Source: Triparma columacea
Taxonomy: Eukaryota > Sar > Bolidophyceae > Parmales > Triparmaceae
NCBI GenBank assembly: GCA_030267965.1
Contig: BRYA01000385.1
Span: 22,905 to 86,904, forward strand
Reading direction: 5' to 3'
Length of the DNA stretch: 64,000 nt
Below, in pieces: positions 1 through 64,000 of this stretch. The first letter of the stretch is position 1; each line of letters starts with the position of its first letter. A program made the position numbers and the translations under genes. Below the pieces are notes generated by a model. That model made no database searches. It was given only the letters and a program-made list of their open reading frames with translations, and had not been told where the DNA came from.

Positions 1-937
1 ATGCCGCAGCTCCCTGAAGCGCGACCACTTCATCTCCGTCATTATCCGATCCGGGCTGGTTCTCCAAGTCATTCCAGGGTGTCTTGAGGCACGACAGAAC
101 GGCGGCGCGTTCGCGTATGCGGTGCCACCTAGAATGGAGAAGGTCCTCGACAGTCGACATATTTTGATCGGCAGCGGCAGTGATTAGGGCAGTGCAGTCC
201 GAGAAGCAGTCTTCACCGATGGAAACAGCTGGAGATAGAATGAGTTTCGTTAGGGAGGAGCAATTTCTGAAGGCGTACATGTCAATCGTCGTCACTGAGT
301 CCGGGATTGTGATGGACGTGAGGGAGGAGCATCCTTCGAAGGCCATTTGGCCAATCTCCGTCACTCCGTCCGGGATAGTGATGGCCGTGAGGGAGGAGCA
401 TTCGTAGAAGGCGCCCTTGCTAATCGTCGTCACTCCGTCCGGGATTGTGATGGCCGTGAGGGAGGAGCATCCTCTGAAGGCGCCAATGCAAATCTTCGTC
501 ACTCCATCTGGGATTGTGATGGCAGCGAGGGAGGAGCATCCGTAGAAGGCGCCATCGCCAATCGTTGTCACTGAGTCTGGGATTGTGATGGCAGTGAGGG
601 AGGAGCATTCCCAGAAGGCGTAATCGCCAATCGTTGTCACTCCGTCCGGGATGGTGATGGCCGTGAGTGAGGAGCATCCGTCGAAGGCGCCCTTGCTAAT
701 CGTCGTCACTCCGTCCGGGATTGTGATGGCCGTGAGGGAGGAGCATCCTCTGAAGGCGCCAATGCCAATCTTCGTCACTCCATCTGGGATGGTGATGGCA
801 GTGAGGGAGGAGCATCCCCAGAAGGTTTCATCGGCAATCGACGTCACTCCTTGTGCAAAAGTCACTTCTGTGAGCTCACGATCGTCTTTGAAGCTCCCTG
901 TCTCATCTGTGCCATAGTATACTGCTGTTTGGGGCAT
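1..937 (-). CDS. BspA-type leucine-rich repeat (LRR_5) protein, C-terminus off the left edge
   Basis: The minus frame opens at an ATG at 937 (MPQTAVYYGTDETGSF) and stays open to base 1, so the C-terminus is missing. After a short leader come about ten 22-23 residue repeats of the form F-x-x-CSSLTAITIPDGVTxIG-x-x-A, the signature of BspA/TpLRR (LRR_5) proteins. A final CTALITAAADQNMSTVEDLL segment matches the ends of two paralogues at 5000-6247 and 6689-7693. LRR_5 domains form solenoids used for binding; the ligand is unknown. There is no signal peptide or membrane helix in the visible part. The last residues diverge from the paralogues, whose shared C-terminal block (KRLPKVMWRVILEFL) is not seen before the edge. 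The family is clear; the biological role is not. Confidence 0.85.
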   Translation of the reverse strand, partial: MPQTAVYYGTDETGSFKDDRELTEVTFAQGVTSIADETFWGCSSLTAITIPDGVTKIGIGAFRGCSSLTAITIPDGVTTISKGAFDGCSSLTAITIPDGVTTIGDYAFWECSSLTAITIPDSVTTIGDGAFYGCSSLAAITIPDGVTKICIGAFRGCSSLTAITIPDGVTTISKGAFYECSSLTAITIPDGVTEIGQMAFEGCSSLTSITIPDSVTTIDMYAFRNCSSLTKLILSPAVSIGEDCFSDCTALITAAADQNMSTVEDLLHSRWHRIRERAAVLSCLKTPWNDLENQPGSDNDGDEVVALQGAAA

Positions 938-1602
938 TTTCCTACATTATTGACGGGAATAAGGAGGGTTAGTGTGGTGTGATGAGTAAGAACAAGGGAG
1001 AGGGATGGTGAGACCCCTCAAGGATGCGTCATTGCGGCGTCAATGGCGGTTATCTGTGCGATAGTAGCCCAACATAGTACTAACAGCATCGGAAATATGG
1101 CCGAAAGTAGTATTATCTCCTCTATGAGACGAAAAATCCAACCCAATGTCCACTCCGTCAGTCGACCGTGATTTGAAGAGTGGAAATAACTTGAACTTGG
1201 TCGTGAATAGGAGATATAAATCAATAATAGGACAAATGACAACTGGTGAAGGCCTTGGAAACGTGTTATCACTGTCATTGTTGTCCTTCTTACCTTAATA
1301 TGAAAGCTGTTATTTTGCTCCCTTCTCTCATCCGGAGACCATTCCATCCCACTGAGGAAGACCTTATTTACCTTAGCTTATTTATAGAGTCGAACGAATA
1401 TAAATACGGGGTTAATTACGTATATGCAATGCCTCCGACTCGAACTTTACAGGTTACGTGAGATGGGTAAAAAAGCAGGTTAATGTCAACGTGTCATGGT
1501 CATATATATTTAATTATCGGTAGAAATATAGCGACGCTTTCACAATACAAAAAAAAACAAATTTCGCCCCTCTTTCGTTGCGCGCTGCAACAAAAAAAAA
1601 TT
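938..1602. other. Intergenic; no convincing gene
   Basis: This stretch separates the first LRR gene from the tRNA-Pro gene. A 109-codon minus frame (1018-1347) contains a hydrophobic segment, but it has no recognisable domain, no splice context and no paralogue here, so I do not call it. The 3' part is A/T-rich with A-runs near 1549-1558 and 1592-1600; the second is the T9 tract of the minus-strand tRNA gene. Confidence 0.6.
1592..1600 (-). terminator. T9 tract after tRNA-Pro, probable RNA polymerase III terminator
   Basis: On the minus strand the tRNA discriminator base (1603) is followed by two A residues and then nine T residues. A T-run just after the mature 3' end is the standard eukaryotic Pol III stop. 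No run of four or more T occurs on this strand inside the 416-bp gene (1603-2018), introns included, so Pol III could read through the whole unit. Position and length are seen directly; termination is inferred. Confidence 0.8.
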
Positions 1603-2018
1603 GGTCCGAACGGGGATTTCTAGAAGGAAGGAGAATAGCAGGTAAGAATTGATCTGGACGGGTGAAAGAATGTGGAATTACTTACGAACCCCGCTGTTGG
1701 AAGAAGGGAGAGATATGTGTAAGTTGAGAGCTGAATAAAGGGGGGCATGTGCATGTATTACTTACGACCTCTCTGAGTAATCGAAGATAGAGACATGTAT
1801 AAGTTGAGAGCTGAATAATGGGAGATGTGTGCATGTGGTACTTACTCCACCCACTGTGAAGGAAGGAAAGACGAGGGTGAGACGGGGTTGTGGAGACTCA
1901 TACATGTGACAACGATATGACTTACAAGGAAGAATCATGCCTACGATAAATGTGGTAAGAATGTGATCGCGGTATGGGAGAAGGAAACGTGGAGCGCTCA
2001 CCCCTAGACCATTCGGAC
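1603..2018 (-). tRNA. tRNA-Pro(UGG) interrupted by five GT-AG introns
   Basis: Six exons on the minus strand: 2002-2018 (17 nt), 1926-1940 (15), 1846-1853 (8), 1766-1772 (7), 1686-1693 (8) and 1603-1619 (17). Joined they give 72 nt, the usual tRNA-Pro length. The acceptor stem GTCCGAA/TTCGGAC pairs 7/7, the anticodon stem CTTCC/GGAAG 5/5 around loop TTTGGGT (anticodon TGG), and the T-stem CGGGG/CCCCG 5/5 around loop TTCAAAT; the discriminator is C. D-arm and loops match eukaryotic tRNA-Pro (TGGTCTAGGGG; GGTTCAAATCC). The introns (1941-2001, 1854-1925, 1773-1845, 1694-1765, 1620-1685) begin GTGAGC or GTAAGT and end TAG or CAG. They interrupt the D-loop, the site just 5' of the anticodon, the 3' strand of the anticodon stem, the variable/T-stem junction and the T-loop. 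None is at the canonical 37/38 site. The unbroken pairing argues for a functional gene rather than a pseudogene; the splicing machinery is inferred. Confidence 0.88.
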
Positions 2019-2019
2019 G

Positions 2020-2073
2020 TTGTGATTTTCATCACAAGTGTTAAGACTTTGTGACTTTCATCACAAGTGTTAA
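2020..2073. repeat. Two 25-bp direct repeats with internal palindrome, just upstream of tRNA-Pro
   Basis: Units at 2020-2044 and 2049-2073 differ at one base. Each contains TTGTGA and TCACAA arms around a short A/T loop, so each can form a small hairpin or bind a dimeric factor. The array starts two bases upstream of the tRNA 5' end. That position suggests an upstream control element, but no function can be shown from sequence. A TATATATAA string lies further upstream near 2146-2155. Confidence 0.6.
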
Positions 2074-2324
2074 AGCGGGAAAGTTGATTTTTTAATATGA
2101 TTTTAATCCTTTGCTGGTCCCAGAGATATCGACCCAAAAATCTCCTTATATATATAACCCTTGATACACACCGTAGCATTCAACCCTCTTTCACACAGAA
2201 CCCTCTTTGTAGACGGACTCTAGACGTTCAAAACAAGCAACCCATCCTTCTGAGAGTATTTTGTGGGTTACCTCGTCGATTGCTCGAGTAGGGTAGGGTT
2301 GTGTGTTGCATTGTTTTGGTTAGA

Positions 2325-4641
2325 ATGGCGCTGATATCTTTGTTGTTCTGTTTACTAGTTCTTCGATCTTCCTCCTACGTCCCCCCTGTATCATCTAGTC
2401 TTTCTCGAGTTCAAATATCCAGGCAAATATCACCACACACACATGCATCCTTGCTGGACGCCTCTTATCCTGACAATAGTATCCAGACAACACGCACATT
2501 TGGACTCCGATGTGACCCCTCGTCTAATTCTGTCCCTTCTCCGTCGAATCTCCGTCCGACGATGACTTCGAGTTCTGTGTCAAAGCCGCCCCTTGGTGTA
2601 CCACTTCAAGTGTTGTTTCTTTTTTCAGGTGAGGGAGGAGGAGGAGGAAGAAGAGGAGGAGGAGGAAGAAGAGCGCTGGTGAATACGCATATAACCCTTG
2701 GTCTCTTCTAACCACCTCCCTCCCCTCACCCACCCACCCCTCCCCTCAGCCTACCTCGTACACCTCCTCGTCCTGACGAAAACGTCCCTATCTTTCCCCT
2801 TCCAGCTTCTTCCCAATAACCACGGCTTGTTCCTGCAGATAGGATACGACAGCCTTGCTGGTATGATTTGCCTGTCCTTCTACGTTCGCAAGGTAAGAGT
2901 TGGGGCCAAACCAACGCAGAGTGGGTTGGGTGCGGGTGGGTTGGGTGAGGGTAGGTTTAGTAAGAAGATGGAGCAAATAGGCCAAGCAAAGGACCCAACA
3001 TTGGCCCCAACATTGGACGCAACATTAGCCCCCACCCCAAACCCCTTCAGCGTTCGCTTCGCTCACCGCATCGCTCATTCACTTTCACTTTCACTTATTG
3101 CCATATCTCCCTCTCTCCCTCTCACTCTCACTCTGGCTTCTCTCTTCGCAGGTCCTTCGACGTTCCTCCCCCCCACCCCTCCCGTGGTCAATTCCCAAGT
3201 CTCACCGTCCCAACGTGGTTCCCACCCTGACGATCCTGCTCCTGGCCTATTTTTCGTCCTCCGTGTACTCTCCCCTCTTCTCTTCCTTTTTCAAATCGCT
3301 CGATTTATCCCCCCGCATGATTGAGGCTGGGCAGGTACTCTGCAGTCACCTTTGTTGGGTTGGAGTTGGTTGTAAGGTGAGTGAATTGAAGCGGTACAAA
3401 CGAATCTGAAGCGCCGCGTGTGGGGGGAGTTCATCGTTATGAATGGATCGGAGTGAATTGAAACGGTGCAAACTTCTGAAGCGCCGCCCCTTCGCTCCAC
3501 CCCTTCCCCCACATTCGCCTCGCTCACAAATCCTCCACGCTTCCTCCGCTCCGCCCCCCCCCCCCCTCCCATCCTTCCTGCGGCTCGCTTCGCTCGCCGC
3601 CACCTCAGATCCTCTCTTCCCAGCTCCCAGATTTCTTCTCCCCCAGCGGTGGCTGGTACAACTTCTCAGTCCGTTCCGTCAACTGGTTCAAGTCCGTCCT
3701 CTATGGCTACATGATATCCTGCTTTGTGTTCAACGTGGTGGACAGCCTCAACGCTGTCCTCCTCCCCGCGTCTCTCTTCTCCCCAGAACCCGGGCTTGTC
3801 GGGCGCCTGGTGTCGGGGTCGACGAAAGGCGACTGGGTAGGTGAGAATCTATGACAATAGCAGGGCATGAGTTTTCACCGATTTTGTGTCGTGGCCGTCC
3901 GAAAGCAGAAGCACCGTGCGATTTGGCCCCACTTCTCTCCTTCCTGAAGCTTCTGCAGAAATCCACTTTGAGCCTCCAAATTTTGGAACTGCGGTCTTCG
4001 GCTCGCTGCGCTCGCCGATGCGACCTCCGCCCTACCTTTAATCCGCTGACGTATACCTTCCCGCGATTCGCTTCGTTCGTCCGCAGCCAAGGCCATAGGT
4101 GCCATTGCACCCTGTTTGAGCGCACCGTGGTGGGAGGAGGTGAGCCCTTTAGTTACAAGGCATCAGAGGAGCGCAAGGCATGAGCAGAGGAGCGCAAGGC
4201 ATGAGCAGAGGAGCGCAAGGCATCAGAGGAGCGCAAGGTACCTCAACTTCTACACAAACGTGATCCCTTCCTCTACTCGCTTCGCTCGTCGCCACTTCAA
4301 CTTCTACACAAGCATGATCCCTTCCGTGACTCGCTTCTCTCGTCACCAACCCCCCCCCCCCCATCCCCCCCCACGGCTCGCTTCGCTCGCCGCTTCAGGT
4401 TCTCTACCGCGGGTTCCTCTTCCCCTCCTTGACCCTCCTCCTCCGTCCTCTTCCCTCCCTCCTGCTCTCCTCCCTAATTTTCTCCTCGCACCACCTCTCC
4501 CTAACCTCCTTCTTCCCCCTCTTTGCCCTGGGCGCCGTCTGGGGGTTAATATACAAGGAGACGGGAAACCTCTGGGTAGTCGTGGCGATACATGGACTTT
4601 GGAACAGCAGGGTGTTCATAGGCGGTTGGGCGGGTGTATAA
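2325..4641 (+). CDS. CPBP-family intramembrane metalloprotease, probably plastid-targeted
   Basis: Six exons join in frame: 2325-2628, 2750-2892, 3152-3334, 3624-3840, 4087-4139 and 4399-4641, giving 380 residues. The start MALISLLFCLLVLRSSS is a signal peptide followed by YVPP, resembling the aromatic cleavage site of stramenopile plastid leaders. The middle holds several hydrophobic segments. The CPBP (CAAX protease/bacteriocin-processing, Abi) active-site motifs are assembled across the last two exons: WWEE at the end of exon 5 joins VLYRG to form the EExxxR motif; FSSHHLS supplies the second motif; and NLWVVVAIHGLWN supplies the HxxxN motif. Members are membrane-embedded metal-dependent endopeptidases; the plant relatives sit in plastids. 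The introns carry GCTCGCTTCGCTC repeats. Exon 2 and 4 acceptors were chosen to keep frame and are the least certain. Confidence 0.85.
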
Positions 4642-4999
4642 ATGTTTAGTTGTTTTGGTTGTTGAAAAAAGATCCCTTTTTACGGGTGGTTGTTGCTTTC
4701 ACGCACTGACGCCTGCAACGCCCGCGCACAAAACTTGTTGCGGTAGCTACGCTACCAGCACAAGAGCGGTGTGCCACCCACCCTGCAAGAGAAGCGCTAA
4801 AGTGGATTTATTACGAGGAGTAGAGGTGGGCCCAGAATCATTTTGCTTCGAAAAGGAACTTCCTCATTTTCCTCATTTTTCCTCTACTTGTGAGCGCTAC
4901 TCTAAAATAGCTCAGGGAGCAGCATGAGCATGTCGCTTCTGAAAAGAGCTAAAGACATGACACTTTTCTTGCCTACATTGTTCAACATTGATTTTAGAG
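4642..4999. other. Intergenic region with dispersed repeat and LRR 3' flank
   Basis: No gene is seen. Bases 4695-4798 are a truncated copy of a dispersed repeat (full copy 39715-39873). From about 4860 the sequence is the 3' flank of the minus-strand LRR gene. It is nearly identical to 6545-6688, so it belongs to the duplicated gene unit. Confidence 0.7.
4695..4798 (+). repeat. Dispersed repeat, copy 1 (3' truncated)
   Basis: Nearly identical to the first 104 bp of the copy at 39715-39873: it starts GCTTTCACGCACTGACGCC, contains the short palindrome GGTAGCTACGCTACC, and ends GAGAAGCGCT. It carries no ORF. A small non-autonomous element is likely, but no clear terminal repeats or target duplications were found. 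Confidence 0.8.
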
Positions 5000-6247
5000 T
5001 TACAGAAATTCCAGAATAACTCTCCACATAACTTTCGGGAGCCTCTTGCGTACCGCAGTTACCCCAAGTGTTTGCGCTTCACCTTCGTCCTGTCGCTTCC
5101 TCTTTTTCTGGTCCGTAAAGAGTGTCTTGAGGCAGGACAGAACGGTGACGCGTTCACCTATGCGGTGCCACCTAGAATTGAGGAGGTCCTCGACAGTCGA
5201 CATATTTTGATCGGCAGCGGCAGAGATTAGGGCAGAGCAATTTGAGAAGCAGCCTTTACCGATGGAGACGGCAGGAGATAAACTGAGTCTCGTCAGGGTG
5301 GTGCATCCGTAGAAGGCCCTATAACTAAGCGTGGTCACTGAGTCCGGGATTGTGATGGCTGCGAGGGAGGAGCATTCTGCGAAGGCGCCATCGCGAATCG
5401 TCGTCACTCCGTCTGGGATTGTGATGGCTGCGAGGGAGGAGCATTCCCTGAAGGCGTCACAGCCAATCGACATCACTCCGTACGGGATTGTGATGGCTGC
5501 GAGGGAGGAGCATCCCTGGAAGGCGTAACAGCCAATCGACGTCACTCCGTCCGGGATGGTGATGGCCGTGAGGGAGGAGCAGTCCATGAAGGCGAAAGCA
5601 CTAATCATCGTCACTGTGTCTGGGATTGTGATGGCCGTGAGGGAGGAGCAGCTGCAGAAGGCATAATCGCAAATTGTCGTTACTCCGTCCGGGATGGTGA
5701 TGGCTGCGAGGGAGGAGCATCCCCTGAAGGCGCTACTGCTAATTGACGTCACTGTGTCCGGGATTGTGATGGCTGTGAGGGAGGAGCATGCTTGGAAGGT
5801 GAAATTGCCAATCTTCGTCACTCCGTCCGGGATTGTGATAGCTGCGAGGGAAGAGCATCCAGAGAAGGCGTGATAGCCAACCGTCGTCACTCCGTCCGGG
5901 ATTGTGATGGCTGCGAGGGAGGAGCATCCAGAGAAGGCAGAAATGCCAATCGATGTCACTCCGTCCGGGATTGTGATGGCTGCGAGGGAGGAGCATCTGC
6001 TGAAGGCGTGATTGCCAATTGTCGTCACTCCTTCCGGGATTGTAATGGCCATGAGGGAGGAGCATCTGTTGAAGGCGTATTCGCCAATCTTCGTCACTGT
6101 GTCCGGGATTGTGATGGCTGCGAGGGAGGAGCATCTGCTGAAGGCGCCATTGCCAATTGTCGTCACTCCCTTTGCAAAAGTCACCTCTGTGAGTTCACGA
6201 TCTCCATAGAAGCTCTCTACGCCAGAGTACACTGCTGAGCTGGGCAT
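5000..6247 (-). CDS. BspA-type leucine-rich repeat (LRR_5) protein, 415 aa
   Basis: A single intact exon runs from ATG at 6247 to the stop at 5000. The N-terminus MPSSAVYSGVESF leads into fourteen repeats with the core CSSLAAITIPDGVTTIG, then the family-specific tail (FSNCSALISAAADQNMSTVE, then KRLPKVMWRVILEFL). It closely resembles the next gene upstream (6689-7693) in sequence and in both flanks, so the two are a recent tandem duplication; the copy at the left window edge is a third member. No signal peptide or membrane anchor is visible. In other protists BspA-like families are large and often linked to surface recognition, but nothing here fixes the location. The C-terminal 100 residues outside the repeats are conserved between copies and may be a separate domain. 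Confidence 0.9.
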   Translation of the reverse strand: MPSSAVYSGVESFYGDRELTEVTFAKGVTTIGNGAFSRCSSLAAITIPDTVTKIGEYAFNRCSSLMAITIPEGVTTIGNHAFSRCSSLAAITIPDGVTSIGISAFSGCSSLAAITIPDGVTTVGYHAFSGCSSLAAITIPDGVTKIGNFTFQACSSLTAITIPDTVTSISSSAFRGCSSLAAITIPDGVTTICDYAFCSCSSLTAITIPDTVTMISAFAFMDCSSLTAITIPDGVTSIGCYAFQGCSSLAAITIPYGVMSIGCDAFRECSSLAAITIPDGVTTIRDGAFAECSSLAAITIPDSVTTLSYRAFYGCTTLTRLSLSPAVSIGKGCFSNCSALISAAADQNMSTVEDLLNSRWHRIGERVTVLSCLKTLFTDQKKRKRQDEGEAQTLGVTAVRKRLPKVMWRVILEFL

Positions 6248-6688
6248 CTCGGGGAGGATGAAAGTGGTAGTACTGATAGCGTTTGAGCTAAGATATAGCG
6301 TAAATGCTCAGATGGAGAGGAGGAGATTGAAAGTTAGGTGCGTGTGGACGATGTAGTTTTTTGGGGACCAAATTTGAGCTCTAAGTTGAGTGTTTTTGGA
6401 TATAGTGTAGGTAATAGTGTTGTTGTTGGTATTGTGAAGAGTTAGTCGGTTGTAAAATGCAGCTAAAGTGTATAATGAAGTATTTATGCAGTTTTCTTGC
6501 CAAATTCTACCCAAATCTTTCACCAAGCCTTTCTTTTCCTCGGTTTTCCTCATTTATTTTCCTCATTTTTCCTCTACTTGTGAGCGCTACTCTAAAATAG
6601 CTCAGGGAGCAGCATGAGCATGTCGCTTCTAAAAGAGCTAAAGACATGACACTTTTCTTGCCTACATTGTTCAACGTTGATTTTAGAG
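6248..6688. other. Intergenic region between tandem LRR genes, duplicated flanks
   Basis: Bases 6310-6490 (5' flank of the gene at 5000-6247) match 7760-7925 upstream of the next copy, including GGAGAGGAGGAGATTGAAAG. Bases 6545-6688 match the 3' flank at 4860-4999. No gene is seen. Shared promoter-side and terminator-side sequence shows that whole gene units were duplicated. Confidence 0.75.
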
Positions 6689-7693
6689 TTACAGAAATTC
6701 CAGAATAACTCTCCACATAACTTTCGGGAGCCTCTTGCGTGTCGCAGTAACCCCAAGTGTTTGCGCTTCACCTCCGTCCTGTCGCTTCCTCTTTTTTTGG
6801 GTAGTAAAGAGTGTCTTGAGGCAGGTCAGAACGGTGACGCGTGCTTGTATACGGTGCCATCTAGAATGGAGGAGGTCCAAGACAGTCGACATATTTTGAT
6901 CGGCAGCGGCAGAGATTAGGGCAGAGCAATTTGAGAAGCAGTTTTGACCGACGGAGACGGCAGGAGATAGAATGAGTCTCGTCAGGGAGGAGCATCCGGA
7001 GAAGGCATGATCGCCAATCGTCGTCACAGAGTCCGGGATGGTGATGGCCGTGAGGGAGGAGCATCCGTGGAAGGCGTATTTGCCGATTGCCGTCACTGAG
7101 ACCGGGATGGTGGTGGCCGTGAGGGAGGAGCATCCGCAGAAGGCATATTTGCCAATCGTCGTCACTCCGTCAGGAATGGTGATTGCCGTGAGGGAGGAGC
7201 ATTCAAAGAAGGCTTGTCTGCCAATCGACGTCACTCCGTCCGGGATTGTGATGGCTGCGAGGGAAGAGCATTCTTGGAAGGCGTTATTGCGAATCGAAGT
7301 CACTGAGTCCGGGATTGTGATGGCTGCGAGGGAGGAGCATCCCATGAAGGCGCCCCAGCCAATCGTCGTCACTGAGTCCGGGATTGTGATGGCTGAGAGT
7401 GAGGAGCAATTTTCGAAGGCACCCCAGCCAATCGTCGTCACTGAGTCCGGGATTGTGATGGCTGAGAGTGAGGAGCAATTTTCGAAGGCGCAATTGCCAA
7501 TTGCCGTCACTCCCTCTGCAAAAGTCACCTCCGTGAGTTCATCGTTGTTTTCGAAGCTCTCTACGCCAGAGTATACTACTGTTTTGGGAAGGGGATAGTA
7601 CCCAGCTGGGACGTCCTCTTCCTCTTCCTCATAGTCACCACCATAGTCATCACTATAGTCATCACTATTATAGTCAACACCATATTCACTCAT
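6689..7693 (-). CDS. BspA-type leucine-rich repeat (LRR_5) protein with acidic N-terminus, 334 aa
   Basis: A single exon runs from ATG at 7693 to the stop at 6689. Residues 1-30 are Asp/Glu/Tyr-rich (MSEYGVDYNSDDYSDDYGG), unlike the two paralogues. Nine LRR_5 repeats follow (CSSLTAITIPDSVTTIG core), then the same C-terminal block as the 5000-6247 gene ending VMWRVILEFL. It has five fewer repeats than that paralogue, so repeats have been gained or lost since duplication; two adjacent repeats (7380-7490) are almost identical at the DNA level. No signal peptide. The acidic extension may alter partners or location; this is inference. Confidence 0.9.
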   Translation of the reverse strand: MSEYGVDYNSDDYSDDYGGDYEEEEEDVPAGYYPLPKTVVYSGVESFENNDELTEVTFAEGVTAIGNCAFENCSSLSAITIPDSVTTIGWGAFENCSSLSAITIPDSVTTIGWGAFMGCSSLAAITIPDSVTSIRNNAFQECSSLAAITIPDGVTSIGRQAFFECSSLTAITIPDGVTTIGKYAFCGCSSLTATTIPVSVTAIGKYAFHGCSSLTAITIPDSVTTIGDHAFSGCSSLTRLILSPAVSVGQNCFSNCSALISAAADQNMSTVLDLLHSRWHRIQARVTVLTCLKTLFTTQKKRKRQDGGEAQTLGVTATRKRLPKVMWRVILEFL

Positions 7694-8404
7694 TATAGGG
7701 ATGGAGAGGATCTTTTATGGCAGTGCTCGAGCTAGAGTATGCTGGGGTATGGCGTGAATGTTTAGATGGAGAGGAGGAGATTGAAAGTTAGGGATTTGGG
7801 CGATGTAGTTTTGTTGGGGACCAAATTTTAGCTAACTACAATGTGTTTGGATATGATATAGGTAGTAGTATCGTTGTTGGTATTGTGAAGAGTTAGGTTG
7901 GTTGTGAAACGTAGCTAAAGTGTATAATACAGTTTTCTTGACAAATTCTGCCCAATCTCCCCTCCCACCAAGCCAAATTCCTTGTCCTTTCTCCATGTCT
8001 CCTCCTCACGGAGTATGAATCCGGTTTTAGGGGGACAAATTCGTAACAGAAAAGACTAGAGAGTGAGTACACAATCCTGTGCGGCTGTGGCCGTGACATA
8101 CGAGAGAGATACTCATACACTGGCGATCTGAGGAAACAAATTTTAAAGCCTCCCACCCACCCTGCAAGAGAAGCGCTGTCTTCGGACACCTTCGACGCAC
8201 TAGGAAGGCAATAACTGCACCGCGTTGAAATTGCCTTTTTGGTTGTAATGACTTTAGTTAATGAGCTCTCTCTTCGCTCTCTTCCCTCCGACGCAACATT
8301 GGACGCAACATTGGACGCAACATTGGACTCCTTCAGCGGTTCGCTTCGCTCACCGCCATTAGCCCCCACCCCTAACCCCTTCGGCGGTTCGCTTCGCTCA
8401 CCGC
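7694..8404. other. Intergenic: LRR promoter copy, truncated dispersed repeat, intron-type repeats
   Basis: Bases 7760-7925 are the duplicated LRR upstream flank. Bases 8153-8233 are the 3' part of the dispersed repeat also found at 39715. Bases 8290-8402 hold three copies of GACGCAACATTG and two GGTTCGCTTCGCTCACCGC elements. Long minus-strand frames here are low-complexity shadows; no gene is called. Confidence 0.65.
8153..8233 (+). repeat. Dispersed repeat, copy 2 (5' truncated)
   Basis: Matches the distal half of the 39715-39873 copy, from CCACCCACCCTGCAAGAG through GGCAATAACTGCACCGCG. Together with copy 1 at 4695 it defines the two ends of the full 159-bp unit. Confidence 0.8.
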
Positions 8405-9577
8405 TCATTCTCCCATATCCCTGACCCTCCCCCCCGTCTCGAACCTTACTCCCGTGACGTTGACGCCTTCGTCCCTGAGTAATTTCTCTGCGAAGAACTC
8501 CATCCCCCTCTTGTTCTTGATGAGCCCGTGGTACTTGAACCTCCACGCTCCCCCCTCGACCCCTAGGAGAGTGACGGAGTCCCCTAGAACCTTGAGGGCC
8601 GGGGCCGCGAGGTCGAGGGTTCCCTGGTCGGGCATCGTGCCCACCTTTGTCGTGCCCGCTAGGATTCCTTTCATGTGGGCGTTCTTGGACTCCCAGAAGG
8701 TGGGGCTGGATTCGGGGGAGAGCCAGGCGTTGTTGTTCTGACGGGCTTCACGGCGGGCATCATTTAAGCGCTCCCCTGCGTGACCCTCGTCGCTGACGGT
8801 GCCGCCGAACCTGGGGTGGAGCGGAGGGAGGTGGGAGGTGGGAATGGAGGTGGGAAAGGTGAGATGGATTTCTTTGAGATGGATTGAGGAGGGTTTCGTC
8901 GAGGTTCTTTACGCTGCGCCCGCTGCTATACCCGCTGCTACGCCACCTCAACTTCTACACAAGCATGATCCCTTCCGTGACTCGCTTCGCTCGTCACAAG
9001 GAGGGTTTCGTCGAGGTTCTTTACGCTGCGCCCGCTGCTACACCCGCTGCTACGCCACCTCCACTTCTACACAAGCATGATCCCTTCCGTGACTCGCTTC
9101 GCTCGTCACGCACCTGTTCCCAGTGATTTCTCTGTCTGTAAAACCCTTCCATTCCGTCTTGTACTTGACAACCTTTGGACTATACTGCGGTGAATCGGGA
9201 GGTGCATCGCTGGTCCCGTCAAAGTCGTCAAAGTCCTGTCCTAGATCTTCTCCTGCCATTTTTTTCCTCGACACAGAGACAGTAGTTTCATCACCTCCTC
9301 CCCCTCCCTCCCCTCCATCTCTTACCCCCTCGTTGCCCTCGCTATAGAGTGATGTATACCTTCTACGCCCTCCTATCTCACTAAATCCACCTGAAACTTC
9401 TCCAAAGTCTCCAACACTCCATCTCCCCACTTCACCGACATCGCCCCTGATTTTATTTCTCCTTTCCATCCTCCCGTTGATAGTTTTTTTTTCCAAACGC
9501 ACCATACCTCCATTAATCAAGAAAGATAGCCCAAAATTGGCCAATAACGCACATATGGTGAGGGAAAAAAGCCTCAT
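8405..9577 (-). CDS. Unknown protein with signal peptide, 289 aa, two exons
   Basis: Exon 1 is 9114-9577 and exon 2 is 8405-8810; the junction AG|G keeps frame and gives 289 residues. The N-terminus MRLFSLTICALLANFGLSF is a signal peptide or bipartite plastid leader. A Gly/Arg/Glu-rich low-complexity stretch follows, then an acidic segment (GEDLGQDFDDFDGTSD). The C-terminal part (from FGGTVSDEGHAGERLND) looks globular and includes VTLLGVEGGAWRFKYHG. I recognise no family. The intron (8811-9113) contains two tandem 111-bp units that carry the CTTCTACACAAGC/GACTCGCTTCGCTC module also found in the CPBP gene. The start is the first ATG that yields a hydrophobic leader; an upstream in-frame ATG at 9706 is less likely. 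Confidence 0.7.
8889..9110 (+). repeat. Two tandem ~111-bp units inside an intron
   Basis: Units at about 8889-8999 and 9000-9110 are nearly identical. Each comprises GAGGGTTTCGTCGAGGTTC, a CCCGCTGCTAC segment and the CAACTTCTACACAAGCATGA / GACTCGCTTCGCTCGTCAC module. The last module also occurs twice at about 4246-4345 in an intron of the CPBP gene. Relative to the host gene the module is antisense here but sense there. Confidence 0.8.
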
Positions 9578-9754
9578 TTCAGAGAGAAATGGGGTGAAGT
9601 GCAGTGAACTCTTTTCGTGTTGCAATAAATAAAATTGGAGAAGTAAATTCATCCCTTCATGGTATACGAGACAATAGGGGGGTCGAAGTGAAGAAAACAA
9701 ATACATCGAATTCTGAAAAATTGCTTATAGCCGCCGCATTACGTATTGTTTCGT

Positions 9755-10906
9755 TCACTTCTTCTTACCCCTACCCTTCTTGCCCTTCTTGCCATTCCTT
9801 CCCGACGCAGCTGCTCCTTCCGCTACTCCCACATCCGCTACTCCCACATCCGCTCCTCCCGCCGCCGCTCCCTTCCCTGTCTTGGATCTTTTCTTGACCA
9901 TTGCCTCACTCTCCCCCCTTTCGTTCAGCGGTCCCGTGCATTGCACCTTGTGCTCCCTCCAGTGCTTGACCTGACACTCCCGAGAGCAGTAGGCGACGTT
10001 GCGACAGGGACACATATGGAGCTTGTCGCGGGACTTGGCGGTTAGAGCCTCGCAAACAAAGCAGCAGAAGGGACGGCCTTGAAGGTAATGTTTCGTGATG
10101 TTGGTGATTGTAGGATCGCGATAGGAAGGAGGGGCTAAATTGAATTTGTCTCGAACTACGTCGGAATCAGGCTTTCCGAGATGAAGAAATGTTGTGAACA
10201 TCTTTATTGCGACATCTCTACTAAGGTGAGGGTGTTCTCCTTTGCACGCTCCGAGGCAATGCCCAAACACATGATACACGTCGTTGGTGGTTGGGATAGC
10301 ACCGCGCGTGAGAAACAGCCGGGATATGTCGTGTGCTCCACAATTGAGAGCCATTGCAAGTGGTGAAAGAACACGTCCATTAGGGCGAACCATTGACTTG
10401 TTCACATTTGCTCCATGATCGAGAAGTGCCATGGCCTGATCAATGTGTCCCCTATCAGCAGCAGTCATCAACAGGTTGGAAAAGTCTTCCCGCAACCCTT
10501 CGACTCGTGCGTCCATATTAGGGTCAAGTCCATGTTCTAAGAGCAATCTCAAGATTGTTGAATTGTCACTATTCTCTATTGATCTATCTGCGGCCACGTA
10601 CATGGCTTCCTTGTTGTCGAAGCTGGCTTCTAAGGTAAGCTTGACCATCTCAACATTATTGTGAATAGAGGCGGCGGTGAGGACTGAAGCTACCTTCCAT
10701 TCCTGATCAACATGCTTTGTATGAACGCCTAACAAAACCTCAGGACCATGTTCCTTGGCATACCCCTTGATGCGATCCCAGTCTTGGGCACTAGCCCATT
10801 CTAAGCACAACTGCTGACCGTCTGTCAAATCGTCCCTACTAGATGCTGTCACATTTGTGGTCTCTGATGAATTGTGTGACGATTGTACCTCTGATTCTGA
10901 TTCCAT
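9755..10906 (-). CDS. Ankyrin-repeat protein with C-terminal MYND zinc finger, 383 aa
   Basis: A single exon runs from ATG at 10906. Residues ~20-240 hold ankyrin-type helices (for example NSTILRLLLEHGLDPNMDA and IDQAMALLDHGANVNKSMV). The MYND finger follows with C-x2-C, C-x-C, C-x3-C and H-x3-C ligands: CFVCEA, HMCPCRNVAYCSREC, HWREHKVQC. The tail is Lys/Gly-rich (GKKGKKGRGKKK). MYND fingers bind proline-rich peptides and are common in regulatory proteins; the partner is unknown. It is one of three paralogues here (others at 54624 and 56050). All three share 3' and 5' flanking sequence, including a short upstream coding remnant. Confidence 0.9.
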   Translation of the reverse strand: MESESEVQSSHNSSETTNVTASSRDDLTDGQQLCLEWASAQDWDRIKGYAKEHGPEVLLGVHTKHVDQEWKVASVLTAASIHNNVEMVKLTLEASFDNKEAMYVAADRSIENSDNSTILRLLLEHGLDPNMDARVEGLREDFSNLLMTAADRGHIDQAMALLDHGANVNKSMVRPNGRVLSPLAMALNCGAHDISRLFLTRGAIPTTNDVYHVFGHCLGACKGEHPHLSRDVAIKMFTTFLHLGKPDSDVVRDKFNLAPPSYRDPTITNITKHYLQGRPFCCFVCEALTAKSRDKLHMCPCRNVAYCSRECQVKHWREHKVQCTGPLNERGESEAMVKKRSKTGKGAAAGGADVGVADVGVAEGAAASGRNGKKGKKGRGKKK

Positions 10907-10987
10907 TTTTGAGCGATCCTATCCCGAATGTAAGTTTATAGCGGTAAATTACGATGTGAAACTTATGAACAAAGCCTTGAGGCTACT

Positions 10988-11245
10988 TCACTTAGGCAGA
11001 AGTGTCGTGTAGGCGCTAATATTGGAGTCCAACTCAACCCCAAAATCTGTGCTTTTCCTCCTGCCTCTGAGAAATGCCAAAGTAGTGTTCAACTCATAAA
11101 AGATTTCATCAGACAGAGGTAAGCGTTGAAGGAGTTGCAAACGCTTTGGAATCACTTGTTTGTATCGACCACTGCCTCTCTCTCCCCCCGCTACTATTTC
11201 ATCAAGAAAAATAGGTTGATTTCCGCCACGCCACATTCTGAACAT
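10988..11245 (-). CDS. Small ORF upstream of ankyrin-MYND gene, possible gene remnant
   Basis: An 85-codon minus-strand frame ends ELDSNISAYTTLLPK, 82 bp upstream of the ankyrin-MYND start. The same peptide end is encoded upstream of the other two paralogues (about 55826-55860 and 57310-57350) as DSNISTYTTL, but there the preceding sequence is different and shortened. Conservation of this piece in three places suggests it was part of the duplicated unit: either a small gene or the tail of a longer one. No domain is recognised. Confidence 0.35.
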   Translation of the reverse strand: MFRMWRGGNQPIFLDEIVAGGERGSGRYKQVIPKRLQLLQRLPLSDEIFYELNTTLAFLRGRRKSTDFGVELDSNISAYTTLLPK

Positions 11246-11433
11246 CTGTGATTTCTACTCAGAATTCTGGTCGATTGAGCCCTTAGAAGTTTGTAAATAT
11301 ACGTATATAACGCACACATATCCTTCAAACAATACTAAAGACTTATTCTCCCCTCATAGCGTGCGATATCTCACACAAAAGTGCCCTTTCCCTTTGCCTC
11401 TGACTTTATTGATCATATTCATTTTGACAAAAG

Positions 11434-14400
11434 ATGAAGTCACTAGTCACTTTGTTCGCTGCTTCGCTGCTAGTTTTGGTACTTCTCGTCATCACTAGCC
11501 ACGGTACTGACAAATCGCTGAGGTCCCCTTCAAGAGGCCTACAGGACTTTGCCTTTGGCGGTAATGACATCGGCGACAGTGTCAACATTATCTTTGCTAA
11601 CGGCAAGAAGAGCAACAAGGGCAACAAGGGCCACAAGGGCAACAAGGGCCACAAGGGCAACAAGGGCAACAAGGGCCACACGGGCCACAAGGGCAACAAG
11701 GGCAACAGGCCTACGCTTGCGCCCACAACTCCGCTGCCAACTGACAACCCGACGCCTGCTCCAACTCCTGCATCTACTCTATCCTGCCTCAACGATGATA
11801 CCTTCAGGATTGCACTTGATGCCNNNNNNNNNNNNNNNNNNNNNNNNNNNNNNNNNNNNNNNNTAACATGAGGTCAATGTTCGAGTGAGTATTGAGAGAT
11901 GCTTTTGATTGGAGGTCATCGTGGTTTGCGTGTTTCTTTTGCTGCAATCTATTTTAAGTAATATACTCGCTTCGCATTCTAACATTCACACACGCACACG
12001 CAAATTGCATCTCGCACATCTCCACTCGGCCTTGAATTCAACGCAGTAACGCAGCTGTCTTCAACCAGGATATTGGGAGTTGGAATGTCTCGAGTGTCAC
12101 TGACATGTCTGATATGTTCTAGTGAGTATTGAGAGATGCTTTGGAGATGAGGTCTTTGTGGTTTGCGTGCTATCTTTGCTGCATTCCATTATAAGTAATA
12201 TACTCGCTTCTCATTCTAACATTCACACACGCACACACAAATCTCATCTCGCACATTTCCACTCGGCCTTGATTAAACGCAGTTCCGCATTTGTCTTCAA
12301 CCAGGATATTGGGAGTTGGGATGTCTCGAGTGTAATTACCATGGGGTATATGTTCGCGTGAGTATTGAGAGATGCTTTGGAGTGGAGTCTTCGTAGTTTG
12401 CGTGCTATCTTTGTGGCATTCTATTTTAAGTAATATACTCGCTTCTCATTCTAACATTCACACATGCACACGCAAATATCATCTCGCACATCTCCACCCG
12501 GCATTGAATTAAACGCAGTCAGGCTTATGCCTTCAACCAGGATATTGGGAGTTGGGATGTCTCGAGTGTCACTGACATGAATCGTATGTTCCGGTGAGTA
12601 TTTATTGATGCTTTTGGAGATGAGGTCTTCGTGGTTTTATGTTATCTTTGCTGCATTCTATTTTGAGTAATATACTCGCTTCTCATTCTAACATTCACAC
12701 ACGCACACGCGAATCTAATCTCGCACAATTTCACTCGGCATTGAATTAAACGCAGTTTCGCAGCTTCATTCAACCAGGATATTGGGAGTTGGGATGTCTC
12801 GAGTGTCACTAACATGAATCGTATGTTCTTGTGAGTATTGAGAGATGCTTTTGAGATGAGATCTTTGTGATTTGCGTGTTATCTTTGCTGCGTTCCATTT
12901 TATGTAATATACTAGCTTCTCATTCTAACATTCACACACGCATACACAAATCTCATTCCGCACATCACCACTCGGCATTGAATTCAACGCAGTGAGGCCT
13001 ATTTCTTCAACCAGGATATTGGGAGTTGGGATGTCTCAAGTGTCACTAACATGTATAAAATGTTCTCTAACGCAGCTGCCTTCAACAAGTACATTGGGAG
13101 TTGGGATGTCTCGAGTGTCACTGAAATGAGCTACATGTTCGAAGGCGCAAGTGCCTTTGTCAAGGACGTCACGGTCTGGAACGTCTGCAAAGTCTCGCGC
13201 CCGAACCCAGGCTCGGATGGCAATTTTATTGACATGTTCCTTGACTCCGGCCAACCAACAGCTAATCTTGAACCCGACGCTAACGGACCATGCGTAGCTT
13301 GCCCTGCCGGTACCACCTCTGGCTCCGGAGAGTACGTACAGGGCCAAAACCCTTGCACTGTACTCTGCCTCGACAATGGTAGTTTCGGAACGGCACTTGA
13401 TCTCTGGTTTTCTAATTCTACCCTGGCGACAATCACATACGGCAACATCAAGGACTGGTGCACGAAGGATGTCACTGACATGTCGAGTGCATTCTATTTC
13501 AAAACTGAATTCAACGAGGACATCAGCGGATGGGATGTCTCGAGTGTCACTAACATGAATCAAATGTTCCGGTGAGTATTGAGTGATGCTTTGGAGATGA
13601 GGTCTTTGTGGTTTGCGTGTTATCTTTGCTGCATTCTATTTTAAGTAATATACTCGCTTCTCATTCTAACATTCACACACGCACACGCAAATCTCATCTC
13701 GCACATCTGCACTCGGCATTATATTCAACGTAGTTACGCTTTTGACTTCAACCAGGATATTGGGAGTTGGGATGTCTCGAGTGTCACTACCATGCAGGGT
13801 ATGTTCTTGTGAGTATTGAGAGATGCTTTGGAGATGAGGTCTTCGTGGTTTGCGTGCTATCTTTGCTGCATTCCATTTTTAAGTAATACACTTGCTTCTC
13901 ATTCTAACATTCACACACGCACACGCAAATCTCATCTCGCACATCTCGACTCGGCATTGAATTAAACACAGTGAGGCTTATGCCTTCAACCAGGATATTG
14001 GGAGTTGGGATGTCTCGAGTGTCACTACCATGCAGGGTATGTTCAAGTGAGTATTGAGAGATGCTTTGGAGATGAGGTCTTTGTGGTTTGCGTGCTATCT
14101 TTGCTGCATTCTATTTTAAGTGATATCTCGCTTCTCATTCTAACATTCACACACGCAAACGCAAATCTCATCTCGCACGTCTCCACTCGGCCTTGAATTA
14201 AACTTAGTGCCGCAATTGTCTTCAACAAGGATATTGGGAGTTGGGATGTCTCGAGTGTCACTAACATGCAGGGTATGTTCAGGTGAGTATTGAGAGATGC
14301 TTTGGAGATGAGGACATCGTGGTTTGCGTGCTATCTTTGCTGCGTTCTATATTAAGTAATACACTCGCTTCTCATTCTAACATTCACACACGCACACGCA

Positions 14401-14986
14401 AATCTAATCTCGCACATCTCCACTCGGCATTGAATTCAACGCAGTCAGGCAGCTGTCTTCAACCAGGATATTGGGAGTTGGGATGTCTCTAATGTCGCCG
14501 ACATGTCTGATATGTTCTAGTGAGTATTGAGATATGCTTTGGAGTGCCGCCTTCGTGGTTTGCGTGCTATCTTTGCTGCATTCCATTTTAAGTAATACAC
14601 TCGCTTCTCATTCTAACATTCACACACACGCAAATCTCATTTCGCACATCTCCCCTCGGCCTTGAATTAAACGCAGTCAGGCTTATGCCTTCAACCAGGA
14701 TATTGGGAGTTGGGATGTCTCGAGTGTCACTGACATGCAGTATATGTTCAATTACGCAAGTGCCTTTGACAAGAACGTCACAGGCTGGAACGTCTGCAAA
14801 GTCCTAACCTATCCTCCTATCCTCCCGGATCCGGATGGCAATTTTGCTTTCATGTTCGCTAACTCCGGCCAACCAGGAACTAATCTGGTACCCCCCGCAA
14901 ACGGACAGTGCATAGCTTGCCCTGCCAATTCCACCTCTGGCTCCGGAGAGTACGTAGAGGGCCAAAACAATTGCACCTCAGAGTAG
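11434..14986 (+). CDS. DUF285 (BspA-like) repeat surface protein, multi-exon, with assembly gap
   Basis: Exon 1 (11434 into the N run at 11824-11863, resuming to 11884) encodes a signal peptide (MKSLVTLFAASLLVLVLLV). A collagen-like tract follows with Gly every third residue (NKGHKGNKGHKGNKG) and then a Pro/Thr stalk. Next come exons 12047-12121, 12283-12357, 12519-12593, 12756-12830, 12993-13571, 13734-13808, 13972-14046, 14208-14282, 14445-14519 and 14677-14986. The short exons are exactly 75 nt, in one phase, each encoding one 25-residue repeat of the type FNQDIGSWDVSSVTNMNRMF (DUF285). The 579-nt exon holds several repeats plus a Cys-rich segment (ANGPCVACPAGTTSGSGEYV), echoed in the last exon. 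Introns of 157-163 nt are nearly identical to one another. Likely secreted or cell-surface; the true length across the N run is unknown. Confidence 0.85.
11824..11863. other. Assembly gap (40 N)
   Basis: Forty Ns interrupt the first coding part of the DUF285 gene. By analogy with 13365-13500, the missing sequence should encode a segment like the one after CLDNGSFGTALD. The real gap length may differ from 40 and could hide further repeats. Confidence 0.95.
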
Positions 14987-15052
14987 GCGGACATATCGGA
15001 CGAGGACACATCGGACGAGGAGTAAGGGGGGCAAGGGCAAGGGCAAGGACAC

Positions 15053-15085
<33 letters not shown>

Positions 15086-15105
15086 AAGGGCAAGGACACG
15101 GACAC

Positions 15106-15147
<42 letters not shown>

Positions 15148-15562
15148 ATCAGTCTGCTTCACCAACTACCTCGCCACCATCATTAATGAATGAGAGGGGG
15201 TTTGTGTTGAACTCCCCGTGTCGAAGGAGCGAAGTAAAACGATACTTATTATCAGCTTTTTAATTAGTGAGTTGAGTACCACCTAGGTTCGCTTACCGCG
15301 CATAGCGGTGGGATGGAGCGACCTAGTGATGGCTCAAACGCGGGATACTGAAAAGACAGTGTCGTACGTGTCTTCTATGCTGGACACATGATTTCCTGCA
15401 ATAGGTGTTTGATCACTTGCAGAATGCTCATTATTTCCGGATCATCAACTTACTCTTTCCAGATTCCAGTTCCAGTTATTTCCAGATTCCAGACTCTTGG
15501 CAAGTCTTGCGACGTCGACCCAATACCCATTGCCATCCGGAAGAAGCAAACTTAACTTCACA
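14987..15562. other. Intergenic with GGACAG minisatellite
   Basis: Downstream of the DUF285 stop, two GACATATCGGACGAG-like units lead into a hexanucleotide array at about 15028-15150. The rest has no gene. A short hairpin (ACCGC/GCGGT, near 15295-15311) and a CACTTGCAGAATGC stretch were inspected and show nothing clear. Confidence 0.7.
15028..15150. repeat. GGACAG/GGCAAG hexanucleotide minisatellite
   Basis: Uninterrupted 6-bp periodicity with variants GGGCAA, GGACAC and GGACAG over about 120 bp. It lies after the DUF285 stop codon and is not in its reading frame as annotated, although a frame shift there would extend the protein with Gly/Gln-type repeats. Confidence 0.9.
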
Positions 15563-16584
15563 ATGTACCTGCTGCTCCTCGTCCTCGGAATTTTGTCGAC
15601 CAAGGCGCAGCGATCTCCCCCCTTCCATATCATCCATATTGGCGCCCACGTTGGGAACGACCCGACGCTTTTCTGGGTGGTAGAGCATGGAGCAACAGCA
15701 ACGCTTCTTGAGCCGGACCATAATAATGCCAGAGTACTGCGGGAAACATACAAAATGTTAGGAAAAGGGGACGAGACAGTGGAAATAATTGAGGGGGTTG
15801 CAGGCTGCCCGCCGGGGAAGGATTCAGCTAGGTTCTGGAGTGGGTCTGAAGCGCAAATGAGGTAGGCAATGAATGAGTGAAGCAAGTTGCAAGCAAGTTA
15901 TACTCAGCGCCTAACCACCCCCCCCCCCCCCCAATCCCCCCCCACGGCTCGCTTCGCTCGCCGCCCAGAGTTGGAGAGGACCCAAAACTCTCTGGGTCAG
16001 GGGGCTATATATCCCAGTTGGGAGCCCTGGTCGACGAGGAGACGCTTCGTATAAGCGAGGACTGGATAAGGGGTGGATTTATGAAGATGATCGACGTCGA
16101 ATGCGCCAATCTCTTTCAACTTCTAAGTCGAACCCCCCTCGCCTCCCCCCTGGCCCTCGTAATTGACGCCGAGGGCCACGACGAGGTCATTCTAGCCCAG
16201 TTCATGGTGAAGGGGGGTCTCAGGCCCCACATAGTAATGTTCGAGGTGGAGCATTTTTCGAGCGAGACGCAGGAGCGACTGGTGACGTTATTCATGGAGG
16301 AGTTGGGAGAGTTGGGAGACTACGCCTGCGCGAGAGTTGAGCAGAACATAGTCTGCTGGCGAGGCGGCGGCGCCGGGGCGTCAGCCCTCGGTAGCGTTGT
16401 CCCTCTCACATTCGCCAGTTGCTGGTGTCCAGCAGGGTTCGGCAAGGATCCATTCCCCAAATGCTTTGGACAGTCAAAGGGGTGCAGAACGGAAAGCAAC
16501 AAAATTGTCACGCCAGAAGAATTACTAGGGGCAATGGCGGAAATATATGAGCGGGTAGGGCCGCAAGTATGGGCTGCATCATGA
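15563..16584 (+). CDS. FkbM-like SAM-dependent methyltransferase, secretory, 304 aa
   Basis: Exons 15563-15861 and 15969-16584 join through AG|A to give 304 residues. MYLLLLVLGILSTKAQR is a signal peptide. HIIHIGAHVGNDPTLFW matches the SAM-binding motif I of FkbM/Methyltransf_21 proteins, followed by an acidic residue in TLLEPDHNNA. LALVIDAEGHDEVIL is the characteristic DxEGxD/E motif, with IVMFEVEHFS after it. The family O-methylates sugars and other small molecules; here the leader suggests action in the secretory route or plastid. The single intron carries the poly-C/ACGGCTCGCTTCGCTCGCCG element immediately 5' of its acceptor. The Cys-rich C-terminal part (SCWCPAGFGKDPFPKC) is unusual for the family. 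The upstream in-frame ATG at 15497 is less likely because it would bury the leader. Confidence 0.8.
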
Positions 16585-16838
16585 CACATAGATAAACATT
16601 ATTCAGTTTTCGAACAGAACAACAACCCTAATAAAAGAAGGCAGAGGCTGGGTTATAGAAATTTTGACCAGATTATGGGGGAAAACGACAATATATTGTA
16701 ATCTACCCGCACCTTACGGTAGAGGGTACCACGGCGAAATATAAAAAGTAGGGGAAAACTATAAACATTTTCTTCCCTCTATTAACCCCCTAGCCCAAAA
16801 AACTGCCTGCTTCCACCCTCTCCTCCCCCACAACAACC
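16585..16838. other. Intergenic, promoter region of EF-hand/RGS gene
   Basis: No gene. A/T-rich with TATAAAAAGTAG near 16741-16752, about 90 bp before the next start; it could be a TATA-like element, but this is not certain. Confidence 0.4.
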
Positions 16839-19623
16839 ATGGGCACCTGCTCGTCCAAATCCTCCGATCCTACCTCTCCCGTCTCTGGTGGTCCTAGGGG
16901 GTCTAACCCAGCTGGGAACAATGGTGTGCCACCTAATATAGATACTGCAAAAAAGAAACCCCCCCCTGCCCAAGGCCCAGCTAAGGAAGTTGAGAAGGAA
17001 GCTACAGGTAAGCATAAGACGCGCGCGCAACCCCAAACTGCCAGTTTCGTCCGTTCTGTCTTCGTGTCGACCTTTCTATCCACAGCATACCACTCCTCCC
17101 CCCCCATTTGTCACAACCCTCCTCAACATGTAACGAGGATCCCAGCTAAGATTTCACTCACGGCCATGATCAACCCCCTTGCATCCCGTTTCACACTTCT
17201 CCTGCCATAAACCCCTCCCTCTCCCCTAACCCTCCCCCCACTTCCCACCCCCCTCCAGTTACCCCTGCATCCCCAACCTCTGCATCCCCAACCCCTGCTT
17301 CTGCAGACAACTCTCACTCCTCCAAGGCCCCCTTCGAAGGAAACATCTCAATGTCCCCGAAAGCAGTCTCCTCCTCCCTCCCTGCCAACCCCCTCGCGTT
17401 TGGGATCCCTAGAGCAAAGTCCACTTTGGATATGTTAAAATCCCCTAGAAAGTCACTCACGAAAATGCTCTCCAGCCCAAGGAACAACATGGGAGATACC
17501 GGGGGCGGGGGCAAGGGGGGGCGAAATCCAAATAGGAAGAGCCCCCTGAAGACCGAGATGGAGAAGAAAGCGGTGGAGTTCAGGAAGCAGGTAAGAATGG
17601 CTCTACACACGCTTGGCTTGTCGCGCAATTCTGCCCTTTAACCCCAACTCTTTCCTCTTTCCGCTCGTCACTTTCGCTCCTCATTTTAGCATCTGGAGAG
17701 CGAGATGGCCAGCAAGACGAAGGACCTCACCCAAGAGACCAAGGATATGTTCAAGAAGGCATACTCGAGCCTTTCCGCCGAGGGGGACCTATCAAAGGCC
17801 AATCTTAGGAGCTTGTTCGGGAATCTAGAGGACCAGGTGAGAGCTGGCCTCGCAAAGGCGGGAATGATAGCCTCAATAAGGCGAGCTCCAACAAGCCTTC
17901 CCCCCTCACCCTCACCTCTCCTCACACCCTCTCCTCGCTTCGCTCTATCTATCCACTCCAGGCTTTTGAGGACGTCTACTGCCTGTTTGACTGGGACAAT
18001 GACGGCAGTGTCGACGTGCATGAGTTTGTGCTCACCATGAGCCTTCTCGCAACCCCTGCCACCAGCTTTGAGGCAGAGCAGGACCTGCTCTTCGCGATAT
18101 TCGACGTAGACGGGAGCGGGACGATGGACAGGGCGGAGGTAAGAAACGCCCAGGGCTGGAGAATGATGGACAATGATGATGGACCAGCAGCAAACCTCAC
18201 CCCCCCTCCCCCCCTCCCTCCCCCCCTCCCTCCCCCCACCCAGTTTGGTAAAATGATGCGCGCCACGCTGAGGTGTAAGATGACCCACTTGGATTTTTGT
18301 ATGAAGGTGAGAGGAGAGACAAATACACATATTTCGTGGCACATCGTCGCGACGACGCTCGAGGCAATTAAGGCCCTTTGACCCAACTTCTCCCATCTTC
18401 CCCTCCTCTCCCCCGATACCTCTGCATATTTCGGATGGCACTTGTCTCTTCGCGCTCGCCGCCTCTCTCACACAATTTCACCCACCCTTCCCGCGGCTCG
18501 CTTCGCTCGCCGCTTCGACTAATACACAACCCGCAACCCCTTCCCGCCTTGAATAGACTGAAAGTCGGAAGGCCACCTTCAGGCGTCACCTCGAGGGCGA
18601 GTTTTCCACGGAGACCCTCGAGTTCTACAACGCTGTTGAAGAGTACCGGGCGTTGGTGGGATCCCTGGACGAGGAGGAGGTGAGGATGGATAAATGAGGA
18701 AACACGACACTCACACGACACTCAATCCTACCCACCCACTAACAACGAAAACCTTTTGACTTCTCTCTTCCCTCACACACACACGAGCAGTTTGAGAACA
18801 TGAGGGAGGAGTGTAATGACATCGTCGACATGATATATAAGACGTTCGTTGAGGAGGGAGCGAAAGAGCAGGTAAACATCGAGGGCAAGACACGGAAAAT
18901 GATTCAAGAATTGTCGCTAACCCTAATTATCGCCCTGCGCTGCGCTGCGCTACGCTACGCTACGCGGCTCACGAGCAGGTAAACATCGCAAGCAAGACTC
19001 GGAAAACGATTCAAGGAATTGTCGAGGGGGTCGACACGGAAAAGGAGCTCTTTCCTTTCACAATTTTTGACGCCGCACATCAGGAGGTGTACCAGCTGAT
19101 GAATAGAGACACGTTTGAGCGGTTCAAGCACAACGACACATTAATGGACCAGATGCTGACTAGTCTCTTTGAGGAGGTAGACGTTGAGAAAAACGGGGTA
19201 ATCACGGTCGCAGAATACAAATTGTGGGCGACCAAGAATCCAGAGTTGACTAATTTCTTGAAGGATTTACACAACGAGACATTCATGGGAGTTTCAAAGG
19301 CCGCAGGGCTCGAGAAGAGGAAAGCTAGGAGGATAAGCGTGCAGAAGCAGGTAAGTATGGACGAGCGAGTAGCGGAGTAGTGGCGAATAAATATAAATAT
19401 AAATATATGACACCTGAGCAGCAAGCCGTATCCCCTCCCCCCCTCAACCATCGCCGTAATTCACACGCATTATCCCTCCGTCCTTTGCGATTCCGTTCGC
19501 TCGTTACAGCACCGGCTAAGCGTCAGCGGACAATCATCGTCGGGACGCTTTTCAGAGGGCGGCAGCGAAGCCCCTTCCAGTACGCGCTCCAGTGGAGGAA
19601 CTCCAGTGGTTGGAAATGAATGA
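16839..19623 (+). CDS. N-myristoylated EF-hand and RGS-domain protein, 525 aa, nine exons
   Basis: Exons: 16839-17007, 17259-17590, 17690-17836, 17962-18138, 18244-18306, 18557-18679, 18791-18871, 18979-19350 and 19510-19623; all join in frame. MGTCSSKSS is a myristoylation/palmitoylation-type start. A Ser/Pro/Lys-rich linker follows. Two EF-hand loops lie in exon 4 (DWDNDGSVDVHE and DVDGSGTMDRAE). Exons 6-8 assemble an RGS domain: HLEGEFSTETLEFYNAVEEY at its start and HQEVYQLMNRDTFERF at its end. A further EF-like loop (DVEKNGVITVAE) lies inside exon 8. RGS domains accelerate GTP hydrolysis by G-alpha; the EF-hands suggest calcium-controlled, membrane-anchored regulation of G signalling. The intron between exons 7 and 8 lies between two ~51-bp direct repeats, so it was probably made by a local duplication. 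Confidence 0.82.
18866..19024 (+). repeat. Direct ~51-bp repeats bounding an intron (AGGT duplication)
   Basis: Copies at 18866-18916 and 18973-19024 both start GAGCAGGTAAACATCG and end ATTGTCG. The intron 18872-18978 uses the GT of the first copy's AGGT as donor and the AG of the second copy as acceptor. Between the copies sits an ATTATCGCCCTGCGCTGCGC segment related to the tandem array at 19624-20035. Confidence 0.85.
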
Positions 19624-20035
19624 TGGAAAGGGTTCTACCAGTTTTTTATGGACAAAAATACTCCAATTTTCTAATTATCGCCCTGCGCTACGCTACGCCA
19701 CGCGGCTCGCTTCGCTCGCCGCTAAATGATGGAAAGGGTTCTACCAGTTTTTTGTGGACAAAAATATTCCAATTATCTAATTATCGCCCTGCGCTACACT
19801 ACGCCACGCGGCTCGCTTCGTTCTCGCCGCTAGCAGTTTTTTATGGACAAAAATATTCCAATTATCCAATTATCGCCCTGCGCTACGCTACGCCGCGCCG
19901 CGGCGGCTCGCTTCGCTCGCCGCTAACAGTTTTTTATGGACAAAAATACTCCAATTTTCTAATTATCGCCCTGCGCTACGCTACCCTACGCCACGCGGCT
20001 CGCTTCGCTCGCCGCTTCGCTCCGCTCGCCGCAAC
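19624..20035 (+). repeat. Tandem ~105-bp repeats between two convergent genes
   Basis: About four diverged units each contain TTCTACCAGTTTTTTATGG (or a shortened form), then CTAATTATCGCCCTGCGCTA, CGCTACGCCACG and GGCTCGCTTCGCTCGCCGC. The array spans from the RGS-gene stop to the stop of the giant EF-hand gene on the other strand. It therefore supplies both 3' ends, and its first unit abuts the coding end. Confidence 0.85.
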
Positions 20036-20036
20036 C

Positions 20037-23000
20037 CTAATTCATCTGCTGCAAATACAGCCCTGAGTGGTCGACCAAAATTCCGTCTGCGATCCTCTTG
20101 CAAATCTCCACCACCTCTAAATTGCTCGCCTCTTCCAAATCCCCGTAGCCACTCTCCTTCAATTTTTGAGGGCTAAAGAAGCCAGTCTTGGGGGCACCGA
20201 CATTTTCACCCAACCCATCAACCTCCAACCCCCCCGCATCCTTTGCAAACCTCAGCATTAAGAGCTCACCCGAAATATGCTTCGGCTCAGAGTAGACGAC
20301 GTTTTTGTTAGTCTCCACTTGGGAGGGCTCCAGGACAATAGTTTTGTAGCGGTCGATGAAGTCGACGCTCGTGCTCTGGGGGGGTACCACCACGCTGATG
20401 GTGTCGACTGCTGTGTCGATGCTTGAGATGCTGCTGTTCCTCGTCCTCCCCCCCTCCTGCTCCTCCGCCGCGGCTTCGTCCAGCAGCTCCTTTAGGACCT
20501 TCTTCTCATCTTCGTTCGCAGCCTCGTCCAGCAGCTCCTGCAAAACGGGTTTCTCGTCTTTCAACTTCTTTGCCCCAACCCCCCCCCCACGGCTCGCTTC
20601 GCTCGCCGTCCTCTCCAAAATCTCCTCCATAACTTCTACCTCCCCTGTAGCCCTCTTCATCCCCTTCTCGATGTCCCCAAGGCTGACCATTCCGTCCATT
20701 CCGCCAACTGCATCCAAGCTCTTAGCGGTCAGGTTGGCCTCCCTGAAAGTAAACATCGGAGGAGCTGCCTGGAGCTCCAAGAACTTCTCGTGCTTCGAAA
20801 CTTGCTCCTTCTCCCAGAGGTACCTCCTGTAGTCGTTTATGCAACCCTGGAGCTCGTCAAGCTCCATCTTTCCGTCTCCTTCGTCGTCGATATAGTTGCA
20901 AACAAGGTCGCACTCCTCAATGGTCAAGTCTAACTTCTTGTCAAGTCGGCAGCAGATGTTCTGCAAGTCCGCGCTGGTGATGACATCCAATTCATCTCCT
21001 CCTCCTCCTCCTCCCGCCCCAGCCCCCCCCCCCTCCTCCATCTCCCTCTCCTTCTTAGACTTCTTCTTCTTCTTCCCCTTGCCAAATTTGCCCTTACTCC
21101 CGACCTTCTTCAGGTTCAACAGGTCTTTCGTCCTCAGCTGCCGTGTCCTCATCACACCGGAGATCTTGTCAAGAACGGCTGCGATTCCAGCCTCCTTAGC
21201 CTTTTCCATCCTGTCGAAGAAAACTTTGACCTCCGCTAGCCTCTTGTCCTCCTCGGCCTTTTCCTCCTCCTTCCTCTTCTGCTCGGCCAAGAGGGCGAAT
21301 TTGCTCACATCGCTGGCCTTGGTCAGCATCTCCAGGCCGACCCTCAGCTCTGCCCTGTCGATCATCCCGTCTCCAGTCTTGTCTATTTCGTTGAACACAC
21401 CCACGAGCGATTTGCCCTTCTCCCTCATGATAATAAATATTGACCTCATGACCTTTGCCGTCCCCGTCTCCTCGAGCATCTTGAGCAGCGCCTCGATCCT
21501 CTCATCCTCCTCCTTCGCTTCTTTGTCAAGCTTTGCCTTCTCCTGCTTTGCCTCCTCTTTCCTTGCCACGAGAGCCTTCAACTGCGGGCTTGGTTCGCAT
21601 ATTGCTCTAAGCCCTCTCTTTAGATCCTTTGTGCTCATGCTACCGTCGCTCCCCTGCCCGTTACCGCTGCCAACCCCTGAAAACTGAGCAAGCAAATCAA
21701 TCAGCCTCATGCCTCTGTCCTTCATGAAGCTTTCGAGTCTCTTGAGAGCATCCCCGACCTCCCCCTTGAGCTTGTCGGCTTCGGAGGGCTCATCGACATT
21801 TGCTATGGCCTCCTCCACCTCGTCGATCGACAGCTCCCCGTCTCCAGCGGGGTCCAGATACCTGAGCAATTTCACGACCTCGGCCTGCGTCAATCTTGCC
21901 ATCCCCGATGGCCACTTCATGGTCCTCAGCCCAGCCTTGAGCTCGCACTCGGTCACTGTCCCTCCGGCTCCCTCCCCGAAGCTGGTGTCCATTAGGTCAA
22001 ACCAGTCCTCAGTGCTTATCTTCAAAACTTCAAGGGCCTTAATCAGCCTTCGCAGCAACTCCTTGGCCTCCAAATTGAACTTCTCAACGGCTTGCACTCT
22101 TCTCGCCTTCCTAAAGGCGCTTTCGAACTCGCTAATTTCGATCTTCCCATCCTTGCTGGGGTCGAGATAGCCCGCGATTGCCTCAATCTCTCCGTCGCTG
22201 AAGTCCAACTTGGGTGTCTCACTCGCTTCCTTCAAGGCCTTGTCAGCCTCCTCCATCTTCTTCCTCAGCCTAGCATCTTCCTTTTCCTTCAGCTCCATCC
22301 TGCCAATCGTGATATCGGCCTTCCTCATTGCAGAGGCAAGCTCGTCCGTCTCCATGTCCCCATCCTGGTCGGGGTCAAGGTACTTGATGAGAGCGCTTAT
22401 ATCGTCGTCGCCAAGTTGTACTTCGGCTTTTAACCATTTGGTGATCTCTGCGTGGTCAACGACCCCATCCCCGGAAGCATCGAGCCTCTCGAAGAGAGTG
22501 CTCATCTTGACCCTCTTCTCCCTAATGGCGGCCTTCATCTTCTTCATCGCTGACAAAGCCTCCGGAGCCATCTTGCTGTGGGCGGAGGCCATTTGCACAA
22601 GCTTGAAGGCATTTTGCAGCTCCTTCAGATCAATTCCGTTGTTTTCGGGGTCGACAAACTTGCAAATGTTTTCCAAGTCCTCATCGCTGATACTGGGCAT
22701 GGGCTTGATGTTATTGATCGTCTTTGTAAGCTTCTTCGCCTTCTTTGTCTCGACCTTCTTTGTCACCGTAAGGAGCCACTTCCTGAGGTCCTCTACGCCC
22801 AACTCGTCGTAATTATCCCCTCCGAGGTACTCTCCGAGAAATTCTCCGAGCTCCCTTCCGCCAAGCCACTCTCGCAACCTAATTAGGACACCCTCCGCGA
22901 CCTTAGAATCGTCCTCTTCGACCTTGTTTGCAGGGTCGGACGGCATGCTTATGTCGCCACGGAGTCTTCTGAAGCCGTAGTTAAGGTCTTGTCGAGAAAA

Positions 23001-26000
23001 GGATCCAGAAATTACATCTGTCGACACAAAGATGGAGTCCAAGCCTCCGTACATCGTTGTGAGAGGAAGCTTCTTAGCAGAGAGCATGTGCTTGTTCTTC
23101 TGCTCATAAGCGAAGCGCCTGAAGTCTCGAATCACGAGCTCAAGCTCTTCCTTATCGATTTCTCCGTCACCACTTGTGTCCATGAAGGTGATGAGACATT
23201 CAACATCCTCGAGGCTCATCTTGAGCCTGGCCTTTTTCAGGGCTGCATGAAGCTCACTGGCGTCGGCCGTGCCACCTCCTGACTTATCGATCATGAAAAA
23301 GAGGTCCTTGACCCTCATCTGCTTCCTCCGCATGAAGCTTTCGAGCTTGTTGATGACCTTGTCGGCACCACAGTCGCGAGCGACTGCTACTTTATCTTCA
23401 AACTTCTGGGTGGCCATCATTTTTTCGACGAGCTGCTTCCTCTCATTCTCGAGCTTCTCTTTTGCCCTTCGGAGAGGCGCAAGGGCCTCCGCCTTCGGTT
23501 CCGACATGAGCTTCATTCCATACCTAAGTTCCTCTCCAGTGATCACGCCGCTGCCGTCTTTATCGATTTCCCTGAAAAGATCTGTCATCCTAAGTCCCTT
23601 GTCTTTCATGCACTTCTCAAGCATGATAAGGACGTCTCCCGCACCCGAAGACTTGGCCTCTTCAATTTTACGGTTCAAAACAGCCTGCTCCTCTTCGCGT
23701 ACAATCCGCTCCTGCTCCTGTTGCTCGAGAGCCTCGTCACGGCGCTTGATGAGAGCCTTTACGGCCCCTGAGGGTTCACTGAGGGCCTTAAGTCCCGCGG
23801 TGAGCTCTTCAACATCGATGTCGCCGTCGCCAGACTTGTCCATGGCTGAGAAAAAGTCCATGAGGCGCTGCCCTTTCTCCTTCATGAAATTCTCGAGCCT
23901 CATCATTGTCGTGCCAACCTCCTGCTCCATGAGTTCGTCTTCGGAGACCTTTCCGAGCTTGTCGAAGGCGACAACCGCCTCGTCAATTGATATGTCGCCT
24001 TCCCCCGAAGGATCCATGAAGCGGACAAGCTTTATGACGTCAGGTTCGGAAAAAAGTTCGGTGGCGTTCTTCCCTTTCCCCTGCTTGAGCTTCTTGAGGC
24101 CGAGCCTAAGTTCGCGGGACGTGACGGTGCCATCGGATTTAGCAGCCCCCGACGAGTCCATCTTGGAGAACCATTGCTGCACAGTCCAAGACTTTTTATC
24201 GAGGACTTTTTTCAGCTTGGTCAGGAGCTTCTTCCCCTTTTGGACGAGGCCCTTCTCGGCCCGGGCTCGCCTTGCTTTACGAAAGGCACCTTCGAGCTCC
24301 ACGAGGTCTATCTGCCCGTCGCCCGAGGGATCAAGGTACTTGACAAGTGTGTTTATCTCGTCGTCGGTGAAGGAATCGGGTTGCATGGCAATGGCCTTCT
24401 TGACAGCCTTATCGGCGTGGGTGACCTTCTCCATGACAATCGCCTTCTCCTTCTCTTCGATTTCGATCCTTCCCACGGTGACTTCTGCGCGGCGCATCGC
24501 GGCAGCGAGCTCGTCAGTCTCCATGTCCCCGTCATTGTCAGGGTCAAGGTAACGCAGCGTGGCGTTTATATCATCAATGTCAATCCCAAAGGAGGAGAGC
24601 CAATCGGCAATTTCTGCGTGTGACACGATGCCGTCGCCTGATCGGTCGAGCTCTTTGAAGAGGTCGTCGAGCTTCATGTTGTTCCTCTTGATATGATTGA
24701 TGAGCATGGTAACACAGCTTATGGCCCCATCCTCCATGGCCTCGGCAGCAGCCGAGCGCTTGACAAGTCGGAAGGCCTCCTCGAGCTCTCCTGCGTCGAT
24801 TCCGTCTCCGTTGGGATCCATGAAGTTTATAACCTTTTGGATGTCTTCGTCGTTCAAGGTGGGTGAATCGTTCATGGCATTGATCTCCATCTTGGCTTCG
24901 AGCTTCTTCCAGTTGTCGTTGAGGACGAGGACAAGCTCGAGGCATCGCTTGAGAGCCTGCTCGGCGATGTTCTTTGTGGTGGCCGAAGCAGAAACCATGG
25001 AGGCTGCAAAGTCCTTGAAAGAGATGCGGGAGGAGGGGGAGTTGAGCTTGAGGAAGTCAAGGACGGCCTCGATCTCAGAATCTGTGATTTGCAAGCGGCG
25101 AGTCTTGGGACGGTGCCTGTGCTTGCGCTTAGAGGACCGGCGAGTGGATTTAGGGGTCGCTGCCGTGGACAAAGACCCAAGGGAAACTTGCTCGACGTAG
25201 TCGTCGTAGAGTTGGGGGGTCACGGTCATGGTAGACTCCAGGGCCTTGGCGAGAGTGTCTGAGTCCCTAGGCTTCGTGAGGGTGTTGATGGGGTCGAGCA
25301 GGAGGCCGAGTCTCTTACTACGAGGCGAGATAGGAGGACCATTGTCGTTACTACTCCAGAGCTTCTGGACGGCCTTGCGCGTAAGCTTGAGAGACTGTGA
25401 GACGTAAATTCCTTGCGTGATGTTGTCCTTCTGGACGCGGCGGAACTGGCGTAGGGCCTCCTCCAGCTCTGCGATGTCCACAGCGCCGTCCCCAGAATCG
25501 TCGAGAAATTTGACAAGGGTTTCCATCTTGTCGTCTGCAATGTTGCATTTGATGTTCTTTAGAGCCTGTTGAAGCTCCTGGCCGTCAAGGGTGCCGTCGC
25601 CTGACTTGTCAACCCCATAGAAGATGTCCTGAAGGCGGAGCTGGTACTTGCGAATAAAGCCCTCCAGCTTTCCCAAGACTGTCGCTGCTCCGCAAAGGTC
25701 GGCCTCGGCCATGCGCGACCTCATAGCGTTCTCCTCCTTTGATATCCTTATGAAATCCTCGACGTTGGTGCACTGAGAGAAGGGAAGTGCCGTCTTGAAC
25801 TTGGGGCGGATGCGAATTTCCATATTTGCAACCCCGCGCTCGTCAAACGAACGAAATAAGGAGATGTCTGAGACGAGGATGAAGGGCTCGGTCTTCTTCA
25901 CAATTGCGTTCGACGCGGATAAGGGGTTCCCAGTGAATACGAACTGCTTCGGGATGAAGGAGCTGTAGTGTGTGTTGAGTAGGGTCCTGATTTTCGCAAG

Positions 26001-27111
26001 GGGGGACTGCGAGGGTGGGTGGATGGGGGGGGGGGATTAGGGGAGGATTGATTAGTAGTGTAAGAGCTGTTCTTTCCATCCTCATTCTCATCATCTCACC
26101 TTCTTCATGACAATCATTTTACCAACCACCGATTTGGTCTTCTCCATAACTACAGAGAGGTTGACAGGTGCGTCTGTTAGAGGATCGTCAAAGTAGTCCG
26201 ATGCGACTGACATACTTTGAGAGGCGATGAAGGGGGGGGGCGATTCTGTGCGAGACACAGCGCTGTCAGCGCTGCCAGGCACCGTCAAAATGGAGGCAGG
26301 TTGGGGAGGGGAGAGGGGGGGCAAAGGCCTCGTCGCGTCGATGATCGAAGGGGAGGTGATGATAGAATCCAAAGGTTGGAGAGAGGCAGATGTCTCATCG
26401 TTCTGGGTCACCAAGGCAGAAGAACCAAGGGAATCGTTACCGACAGACCCATCGAAAGATGAATCATCGGGGTTCATAGCCTCAAAGCTGAGGAGCTGCT
26501 CGAGGAAGTTCTGCTGGACGGAGGTGTTTGCAGAGGAAATGCCACCAATGGTGGAATCATCCCTGGAGGAGAGTGTCACATCATCCTCAAAATTGGTCGA
26601 CTGGGGATTAATAGGAGGGGGGGGTTAGGGAGTTTGGAAGAGGACAGATGAGGCTGAGAAGGGTCGTAAAACGAAAGCCAGCTTACCTCAGCCAACATCT
26701 CTTGGACGGACAGGTCGTGAGAATTCTGTGAGAAGCTCTTGGACACGGAAAGGTGATTCAAAGTGGACGGCGACATTATAGAGTCAGCAAGGGTGGCCAT
26801 CTTGTCTTCCTCCTTCTTCGTAGCCTTCGCTAACCTCCTCTTTTTTGCCAACACTGCGAGGGGTTAGAAGGGAGTTAGGGCAGGTGAGAAGGTGAGGGGG
26901 GGGAGAGGGGAAGATCGGGGGTAGGCAAGGGGAACGTACTCTTCTTCTTTTTCAGACGCTGCTTTTTTGTCTCCCATTTCCTTCCAACCTGCTGTAAATA
27001 TGGACTAGGATTTTCCCTAACCGGAGGATTGTCCCGAGCCTTCACAATCTGAGGTAAGGTTAGGCTAGAGGAGAGGAGCGAATCCATTTCGCTGACGGAA
27101 CTCTCCTTCAT
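20037..27111 (-). CDS. Giant multi-EF-hand protein, 2269 aa
   Basis: Four exons join in frame: 26940-27111, 26687-26853, 26100-26600 and 20037-26006. The N-terminal ~280 residues are Ser/Lys-rich and disordered. The 5970-bp last exon encodes about twenty EF-hand loops. Many are canonical (DKSGDGTLDGQE, DDSGDGAVDIAE, DPSGDGQIDLVE, DKDGSGVITGEE, DTSGDGEIDKEE); others are altered, such as DPNGDGIDAGE, one residue short, and loops with Ser/Gly insertions. The array shows a large internal duplication: DRSGDGIVSHAE plus DPDNDGDMETDE reappears as DASGDGVVDHAE plus DPDQDGDMETDE with similar flanks. Helical Lys/Glu-rich linkers separate the pairs. There is no catalytic domain or membrane segment, so a calcium-buffering or scaffold role is an inference. 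A poly-C/hairpin element is inserted antisense in the coding sequence at about 20567-20610 and is translated in frame (ERTASEASRGGG). Confidence 0.88.
20567..20610 (+). repeat. Poly-C/ACGGCTCGCTTCGCTCGCCG element inside a coding exon
   Basis: The string of C residues followed by ACGGCTCGCTTCGCTCGCCG is the same motif found just 5' of intron acceptors at about 4346-4393 and 15906-15963. Here it lies on the opposite strand to the gene and adds in-frame codons instead of being removed. Confidence 0.75.
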
Positions 27112-28085
27112 GTCGGAGAGGAGTGGGGATGGGAGGAGGGGTGGAGCTGATGAAAGGGGAAGGGATGGGGGATTTGTGAGTGAACTGGAGAAAAAGAAGT
27201 TGGGGAGGGTGGGCAGAGGGCTTTACTGGGGTGGTGGATGAGAGAAAATGGGATGACAACGAAACGATTTAAATGTCCAGATGGGATTGTAGTATTATAT
27301 AACCGCCCGATCTGTAAAAAAATATCTCGTCCGTGTTCACGACTGTTGTTTTTTCGGAGAAAATGCTCATTATCTATTGTTAACAAGCAGCGGCACGGTA
27401 CTTGTTTGAGTGAGAGGTATGTAGGTCGCATTTTTAACCATTTAAGCGTATAATTTTTCGCCGTCTTGTTGTAGATAAAGTGTAAAAAGCCAAAAGAAAG
27501 AAGGTAGACAATTTTTGGTCTGCGAACTTGGAAAAACCACTTTTCCTGTAAGGCTCTGATCGAGTCAGAAGATTTACACCTATTAAGCTTACCGACGCTT
27601 CATTACGACTCTTAGCTCTCAAAGAAAAAATTCCGCTGTAATATAATGCACTATCTTTAGACCGAATTTCCATACCAGGAGTTACGCTACTATCTCCTAC
27701 GAAATCATCCGCGATTTTTCGTGACCATTGTGACATTCTTGTCAATACAAGTTTTAATGCATAAATTTACTAATTTATGTATGTTAAGCACAATTGAAAA
27801 TTTTAATAGCAAATGGAATCAGTTATGAAAATTTGATTATATGTGTAACAATATTTTGAATATTTATATGTCAATATTGATCGAAGGGTGTTTTCATATA
27901 TTCTTAAATCCAAAATTGATATTCATTAATTTATTTGAAACCTTTGAAAAAATATTTTCACTATTTATCAAAATCCAATTTAAGATATATAAATACATAA
28001 ATTTATGTTTAAATTTGATACAGTAAAATATGATAGATTTTTAAAGTCTCAAATAATCGATTTCATTTTGCCGATTTTTTAAGTC
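27112..28085. other. Upstream region of giant EF-hand gene and AT-rich retrotransposon target
   Basis: Bases 27251-27420 are half of a ~170-bp pair whose other copy, in inverted orientation, is at 57478-57644. A 103-codon minus frame (27434-27745) has no recognisable domain. From 27760 to 28085 the sequence is very A/T-rich with short meaningless frames. It ends at the copia target site. Confidence 0.6.
27251..27420 (-). repeat. ~170-bp conserved element, copy A
   Basis: On the minus strand it reads CAAGTACCGTG, GCTGCTTGTT, TTTTCTCCGAAAAA, GATCGGGCGGTTAT and TGGACATTTAAATCGTTTCG. The same blocks occur in the same order on the plus strand at 57478-57644. Insertions between copies are not multiples of three, so conserved coding is unlikely. 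It lies upstream of the giant EF-hand gene. It may be a duplicated promoter/5' leader, a non-coding RNA or a degenerate mobile element. Confidence 0.7.
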
Positions 28086-28090
28086 AATTT
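28086..28090 (+). repeat. Target-site duplication AATTT, left copy
   Basis: AATTT precedes the 5' LTR; the same five bases follow the 3' LTR at 35741-35745. Five-base duplications are usual for Ty1/copia integrases. Confidence 0.9.
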
Positions 28091-28169
28091 TGTCAGATGT
28101 CCACTCAGTAATAATCTTCACCCACATCTAAATCTCAATCTCAGAGTTTCTTTACCATCATCTCTGACA
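28091..28169 (+). repeat. 5' LTR, 79 bp
   Basis: Starts TGTCAGATGTCCACTCAG and ends CATCATCTCTGACA. Identical over all 79 bases to the 3' LTR. The terminal TGTCAG/CTGACA form a short inverted repeat. Confidence 0.93.
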
Positions 28170-28170
28170 G

Positions 28171-28184
28171 GTTATAAGCCCAAT
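28171..28184 (+). other. Putative primer-binding site
   Basis: GGTTATAAGCCCAA starts one base after the LTR. It resembles the primer site of Drosophila copia, which pairs with an internal stretch around the anticodon loop of initiator tRNA-Met and not with the tRNA 3' end. One or two mismatches to that model remain. Confidence 0.5.
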
Positions 28185-28581
28185 ATCACGCACACACACT
28201 CTTCGCACACCTTTTCATCACCCGCACCACCAAAAAATTTACGCCACAAAACCCAATATCCCATCCTCAACATCATCAAAAGCAAAACAGAATTCTCCAA
28301 TTTTTTTTGCTCTACGACCACCATAACCTCCCAAAAACGTTCCTCCCACCTTCACTCTATCCCATCTACCCATCCTCCAAAAACAACCAAATTCCGTCAC
28401 CATCTACCCGAATTCCACTCCCCAACTCAGAAATTCTTTCATCGCTGAGAGAAATTTTATACCATTTCCAACACATTTTCACTCCGTATCTTCATCATAT
28501 CAACATTCAACATAATCGCACACTCTCCAACCGCCACGAACACGTTTATTCCATTTTTCACCCCCAAACAAACCCCTCATC

Positions 28582-30453
28582 ATGTCCACTTTCACCACTC
28601 CTCCACTTCCTGCCAACGCAACATCCGTTACGCCGCCAAACGCACCAACGGAACCTCCCCTTATCGTAACCGCCACGCTCATTCAAGATAGCGTCATCGC
28701 CCTCATCCAGACCATTCTCTCAAAAGAGTCCTCATGGGATGACTCTACTTCAACCGACGCCAACATAACCGATGCCGCACTCGCCACACTCATCGACAAA
28801 ACTGCCTACACATGCGAGCAGCGCGTCGACACCTTCTACGTCAATTCAATCTGCCCGAAGTCCAGGAACCTACTCGCCAGCTACGTCACTGGTATTCAAA
28901 ACCACATCAAGAACCTACGCACAGTCATAGTTCACGAAGTTCAGGAGGATCTTTCACTCTCTGAGCTACTGCTAGTAATCGCTCCAGACGAGCCCACCCC
29001 CGCACAATCCGTAGCACCCCAAGAAACCATCCTCAACCCCACCCACACCCAGAGTATCCTCAGACATCTTGTCGAGCTCCACTCAATCTTCGTCCCTACC
29101 GCGCGGGAACTCTCAGCCCGGGCTACCCTCGAAACTACCATGAATCCCACCGGCACCGCAGGGCCAACCTCAACAAACTCAACCACGACGATCCTCACAC
29201 CACTTAAACACCTTATCCACGACCTCGCTCAACGCGAAAAGCAGGGCACTCCAGCCCCCTCCTTCCAGTACATGATCGAAATCATATCTACATGCATCAA
29301 AATCAGAACCGGCCTCCTCGACACCCGCGCTCTCAATACAATGCAGAAGGACGTTAACGCGATCCTTAAAGCACTACATCTCGACAACTCCAACGCACGC
29401 CTACCCAACTCTCACGCTCACAAACTACTAAGCTTCATCTACGACTCTGCCAACGGAACGATGACGGGTCTCATGACCCAACTTTCCCAACCCGACATCC
29501 TCCTCACCCACTTCAACACGCACAAGGAGCGTTCGCCCACGAGCCCCATCTTCAACGAGGCTTCGGCAGCTCCCTTCATCCCACCTCCCAGCTACATCAG
29601 GAGCTTCCCCGACTTCTACAATTACTTTAACTCTGTCCTCATCATCAACACTCTCACCACCAACTCACATCCAAACATATTCTTCCGCCAGACCCTCGCC
29701 ATCTACATCGCAACACACACCCCGTTCAAGGACGCTCCCCAGGATCTCATTACCAAGCTTCACAACCTCCTCGTTGGCTACAACCCCTCCTCTGACCCTT
29801 ATTTCCACGAAGATATCTCTACACACTCCACAGTCGCAGGACAAAACTCACAGTCCTTCTTCGCCAGAACTCTCTTCGAGTTCGTTCAACCCAACGCACC
29901 CCATAACAAGCCGTGGCCGCACTTCTCGACCACTCCAACCAACCCAACCTACGCATCATCAACCTCCAAGAAATCAGCATCCTCAAAATCCTCACCCGCC
30001 AAAGCCGACAAACGCACCAACCACCGCTCGAACACTTTCGCTGCGAAACTCGATGCCTTCATCTCCCACCCCAAAATCAACCAAATCTCAAACAACATCA
30101 ACTACGATCCCGACCAGCACCCCAGCGACTACGACGAACTTAAGGCACTCTTCACATGGGGAAACGGGGAGCTCATACGCAACCCTAACTACGACCCTAC
30201 CAAACCCATCCTCGACGTCACCAACATCGACATTTCCTCACCGCCCTACAGCAAAATGCACGACGATGCATCCTCCAACACACCAGGTAAACCCTGTAAC
30301 TACGATCTTACCACAGCCTCTTCTTCCCCCAACACCTTGTGCTGCATCCTCCACGGTTTTGGCAACCACGACTCAGCCAAGTGCCGCGCCCTCGCCGCTC
30401 AACGCAACTCCAACAGCCCCTTCATCATGGAGTATAACGACACCCACTCCTGA
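28582..30453 (+). CDS. Copia Gag-like protein, 623 aa
   Basis: Open from ATG at 28582 to TGA at 30451-30453. The body is helical and Thr/Pro/Asn-rich, as in copia capsid proteins. The C-terminus has a zinc-knuckle-like CILHGFGNHDSAKC (C-x2-H...H-x4-C) before the stop, after a Ser/Lys-rich linker. A 412-bp leader precedes it. The pol frame continues in the same phase directly after the UGA with no other stop, so Gag-Pol could be made by stop-codon readthrough. Confidence 0.88.
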   Translation: MSTFTTPPLPANATSVTPPNAPTEPPLIVTATLIQDSVIALIQTILSKESSWDDSTSTDANITDAALATLIDKTAYTCEQRVDTFYVNSICPKSRNLLASYVTGIQNHIKNLRTVIVHEVQEDLSLSELLLVIAPDEPTPAQSVAPQETILNPTHTQSILRHLVELHSIFVPTARELSARATLETTMNPTGTAGPTSTNSTTTILTPLKHLIHDLAQREKQGTPAPSFQYMIEIISTCIKIRTGLLDTRALNTMQKDVNAILKALHLDNSNARLPNSHAHKLLSFIYDSANGTMTGLMTQLSQPDILLTHFNTHKERSPTSPIFNEASAAPFIPPPSYIRSFPDFYNYFNSVLIINTLTTNSHPNIFFRQTLAIYIATHTPFKDAPQDLITKLHNLLVGYNPSSDPYFHEDISTHSTVAGQNSQSFFARTLFEFVQPNAPHNKPWPHFSTTPTNPTYASSTSKKSASSKSSPAKADKRTNHRSNTFAAKLDAFISHPKINQISNNINYDPDQHPSDYDELKALFTWGNGELIRNPNYDPTKPILDVTNIDISSPPYSKMHDDASSNTPGKPCNYDLTTASSSPNTLCCILHGFGNHDSAKCRALAAQRNSNSPFIMEYNDTHS

Positions 30454-33400
30454 AACTCTGCCGCGCCGATACCGACGACGACGCCACCCTCGACGGCGCA
30501 CTCAATAACCGAAACCGCAACCACACCTACAACCCATATCCACGCATATCTTACGCACACTCGCCCAAACTCTTCCGACCCTCACCCGGTGATCTACGAC
30601 ACTGGCTCTAACGCTATCATCGCACCTTTTAACACACTTCACGACCGTAAACCTCTCATACATCACATCCCCATCGGCACCTCCGCTCAATCCATCGAGC
30701 ACGCCACCGCCAACAAACCCGCACTCACCGCAACGCACGTAGGAACTCTAAAACTACTCATCCCTCACAACAACCAAATTTGGTCGCTCGACAACGCCTA
30801 CGAGTGCCCGAATGCACACACTATTCTCTTCCCCTTCAACCGAGAGAAAGGGTACTTCGACCCCAACTCTCCCAACAAACACGGAACCCTCCACTCACCC
30901 CACGGTAACATTTCTCTCTACATAGGAACCCTCAACGTTCCCCAGCTCCACGTAAAAGTAATTCTACCATCACTCACTTCCAACGCTACGATAACCTCCG
31001 ATCGTAGACTACGTTCTCACTCCAAAAACGACGCCCCGACACAACCACAACCCACACCTACCGTCCCCGAACTTTCTGAGTCACCTCCGCAGCCAACGCC
31101 ACTCCACACACCAACGACTATACCACCTCTCCCACCCCCCGACCCCGACAAACACCAGCAACTGATCGACTACTCCGTCGCCGCAACAGCTCACGCCACA
31201 TTAGGTCATCGCAACTACAACGACCTGCAAGATATGTATAAGTTCAACACAATCCGCAATCTGCCAAACATAAAGACTGTACTCCATCACAACAAAACCC
31301 TCCCGTGCCGAGCCTGCATGGCCGGCAACACCCACCGCTCGCCCTCTCCAAAGAAAACCCGAACTCTCACCGTCCCTATCGTTCGAAAACGAGTTAGCTT
31401 CAGTTTCGACCGACTCACCTCCCCCGACCTTTCCCTCGACGGCCACAAATACGGCCTGATACTAATCGACAATATCACCAAAAGAGCCTGGGGATGGCTC
31501 CTCAAAACTAAAACTGAACAAGAATTCCTCGACGTGGTCATCGACGGAAAGAACCGAAACCGTGTCTCCATTCTATCAATAATCCAAGGTGCTCACTCCC
31601 AACTACAACACCTCGAAATCTCCATCCACGATCCACCCAAACTCCCCGAGAACTTTCTCACTCCCATCACCGACCCCAACGATAACTCCAATTATTTCCC
31701 CACCCACGTCGGCACAACGAACGACCTCGACGCTACTCGCGGCGAACTCGGTTCCGCCGACACCCGCCTCCACACCGACAACGAGGACACTTTCTACACA
31801 GACCTCGTCGTCAGAAAACTCAACCTCTACGGCGCTACCGTAACCCGAACACCCCCCTACACACCCTCTCGCAACGGCTTTGTCGAACGCCTTCAAGGCA
31901 CCCTTGCCTCCATGACCCGCGCAGCCATACAGCACGCCAACGTACCCAAGGCCCTCTGGTCTGACATCTTCATGATGCAGCTAGTGCATTACAATTGCTG
32001 TCTACACTCCTCGCACCGCGAACTGGTGAGAGAAGCCAAACGTAACCCTTCCCACTCCATCCCGGCCGCCCTTCTCAAAATGAAAGCTCCCATCGAACTC
32101 GACACTGGCTACAAACCCGACTACGACCGAACTTACGCACCCTACACACCCGGCTACGCCTGGACTCACAAGGCCCCAAAGAACCAAACCTACGCGCAAA
32201 AACGGAAATGGGACCCGCGAGGCCGACAGGCTATCGTAGCCGGCTACGTGAACCCCAACATGGGTATCCCTTCAAAAATCCTCATCCGCTACACCGACGG
32301 CCGTCCGCTCAATGAATTAATCAACGATCCTACCTGCGACTTCCATAAACTTCATGAATGCGGCCACTTCAACGCAGACCGCACTTTCTCCATAGCTGGG
32401 GAAACCTCTATCGCCCAATCCCACAACATTCTCCCACGCAACACTCAAAAGCTCCAAGAGCTTCTTGCACGCCTTCCAAAAGAACTTCTCGACCACGAAC
32501 CCTCACACTCTGATGTCATCATCGACAAAAACGCACAATCCACCCTTTCTCGCAACCTCCCGAACACAAGTCACAGCCACGGCGGCAGGGGCAGAGGCAG
32601 AGGCAGAGGAGGAGGAAGAGGCAGGGGTAGAGGACGAGGACGAGGCAGAGACGGAGGTCGCACCAGTCGCACCTCACCAGCCACACGCCTCACGCAACTT
32701 GAAAGCATCCAACAATCTCTCCCCGCACTACCTCCCACGGCCACAAATCCTCACATCGGCACAACCGACTCGCTCCACAATCTGAACTCCAACCTCTCTA
32801 CAACAGCCAACTCAACTCGAGCGAACAACACCAACAACGTCCGCTTCAACCTCCCTGTTCGATTTAAACACGCCACGCAAACACTCTTCTTCGATGATCA
32901 CTCACCTTCATACGGAAGCCTGACCCACAAAACTGAAACAAAACTAGCACCCGCTCCTCGCTTTTCACGAGGTACCGAGCCCGTCATCCCCACCCACAAA
33001 CTATCCGATAACTCTCCTACACATCTCTCCGTCATGGACCACATCGCGTCCTGGAACAACTACAACACTCGTCAAGACCCTGACACATGCGACTGCGACC
33101 AAAACTGCTCATGTCATTACACAGCACTCGACCATTCCGAAAATCTCACCTTCTCCTCCTTCTCAAGACTACGTCACCCCCGACATGGTCTTCGCGTCGC
33201 TCACAACGCAAATCCTCACTCCCCTTACCACGTTCTTTCCCAACTCTCAATCCTCCAAAACATCAACGACATGTACCACACCGAACCCTCCGACCCAACC
33301 ATAACACACTTTAACCACGAGTTAAGTGACTCGAAATTCACGAAGAACAGCATCGAGATCGCGCCCTCCACGCGCAACTTAGCAGACTCCCTCAATTCGT

Positions 33401-35520
33401 TCACTTCCTTCTTACCACGCGCTCACAACCTATCCTCCAATACCTTCGATTTCAACAAGCAACCAACCGACTCCAATCAGGCAACTCTCATATCCGACAA
33501 TGAAAACCCCCACTCAAAACCCACTTCTACGCACTTCCAAACTTCAGACTTCAACGAAGTCAAGGGACTCATTGATTCCAACGCCTTAGTCCCCATTTCA
33601 ACCGCCTACGACAACCTCAAGAATTTCACCATCGTCGACGTCATGGTCGTCCGCAAATTCAAACCTACGGACGATCCAACATCGTTCACAGCAAAATCCC
33701 GGCTCGTTCCACGTGGAGACACCATCGCCTACAGCGATAACACCTCCAATACTGCCCACCTCCAACCCCGCCCTCTAACCTACGCACCAACCATCGACGC
33801 AATCCCGAAACGAATCTTCTTTAACATCGCCTCTTCTAACGGCGCCAACTGCCAACTCCTCGACTTCACCCAGGCCTTCGGTCAACCTAAACTCGATCCC
33901 AACGGACCACAATACCTCCTCCGTTACCCTCCCCGCTACCGCACCCCCGAAATCGACCAACTTCTCATCAATCATTGTACGCAAGACTCTCCCGACGCGC
34001 CCACCATTATTCCCTCGAACTCTCACTATATACTACTACGCCTCAATTCCTACCTCTACGGCCTACCCGAAGCCGCAAGAAAATGGTACCTACTCCTCAC
34101 CAAACACGTCATGGACCTCGATTACGAGCAACACCCAAGATGGCAATGTTTCTTCAAACGGATCGAACCCGACTCGTCAGTCTCTTTTCTGATCCTCCAC
34201 GTCGACGACATCGTCGGAATGAACGACGGATGCCAAGACGACCACATCAGCCAAACCTTTAACGAACTTCGTCAACACCTCACCGCTAAGGAGCACACCG
34301 ACCTCAACGGCTCGTACTTCCTCAACGTCCGCTACATCCAGAACGACGACCGTACCTGGACAGCGGACCAACACTCCTACATTGAAAACCTCAGGCTCAA
34401 ATTTCCCATCTTCCCTCAAACACGCCAGCACCCAACAACCCAGCTCCCCGCCAACTACGACATCGGACTCGGAGGCGACAGCACTTGCGAAACCGACGTC
34501 CTCGCACTAGAAGAACACTTCAATTTCCAATACTCATCGCTCGCAGGCAGCCTCATTTACTTGCTTGAAACCAGAGAAGACGTGCGCGCAAGCACCGTCT
34601 TCGTCTGCACCCACTCCAAACTACCCGGACGTAAACACTTCCTCGCTATAAATCACCTGCTCAACTACATTTACGAGACCAAGCATCTCGTATTCAACTT
34701 CGCCAAACGCTACGCGAAAACTCACTCCCTACACGCCCTCACCGAATCCTACCCACCGACTCCTAAAGACCACATAAGGTACCTCTTCAGCCCACGCCTC
34801 GCCAACGGCAAGGCACCAGAGCTTCCTGATGGCCTCCCGCCTAACAAATCAGGCTTCCTCGAAGTGTTCCACTGCTTTGATGCAGAGCACAAATCACATA
34901 CAAACGGAAAAGCAATCCTAGCATACGCGATATTCTACGGCAACAGCCTCATCCAATTTAACGTTAAGATTCCCAAACTCACGGCACCCGACACCACCTG
35001 TGCGGAGGCACAAGCCTCCTCAGCGGGCGCCGCCTCACTATCAAACATTGTGTCAAACCTCGAACTCTTCAACATCTACAAACTCGACCGTAGTAACCCA
35101 CCTCCCACCTTCTGCGACAACAAGAGCCTCGTAGAATGCATAATCAACCACAAAGACACTCCGATCCCACACACCCAACCCCACATCCGTCTACACGCGC
35201 AACGCCTTCACGACTACCACCGCAACGGCGACACCGCCCTCTCTCACATCTACTCCGCCCTCAACACTTCCGACATCGGCACCAAGACCCTCCCCAAAAT
35301 CGCCAATGCCATCCACACAGCCTCACTTCTCAACATGCAACAAACCGACGATAAGTGGTTCACTCGCATACTTCAACCCATCGCAACTCGCGCAAAACTC
35401 GAGCACGACTCCCTCATCGCCATCATCGACGACGCCGATTCTGACTCGAATCCCGACATTGACGACTACGACGTCAAAATACCACACCAGCCTTCCCTCT
35501 CCCCTCCCGGGGGGGGTTAA
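30454..35520 (+). CDS. Copia Pol: protease, integrase, reverse transcriptase, RNase H
   Basis: Open in the gag phase from the codon after UGA to 35520 (about 1688 residues). No ATG is close to the start, consistent with readthrough. The aspartic protease motif YDTGSNA is at about 30595. The integrase zinc finger (HATLGHRNY...CRAC) is at about 31190-31320, and its core has HTDNED near 31770 and NGFVERLQG near 31880. A Gly/Arg-rich RGG-like tract at about 32578-32680 separates integrase from reverse transcriptase. RT motifs are QLLDFTQAFGQ (33850s) and LHVDDIVG (34196). The RNase H region runs from HCFDAEHKSH (34870s) to SDIGTKTLP (35270s). All catalytic residues are present, so the element looks competent. 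Confidence 0.92.
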   Translation, partial: NSAAPIPTTTPPSTAHSITETATTPTTHIHAYLTHTRPNSSDPHPVIYDTGSNAIIAPFNTLHDRKPLIHHIPIGTSAQSIEHATANKPALTATHVGTLKLLIPHNNQIWSLDNAYECPNAHTILFPFNREKGYFDPNSPNKHGTLHSPHGNISLYIGTLNVPQLHVKVILPSLTSNATITSDRRLRSHSKNDAPTQPQPTPTVPELSESPPQPTPLHTPTTIPPLPPPDPDKHQQLIDYSVAATAHATLGHRNYNDLQDMYKFNTIRNLPNIKTVLHHNKTLPCRACMAGNTHRSPSPKKTRTLTVPIVRKRVSFSFDRLTSPDLSLDGHKYGLILIDNITKRAWGWLLKTKTEQEFLDVVIDGKNRNRVSILSIIQGAHSQLQHLEISIHDPPKLPENFLTPITDPNDNSNYFPTHVGTTNDLDATRGELGSADTRLHTDNEDTFYTDLVVRKLNLYGATVTRTPPYTPSRNGFVERLQGTLASMTRAAIQHANVPKALWSDIFMMQLVHYNCCLHSSHRELVREAKRNPSHSIPAALLKMKAPIELDTGYKPDYDRTYAPYTPGYAWTHKAPKNQTYAQKRKWDPRGRQAIVAGYVNPNMGIPSKILIRYTDGRPLNELINDPTCDFHKLHECGHFNADRTFSIAGETSIAQSHNILPRNTQKLQELLARLPKELLDHEPSHSDVIIDKNAQSTLSRNLPNTSHSHGGRGRGRGRGGGRGRGRGRGRGRDGGRTSRTSPATRLTQLESIQQSLPALPPTATNPHIGTTDSLHNLNSNLSTTANSTRANNTNNVRFNLPVRFKHATQTLFFDDHSPSYGSLTHKTETKLAPAPRFSRGTEPVIPTHKLSDNSPTHLSVMDHIASWNNYNTRQDPDTCDCDQNCSCHYTALDHSENLTFSSFSRLRHPRHGLRVAHNANPHSPYHVLSQLSILQNINDMYHTEPSDPTITHFNHELSDSKFTKNSIEIAPSTRNLADSLNSFTSFLPRAHNLSSNTFDFNKQPTDSNQATLISDNENPHSKPTSTHFQTSDFNEVKGLIDSNALVPISTAYDNLKNFTIVDVMVVRKFKPTDDPTSFTAKSRLVPRGDTIAYSDNTSNTAHLQPRPLTYAPTIDAIPKRIFFNIASSNGANCQLLDFTQAFGQPKLDPNGPQYLLRYPPRYRTPEIDQLLINHCTQDSPDAPTIIPSNSHYILLRLNSYLYGLPEAARKWYLLLTKHVMDLDYEQHPRWQCFFKRIEPDSSVSFLILHVDDIVGMNDGCQDDHISQTFNELRQHLTAKEHTDLNGSYFLNVRYIQNDDRTWTADQHSYIENLRLKFPIFPQTRQHPTTQLPANYDIGLGGDSTCETDVLALEEHFNFQYSSLAGSLIYLLETREDVRASTVFVCTHSKLPGRKHFLAINHLLNYIYETKHLVFNFAKRYAKTHSLHALTESYPPTPKDHIRYLFSPRLANGKAPELPDGLPPNKSGFLEVFHCFDAEHKSHTNGKAILAYAIFYGNSLIQFNVKIPKLTAPDTTCAEAQASSAGAASLSNIVSNLELFNIYKLDRSNPPPTFCDNKSLVECIINHKDTPIPHTQPHIRLHAQRLHDYHRNGDTALSHIYSALNTSDIGTKTLPKIANAIHTASLLNMQQTDDKWFTRILQPIATRAKLEHDSLIAIIDDADSDSNPDIDDYDVKIPHQPSLSPPGGG

Positions 35521-35661
35521 CCCTCGCAACACTTCGCATAATCACTCACTACACAAGGTTCACTCGTCACGCACACTCGAGTTTCTCCTTTTTTTTTCTT
35601 CTTCGAAGACTCCTCTGAGCTCAGCTCCTCTCAGTTACGCCTCGCGCAGCATGGGGGGGGG

Positions 35662-35740
35662 TGTCAGATGTCCACTCAGTAATAATCTTCACCCACATCT
35701 AAATCTCAATCTCAGAGTTTCTTTACCATCATCTCTGACA
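35662..35740 (+). repeat. 3' LTR, 79 bp
   Basis: Identical to the 5' LTR and preceded by a G-rich tract (CATGGGGGGGGG) that would serve as the polypurine primer for plus-strand synthesis. AATTT follows at 35741-35745. Confidence 0.93.
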
Positions 35741-35761
35741 AATTTTCAATTTTGACTTCAA

Positions 35762-36631
35762 TCACCCCTTGTCCTCGTCGTCTCCTAATGCCCACCTCCC
35801 CTTCAATTCCCCCCACTTATTGCCCCCATTCGTTCTCTTCCCCATGACCTCCCTTCCCTGCATCTCCCCGACCTGGCTCCACCCGTAGTCCTCGTAGACG
35901 CCCTTTAGCTTCCCTCCCCCCACCCTGTCGTCAAGCACACAAACAACCCCGTCCCCTCCGACCCCCCCCACCACAGCCGCCGCGACGCACGACATAACGT
36001 AACCCGGTTTCCACCTCCCTCCGAGGATCCCTCCCCCCCATAAGGATCCTCTTTTTTCCTCCGTCGTCACCATATATATCATTGCTCCTGCGTCGTCGAA
36101 ATCTTCCCCGTAATCCATAAGCCCAGTCTGAATTCCCACCCGCCCCTCCACGCCGTCCTCGCCCAACAGTCTGTGCGGAGAGCAACACAGGGGCCAAGTA
36201 ATGGGAAGGTGGAGGTGTCAGCCTGCAGGAACTTACCCCTAGCCGCCAACACGTCCAACGATACACGACAAAGAACCCCCCACTAGATAATGCAACCGAT
36301 TGCACAGTTCATGTTGCTCTTCTCGACAGTCTTCTCCTTGTGAAAAAATGTTTCTTCGGGTCCTCCCCCTCCCCCCTCCTCCTCACCTTATCTCCACCTC
36401 CCCGTCCCATTCTGACGGCAATGCCGACCCTAAGTCTTTAAGTGCTATACATTTGGACTCTCTCTTAAGGATAACCATGCTCAGTGGGAGTAAAGGATTG
36501 ACTTCGAGTCGGGCTGGTAGGAACGAAAATTGTAATTCCTTTATTTCTGCGAATCTTGGGACGCCAATTTGCAAGCCTTCCACAACAACTAGGATTCCTA
36601 AAAGAAAAAGAAGGAGGACCTCCAACCTCAT
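35762..36631 (-). CDS. Unknown protein with signal peptide, exon structure incomplete
   Basis: A first exon from ATG at 36631 encodes MRLEVLLLFLLGILVVVEG, a clear signal peptide, and continues to a donor near 36388 (GAGATAAG|GTGAGG). A terminal exon (about 35762-36175, after acceptor CCGCACAG) encodes a 134-residue Gly/Asp-rich segment (GIQTGLMDYGEDFDDAGAM, then KGVYEDYGWSQVGEMQG). A middle exon around 36240-36335 encodes VLCRVSLDVLAARG. I cannot join middle and last exons in frame with canonical sites, so either the exon choice is wrong or an indel is present. No family is recognised. Confidence 0.45.
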
Positions 36632-36728
36632 TCCGGCAAATGAGTAAATTTACAACCTCAACCTTGTTCCTTTGTTGGCTCGAAAATATTTTTAGTCTCC
36701 CATATTTTCTTTACAAACACAAAAGGGA

Positions 36729-39639
36729 CTACTTCTTCCCCTTCTTCTTCTCCTTCTTTCCCCTCACTTCCCCGTCCTTCTTCAACTTCTCGCGGAGCTT
36801 CTTCTTGGCATTCTCGTCGGCTCTCTTCTCTCTAACCCTGACAGGTGCATTTAGGACACCGTTTACTATGCTCTTATACCCAGAGGACCCAGTAACGGTG
36901 CGACCGTGTGAATTTGCGGTCTCCAGAATTAGGGCATCTAAGAATGCGTCTTCGTCATCAATTGCCATGGTCTTTTGTGAGATGTCCTTCGCCTCCTCTT
37001 TTCCTCCCTTGTTCTTTTTCTTTTTCTTGTTCTTCTTTTTTGCATCTTCCCTGCCCCCCTCCTCTCCTGCCACCCCGGCAGCTCCAGCAGCACCAGCAGC
37101 TCCGCCCTCTAGTCTCTTTCTTCTCTCCTCGGCTAGTTTTCTAAGCCAGTCGTTCTCTCCCCCCCCTTCTCCTTTTCCCTCTCTACCCCCATCTCCGTCT
37201 TCTTCGCTTTCGCTTCCACTTTCCAAATTTAAGATACTCAAGTCTACCTTGGGTCGCTCAACATGGTCCCCGCACAAAAAACAGAAGTCTTCACCCTCTT
37301 CTCCCCCCCCCTTTGTCTTCTTCTTCTTGAAAACCTTGATTCTCCTATCCCCCCCTTCCCCATAGCTCACGTGTCCCAGGTCCATCTGCTCGCACATTTC
37401 GTGGACGACCGCGCGGTCCTTGCTGCTTAGCTTCGCGGGCATCTCCAAAACTTCTTGGGCACTCGACATGAACGCGTCAATCTTGTTCAAGAGCGCCGTC
37501 GTCGAGGAGGAGGATCCGCCAGACTTCTTCCCCTGTTTTCCGTTTGGTGGTGGGAGTGGCTCAGTGTTCTTCTTCCCTTCTCCCTTCTCCTTCCCCTCTC
37601 CTTTAAGAACCTTCGCAAAATCAGGTCCTCCCCCTCCTCCCATCTCCCCACCCCCCACCACCCCGACCTCCCCCGACGCAGTCCTATACTCTCCAAACTC
37701 TTCAATATAGTCGCACAGGCCTCTGATGAAATCGTCCCTTCCCAGCACCCCCCCAACATCACCAATGACAATGAGCCTCCTCCTCGCCCTCGTAACAGCT
37801 ACGTTTATCCTCCTGTACTCCCTCAAAAACCCAACGGTCGCCCCTCCGCTCCTGACCATACTGATGATAATAACGTCCTTCTCCCCCCCTTGAAACCCGT
37901 CAACAGTCTTAACCTCCAAATCCCACTCCCCCAGCTCCTCCCCAAGGCACTCCCTCAGGTATCTGACTTGACCGTTGTATGGTGTGACCACCCCGATACT
38001 TACGTTCTTGGGTAGACCCCTCACAGCATCCTGCACCAATTTCGCCTCCCCGACGTTGTAATACCCGCCGCCTGGAATGCCAGACTCGTTCATTCCTCCC
38101 TCCGTGTCGATCAAGATGCAGACGTCCTCCCCTCCCTCCTCGACGCCAAGATCCTTCAGGCACCGGCTCTCGACGGCGGGTGTGCCCGCTTTTAAGCGGC
38201 CCTGGTAGACCGCATCGCTCGCCCACCTGCAAATGCTACCCGACATCCTGTACTGCAAATCGAGCCTGCGGATGATGAACGTGTTAGACGAAGCAGCGAA
38301 CCTCTCCCCTCCCCTGGCTCGTCCCTCCTCACCTCCTTTCCCTCCCTCTACCCATCATCCTCTCGAAAAGTGTGACCGCTAATTCCCCGCACTTGTCGTT
38401 CTTGACGACAGGGGGTAGCTGCAGGTGATCCCCCGCCAGCACCGCCCTCTTCCCCTTGAGCATCGCCGCCCACGCCCAGCCCTCGAGGCACATGCCGGCT
38501 TCGTCGACGACAACGACGTCGAAGACTTCCTTCTCCAGAACGCGAGTCCGAGCCCCAACGCAGGTCGCAAACACGACCTTGGCATTCCCGACAACCTCCC
38601 GAACAACCCTGTCCGTCCTTTCTCTGATTTCCCTCCTGTCCTCCTTGACCCGCTTCCAACCCTCCTTCCTCTCTGCCCCCCTCTTCCTTTTCATCCCCCC
38701 AATGATGTCCTCAATTTCCTTCCTTACATCTTCAACAATCTCCATCCCCTCATGCTTGTCCAGTATATTCCCCAATACCCATTTCCTCCCACCCCCCTTC
38801 CCACCCGCCCTCGCAGTGTGCCCTAGTCTGACCATCTCCCCGACTCCCCTCTTGTCCAGCCTCTCCAGTACATTGTCGACTGCCACGTTGCTCGGGGCGA
38901 CGACTAGGACCCTCCACCCGACCTTGACACACTCCTCCACTAGCCGAACCACGGCAGTGGTCTTCCCAGTTCCGGGGGGACCGTGGATCAAAGACACAGT
39001 GCCATTGAGAGCGTTCCGAACCGCCTCGACTTGACCCTCATTTAGGCCGTCCTTGTCCTGGACGTCTCTCACCTCTGGGGGAGTAGGCGGGACCAGCTGC
39101 GCACCCTCTCTTTTAAAAACCTCCGAAATGACCCCCCCCGCGACTGGGTGCCCCACGCCTTCTCTCAACAGCTCCTCCAGAGCCCTCAACACCTTGATGT
39201 TGACCTTGTCAAAGCTCCCCTTCCTCAGCCTCACAGTGCTCTCGAGAATGTCGTGAATAGTGACGTCAGCCGACTGCTTGCACGGTGTACTCGGACGATC
39301 ATCGTGATACTGAACAGTAACACAATCGTCCGCAACCTCAACGACGGTCCCTGAGAAGGAGCAATCGTAGTGCTGGACATCCTGGGTCTTTATGGTGTAC
39401 ATTATCACTTCGTCGCCTATTTTATGGTCATCTGAGGTTATATTTGAAGTCTGCGATACTAATACAGCCCGAATCTTCCCATACATTGCCACGCGGGTCG
39501 ACTGGATCGCAAAATCTGTAGCCTTGGACGAAGCCTCGTTGGAGCTTGATGGAGAGTAATACATCTCTGACTTGTACAATTCAACATACTTTGATATGAA
39601 CGGTCGTAAAGATGGTAGGTCTCCAGATTCGCTGCTCAT
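36729..39639 (-). CDS. SF1B helicase with R3H domain, IGHMBP2/SMUBP-2-like, 947 aa
   Basis: Exons 38333-39639 and 36729-38265 join through AG|G (RER|RLDLQYRM) to give 947 residues. SF1 motifs appear in order: GPPGTGKTT (Walker A), VVAPSNVAVDN (Ia), VVVDEAGM (Walker B), AGDHLQLPPVV (III), LDLQYRMSGSI (IV), VVTPYNGQV, VDGFQGGEKDVI (V) and NVAVTRARRRLIVIGD (VI). After the core comes an R3H nucleic-acid-binding domain (KLSSKDRAVVHEMCEQM...VSYGEGGDRRIKV) and a Lys/Glu-rich tail. This matches IGHMBP2/SMUBP-2, a ribosome- and tRNA-associated 5'-3' helicase. The usual AN1 zinc finger is not seen; only FCFLC hints at a metal site. The start MSSESG is the first ATG. Confidence 0.88.
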
Positions 39640-39714
39640 TGGGAGGAGGGGGTGCAAAGGAAAGGAAAGGGAAAAGGATTAGAAAACCCAAAGTATTTTG
39701 GCATTATTTCTGGT

Positions 39715-39873
39715 GCTTTCACGCACTGACGCCTGCAACGCCCGCGCGCGAAACTTGTTGCGGTAGCTACGCTACCAGCACAAGGGCGGTGTGCCACCCA
39801 CCCTTCAAGAGAAGCGCTGTCTTCGGACACCTTCGACGCACTGGGAAGGCAATAACTGCACCGCGTTGAAATT
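39715..39873 (+). repeat. Dispersed repeat, full 159-bp copy
   Basis: Spans both parts represented by the truncated copies at 4695-4798 and 8153-8233. Runs from GCTTTCACGCACTGACGCC to CACCGCGTTGAAATT. It lies between the helicase start and the pantothenate kinase stop, both on the minus strand, so it lies in the 5' flank of one and the 3' flank of the other. Confidence 0.85.
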
Positions 39874-39890
39874 TCTCAAATAAATATATC

Positions 39891-42398
39891 TCACTTATCA
39901 TCCTCCATCCGATGCACATGGTCATCAGGGTTAAAGACGATCTGGGAAGTTGTCGCTCTCCTCCTAGTCCCCCTCCCTGGATCAATTGCCCTCGGTCTCT
40001 CCACATCTTTATTCATATTCTCGCTTCTCAATCCCGTCGTTTTCATCCCCTTATCACCCTCTCCTGCCGAGAAGCTCCTCCTCCTTCTGCTCGTCTTCTT
40101 TCTTCCATCTCCCGCCCCTCCATCTGCCCCCCCCCCACCTCCCCCCTCCTGGCTCAGCAAGAACGCCCCCAGCGCCCCCAGGTACCCCTCGTGCTCCAAA
40201 AACAGTCCCTCGACCTGCCCCTTTGACCAGTAGTCGATACTGAACGAAAGCCTCCTCTGCGCGATGTCGTTGTGCCGCAGGAAGTTCCCTACGAAGTAGA
40301 TCTTGTTCGTGTTGTAGATCTGCGCCGTCAGGTAAGCGATGTGGCCTATGTTGTTCGTGCAGAGCATGAGGAGGGCCCTGGCAAGGTCTTCCTCCCCGAC
40401 GATGTCCGAGCCCCCCCCTTCCTCTGACCCCCCCGAGCCCGTCCCGTCACTCTTGGACGAACGGGGATCCCCATCCTTAGAAGCCATCTTGCCGAAGGAA
40501 CTAGCGACAATGTCGCCGGGGAGCTTAAGCTTGTCCAGAGCATTTTGATCATCGCCGTAAATGTCCCTGACAAGCAGGTCAACCTGAGACGAACAAAGTG
40601 AGTCGTGGAAGGGGTTGAGGTTTAGTGGCTCATAATATTGTGCGACGAGCGGGGGAGGAGAGCATGCAAGGAGAGCATGCAAGTCTTCGAAAAATACGAT
40701 TCATTGTGTGTTTTAATTTAGTCGCTTCGCTCCTCCTCGTCTTGACCCCTCCTTCATCTACTCTCACCTTTTCGTTCCTCCCCCTCCCCGCCATTTCAAG
40801 CAGGTCCTCGAACCCATGTGCCTTGATCAGTAGCTTGCACAGCCCTAAGTACGTGCCTCCCCCGATCGTTGAACCCGAGACTCGACGGAACTGATCGCGG
40901 CCGGGGCCAGTGACGAGAAGTAAAGATACTCCCGTTCCGATGCTGACCACGATGTAGGGGTAGCTTGAGCTACTGATGACGCTGCAACGAGCGTAGCGAA
41001 GTCAAGAAAGTGGTTGTATTAGCGGGCTAGAAAATTAGAGTTGCGCACACACTGCGATCTGTGATAATGCTGCTATGCTGATTAGCTGGCCAATTCTTAC
41101 CTATCTCGGAGGGCTTTCCTTTCGGTTTTGAGCCCCACATCCTTGTAGCTATAGCATTCTCCGACTCTGTTCCCTAGCAGGAACTGCGGCGGGAGGTAAG
41201 ATGGGGCGGATCGAGGGATTTCCGTTAGCATTCGATGCCGCCCTGAATTATCGTCGCTCCGCTCCTCTCGCTGCGCTCCTCAGCCCTTCCGCAATTTTCT
41301 CACCTCAATTCCCTTCACCATGGTCTCCATCTCTCCGTGCTTCACCATGTCAATCCCAACCTGCTCAGACCATAGGCTCTCGTACTTGTGAGCCCCCCCT
41401 CCCGTGCACCCCATGCTGTGGATGCTCTTGTCGAGACCTTCCTGCTTCATCAGCTCGAGGGCCCCGTCCATGTGCTTAGTCTCGAAGCGAAGGAAGTGGA
41501 GAACTCCACCGAGCGCACGGCAGTGGAAGGATAGAGACGAGTCCTTCCTACCGCTTATACCGAAGGTTTCTTGGTTACCGGCAAAGGTGTAAAAGTGATC
41601 GAGGGCTGCCTGGTGGGCCGGGAGCTCACCAAAGGAACCACCTGCGGAGGAGGTGAGAGATGCCGAGGCCGTCCTCGTGGCATTTCCGTGGACATCGGAA
41701 AATGTTTCACCGACGCTAGAAACAGACTTCGCCCCGAGAGAATACCGCGCCTTCCTCTCCCTCGGGTCGAGAGGCTCCGGGGGAGGGCTTTGGGTAGCCT
41801 GAGAGGACTTACCAGACGGTGTGGAGGGAGACGGTGGAACTGCGGACCTCGGAGCAGAACGCTGAAAGTATATCAGCTTAGAGAGGGTACCGCCAACATC
41901 CAAGCCGAATATCAAACCAATGTCGACATTTGACTTCCCCCCCCTGGACTCACTGTTGGAGAGTGGCCTCGGTGTCCGGGATGTGGAATTAGAATTGTTT
42001 CCCTTTTGCTGCGAGGTCGATATCACAGGCGAAGGTCGAGGCTTTGTGGGAAGCTCCCCAATATGGCTTTGCATATCGTCCTGCCTATATGTATGTGTAC
42101 GCCCAGATCCTCTATCATCTATCCCCTGCGGATCAAAGAAATCCACCCCTTCTGATCCATCAGAAGAGACCCTCGATTCTCTCCCCCCCATCGATACGGA
42201 CGAACCAGTATCTCGACCCCTAATTGGCGGATTAGGTACAGTATTTGACTCCAACATCTCACCAGTCTCGGGGCGGGCTTCATTAGGGGGAGGAGTTATT
42301 ACCTTTTCAACCATAAATCTCTGATAAATCATATTCAAGGTGAGACCTATACTAACACCCAACCCTAATCCAAAGCCGAAGCCATTGGGGGTTGGCAT
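39891..42398 (-). CDS. Type II (eukaryotic) pantothenate kinase, 694 aa
   Basis: Exons 41304-42398, 41101-41183, 40768-40981 and 39891-40583 join in frame. The N-terminus has a hydrophobic segment (GFGLGLGVSIGLTLNMIY), then a long Ser/Pro-rich region that is absent from shorter family members. The fumble-type kinase begins at IFGLDVGGTLSKLIYF, the ATP-binding DxGGT motif. Further markers are GCTGGGAHKYESL, YPYIVVSIGTGVS, RVSGSTIGGGTYLGLC and NNIGHIAYLTA. The enzyme phosphorylates pantothenate, the first step of coenzyme A synthesis. Low-complexity insertions (Gly/Ser near SDGTGSGGSEEGGG) and a basic tail flank the end of the domain. The N-terminal helix may anchor it to a membrane such as mitochondrion or plastid envelope; this is inferred. 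Confidence 0.9.
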
Positions 42399-42454
42399 GA
42401 GAGGAAATAAAGGGGAAAAGGAGCCAGGGGATCGCCAGAAAATAGCCGACTAAA

Positions 42455-43092
42455 ATGCCGGATATGGTCAAGGCTCTGGTTCTAGCCCTACTCGTGGGAG
42501 TTACTAGTGGTATGGTGAGTTTCAGGTCTAAGCGGTCCTAATTGTTCCTTTGCTTTTCTCCAACTCGTCCTCATTGGTAAATTTGGCACACCGGTCGGGA
42601 GCCAGCGGGTGAGAATTGCTTGTTTTTTCTATCAAAATGGCTCCTTGTAGCGTGGTAACATTATCTCACGTTTGTTGACGGCAATGGTTCACCTTTGATG
42701 ACGGCAATTATCCTCCACTTCAAGAGCCTAAACCAATCAAACTCAAATCCAACCTTCCCTAACCCTCCCATCCCCTCACCTCCCCTCCCCAGCAAATGAT
42801 GGGCGGAAGGAGCCCCGTTGACGTCAACACCCAGGGCGTGCAGACTGCGGCAACCCACTTTGTGTCCAACCACAACGATAGCAATCTGTCAAGGTCCAAC
42901 TTTAAGGTCCTCAAGGCTGAGCAGCAGGTGGTGGCCGGGATTAACTACTACTTGACGATCCAGATTGGGTTTGCCAATGGGGGGGAGGCTTGCGGTGACG
43001 TCAAGGACGTCGTTGTTTACGACAAATTTGGAACACTCAGCCTCACGAGTGTCAGGGATGTGGGGTGCGGGGGAGAAGCCGACAAGGAGTAG
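42455..43092 (+). CDS. Secreted cystatin-type cysteine protease inhibitor, 119 aa
   Basis: Exons 42455-42514 and 42793-43092. Exon 1 encodes a signal peptide (MVKALVLALLVGVTSG) and exon 2 the cystatin fold. The hallmark QxVxG loop is present as QQVVAGINYYLTIQI, preceded by the central helix (VQTAATHFVSNHN), with a Gly-rich N-terminal segment (MMGGRSP). Two Cys in the C-terminal half (EACGD and VGCGG) could form a disulphide. Cystatins block papain-family proteases; the leader puts it in the secretory path or vacuole. It is divergent from the pantothenate kinase gene, 56 bp between starts, so a shared promoter is likely. Confidence 0.88.
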
Positions 43093-43181
43093 GGGGGGGA
43101 GGTTGGATGATAGGTTTCGGTGCCACATTTAATATGAAGCCAATAGCGAAATCAGTTTGATACCATTCTTGCTGTATATTT

Positions 43182-46100
43182 CTAAAAGCCATCCTCCTCA
43201 TCGTCCTCCTTGAAGCCTCCTAATCCTCCCATATCGAGCTTTAGGCTCTTGAACTGGAAGCCGTCGTCCTTTTTCTCCTCCTCACCTTCCGCCCCCCCCT
43301 CAATACTGATCATGCCTGGGGGAGGAACGTTTGGAGGAGCGACCCTCTTTGAACGCCGCCTCGGCCCTCCCCCCTCTCCAACCTCCGCTTCATCTTCGCT
43401 TACTAGGTCAATGTTGTCCAACAACAGCTTCCCCAATCCGTCCACGGCAATTTTCTCAAAAGTGCCGTTCGTTTGGAGCGTGAAAACCTGGGGAGGCGCC
43501 AGCACGACGGCTTGCATCGGGGCGGTCTTCTTCAGGGGCTTCAGCAGCTTGTTCCCCACCTGCCTCTGCGTGTCCCAGCTCGGGCTTAGCGCGTTGTACT
43601 TTATCTTCGGGATCTCCACTTTCGACCCCGCGTCCTCCTCGGGGACCAGCTCGTCTACAAGGATCTTCCCAGGCTTCACTTCGTAGGGCACCTCGTCGGG
43701 GTCCTGCTCCACGAAAGTTGAGAGGACAGCAACAATGGACCCCTCGGAGTACGTCACCGTGCTCCTCCTTCCGCTCATTCCATTGAGTATCTTACCACAC
43801 AGGCCCTTGCACTCGGTATTAGAGGTAGCCTGACTGACCTTGCTTAATATCCCCGCAGCTGAAGTCTTCATTATCATCTCCTTAACTTTGAGGTCTTCAG
43901 TGAGGACCTTTATACACCCAACCACATTCATGTTCAAGATCTCTGACTTAAGGGAGCAGGACGATAACACCTTCTCGAAGTAACTCTTGCTTACGAGGGA
44001 TACCCGGCAAACATTGACGAGTGAGACATTGAGGAATACCTGGGAAAGTACGAGAAGCTTCTCCATGTCGTCCTCGCCCCCTTTCTCCCTCCTCTCGAGC
44101 ATGTGCATGCAGTAAGTGTCAAACGCATCGTGATCTACCAAACTCGCCAACACCGCCTCAGAGTTCGCGAGCACGCTGAATATCTTAGTGGCGTTGTCGA
44201 GCTCCTCACCGCCGAGGGCCTGGAAAGCCTTGACGGCCTCTAGGACCCCCTCCTCGACCATCGTCTCATGGTTCTCATCCTCCAGGGCCATGTTGAGGAG
44301 GATCCTCGAGCACAGCCTGCTGACCATTTTCTCCCCCCCGTGCTTCACGACCGCACCGACGATTCTCTTGGTGCACCCGGTCACTCCCAGGTGAAGGCAG
44401 CTTTCCTTGTCGTGACCCTTCCTATCGCAAGTGAGGTGGTAGACCGAGGCGATGCCAAGGCACACAAGGTCCATAGTTTCGGCGTGTTCGACGCACGACA
44501 TGACGGCTGGGACGAGATCCTCTAACACCATCTCCTTCCTTGCCTCTACACAGAGGCTAAGGTTGTAGCTGCTGCCGAGGCTGGCAATGACCGTCCGCTG
44601 CTTTTCGCTCCTAGAGAGGTTCACAATCAGCGGCACGGCATTCTCATGCACCAAGGAAGCCCTCGACGATATATCGCAGTGGGAAAGGTTGTAAAGAATG
44701 GTGGCACAGTACATTTCATTATCCTCATCGTCTTCCTCCATGAGGTCCTTCATGAAGTCTATTGCCCCCCCTTTTGCGTAGAGCGCTCCGGCCTCTGGCC
44801 TGAACGCAAGGTTGCACAGCGCCCCGGCGCAAAACTGCTTTGTTTGAGCATCTTCAATGTCGACCCCCTCGCTGTTCTTGCTCTGGGCGATCCCCAAAAG
44901 CCTCGCGACGCCGTGCTCCATGATCTTCGCCTGCATCTCCTCGTAGCAGCTGAAGTTAAAGAGGACCTTCGCGCAAATGTTCTGGGTCGACTTGCTCGCG
45001 ATCTTGCTGAGCTTCATGAGAGCCCAGAGGACCCCAGTCTCAACCATTTCGTTCCTGCACTTTTCATGATGGAGGAGGTTGAAGAGTGACTGGGCGCAAA
45101 TCTCCTTGATGAGAGGGCTGTTGGTCCTCAGGATCACAATGACGACAAAGTCACTCACGTGTCCGGTCTTAAGCAGCAGCTCAGCGCACCCTTCATCACA
45201 CGTGAGATTGCAAAGAGCCTTGGCACCGTGGATCTGTGTGTCCCCAGGTGCCCCTCTCATCATTCCGATGAGGAGCTTGTGAATTTTCTCGTCTTTAGCG
45301 AGCAACTGCTGGCATTCTTCCCTAGAGCTCAGCTCAAAGAAGGCGACGGAGACGTAATGCGTTACCAGGGGGTCGTTCGTAACGGTGAGCAGGATGCTCA
45401 AAGAAGAAATCAACCCGGTGACCTTGTCCCCCACGAGGCTCGTCGACAGCTTCTCCAAGGCAGCTCCACAGCGGTGGAGGATGTCAATGTGTCCGCCAAC
45501 CCAGGTGGTTGTCAGCTTGTTAATAGTCTCCAAAATCCCGGAAGCAATGAGCTTCTCGTGGTTTCCTTCATCGACGAGAAGGTTGGAAACTATAGAAGCG
45601 CAGTGGCGGTAGAGGTACTGGGTGTCGTTCATCGCCACCATCTTGTTGACGGCATTGAGGATGCCTTTGTTGATCATGTGGCCCATGACCTCTGTCTTGA
45701 ACATGGCGTCAAAGGTCATGTGGACCAGCGCCTTGCCGCAGACCTTGCAGGTGTCAAGCCCCCCGCACTCGATCAATTCCATCCACTCGTCGAAGACATC
45801 GCTCGTGCTCAGCTTCGCCCTCATGTCGGGGTTGGCCACCAGATTCCCTAGGGCCTCGGCAACGTAAAAGTTCAACTTGGCGTCGTTGAGGTCTGTGAGA
45901 GTCCTCAAGCACTCAATGACCTTGCTCTCCACCATGACCTCATGGGAGTTAAAATCAGAGAGAAGGTTACAGAGCCCGATAACTACGAGGATCTGCCTCG
46001 TCCTCATCTGGAGGGCCTGCCCGTTCTCGGCCTGATGCTTCACCATCATCCTGAACTCATGGAACTCAAGCACGCCAGAGTCATCGTGGTCGAACCGCTT

Positions 46101-48464
46101 TATGAGGTGCTTGATCTGTTGGCTATCTAGATCCAACCCAAGGAGCCCCATGGCACGCTTGAGCTCGGACACGTCGATGGACCCCTGCCCGTCTGAGTCA
46201 ACGAGGTCAAAAACTTCCCTCATTGTGGGCGTCCCGTCCTAAGGCGGACGAGGAGCGAAGCGACGAGCAAAGGGAGCAGTTGGTTAGAAATAGATGTCAT
46301 GTAGCGAGCGTTGGAGAGGAGCGGCGAGGTGCAAGATGCGGTGTTAGTTTGTGAGTTTTATGTCTTAGGTTCTACCCACTTTTCTCACCTCCTTGGCCAG
46401 CGTCATTAGTGCAGTGTGAACGTCTGAGGATATGAGCTTTAGGACGGATGAAGTGTGGACAGTCAGGTTCGCAAGGCCCGACGCTACCCTGATGTCAATC
46501 GTGTCGGCCTCATCGAAATGGTGAACAATTTTGCAGAGAGAGACGAGGGATCGAGCAGCGCCGTTCATGACAACGTGGCCAAGGATGTTCTGGGGCACAC
46601 CTGTGAGGTTAGCCATGGCGCAAGCGACAAGCTAAGGCGAGGGATAGGTTGTGTAAGTAAGTTGGTGGTTGAAAATCTAGCAATGCAATGCAATTGTCGC
46701 GGTACTTTTGCCGTCTATCTCACCTTCTTGTTTTCGTCGTTGTCGGCGTCGTTGCCGAGCTTGACGACGCAGCTGACGATGCCGTCCTTGATCATCTTCT
46801 CCCTGCCGTCTACGGCGTTCGTAAGGTTGGCGACGCACGTGATGATATCGATCCTGTATATCTCCAGCTCGGGGTACGTGACCAGCTTGAGGATGCTCTC
46901 GCAGACCCCAGCCTCGACCATCGTCAGCCGAGCGTTCTCGTACATGGAGAAGTTCTTGAACGCCCGGGCGACAGCGACGCGGACGTGGGGGATGGAGGAC
47001 GACACGACCTCCTTCAGGTACGGCATGGCGATCTCGACGATCCTCTGCCTCTCGTCCCCGGCAATGTTGGCCATGGTCGAGTTGTTGGAGTTCCGGGTCT
47101 GCATCACCATGGCGCCGGTCACATTGACGAGCGCGGCGGCTGCGCAAACCTTCGTCTCCTCATTCTCAGATTTCATGAGCTGGATCATGACGTCTGACGC
47201 CTCACGGAAGACGTTCAGCACCTTGTCGTCGATGAGGGAGAACCGGAAAAGGGCGTGCGCGAGGCCCCTCTTGGCGCTCTCCGGGAGGTTGGACTTGGAA
47301 TGCAGGGGAACAATGACGTCGGCGACGATCCCAGCGTCGAGGATGGGTACGCAAAGTTCCGAGGCCACTGTGAGGTTCGCGAGGATCGCAGCGCAGCAGT
47401 CCTGCGCCCTGTAGTCCTCCATGTGAGCAAAGTCGTCCAAGGCCTCCAGCGTGCCCTCGTCGATCATGCTCCCCTCAATCCCAGGCTGTGTACTATACTT
47501 GTAGAGCTGCTCGGCAATGCCGATCCTCCTCTCGTTCTGAGTGGAGCTGCTCCTGCTCTCTGCGTCGCTACCGTCATCGCTGTCAGCGACGTCGCCGGTG
47601 CTGCGAAGGGAGGGAGGGGGGGGGAGGGGTTAGATTACGTAAAGTAAGGGTTGGTGTGGTCGTCCATTCTCACTTTGCGAAGAGGGAACCGTCCACAAAG
47701 CTGTTGAACTTCTTCTTGCTCGTAGCCACCCCGGTGGAGGTGTTTCCCCTCTTCATATCGTAGCGGGAGAGGTAGATTATGCCCATCGTGTTCTCGGTGT
47801 GGCCGAAGAGATCGCCGTGGTAAGGCTTGAGGATTCGGGCTGTTTGGGTCTTTCGGGAGGGAGATGAATGGGACGGCTAAGGCACAAGGGGGTGGGGATG
47901 GGCGGTTAGTGTGTGTGGGGGGGAGCGAGGGGGAAGAGGAGGGGGGTAGGGGGTCGGAGGGGGGTAGGGGGTCGGAGGAAGGGTCCACTCACCTGAGGCT
48001 TGGTCGGCCGGTGCGGGATGCTATCGTAATTGTATATTTCATTGATGTCATCCATGTGATTCAAAAGAGCCCGGATTAGGTGCTCCTTCTCCGGGTGAGT
48101 TTTCCAGAAGCCACGGACCTCATGGAGCTTCCACTGCCGGACCAGTTTCTTGAGTTCCTCGACTATTATGACTGCAGGAGGGGGGGGGAAATGGGGGGGA
48201 GGGGGCGGGGGAGGTTAGATTAGAGGCACGGGAGGCGAAGATAGGGTAAGAGTGGGGGAGGAGCGGGGGAGAATGCAACGAAGTGGGGAAAAGGGCCGAT
48301 TGTCTAGGCCTGAAACCCCCCGTACCTGCCGATTGTGGATCCTTTCCATGAGGGAAGAGCTGGTGTTCGATGAGGGGATCGCGGAGCTTCTCCAAGTCTT
48401 CTTTACGCTTCAATTCCTCCAAGAGATCGTTCAATTTTGATGCGCACTGCGGCACCTTCTGCAT
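43182..48464 (-). CDS. EF-hand and armadillo-repeat protein, 1565 aa, six exons
   Basis: Exons 48326-48464, 47993-48171, 47674-47876, 46724-47600, 46389-46631 and 43182-46238 join in frame. The first ~190 residues form a leader with a coiled segment (LNDLLEELKRKEDLEKLRD). Armadillo-like helical repeats follow in exons 4-5 (CCAAILANLTVASE, AVARAFKNFSMYENA). A centrin-like EF-hand pair opens exon 6 (DSDGQGSIDVSE; DHDDSGVLEFHE). A second long armadillo array follows (KALCNLTCDEGCAELL, GALCNLAFRPEAGALY, ILYNLSHCDISSRA). The C-terminus is acidic and Lys-rich. Such proteins are scaffolds, often cytoskeletal or flagellar; the exact role is unknown. Calcium binding between two solenoids suggests a switchable adaptor, by inference. 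Exons 4-6 are strongly supported. Confidence 0.82.
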
Positions 48465-48829
48465 CTTGGAGGTTTAACTGTGGTCTTGAGGGAGAGTTGG
48501 GGATCTGGGAAGTGTGAGTGGGATGGGAAGGTGAGATTTAGAGGTCAAGAAAGAGGTCAAGTTGGAACGTTAAATTATAAATTTTTTGGTTAATACCGAG
48601 CGTGCAGCGAAAAAGGGGGAGTATTCGTAAATGAATACGCACTCGCTGTTAAGGACGAAGTTATCTCAGGCTTAAAATCTCTAAATGTTCTATTTTTGGC
48701 ATCTCTCTGTTAGGGTTACGATTTACACTTTCAGTTTTAGCAAGTCTCTTATTGTCGCACTGGAGAGAGGGGAATTTTGACGAGTTGTTGAGGCAGGCGT
48801 GAATCCAGTGTGTGTTGAAGGTGCAAAAA
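48465..48829. other. Divergent promoter region
   Basis: Lies between the divergent starts of the armadillo gene and the SAP/STI1 gene. An A/T-rich part and a perfect inverted repeat (GTATTC-GTAAAT-GAATAC near 48632-48649) are the only structure seen. No gene. Confidence 0.5.
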
Positions 48830-49615
48830 ATGAAGAACTTTATCCTGTGCCACTCAATCATCGGTTTTGGTTGTCTCCTCCTGGGGTCCAATGGATGGGT
48901 TTTATCTCCGCTGCTGTCGCATTCCAGTGGCCTTGAAAGCTTCTCTGGGGGTAGAATGCACTCGAGTGATGTCGATGAGTTTTGTAGAAGTGATTGTTTT
49001 GGAAGAAGACGAGTCGTTTTCACTCTATTTTCATCGGCGGAATCGGAACAGCAATCTGACGCCAACGATATGCCCGTTAAAGAGATAAAGGCAGAGCTTG
49101 AGATGAGGGGTGTGGAGACCTCCACATTCACCGACAAGGAGAGCCTTGTTGAGGCCTTGTTGGAAGCTCGGTCTAGGGGTGCTGGGGACCCCAGCGTGAT
49201 CGACAACCTGAACAAGATGAAGCTAGAGGAGGCCATGGATGGGGTGGGAAGTCTGGGGGACGAGGAGCTTGAGCAGGCCATGGGTTCCGTAGTTGGAGAG
49301 GGAGGGACACTCCCGGGAGGTGAGGATTGAGGGGAGACGGGGCAAGCAAAGGAGGGGAGAGAAAGGGTCGCGGACTTTTCCGAAAAAACCAACACGTCAC
49401 GCTACACCCGCTCAGGAATGTCCCCGGAAGTTATGAAAGACATGGCTTCAAACCCCCAGGTCATGAAGGCTATGATGAACCCAAAGTTCCAGGATATGAT
49501 GAAGGAGACCATGACAAAGGGACCGGAGGCTGTGGCGAAGATGGTGGAGGAGGACCCTGAGCTCATGGAACTCATTAATGAGTTGGGCAAGGTGCTTCCA
49601 CCAATGAATGGTTAA
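48830..49615 (+). CDS. SAP-like and STI1-like domain protein, probably plastid-targeted, 229 aa
   Basis: Exons 48830-49319 and 49416-49615 join through G|GA to give 229 residues. The start MKNFILCHSIIGFGCLLLGS is a signal peptide ending before NGWVLSP, where Trp could take the place of the conserved Phe of stramenopile plastid leaders. A SAP-like helix pair follows (VKEIKAELEMRGVETSTF, KESLVEALLEAR). The C-terminus matches STI1/Tic40-type repeats (SNPQVMKAMMNPKFQDMMKE...EDPELMELINELG), which bind Hsp70/Hsp90 partners or clients. A co-chaperone role in plastid import or protein quality control fits but is inferred. Confidence 0.78.
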
Positions 49616-50318
49616 TTAGGATGGGTTTTGGAAGGTTGTATGGCATATATTAAGTGTCGCAATTAAGGGCGAGTTGGGTTCAGCCGCTAATCCCTAAACT
49701 TCTTCTTCGTATAAATTCAAATATGCCATTTTTGGTGTGATGTTGATGTCTGGACGGGCACTGCAGATCAAATCGGTCAAATCCAAATCAATTTGCTTTG
49801 AAGCAATCTCCCTCTCTCATTATCCGCCTTCGTAGCAGAAAAATTATAGAACAAGACACATACTTAGACTAATCATCGATTAAAGACACTTTTAAGTGAA
49901 TAAGTAGCCTGACTGACTAAAAAAAGGCCTCCCATAAATTCGCAACCGTCTCATTTGAACAAGTGTGAGTGACATATTCATTTTACGGACATTCAATTCA
50001 CATCGCTCGTTATATTATAGATATATACACTCAATTTGTACCCTAAATTACGTCTAAACTATTCGAACATGAAAATAAATGGACATCCTCAAACTCCTTC
50101 GAAACGACCTTCGCTAAAGGAGCTTCAATTCAATCTCAATTCAATCTCCATTCAATCTCTATTCAACATTCATTCAACCTCAATTACGTACAACTATCTA
50201 ACACCTCCTACTTATTCACATCCTGCCCATTCATTCCCCAGGTTGTCTCCTTCATCCTTCAAATTCTATTCACCCTCCCTCAAACATCCAAAAGCCCCCA
50301 TAGAAACAAAGACAAAGA
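49616..50318. other. Intergenic, A/T-rich
   Basis: No convincing gene. Bases 50095-50240 are a Phe/Ile/Asn-type low-complexity tract with the imperfect repeat CAATTCAATCTC. It may be the 5' leader of the next frame. Confidence 0.5.
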
Positions 50319-51239
50319 ATGCTCCCCCACCTTCAAAGCCCCCCCCCCCTCTCCCTCCCCCACACCGTCTCCAGCTCCTCCACATTATCCACCTCTTCAA
50401 GCTCCTCCTCCCCCTCCTCCTCCCGCTCCTCCTCCCCCTCCACCCCCTACTCTGTAGTGTCCTCCACCGTAACCTCCCCCCCCGTTCCCCTCTCCGCCTC
50501 CCCTCTCCTTCCCCCCTCTTCCTCCTCCTCCACCTCCACCTCCGCCTCCGCCTCCGCCGCAACAACCACCTCCTCCTCCTCCCCAGCCCTCCCCGCCCCT
50601 TCCCCAGGTGACGAGATTGTAGTCCAGAGGCGCATGCTCCGTCGTCGGAACGTCTTCAAGGGTAGGACCAAGCTAGAGGAGGGGAGCAGGAAGAGGAGGA
50701 GGGACCAAGGGGAGAGGCAGCAGGGGGAAGCGGGGACGAGGGGAGGAGATGGACAGATGAACAAGGGAGGAACGCAGGAGGAAAGGCAGACAGCAGACGA
50801 AGAGGAAGAGGAAGACGAAGACTCATCCTCCTCATCATCATCATCATCATCATCGAAGCCAGCCTCCAAGGGTAGCGGTCGGGTTTCAGATCAATCCTCG
50901 GTCTGTCGTGTAAACTCCGGTGCAAAGTCCTCCTCCTCCTCCTCCTCCTCCTCGTCATCAGTCGTTCCCCAGAGCCCTAGGGAAACAAAGGGTTCCGGAG
51001 GTCGTATATCCTTCGACCTTGACTCCTCTCAAAGTAGCAAAGACTCTTGCCACCACGAATCATCAGCCCCACCGGGTATGAACACCCCCAACCTAAGACC
51101 ACTAACTAGGAGCCACTCACTGACACCGTGGGAAGGAGAGACGAGGGAAAGGAAGGAGGAGAGAGGGGAGTGCCCGAGGAATACTCCGCTGAAAATGGAA
51201 GATAGGAAAAGGGGGAGGGGGTGGGACAGATATGAATGA
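50319..51239 (+). CDS. Low-complexity Ser-rich, basic/acidic protein (hypothetical)
   Basis: A 306-residue frame from ATG at 50319. It is mostly poly-Ser and Pro-rich, but the part from GDEIVVQRRMLRRRNVFKG onward has mixed composition. It includes a basic block, an Asp/Glu block before a Ser run, and a C-terminal TPNLRPLTRSHSLTPWEG. Trinucleotide runs (TCC, TCA) make the frame long by chance on both strands, so only the non-repetitive C-terminal half gives real support. Disordered nuclear or signalling proteins can look like this. No family is recognised. Confidence 0.4.
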   Translation: MLPHLQSPPPLSLPHTVSSSSTLSTSSSSSSPSSSRSSSPSTPYSVVSSTVTSPPVPLSASPLLPPSSSSSTSTSASASAATTTSSSSPALPAPSPGDEIVVQRRMLRRRNVFKGRTKLEEGSRKRRRDQGERQQGEAGTRGGDGQMNKGGTQEERQTADEEEEEDEDSSSSSSSSSSSKPASKGSGRVSDQSSVCRVNSGAKSSSSSSSSSSSVVPQSPRETKGSGGRISFDLDSSQSSKDSCHHESSAPPGMNTPNLRPLTRSHSLTPWEGETRERKEERGECPRNTPLKMEDRKRGRGWDRYE

Positions 51240-51439
51240 AGTTGTGGACCTTTTGTTTTTCGAATTTTACATGAAAGAGGGGGTTTATTAGAAGGGGTAA
51301 CAACACCGGCCGTTCGGTGTGTGTGTGTGTGTGGGGGGGGGGGCTTGCTTGGGAAAGGTCCAACCTTATCTTCTTCTTCTTCTTCTTCTTCCTTGTCTGC
51401 CAACTCTCTGGGTTCGAACTACGCGGGAAGAGAGTCCTA

Positions 51440-52102
51440 CTACTTTGGCTTCTTCTTCTTCTTGTTATCCTTCACCCTCTGGTTCCTATGCTTAGCGTTC
51501 TGCCTTTCCTGCCTCGCCATTATACCTTTTACATCCAATTTACCAACACCACCCCCCCCCCCGGCTAATACTACCCCGGGTGGGGGAGGAAGGGAGGATG
51601 AGGGAAGAGAGGATTGGACGCCGTATTTACTTAAGATTGAGGAACGGACGCTTGTGGACTGGGCGCCGTTCAACTTCACGCGACCGCTGGATGATACTGA
51701 GGACAGGTGGACTACCTTCACTTTGAAGGGAGGCTTTGTTGGGGGGGCTTGAGGTGTTATGGTGGCCTTTTGGGAAAGCTGAGTGTGGAGGGGAGTGTGT
51801 AGGCTTGAGGTTGACGTTGACGTTGGCGATGAGGTTACTAACGAGCTTGTCATTGAGGATGATGTTTGATTATTAGGAGGGACAACGGACCAATTTGGAG
51901 TAGATGCATTTAAGGGAAGAACATGGAAACTCAGAGGCTCAGGGTGGAAGGCTTGCGAAGGTACAGAGGTCGGTGTGTTTGAAGAGGCGTTTGAAGAGGT
52001 GTTTAAAGAGGAGAAAGACGAGGAGAATGTCGGGGTTTGGCTTATTTTCAGTAGATCTAAATTAGGGGACGTTAGATTCGATGGAGGGAAGTTATAGGAC
52101 AT
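51440..52102 (-). CDS. Unknown disordered protein with basic C-terminus, 220 aa
   Basis: Single exon from ATG at 52102 (MSYNFPPSNLTSPNL) to the stop at 51440. Ser/Thr/Pro-rich throughout; a more ordered part reads KPPFKVKVVHLSSVSSSGRV. The C-terminus ends in a basic RNA-binding-like tail (GIMARQERQNAKHRNQRVKD, then poly-Lys), as found in small ribosome-assembly or nuclear proteins. The opposite-strand frame (51321-51752) is poly-Ser and hydrophobic shadow. No family is recognised. Confidence 0.55.
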   Translation of the reverse strand: MSYNFPPSNLTSPNLDLLKISQTPTFSSSFSSLNTSSNASSNTPTSVPSQAFHPEPLSFHVLPLNASTPNWSVVPPNNQTSSSMTSSLVTSSPTSTSTSSLHTPLHTQLSQKATITPQAPPTKPPFKVKVVHLSSVSSSGRVKLNGAQSTSVRSSILSKYGVQSSLPSSSLPPPPGVVLAGGGGGVGKLDVKGIMARQERQNAKHRNQRVKDNKKKKKPK

Positions 52103-52368
52103 TTTCGGGAGGTTGAGTGGGTTGAATACACGGATTTACGCTCTGTTCATATTTAATTTGCTTGGACTATAATTTTGGGCATTTTTTGCTCCTTTTCGGA
52201 TCCTTGGGTCAAGGGGACCACAGGGTCTAGTTCCTACCTCTCCGTCTCCTCCGACAGCTATATCACGTCACCATAGACAACAATTACGACAGAGGAAAAG
52301 TGGGCGGATTCGAGGATTGGGGAAGGAGGGAAGGAGGGTAAAGAGAAAGAATTGCAGTCGCAAAGAAG

Positions 52369-52671
52369 TCAGTTGTAGAGAATCCCCATCGCCTCCTTCA
52401 TACTTCGCGTGTTTGTAAATAGTGGTCCTCGGAAGTCTAACATCGTCTGGTCTACGTGGACGAGGGTGACCCATGCCCTCAGGTCGCAAGACAAAGGTGA
52501 AACCTGCCCCGACTGTTGTTGGCATTCGGGACAGGTGAGAAGGAGCGCAGGGGACTTGAGCGGCAGACCTGACGGTGCCATCGGCCGATCTCGTTCTATA
52601 ACTCTAACCCCGTCGTACGCAGGGCAATTCTCAACATCTGCTCCAGTGTAAATAGAGTTATCTCGGTGCAT
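52369..52671 (-). CDS. Small Cys-containing hypothetical protein, 100 aa
   Basis: ATG at 52671, stop at 52369. It contains ENCPAYDGVRVIERDRP and LLTCPECQQQSGQVSPL, a CxxC pair that could bind metal, and ends KEAMGILYN. It is divergent from the membrane protein gene with only 39 bp between start codons. No homologue is recognised; the frame could be chance, as the opposite strand is also open here. Confidence 0.35.
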   Translation of the reverse strand: MHRDNSIYTGADVENCPAYDGVRVIERDRPMAPSGLPLKSPALLLTCPECQQQSGQVSPLSCDLRAWVTLVHVDQTMLDFRGPLFTNTRSMKEAMGILYN

Positions 52672-52710
52672 GAGAGGAGAATAGGTACATCAAATGACGG
52701 TGGTTTGACA

Positions 52711-54530
52711 ATGTCGGCGTATGATGAAATCTCGTCAGGATCTGGAGCCTATGAGGGTAATGAAGATCTCAAGGAGACTGTGCAAGAGCTGGGGAAGCAG
52801 ATAACGATACGAAGACGCAAGCAAGTTGTCGAAGCTAAGGAGAAGGAGGAGCGAGACGAAGCAAAAGCGACGAGACGACGAGGAGGGATGGGGGGGAATG
52901 CCATCACGGAAGGTCTCGTTTCAATTCTTGATTTAAGGAAGAAGCAACGGGACGAGAGGTGGATGGGATTTGATGCTACAGATTTTTTTAGGTTCGACAT
53001 GACTATCGTCGAGGCCCTGAAACGCACGTCCGTTTTGATGATAAAGATGCTCTCAATTGTTGGGGTCGCTTCGTTTCTTAACTATGGAATTATTCGGGTC
53101 GTCCGTTTGTACATTCAAGCTGCAAATGACGATGATGCCGCAACCTCGAGTGAATCGACACATGCAGCGAGTGTGGAAATTCTCACCCTTGCTGTAGGCA
53201 CCTGTCAATTTTTCTATTTTGGCATTGTTAGCCTATTCACGGGTTTGAGACTACACCATGCTTTGATCAGCGCAATGATGTATCCGATAGCGTGCATTCC
53301 AATATTCTTCCTCTCCTCTCGCATATCGGGTATTTCTCTTTCAGTCTTTCTCACTGTGTATGGTGGAGTCGCGATTGTACCCGACGCTTACTTTTTCGTG
53401 TCAGGATCAGCCAGGGACAAGGATGTTGCTGCAGCTGAGTCTGCAGAGCGTAACAGGGCAGGTGCTGCCGAAGAAGTCAAGAAGAAAGGCGCCAAGGAAA
53501 CCATCAAATTGATGGCGTTTGTCGCTCTCCCTATCATCTTTGTCTTTGCGGTGATACTCATATACACATTAATCATCTTTCGGTTATTTAGGCTTGTAGA
53601 CTCAAGCTTATGGATGTTGGCCGTCACAATCCTTGCTCAAGCTGTCAAGATTGTGGGGAACAAGATGATGTTGAGTTTGCTGAAGAATATGTCAGGTGCG
53701 TGAATAAGATTCGGTCGCCATTGAAAAGTTAACAGAGAAGGAGCACCAACTAAGTTTCCAACCGCAACTCACAGAACATGCTGATCCTTGGTATTTTGAT
53801 ATGATGTTGTTCTTCTACGAGCAAACAACTGCACTGCTGTGCCGGGTTCTCCAACTGTCGATTGATGATAGAGATACCGCTATCTTCTGTTCAGTTTTTG
53901 GCGCTATTGCTGAGATGGCTGTGCGTGTTTTCTACTTCCAGCTCTTTCTCTCCCACGGCCTAAAGAAGGACGGGCAGTGGGATTCTGACGAGGAAATCTA
54001 CAATTACGCTCTGCGCGGGAAATTGCGCGCCCAAGATAGGTGAGAATGGACTAAAATGAAGAATGCACAGCGACAAATGATGTGCGTGTGAGCGTCGCCG
54101 GGCACATCTCATTGAAAAGTTGCGCTAAACTACCGCGACGCCTTTCGCGACTCACTTCTCTCGTCGCAGTTCAAACGACATGATTGTCGAGTATTTATCA
54201 TCGATTACAGGAGCATTGTACTTGATAGAGCTCCAGAAAGTAGACGTGTTTCAGTTCGCTTCTGATAAAGTCGTTGAAGCGTCGAGGGTATGGTCAATCG
54301 TTTTGGTGCAGCTCCTTCCTGAGCTTCCAATCGACTTCTTTGTAACGTTTCTTGAAATATTCGGCGGCCTTGCCTTAGTGCATGAGGCAAATTGGTCCCA
54401 TAAAACAGGTGTGAGGCAGGTCAAAACGAATTTCTGGTTAGATTTGGGCGATTTTGTCAAGGGCGTAGTGTCGAAACTCATAACTTCGTGTGTCATGTGT
54501 GTCGCAATTTTGATATATTGCCTAAGATAG
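52711..54530 (+). CDS. Polytopic membrane protein of unknown function, 536 aa
   Basis: Exons 52711-53695, 53775-54039 and 54170-54530 join in frame. The N-terminal ~100 residues are charged and cytosolic-looking (GKQITIRRRKQVVEAKEKEE). About eight hydrophobic segments follow, including MLSIVGVASFLNYGIIRVV, ILTLAVGTCQFFYFGIVSLF, LSVFLTVYGGVAIVPDAYFF and LMAFVALPIIFVFAVILIY. A charged loop (DKDVAAAESAERNRAGAAEE) lies in the middle. The final exon ends in a last hydrophobic helix (ITSCVMCVAILIYCLR). No transporter or channel signature is recognised. Exon 2 repeats no domain but keeps reading frame and hydrophobic periodicity. The start at 52711 is preferred to a non-ATG extension. Confidence 0.8.
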
Positions 54531-54623
54531 ACCCAAAGTGGCTAACAATAAAAATCTCTATAGTGTAACATCGAATTATTCTGAAAAATTGCTTATAGCC
54601 GCCGCATTACTGTATTGTTTGGT

Positions 54624-55742
54624 TCACTTCTTCTTCCCCTTCTTCCCCTTCTTGCCCTTCTTCCCCGTCGCACCTGCTCCTTCCGCTACTCCCACCACCG
54701 TTGCTCCCGCCGCCACTCCCTTTCCTGTCTTGGATCTTTTCTTGACCATTGCCTCGCTCTCCCCCCTTTCGTTCAGCGGTCCTGTGCACTGCACCCTGTG
54801 CTCCCTCCAGTGCTTGACCTGGCAATCCTTCGAGCAGTAGGCGACGTTGCGACAGGGACACATTAGGAGCTTGTCGCGGGACTTGGCAGTTAGAGCCTCG
54901 CAAACGAAGCAGCAGAAGGGACGGCCTTGAAGGTAATGTTTCGTGATGTTGGCGATTGTAGGATCTCGTCTGGAAGGATGGAATGAATCGAATTCGTCTC
55001 GAACTACGTCGGAATCGGGCTTTCCGAGATGAAGAAATGTTGTGAACATCTTTATTGCGACATCTCTACTAAGCCTAGGGTGTTCTCCTTCGCACGCTTG
55101 GAGGCAATGATAAAACACATTATCCACGTCGTTGGTGGTTGGAATAGCACCGCGTGTGAGAAACAGCCTACATAAGTCGTGTGCTCCATAACTCATAGTA
55201 AAAACAAGTGGTGAAACAACATGTCCATCAATGTCAACCACTGTCTTGTTCACATTTGCTCCATGATCGAGAAGTGCCATGGCCTGATCAATGTGTCCCC
55301 ATTCAGCAGCAAGCATCAGAAGGTTGGAAAAGTGTTCCACTACCCCTTCGACTCCTAGGTCCATATTAGGGTCAAGTCCATGTTCTAAGAGCAATCTCAA
55401 GATTGTTGAATTGTCACTATTCTTCATTGATGTATCTGCGGCCTCGTACATGGCTTCCTTGTTGTCGAAGCCGGCCTCTAAGGTAAGCTTGACCATCTCA
55501 ACGTTTTCGTAATATGAGGCGATTGTGAGGACTGAAGCTACGGCAGTCCTATCTGAATAAACTCCGAACAAAACCTCAGGACCATGTTCCTTGGCATACC
55601 CCTTGATGCGATCCCAGTCTTGGCCAATAGCCCAGTTTATGCAGCACTGTTGACCGTCTGTCAAATCGTCCAAACTAGATGCTGTCACATTTGTGGTCTC
55701 TGATGATTTGTTTGTCGATTGTACCTCTGATTGTGATTCCAT
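54624..55742 (-). CDS. Ankyrin-repeat MYND zinc-finger protein, paralogue 2, 372 aa
   Basis: Single exon from ATG at 55742. Ankyrin-type repeats (NSTILRLLLEHGLDPNMDL; MALLDHGANVNKTVVD) precede a complete MYND finger (CFVCEA, LMCPCRNVAYCSKDC, HWREHRVQC) and a Lys/Gly tail. Closely similar to the copies at 9755 and 56050 over its whole length, with the main differences in the ankyrin loops. Shared 3' flank (CTGAAAAATTGCTTATAGCC) and 5' flank mark a duplicated unit. Probably a protein-interaction adaptor. Confidence 0.9.
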   Translation of the reverse strand: MESQSEVQSTNKSSETTNVTASSLDDLTDGQQCCINWAIGQDWDRIKGYAKEHGPEVLFGVYSDRTAVASVLTIASYYENVEMVKLTLEAGFDNKEAMYEAADTSMKNSDNSTILRLLLEHGLDPNMDLGVEGVVEHFSNLLMLAAEWGHIDQAMALLDHGANVNKTVVDIDGHVVSPLVFTMSYGAHDLCRLFLTRGAIPTTNDVDNVFYHCLQACEGEHPRLSRDVAIKMFTTFLHLGKPDSDVVRDEFDSFHPSRRDPTIANITKHYLQGRPFCCFVCEALTAKSRDKLLMCPCRNVAYCSKDCQVKHWREHRVQCTGPLNERGESEAMVKKRSKTGKGVAAGATVVGVAEGAGATGKKGKKGKKGKKK

Positions 55743-56049
55743 TTTTGAGCGAACCTATCCCAAGTGTAAGTTTATAGCGGCGAATTACGATGTGAAAGTG
55801 ATCCAGAAAGGCTTGAGAGTACTCCACTTAGGCAGAAGTGTCGTGTAGGTGCTAATATTGGAGTCCACCTCTGAGAAAGTTTCTCCTTGGACAACAGAAT
55901 TGGAAGCGAAAAGCGAAAGGAGGGGTCAAAAATTAGTTGGAGAAATTCATTGTTCATTCTCACGCTAATCGCAATAAAAAAATAAGCAATTTGATGTCAT
56001 CGAATTCTGAAAAATTGCTTATAGCCGCCGCATTACCGTATTGTTTGGT

Positions 56050-57195
56050 TCACTTCTTCTTCCCCTTCTTGCCCTTCTTGCCCTTCTTCCCCGTCGCACC
56101 TGCTCCTTCCGCTACTCCCACCACCGTTGCTCCCGCCGCCACTCCCTTCCCCGTCTTGGATCTTTTCTTGACCATCGCCTCGCTCTCCCCCCTTTCATTC
56201 AGCGGTCCCGTGCATAGCACCTTGTGCTCCCTCCAGTGCTTGAGCTGGCACTCCTTCGAGCAGTAGGCGACGTTGCGGCAGGGACACATTAGGAGCTTGT
56301 CACGCTCCTTGGCGGTTAGAGCCTCGCAAATGAAGCAGCAGAAGGGACGGCCTTTAAGGTACTGTTTCGTGATGTTGTTCATTGTAGGATCTCGTTTGGA
56401 AGGTGGATTGAAACACGGATATAAATCGAACGTGTCTCGAAGTACGTCAGAATCGGGCTTTCCGAGATGAAGAAATGTCACGAACATCTTTATCGCGACA
56501 TCTCTACTAAGCCTAGGGAGTAGTTCTCCTTTGCACGCTCTGAGGCAATGACCAAACGCATACTGCACGTCGTTGGTGGTTGGGATAGCACCGCGCGTGA
56601 GAAACAACCTGAATATGCCGTGTGCTCCATAAGTCATGGCAATAGCAAGTGGCGAAAGAGTGATTCCATGATCAGGGTGAACCACTGGCTTGTTCACATT
56701 TGCTCCGTGATCGAGAAGCGCTACGGCCTGATTGATGTGGCCGTATTCAGCAGCAATCTCCAAAAGGTTAGGGGAAAAGCCTTCCACCACCCCTTCGAAT
56801 CGAAGGTCCATATTAGGGTCAAGTCCATGTTCTAAGAGCAATCTCAAGATTGTTGAATTGTCATCACTATTCTTCATTGCTACCTGAGCGGCCAAGTGCA
56901 TGGCTTCCTTGTTGTCGAATCCGGCCCCTAAGATAAACTTAACCATCTCAACGTTTTGGTATTGTGAGGCCTCCGTGAGGACTGAATATAACCCACCACT
57001 ATCTGAATAAACTCCCAACAAAACCTCAGCACCATGGTGGATGGCACATTCTATGATGCGATCCCAGTCTTGGTCATCTAAAGCCCATTCTATGCACGAC
57101 TGTTGACCTTCTGTCAAATCGTCCAAACTATATACTGTCACATTTGTGGTCTCTGATGAATTGTGTGACGATTGTACCTCTGATTGTGATTCCAT
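56050..57195 (-). CDS. Ankyrin-repeat MYND zinc-finger protein, paralogue 3, 381 aa
   Basis: Single exon from ATG at 57195, tandem to paralogue 2 with about 300 bp between. The MYND ligands are intact (CFICEA, LMCPCRNVAYCSKEC, HWREHKVLC). The ankyrin region carries small in-frame insertions relative to the others, such as an extra Asp in DDNSTILRLLLEHG and Asp-His-Gly in VHPDHGITLSPLA. A (GT)n run lies in its 5' flank at about 57223-57257. Confidence 0.9.
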   Translation of the reverse strand: MESQSEVQSSHNSSETTNVTVYSLDDLTEGQQSCIEWALDDQDWDRIIECAIHHGAEVLLGVYSDSGGLYSVLTEASQYQNVEMVKFILGAGFDNKEAMHLAAQVAMKNSDDNSTILRLLLEHGLDPNMDLRFEGVVEGFSPNLLEIAAEYGHINQAVALLDHGANVNKPVVHPDHGITLSPLAIAMTYGAHGIFRLFLTRGAIPTTNDVQYAFGHCLRACKGELLPRLSRDVAIKMFVTFLHLGKPDSDVLRDTFDLYPCFNPPSKRDPTMNNITKQYLKGRPFCCFICEALTAKERDKLLMCPCRNVAYCSKECQLKHWREHKVLCTGPLNERGESEAMVKKRSKTGKGVAAGATVVGVAEGAGATGKKGKKGKKGKKK

Positions 57196-58354
57196 TTTTG
57201 AGCGAACCTATCCCGAATATAAGTTTATGTGTGTGTGTATGTGTGTGTGTGTGTTTGTAGCCGGAAAATTACGACGCTTAACTTATCAAGAAAGCCTTCA
57301 AGCTACTCCACTTAGGGAAGTGTCGTGTAGGTGCTAATATTGGAGTCCAACCAAAACTGCCGCCACCCTCGAGAAAGTTTCTTGAAAGCAGTGGAAGCAG
57401 GAGGGGACAAAATTTAGTAGGAGAAATACGAAATTGTTTATTCTCACGCTCATTGTGCAATCTTCGTACGATCATAAATACCTCTCACCTGAACAAGTAC
57501 CGTGTCGCTGCTTGTTTCACATTAAATAATGACAATTTTCTCCGAAAAACAACAGTCTTGAACACGACGAGATAAGTTTTTACATATCGGGCGGTTATGT
57601 AATACCAAATTCAGCTGGACATTTAAATCGTTTCGTTGTTTCCCATGTTCTCTAACAGCCCCTTTCCTAGTCGAAATCCATCCTCCTCTTCCGAGTCAGC
57701 TGGTGATCCAGCCTTGAGTTATTCTTCTCTCCCCTCTTTATCCTTTCAAATCAGTGTTAACGCAATTTGGATACACAATATAGTTGTTTTAGGCGTAATA
57801 TTAGCCCACACCCAGTACATAGTTGTTTAGTAGTTGTTCTGTGTCAAAAAGGAGTCTAGCCCATCCACACATTTTCGAGGGGTGGGATTTATTGATCTGT
57901 TTTATTTCATCAATTGTTGTACAAGTGGATATATAGATATACCTACTTCTGGTTCTCGAGTACAGGGTGACAAACGTCTCAGCAGGTGAGGGCGCGGCTA
58001 GCGAAGTGAGGCGCAAGATGGATTGTCTATGAGGGAGCGAATGGAAGGGCTAACTGGAGGAGCGCAGTGGGTACATTAGCAATGAAACCAATCTCTTGTG
58101 GCGTGGAGTGAGCCCTACGCGAGGAGCCCTACGCTTGGAACAAACACTGTACGCTCAGAACCAGCAACACTATACTCGGAGGACAACATTTTCACCCATC
58201 ATCCCCAACCCCGTCGCTTGGCTCCTTGCTTCTCGCTTTGCTTCTCGCTCTGCTTCTCATAGAGCCCCTCCTCCACCTCCTCCACACCCTCCACACCCTC
58301 CACACCCTCCCAACACACCCTCCACACACCAGCAAGAGGAGGAGAGGAGCAAAT
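57196..58354. other. Intergenic with microsatellite and conserved element copy B
   Basis: A GT microsatellite lies at about 57223-57257. Bases 57310-57350 encode the DSNISTYTTL remnant. The ~170-bp conserved element copy B is at 57478-57644. A 64-codon plus frame (57636-57830) follows it with no recognisable domain. Bases 58210-58330 contain CTTCTCGCTTTGCTTCTCGC and (CCACACCCT)n units, probably an untranslated leader of the prenyl synthase gene. Confidence 0.55.
57478..57644 (+). repeat. ~170-bp conserved element, copy B
   Basis: Ordered blocks CAAGTACCGTG, GCTGCTTGTTT, TTTTCTCCGAAAAA, ATCGGGCGGTTATGTAAT and TGGACATTTAAATCGTTTCG match copy A on the minus strand of 27251-27420. Both are followed downstream by a pyrimidine-rich stretch ending in AG, as if an intron acceptor came next. 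Confidence 0.7.
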
Positions 58355-59782
58355 ATGATAGTCAGAAGTTTCCCAAAACTGAATACAGCATTAGCATCAC
58401 CATTAATATCACCTTTAGTACAAACGGGAATAAAAACGGGCATAAAGTCAGGTATCAACGAAGCCAAGTTCCCAACATCATCAGCCCTACTACCAGAACA
58501 AGATGGACAAGTTGACGTGCCAATCAATGACATTGAAGGAGCAGGATTAAGAGACCAACTCGTGGATTGGGGAATCGGACTGCAACCAAAGGGCACGCTA
58601 GGAGAGGGCACGGGGGTTAATCCGTTTACTAATGTTAAGGAAGAGGTAAGAAGGACAGAAGATAGGGACAGAAGATAGGGTTAGGAACAGAATCAACAAC
58701 AGAATCAACAACAGAATCAACAACAGAATCAACAACAGAATCAACAACCGCAACAATATACAACTGCAGCGACAATATGCAACTTCAAAGACAATCCAGC
58801 GCTTCACCACCACCACCCTCCCTCCAAACTAATCCCCCCTCCCCCCCTTCCCCACACCCAGATCTCCAACCTGGACTCGGAAATGCTCCGTCTTATTGAC
58901 ACAAAACCATCAGCCCTAAAGGAGGCCGCCGGTTACTTCTGGGGTCTCCGTTCCGGTGGCAAGAAGATCCGTCCCGCTGTCCTCTTCCTAATCTCCAAGT
59001 CCCTCCCCTCCACCGGTGCCACCGTCCTACCAACGCAGAGGAGGCTCGCATGCATAACAGAGATGATACACACGGCAAGCCTCTTCCACGACGACGTCAT
59101 TGACAAGGGCGAGATAAGAAGGGGGAATAAGACAGCCAACGAAATGTTCGGGAACAAAATGGCCATCTTAGGGGGGGACTTCCTACTAGCAAAGGCCAGC
59201 GTTAGCCTGGCGCGGCTCAGGAACCTAGAGGTTACGGAGCTTATGAGCGGAGTCATCGAGCACCTGGTAAGGGGTGAGGTTATGCAGATCAAGGGTGGAG
59301 GTGGACTCGACGGGTACTTGGGGAAGAACTTCTTCAAGACCTCGTCACTCATTGCTAACTCGGCCATGTCGACGGCGATACTTGGGGACGCGCCGGCGGA
59401 GTATGTAAGGGAGTCGTACCTGTACGGGAAGTACCTAGGAAACGCGTTCCAGCTCGTTGATGACGTACTAGACTTTGAGGGGAACGTTGAGGTACTCGGG
59501 AAGGAGAGGTACGGGGACTTGAGGAGCGGGCTGGCCACTGGACCGGCGCTGTTCGCGGAGGAAACGAGGCCGGAGATGAGGGAATTGAGACTGAGGAAAT
59601 TCAGGGGGGGGGGTGATATACAGAGGGCTCTCGACATCATCTACAGCACGGACGCGATTGAAAGGACGAAGGACCTTGCGAGGGTTAACGCGGAAATGGC
59701 GAGGGATGTTGTGGAAGGGTGGGGAGGGGAGAGGGACGCACTTAGGGAACTCTGTAGGATCGTGGTTGATAGAGAGAAATAG
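58355..59782 (+). CDS. Trans-polyprenyl diphosphate synthase, 403 aa
   Basis: Exons 58355-58645 and 58862-59782 join in frame. The first ~95 residues look like a mitochondrial or plastid presequence and linker (MIVRSFPKLNTALASPLISP). The enzyme domain carries GGKKIRPAVL, the first Asp-rich motif LFHDDVIDKGEIRRGNKT (DDxxD) and the second FQLVDDVLDFEG (DDxxD). It resembles solanesyl/COQ1-type long-chain synthases that make the side chain of ubiquinone or plastoquinone from IPP; the chain length cannot be told. The intron contains five 15-bp AACAGAATCAACAAC-type repeats (58685-58750). Confidence 0.9.
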
Positions 59783-59913
59783 GAGGAAGGAGAGAGAGGG
59801 GAAATGAAATAAATGGAGGGATTCGGGACGTTTTCGAATAACTAATTCAAAACTGAAGACGAAAAATCTTTTTAAAAACCCCAACCCCAACCCCCTTGCG
59901 CCCCACATCGCCC

Positions 59914-60159
59914 CTAGCTCTGCATGCATCCCTCCTCCTGTATCCTTTTCCTAGCGTCTTTAGCCTTCGTAACCAAGCTTTTCTTCCCATTAGTCCTACG
60001 TTTCCGAGGTTTCCTTACCATAACCTCCTCCCCCGCTCCACCGCCATTAGCCTCGGCAGTTGGAGACGTACTACCGAAAAGCTGCTTAGGCTGAGGGTTG
60101 GAATCTAGGAAACCTACGCTACCATTCTTATCCTCACCCTCCCCCTCCTCCTCTACCAC

Positions 60160-60191
<32 letters not shown>

Positions 60192-60810
60192 CCGTCCCCC
60201 CGACATCCCCGGCGTCTGCAAAAACATCCTGCGTACCCCTCCCCCATTTCCTATAATTCCCAACAACCTTCCCAGCAAGTTTACTAACCTCCTCCTCATT
60301 CCTACAGTCCAACCTTACAACGGAGTACATACCCCCCACGAAAGCGTCGCATGTCTCAAGCACGTCTTCGTAGGCTTTCCTTAACATAGAACCCCTATCA
60401 CCCCAACCCTCACCCTCTGCTTTGTCCCACTTTGTGAAGCAAACTATACAGGGTGGTAATGGTGTGACGTTCCTCTTCAGCAATCCTAGGGTAACACCTA
60501 TACCTTTAACTTCAACATCGTAGTCCTCCGAGGTTGGTAGGTCAACTGTGATAACGACTGCGCCTACGTTCTTACATGAAGGACCTTCGAAATTGAATTT
60601 CCCAGGTGTGTCATACAACATTAAACGCTCCCTCCCCCCCCCCAACATAGTGTGCTCGTTGTACTCTACGGACAGGGTTTTAGTGGGGGACGGGGAGGAG
60701 GTTAGGGTCGAGATTATTGTGGATTTACCAGAGAGGGTGGGACCGAGGAAGAGGACCTTTATGGAGGTCTCTAAATCCTCTTCGACGAAATCCAACTCTT
60801 CCATATCCAT
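59914..60810 (-). CDS. Small GTPase-like protein with basic C-terminal extension, 298 aa
   Basis: Single exon from ATG at 60810. G1 is GPTLSGKST, G3 is LMLYDTPGKFNFEG and G4 is CFTKWDKAEGEG (TKxD in place of NKxD), giving a P-loop GTPase fold of ~190 residues. A poly-Lys tract, an acidic stretch (EEEGEGEDKNG) and a basic tail (RKPRKRRTNGKKSLVTKAK) follow; the basic tail could be a nuclear signal. There is no prenylation CaaX, so it is not a typical Rab or Ras. It may be Rab-like or related to intraflagellar GTPases; I cannot place it further. Confidence 0.75.
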
Positions 60811-60976
60811 TTTTTAGGGGGGGAGAGAGGAGAAGAGCCAACGGGGAAGGGGGGGTGAAGGGCGTAAGGGCGTAAAGGCTTGGACAAAGGCCCAGTAGAA
60901 TGAACACCCCAAGTCCCCAAGTCAGGATAAGTGAATTTTGGGAGTTATAATTGTTCGATTTTAGCTTCTGATACCC

Positions 60977-63121
60977 ATGTCGTCGAATTCCGTAACGGCG
61001 GACATTGGCGCGGCCACTGAGGAGACATCTTGGCTCGCCTCTCCTCCGGCTGCTCAAAATGATAGCTTGAGGACTACCATTGATGGGCTTGACAGAGTGC
61101 AGAGTTCAGGTGAACAAGACAAAAAGGACCAAGTTTCGTTGTTCTCAATTCTGAAATATGTTAAGGGGAGTATAGAGTACACTTGCTTCGTCACCGATAT
61201 CACTGTCCCTGTTGGCAGTGCGGATGATGAGGGTGTACAAGGTGATCTTCTCATTCAGGTGACAAAGGTGGAGAAATCTGCTACTTCTGGCGGCTGGCAA
61301 AAAGCCAAAGGTCGACGGATCCGGCCACACACATTGGTGCACTACACTATCGTGGATAACCCTGACAGTGCCCTGTCGGAATTGATTAAGAAAGAGAAGG
61401 AAAAAGCGGCCAAACAAGCGCGGATGCTAGAACAGGCGGATCAGAACGAATTGGACGAACCCATTGACGGCGGCACGCTTAAGATTGTTCAATGGAACCA
61501 GAAGTGGCTAACAACAACTCGCACTTCTTCAGCCTCATGCGTTACATCATGGGAAATGCAAAGAACCTCGATCGGCGAGACGATCAGGAAAGAAAAGAAA
61601 CTCACGGTTTGTGTCATGGAAGAGATCAAGAGTGAAGAGGCTGTGAAATCTGTGACGAAGTGGTTGAACAACAAAGACGGCAATGACGTCTGGGGCTGCG
61701 TTGTGTCTAACGCTGTGAACGTCAAGAATGACGAAGGCGAATTAAGAGTAAGAGGGAAGGAAATGTTCGCGGCGATTTTCAGGAAAGAAGTAACTGGCGA
61801 TCCCGATGTCCCGAAGATCCTGCTAAACTATCCCGGGAAGGAAGAGGGTTTTGGCAAAGCGCCCCCCGGCACCAATTTGCGCAGCGACGCTGCCTCTCGC
61901 ACCCCCGACGCGCCCGACGACGTAGTTATCGGGGAAACAAAGATCGACATGTCCGATGCTTTCAAGGTCTACAAGGCCTACGAGGCCTACGACGAGGATA
62001 TGGCAATGACGACTCGCCTTGATCACTTCCAGTACTCACCTGTAGTTTTTTCATTCCCGAAATGCGTTGCTGGACCGTTGCATATCATGGCCGTGCACGG
62101 CAGCACCGGTCGCAGCGGTCGCAAGGTTCTCTGCAACCAAAATGCTCTAGAAGTAGCGTATATCCAGCACATCTGCAGCAAAGCGGTGGATGGGGGCGAG
62201 TTTATCGTTCTCGCAGGCGATTTTAACACGCAAGAGGAGGCGAACAAGAATGAGCGTCTGTGGGACACAAGACCCAAAGCGGAAAATTTAGAGGATGATG
62301 AGCCGATATTTATGGCGCGGGAAGAGTTGAGAAGAGCACAGCATGAGTTAGACCTCGACGAGCAGAACGTCCTCGGATGTATCAGAGACAGTTTCCTTGA
62401 TAAGTTTTCTAGAGCGATTCGTCCTTCTCTCCCCACCAATGTTTATCCGTTCCTCACGGGAATCCAGGCTGTTCCGAAGCACAATGATGATATATTCGTT
62501 CCCAACGCTTGGACGGGGAAGCTGGACACACGGGGGTGTAAGGTGTTCCCGATCCCTTCAACAGTGATTCATCGTTGGGATATTGTTTGTCAGAACTTCT
62601 TCGACAACAACCCAAGCTTGGTCAAAATGTCAAATCCGGAAAGACAGGCCCTGAACTCGGCGCTGGCGAGAGTATGGAGCGACCACAGGCCGGTGCAAGC
62701 CAAGTTCACGGTCGAGACTCCAAAGGCCAAGCAGGAGAAGCGGGCGAAGGAGGCCGCTGCTACCAAGGCAAAGGCCGAGAGGGCGGAGAAGGCGGCTGCT
62801 GCCGCCAAGACCAAGGCCGAGAGGGTCGCTGCTGCCGCCAAGACCAAGGCCGAGAAGGCGGCTGCCGCTGCCGATAAATTTCAGGAGAACACCATAGCCG
62901 CATCTGGCAGGATGATGTTGAAGGCTGAGAAGGACGCGAAGAAGGCCGCTGCTACCAAGCCAAAAGCCGAGAAAGTCGAGAAAGCCGTCGTCGAGAAGAC
63001 GGATACGGAAACCGATTCAAGTCTCACATTCACTCCCGCCCCACAGACCGCTACTTCCTCGACCAAAAAAGCGGTGGCCCAGCCACCTCCAAAGGCCAAG
63101 TCTCGCCAATTAGATTGTTAA
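60977..63121 (+). CDS. Endonuclease/exonuclease/phosphatase (EEP) family protein, 714 aa
   Basis: Single exon from ATG at 60977. After a ~150-residue N-terminal region come EEP motifs: LKIVQWNQKWLTTTR, the acidic VCVMEEIKSEE, LHIMAVHGSTGRSG, FIVLAGDFNTQEE and, at the end of the domain, VWSDHRPVQAKF with the catalytic Asp-His. KHNDDIFV precedes it. The fold covers DNases, AP endonucleases and inositol phosphatases; the substrate is unknown. Residues ~580-680 are a long Ala/Lys helical repeat (AKTKAERVAAAAKTKAEKAA) like histone-H1-type tails, pointing to nucleic-acid contact. The gene is intronless, unlike most of its neighbours. Confidence 0.8.
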   Translation: MSSNSVTADIGAATEETSWLASPPAAQNDSLRTTIDGLDRVQSSGEQDKKDQVSLFSILKYVKGSIEYTCFVTDITVPVGSADDEGVQGDLLIQVTKVEKSATSGGWQKAKGRRIRPHTLVHYTIVDNPDSALSELIKKEKEKAAKQARMLEQADQNELDEPIDGGTLKIVQWNQKWLTTTRTSSASCVTSWEMQRTSIGETIRKEKKLTVCVMEEIKSEEAVKSVTKWLNNKDGNDVWGCVVSNAVNVKNDEGELRVRGKEMFAAIFRKEVTGDPDVPKILLNYPGKEEGFGKAPPGTNLRSDAASRTPDAPDDVVIGETKIDMSDAFKVYKAYEAYDEDMAMTTRLDHFQYSPVVFSFPKCVAGPLHIMAVHGSTGRSGRKVLCNQNALEVAYIQHICSKAVDGGEFIVLAGDFNTQEEANKNERLWDTRPKAENLEDDEPIFMAREELRRAQHELDLDEQNVLGCIRDSFLDKFSRAIRPSLPTNVYPFLTGIQAVPKHNDDIFVPNAWTGKLDTRGCKVFPIPSTVIHRWDIVCQNFFDNNPSLVKMSNPERQALNSALARVWSDHRPVQAKFTVETPKAKQEKRAKEAAATKAKAERAEKAAAAAKTKAERVAAAAKTKAEKAAAAADKFQENTIAASGRMMLKAEKDAKKAAATKPKAEKVEKAVVEKTDTETDSSLTFTPAPQTATSSTKKAVAQPPPKAKSRQLDC

Positions 63122-63223
63122 AGAAAGCAACGACAATGACTAGTCTCCTCCCTCTCTCTCTCTCTCTCCCTCCCTTAAAAAGGAACACTTGAAATTGTTT
63201 CGCTATAACATTTTGCTGTATGT

Positions 63224-64000
63224 TTATTCCTCCTCCTCCTCTTCCTCCTCGCTCCCTTCCTCCCCCTCCTCCACCTTGATCTTAACGTCGAATTCCTGGT
63301 CTACCCCCTGGTAGCTGTCGCTGATAACATAAAGCTTAAGTTCGTACTCCCCAGGTTCCTCTGGTGCGAAGGCGTCGAGGTTAACCTTCCTCTCGTCAGT
63401 GAGCTCGCACCTCTTAACCGCGTAAAGCTTGTCGGTCTTGGGGTCCCCTAGGCATACCCAGTACCCCTCAATCATTTTCTTGGGGAAGCACTTGCTGACT
63501 ACTACCCCCTTCTCCTCCTCATCTTCCTCATCCTCCTCCTCGTCGTCAGCGTCCCTCTGGAGCTTGACCGAGACCCTGAAAGGGTCTCCCGTGGTAACGT
63601 CGTCAGGTTCCACGACCTCGTACCCCACCTCAACGCTTGGGTAGCTGTTGCAGAACGCCGCGATCTCGGACATTTCCACGGAATCCTCCCCGAAGTCGCT
63701 CAGCAGCTTCTCCCTGACGTCATCTTCGACCTCCAGCACGTCGAAGGGTGAGTCGACTCCAACTGCCTTTGCCCTCTTGACGAGTTCTTCCGTGAAGTGA
63801 GGAATCTGTAGGAGGACGTCGTCCTTCTTCCACCTTCCCTGCACGACCTGCTGGGAAACCTCCATGGCTGCGACGGCGGCCTTCAGGTGGTAGTTCGTAG
63901 CGATTACGTCGACGCAGGCCTGGATTATCTTGACTGCCGCCACCACTACAAAGTCGCAGTCGAGCTTGAGATCAGGGTTCATGGCCTTCCTCTCGAAGTA
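63224..64000 (-). CDS. Brr2-like spliceosomal helicase, C-terminal Sec63 domain, N-terminus off the right edge
   Basis: The minus frame is open at base 64000 and ends at 63224. The 258 visible residues are the C-terminal Sec63 region of Ski2-like helicases. A helical part (VKIIQACVDVIATNYHLKAA, then VLLQIPHFTEELVKRAK) is followed by a beta-sandwich (VKLQRDADDEEE; LKLYVISDSYQGVDQEFDV). This arrangement and wording fit U5 snRNP Brr2 (SNRNP200) better than ASCC3 or Mer3. The acidic insert and poly-Glu tail are lineage-specific. Brr2 unwinds U4/U6 during spliceosome activation. The helicase cassettes are outside the window. Confidence 0.85.
   Translation of the reverse strand, partial: YFERKAMNPDLKLDCDFVVVAAVKIIQACVDVIATNYHLKAAVAAMEVSQQVVQGRWKKDDVLLQIPHFTEELVKRAKAVGVDSPFDVLEVEDDVREKLLSDFGEDSVEMSEIAAFCNSYPSVEVGYEVVEPDDVTTGDPFRVSVKLQRDADDEEEDEEDEEEKGVVVSKCFPKKMIEGYWVCLGDPKTDKLYAVKRCELTDERKVNLDAFAPEEPGEYELKLYVISDSYQGVDQEFDVKIKVEEGEEGSEEEEEEEE

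Follow-up and report, generated by a model that had tools for sequence, protein, structure and literature searches.

Spliceosomal-type GT-AG introns split many tRNA genes in the alga Triparma columacea

Introns of eukaryotic nuclear tRNA genes canonically lie at position 37/38 and are removed by tRNA endonuclease. mRNA-type introns in non-coding RNA genes are known as isolated cases, in U6 snRNA of fission yeast and some basidiomycetes and in rRNA of lichen fungi. Genes with one to several introns per tRNA, D and T arms included, are described for Cyanidioschyzon merolae and for the nucleomorphs of cryptophytes and chlorarachniophytes (PMC4090602, PMC3978253). In C. merolae 34 of the 43 nuclear tRNA genes are disrupted, and these accounts ascribe the C. 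merolae and nucleomorph introns to tRNA endonuclease, with bulge-helix-bulge motifs in C. merolae (PMC4090602, PMC3978253). The tRNA genes of Triparma columacea analyzed here resemble these systems in the number and placement of their introns. However, the Guillardia insertions are 3 to 24 nt long (PMC4090602, PMC3978253), whereas those found here are GT-AG introns of 57 to 148 nt, 33 of 34 of them with branch-type motifs. They likewise differ from the canonical tRNA introns, which this genome also contains, in position, length, sequence signals, and presumed enzyme. As in the fungal cases, a spliceosomal-type intron lies within a non-coding RNA gene, but here many tRNA genes are affected, with up to five introns each, and the U6 snRNA gene, which is present in the genome, is uninterrupted. 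In the open-access literature, a scope that excludes many subscription papers and all preprints, we found no other organism for which spliceosomal introns within tRNA genes have been described; this does not prove priority. The main text of one paper that ran tRNAscan-SE (PMC10328945) contains no word starting with "intron" or "splic".

The window, that is, the whole 64-kb stretch of DNA analyzed, contains the tRNA-Pro(UGG) gene whose features are given below, all on the minus strand.

2018-1603, minus strand: whole tRNA-Pro(UGG) gene, six exons of 17, 15, 8, 7, 8, and 17 nt and five GT-AG introns
2002..2018, minus strand: exon 1, 17 nt
1941..2001, minus strand: intron 1, 61 nt, GTGAGC...TAG, with TTCTTACC 15 nt before the 3′ splice site
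1926..1940, minus strand: exon 2, 15 nt
1854..1925, minus strand: intron 2, 72 nt, GTAAGT...CAG, at tRNA positions 33/34, beside the anticodon and not at 37/38
1846..1853, minus strand: exon 3, 8 nt, with the anticodon TGG
1773..1845, minus strand: intron 3, 73 nt, GTAAGT...CAG
1766..1772, minus strand: exon 4, 7 nt
1694..1765, minus strand: intron 4, 72 nt, GTAAGT...CAG
1686..1693, minus strand: exon 5, 8 nt
1620..1685, minus strand: intron 5, 66 nt, GTAAGT...TAG, interrupting the T loop (56/57) and hence the internal B box
1603..1619, minus strand: exon 6, 17 nt, the 3′ acceptor strand and discriminator base
1592..1600, minus strand: T9 run of RNA polymerase III terminator type, beginning 2 nt past the discriminator base
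2080..2094, minus strand: upstream element TAAAAAATCAACTTT, a putative polymerase III promoter common to other tRNA genes of the genome
2020..2069, minus strand: tandem duplication CACTTGTGATGAAARTCACAA, located after the upstream element and before the gene

A sequence-only reading had proposed that the removal of five GT-AG segments would leave an intact 72-nt tRNA-Pro(UGG). We reproduced the segment lengths of 61, 72, 73, 72, and 66 nt exactly, and all 17 stem pairs formed in the joined 72-mer (acceptor 7/7, anticodon 5/5, T stem 5/5), which ARAGORN named tRNA-Pro(TGG). The donors (GTGAGC once, GTAAGT four times) and the branch-type motifs (CTTAC, CTCAC, CTTAT, CTTAC, and CTTAC in introns 1 to 5) were likewise as described. 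ARAGORN found no tRNA in the unspliced gene, even when introns at the anticodon were allowed, and in the raw window it again reported none, with nothing from Rfam at the gathering score. Our own search program (the finder), whose model is limited to GT-AG introns, tRNA stems, and a few conserved bases, recovered the same parse unprompted with a score of 24.9. Elsewhere in the window, long open reading frames at 28516-35520 resemble a Copia-type retrotransposon as judged by eye. A protein encoded in the window is 89% identical to its counterpart in Triparma retinervis, 57 to 58% to those in T. verrucosa and T. laevis f. longispina, and 54 to 77% to further sequences among the matches listed, in keeping with an alga of the Parmales (Bolidophyceae), the group that is sister to diatoms.

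We extended the analysis to the 37.85-Mb assembly of 789 contigs; this assembly may be incomplete, and every count from a search of the genome is a lower bound. With the Rfam tRNA model (63 of 675 candidates scored) we obtained at least 14 matches at E ≤ 0.001 and at least 22 at E ≤ 10. Ten partial or weak matches comprised eight exons of other split tRNAs and two sequences resembling decayed Arg-CCG copies. DNA queries with an element found downstream of many tRNA genes yielded the Trp, Thr-CGU, Met, Ser-AGA, and Val-AAC split genes, and an upstream element used as bait gave 43 new sites, 40 of which were fetched. The first 20 of these contributed four new split tRNAs; in the second 20 (L098-L117) the finder, which misses some tRNA types, detected no tRNA. 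The split genes parsed numbered 18, of 17 kinds and with 34 introns, second copies of Val-AAC and initiator Met being left out of these counts.

Five introns: Pro-UGG
Four introns: Ser-AGA
Three introns: Thr-AGU, Ala-CGC
Two introns: initiator Met, Thr-CGU, Arg-UCU, Arg-UCG, Val-AAC
One intron: Lys-UUU, Arg-CCU, Leu-UAG, Gln-UUG, Leu-CAA, Trp, elongator Met, two Pro-CGG

Once spliced and given neutral flanks, all 17 kinds were correctly named by ARAGORN (for Met, with the 37/38 intron removed as well), and each had the stems, conserved loops, and sensible anticodon of a nuclear tRNA cloverleaf. The shortest exons were the 5-nt first exons of Ser-AGA and Leu-CAA and internal exons of 7 to 8 nt. 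Of the 18 genes, 15 were recovered by the finder. A T33 filter made it miss the initiator tRNA, and a distant terminator the two genes for Pro-CGG; we parsed these three by eye and confirmed them with ARAGORN. For Val-AAC, the top finder parse had a spurious 1-nt first exon and we adopted a two-intron parse. The weaker parses are those of Leu-CAA (three G-U pairs in the acceptor stem), Ser-AGA (a GTCAGT donor), and Pro-CGG (longer introns). The Pro-CGG genes lie in tandem on the reverse complement of one locus (L017, ~1495-2240), each with one GT-AG intron, at 64/65 and 63/64. These longer introns measure 108 and 148 nt, and both genes are without a nearby 3′ T-run. Downstream of the pair, by eye, there is a remnant and then a putative intact selenocysteine tRNA (TCA).

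Other tRNA genes had no GT-AG intron, namely Lys-CUU (two), Ile-UAU, Thr-UGU, Ser-UGA, Leu-UAA, Leu-CAG, Gly-CCC, and Arg-CCG. Classical introns were also present. Both the finder and ARAGORN placed a 10-nt intron at 37/38 in Val-UAC and, in elongator Met, a 37-nt intron at 37/38 in addition to the single GT-AG intron. A classical intron of 26 to 28 nt is probable in Pro-AGG, where ARAGORN sets the intron elsewhere and calls Leu(TAG), and one in Trp is ambiguous, ARAGORN reading that gene both with and without it. The D-arm motif TAGCTCAGTTGGTAGAGC, which many tRNAs share, occurred with up to two mismatches at only five sites in the genome, all within known tRNA genes, and the reversed pattern at none; this rarity fits a widespread interruption of D arms. 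This partial census turned up no form of many isoacceptors, among them Asn, Asp, Cys, Glu, His, Phe, and Tyr. In addition, several tRNA-Arg(CCG)-like copies (L005-L008, L019, L024), some degenerate, have neither the shared element upstream nor the one downstream and are possibly SINE-like.

All 34 introns begin with GT and end with AG, with lengths of 57 to 148 nt (median 66). The donors were GTAAGT in 18 introns, GTGAGT in seven, and nine others; 30 of 34 fit GTRAG, with a purine at +3 in 33 and G at +5 in all 34, and the four outside GTRAG were GTGCGT, GTCAGT, GTACGC, and GTACGT. A CTNAY motif stood 8 to 60 nt before the acceptor in every intron except that of Gln-UUG, that is, in 33, compared with 21.0 ± 2.6 (maximum 28) in 300 dinucleotide shuffles. 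The narrower CT[TAC]AC was found in 30 of 34, compared with 12.0 ± 2.7 (maximum 20) in the shuffles. The median distance from branch motif to acceptor was 20 nt, and the pyrimidine-rich AG acceptors noted in the window gene recurred across the 34 introns, with 81% pyrimidines before the acceptor. For comparison, alignment to Parmales proteins placed seven mRNA introns of 73 to 184 nt in two protein genes of the window. Their donors were GTACGG, GTGAGT, GTGAGA (four), and GTAAGA, and they had CTNAY motifs and CAG or TAG acceptors. Relative to these, the tRNA introns were shorter and T at +6 was commoner; on this sample of seven introns from two genes, the tRNA introns look like members of the same class. 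Their near-consensus GT...AG ends, branch motif with a pyrimidine-rich acceptor, and mRNA-like signals are those of U2-type introns.

We also compared the introns with one another, taking as the 0.1% cut-off a similarity score of 59 from shuffles (null maximum, 68 of 4000). Pairs above it included intron 1 of Arg-UCU and Arg-UCG (114), introns 3 and 4 of Pro-UGG (96), which are sisters with 58 of 74 aligned columns identical, introns 5 and 1 of Pro-UGG, each with intron 1 of Leu-CAA (80 and 72), and intron 1 of initiator Met with intron 2 of Val-AAC (73). Part of each score is due to the shared branch motif and pyrimidine tract. In a DNA search, Pro-UGG intron 1 matched Leu-CAA with 90% identity over 40 nt. 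These likenesses suggest that some introns were copied within and between tRNA genes, which recalls introner elements, spliceosomal introns that multiply (PMC11782384, PMC12730881). Unlike described introners (PMC11782384, PMC12730881), no high-copy family was seen here in a DNA search that skips very common words, and in such a search the full five-intron gene found one relative.

The flanks of the split genes point to RNA polymerase III. A T-run followed all 26 tRNA genes measured, 16 of them split (Pro-CGG left out), and in those 16 it was a T7-T9 run 1 to 21 nt after the tRNA. Runs of six or more T occurred inside none of the 34 introns compared with 1.5 expected, which is weak as proof of polymerase III. 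The upstream A-rich element YAAAAAATCNNNWTT had 54 matches in the genome compared with 19 for the reversed pattern. It preceded most of the tRNA genes measured, and it lay 26 to 76 nt before the gene in all 12 measurable split genes, a set that excludes four loci starting too near the element that served as their bait and the two Pro-CGG genes. The T-runs and this shared element suggest transcription by polymerase III from an upstream promoter, and YAAAAAATCNNNWTT is a candidate polymerase III promoter of Parmales. Such a promoter would account for the tolerance of introns in the T loop, and hence in the B box, in 7 of the 17 split kinds. A possible U3 snoRNA gene (L079; Rfam E 9e-5, 29 bits compared with a gathering score of 80) also adjoins the upstream element. 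Beyond the T-run, about 40 to 70 nt after many tRNA genes, split or intact (L015, L018, L020, L034, and others), we observed the downstream element GAGAGGAGCAYGCTGGCAAAGTTTGAGAGTGATTGGAG, which a hairpin seems to precede in several copies; it was not seen after the window tRNA-Pro(UGG) gene. Its core, with up to three mismatches, occurred at 18 sites in the 37.85 Mb, all 18 beside tRNA genes, and the reversed pattern at none.

Taken together, these data favor the suggestion of the sequence-only reading that the spliceosome may process this tRNA: the intron signals, their likeness to mRNA introns, the lack of bulge-helix-bulge structures (see below), and 17 more split genes all support it. We infer from gene anatomy that the spliceosome removes the tRNA introns. 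Very probably, U2-type introns have invaded many tRNA genes, and much of the cytosolic tRNA set of this alga is matured by the spliceosome.

A different enzyme would be involved if the introns were ectopic ones cut by tRNA endonuclease as in C. merolae and the nucleomorphs, with incidental GT-AG ends. The genome does encode a catalytic tRNA endonuclease domain (PF01974, E 6e-12), classical 37/38 introns occur in Val-UAC, Met, and probably Pro-AGG, and other algae are known to have tRNAs with several introns that this enzyme cuts. However, exon lengths place none of the 34 GT-AG introns at 37/38, and no junction of the 34 had the central helix of a bulge-helix-bulge (0.13 expected by chance); any 4-bp pairing across the junction was rarer than chance (7 compared with 11.2 ± 2.1). 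A defined bulge-helix-bulge is also missing from many ectopic introns in the tRNA genes of the Guillardia nucleomorph (PMC3978253), so that its absence here is insufficient alone as proof. Against cleavage by endonuclease there are also the 34 GT-AG boundaries, near-consensus donors, and 33 branch-type motifs, signals which that enzyme does not need. On the junction pairing and signal tests together we rejected this explanation, which we regard as improbable.

Slightly less probable still is that the split genes are dead or transposon-like copies, with working tRNA genes elsewhere or in unassembled DNA. A review places most non-canonical introns elsewhere in eukaryotes in presumed pseudogenes (PMC4090602), the searches of the 37.85-Mb assembly are lower bounds, and Arg-CCG does have several tRNA-like copies without the shared flanks. 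An intact tRNA-Pro(UGG) gene had been named beforehand as one of the findings that would speak against spliceosomal processing; none was found, either with the 72-mer alone, a search run without a control, or with a concatenated query. The latter joined 13 spliced split tRNAs (Leu-CAA, Trp, Met, and Pro-CGG being the 4 of 17 kinds left out) to two intact controls. Both controls were matched at full length, but among the 19 genome matches of this lower-bound search there was no uninterrupted copy of the 13 kinds. The other matches were exons at their own loci, split paralogues (initiator Met, Val-AAC), two intact Lys-CUU (88%), and Leu-CAG (80%). With their short exons, the loci of Pro-UGG and Thr-AGU gave no match to the query. 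In the 15 automatically parsed genes, moreover, the stems are mostly intact, and the terminator-like T7-T9 run is retained in all 16 split genes measured.

Second copies also bear on whether the split genes are dead. Between the two copies of Val-AAC the exons are identical, and all differences fall in introns or flanks. Both copies found of the initiator tRNA, ~6.5 kb apart on one contig (L118, L086), are split. Intron 2 is shifted by 3 nt from one to the other, and changes on either side compensate, so that the joined sequence there is unaltered. In the second of these copies, 2 nt of the D stem in the first exon have been lost and the upstream element looks worse; this copy may be decaying, and to that extent it agrees with a dead-copy reading. 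Given these copy comparisons and the lack of intact copies of the 13 kinds searched, we rejected that reading.

A free choice among many GT-AG pairs gives some freedom to assemble a cloverleaf by chance. The best false parse scored 18.0 on both strands of the 64-kb window and 19.3 in 117 fetched loci, compared with 24.9 for the true parse. With GT-AG, all 15 loci of a decoy test were parsed as split tRNAs, 14 at or above the threshold of 20.5; the donor bonus was removed in this test, which left the window gene just below, at 20.2. Seventy decoy dinucleotide pairs parsed on average 0.49 of the 15 loci. Decoy parses fell mostly at the single-intron loci Met-CAT and Trp-CCA, and of the eight multi-intron loci only Thr-CGT was ever parsed, with TG donors. 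We note that the finder gave one false positive, a one-intron parse of an intact Arg-CCG, and alternative parses of some genes that extend to the next T-run. With 17 different spliced isoacceptors recognized by ARAGORN, low false-parse scores, and few decoy parses, we dismissed chance as scarcely credible. Permuted or trans-split tRNAs were likewise rejected, as the exons are colinear, within 137 to 416 nt, in all 18 split genes.

For maturation by the spliceosome, we propose the following pathway. RNA polymerase III would make a long precursor, as the T-run terminators and shared upstream A-rich element suggest. Across each short intron, the spliceosome would recognize the strong GTAAGT or GTGAGT donor, a CTTAC-type branch site, and the AG acceptor, and the introns would be excised one after another. 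Cloverleaf folding and end trimming would come after splicing. In many genes the acceptor or T stem is not a local helix beforehand, so that folding could occur only after splicing, and since the 5-nt first exons are extended by the 5′ leader, RNase P and 3′ trimming should follow splicing as well. Exons of this kind, 5 nt at the 5′ end and 7 to 8 nt internally, are extreme for a spliceosome, and polymerase III transcripts are unusual as its substrates. The classical 37/38 introns, including that of tRNA-Met, would be left to tRNA endonuclease; elongator Met, with both intron types, would need both machines.

tRNA splicing is taught as a system apart from that of the spliceosome, and here the two appear to meet in essential genes. 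If this is true, the spliceosome works on polymerase III transcripts with exons of 5 to 8 nt, and intron gain in structural RNAs becomes open to study. Standard tRNA finders would then miss many tRNA genes in such genomes, and tRNA annotation would need an added class of tRNA gene. For the Parmales, the genomic data make it likely, if somewhat less so than spliceosomal maturation itself, that the spliceosome is obligatory for much of the cytosolic tRNA set, the initiator included: one to five introns would have to be removed before end trimming, tRNA-Met and perhaps tRNA-Trp would need both splicing systems, and translation would depend directly on the machinery of mRNA splicing.
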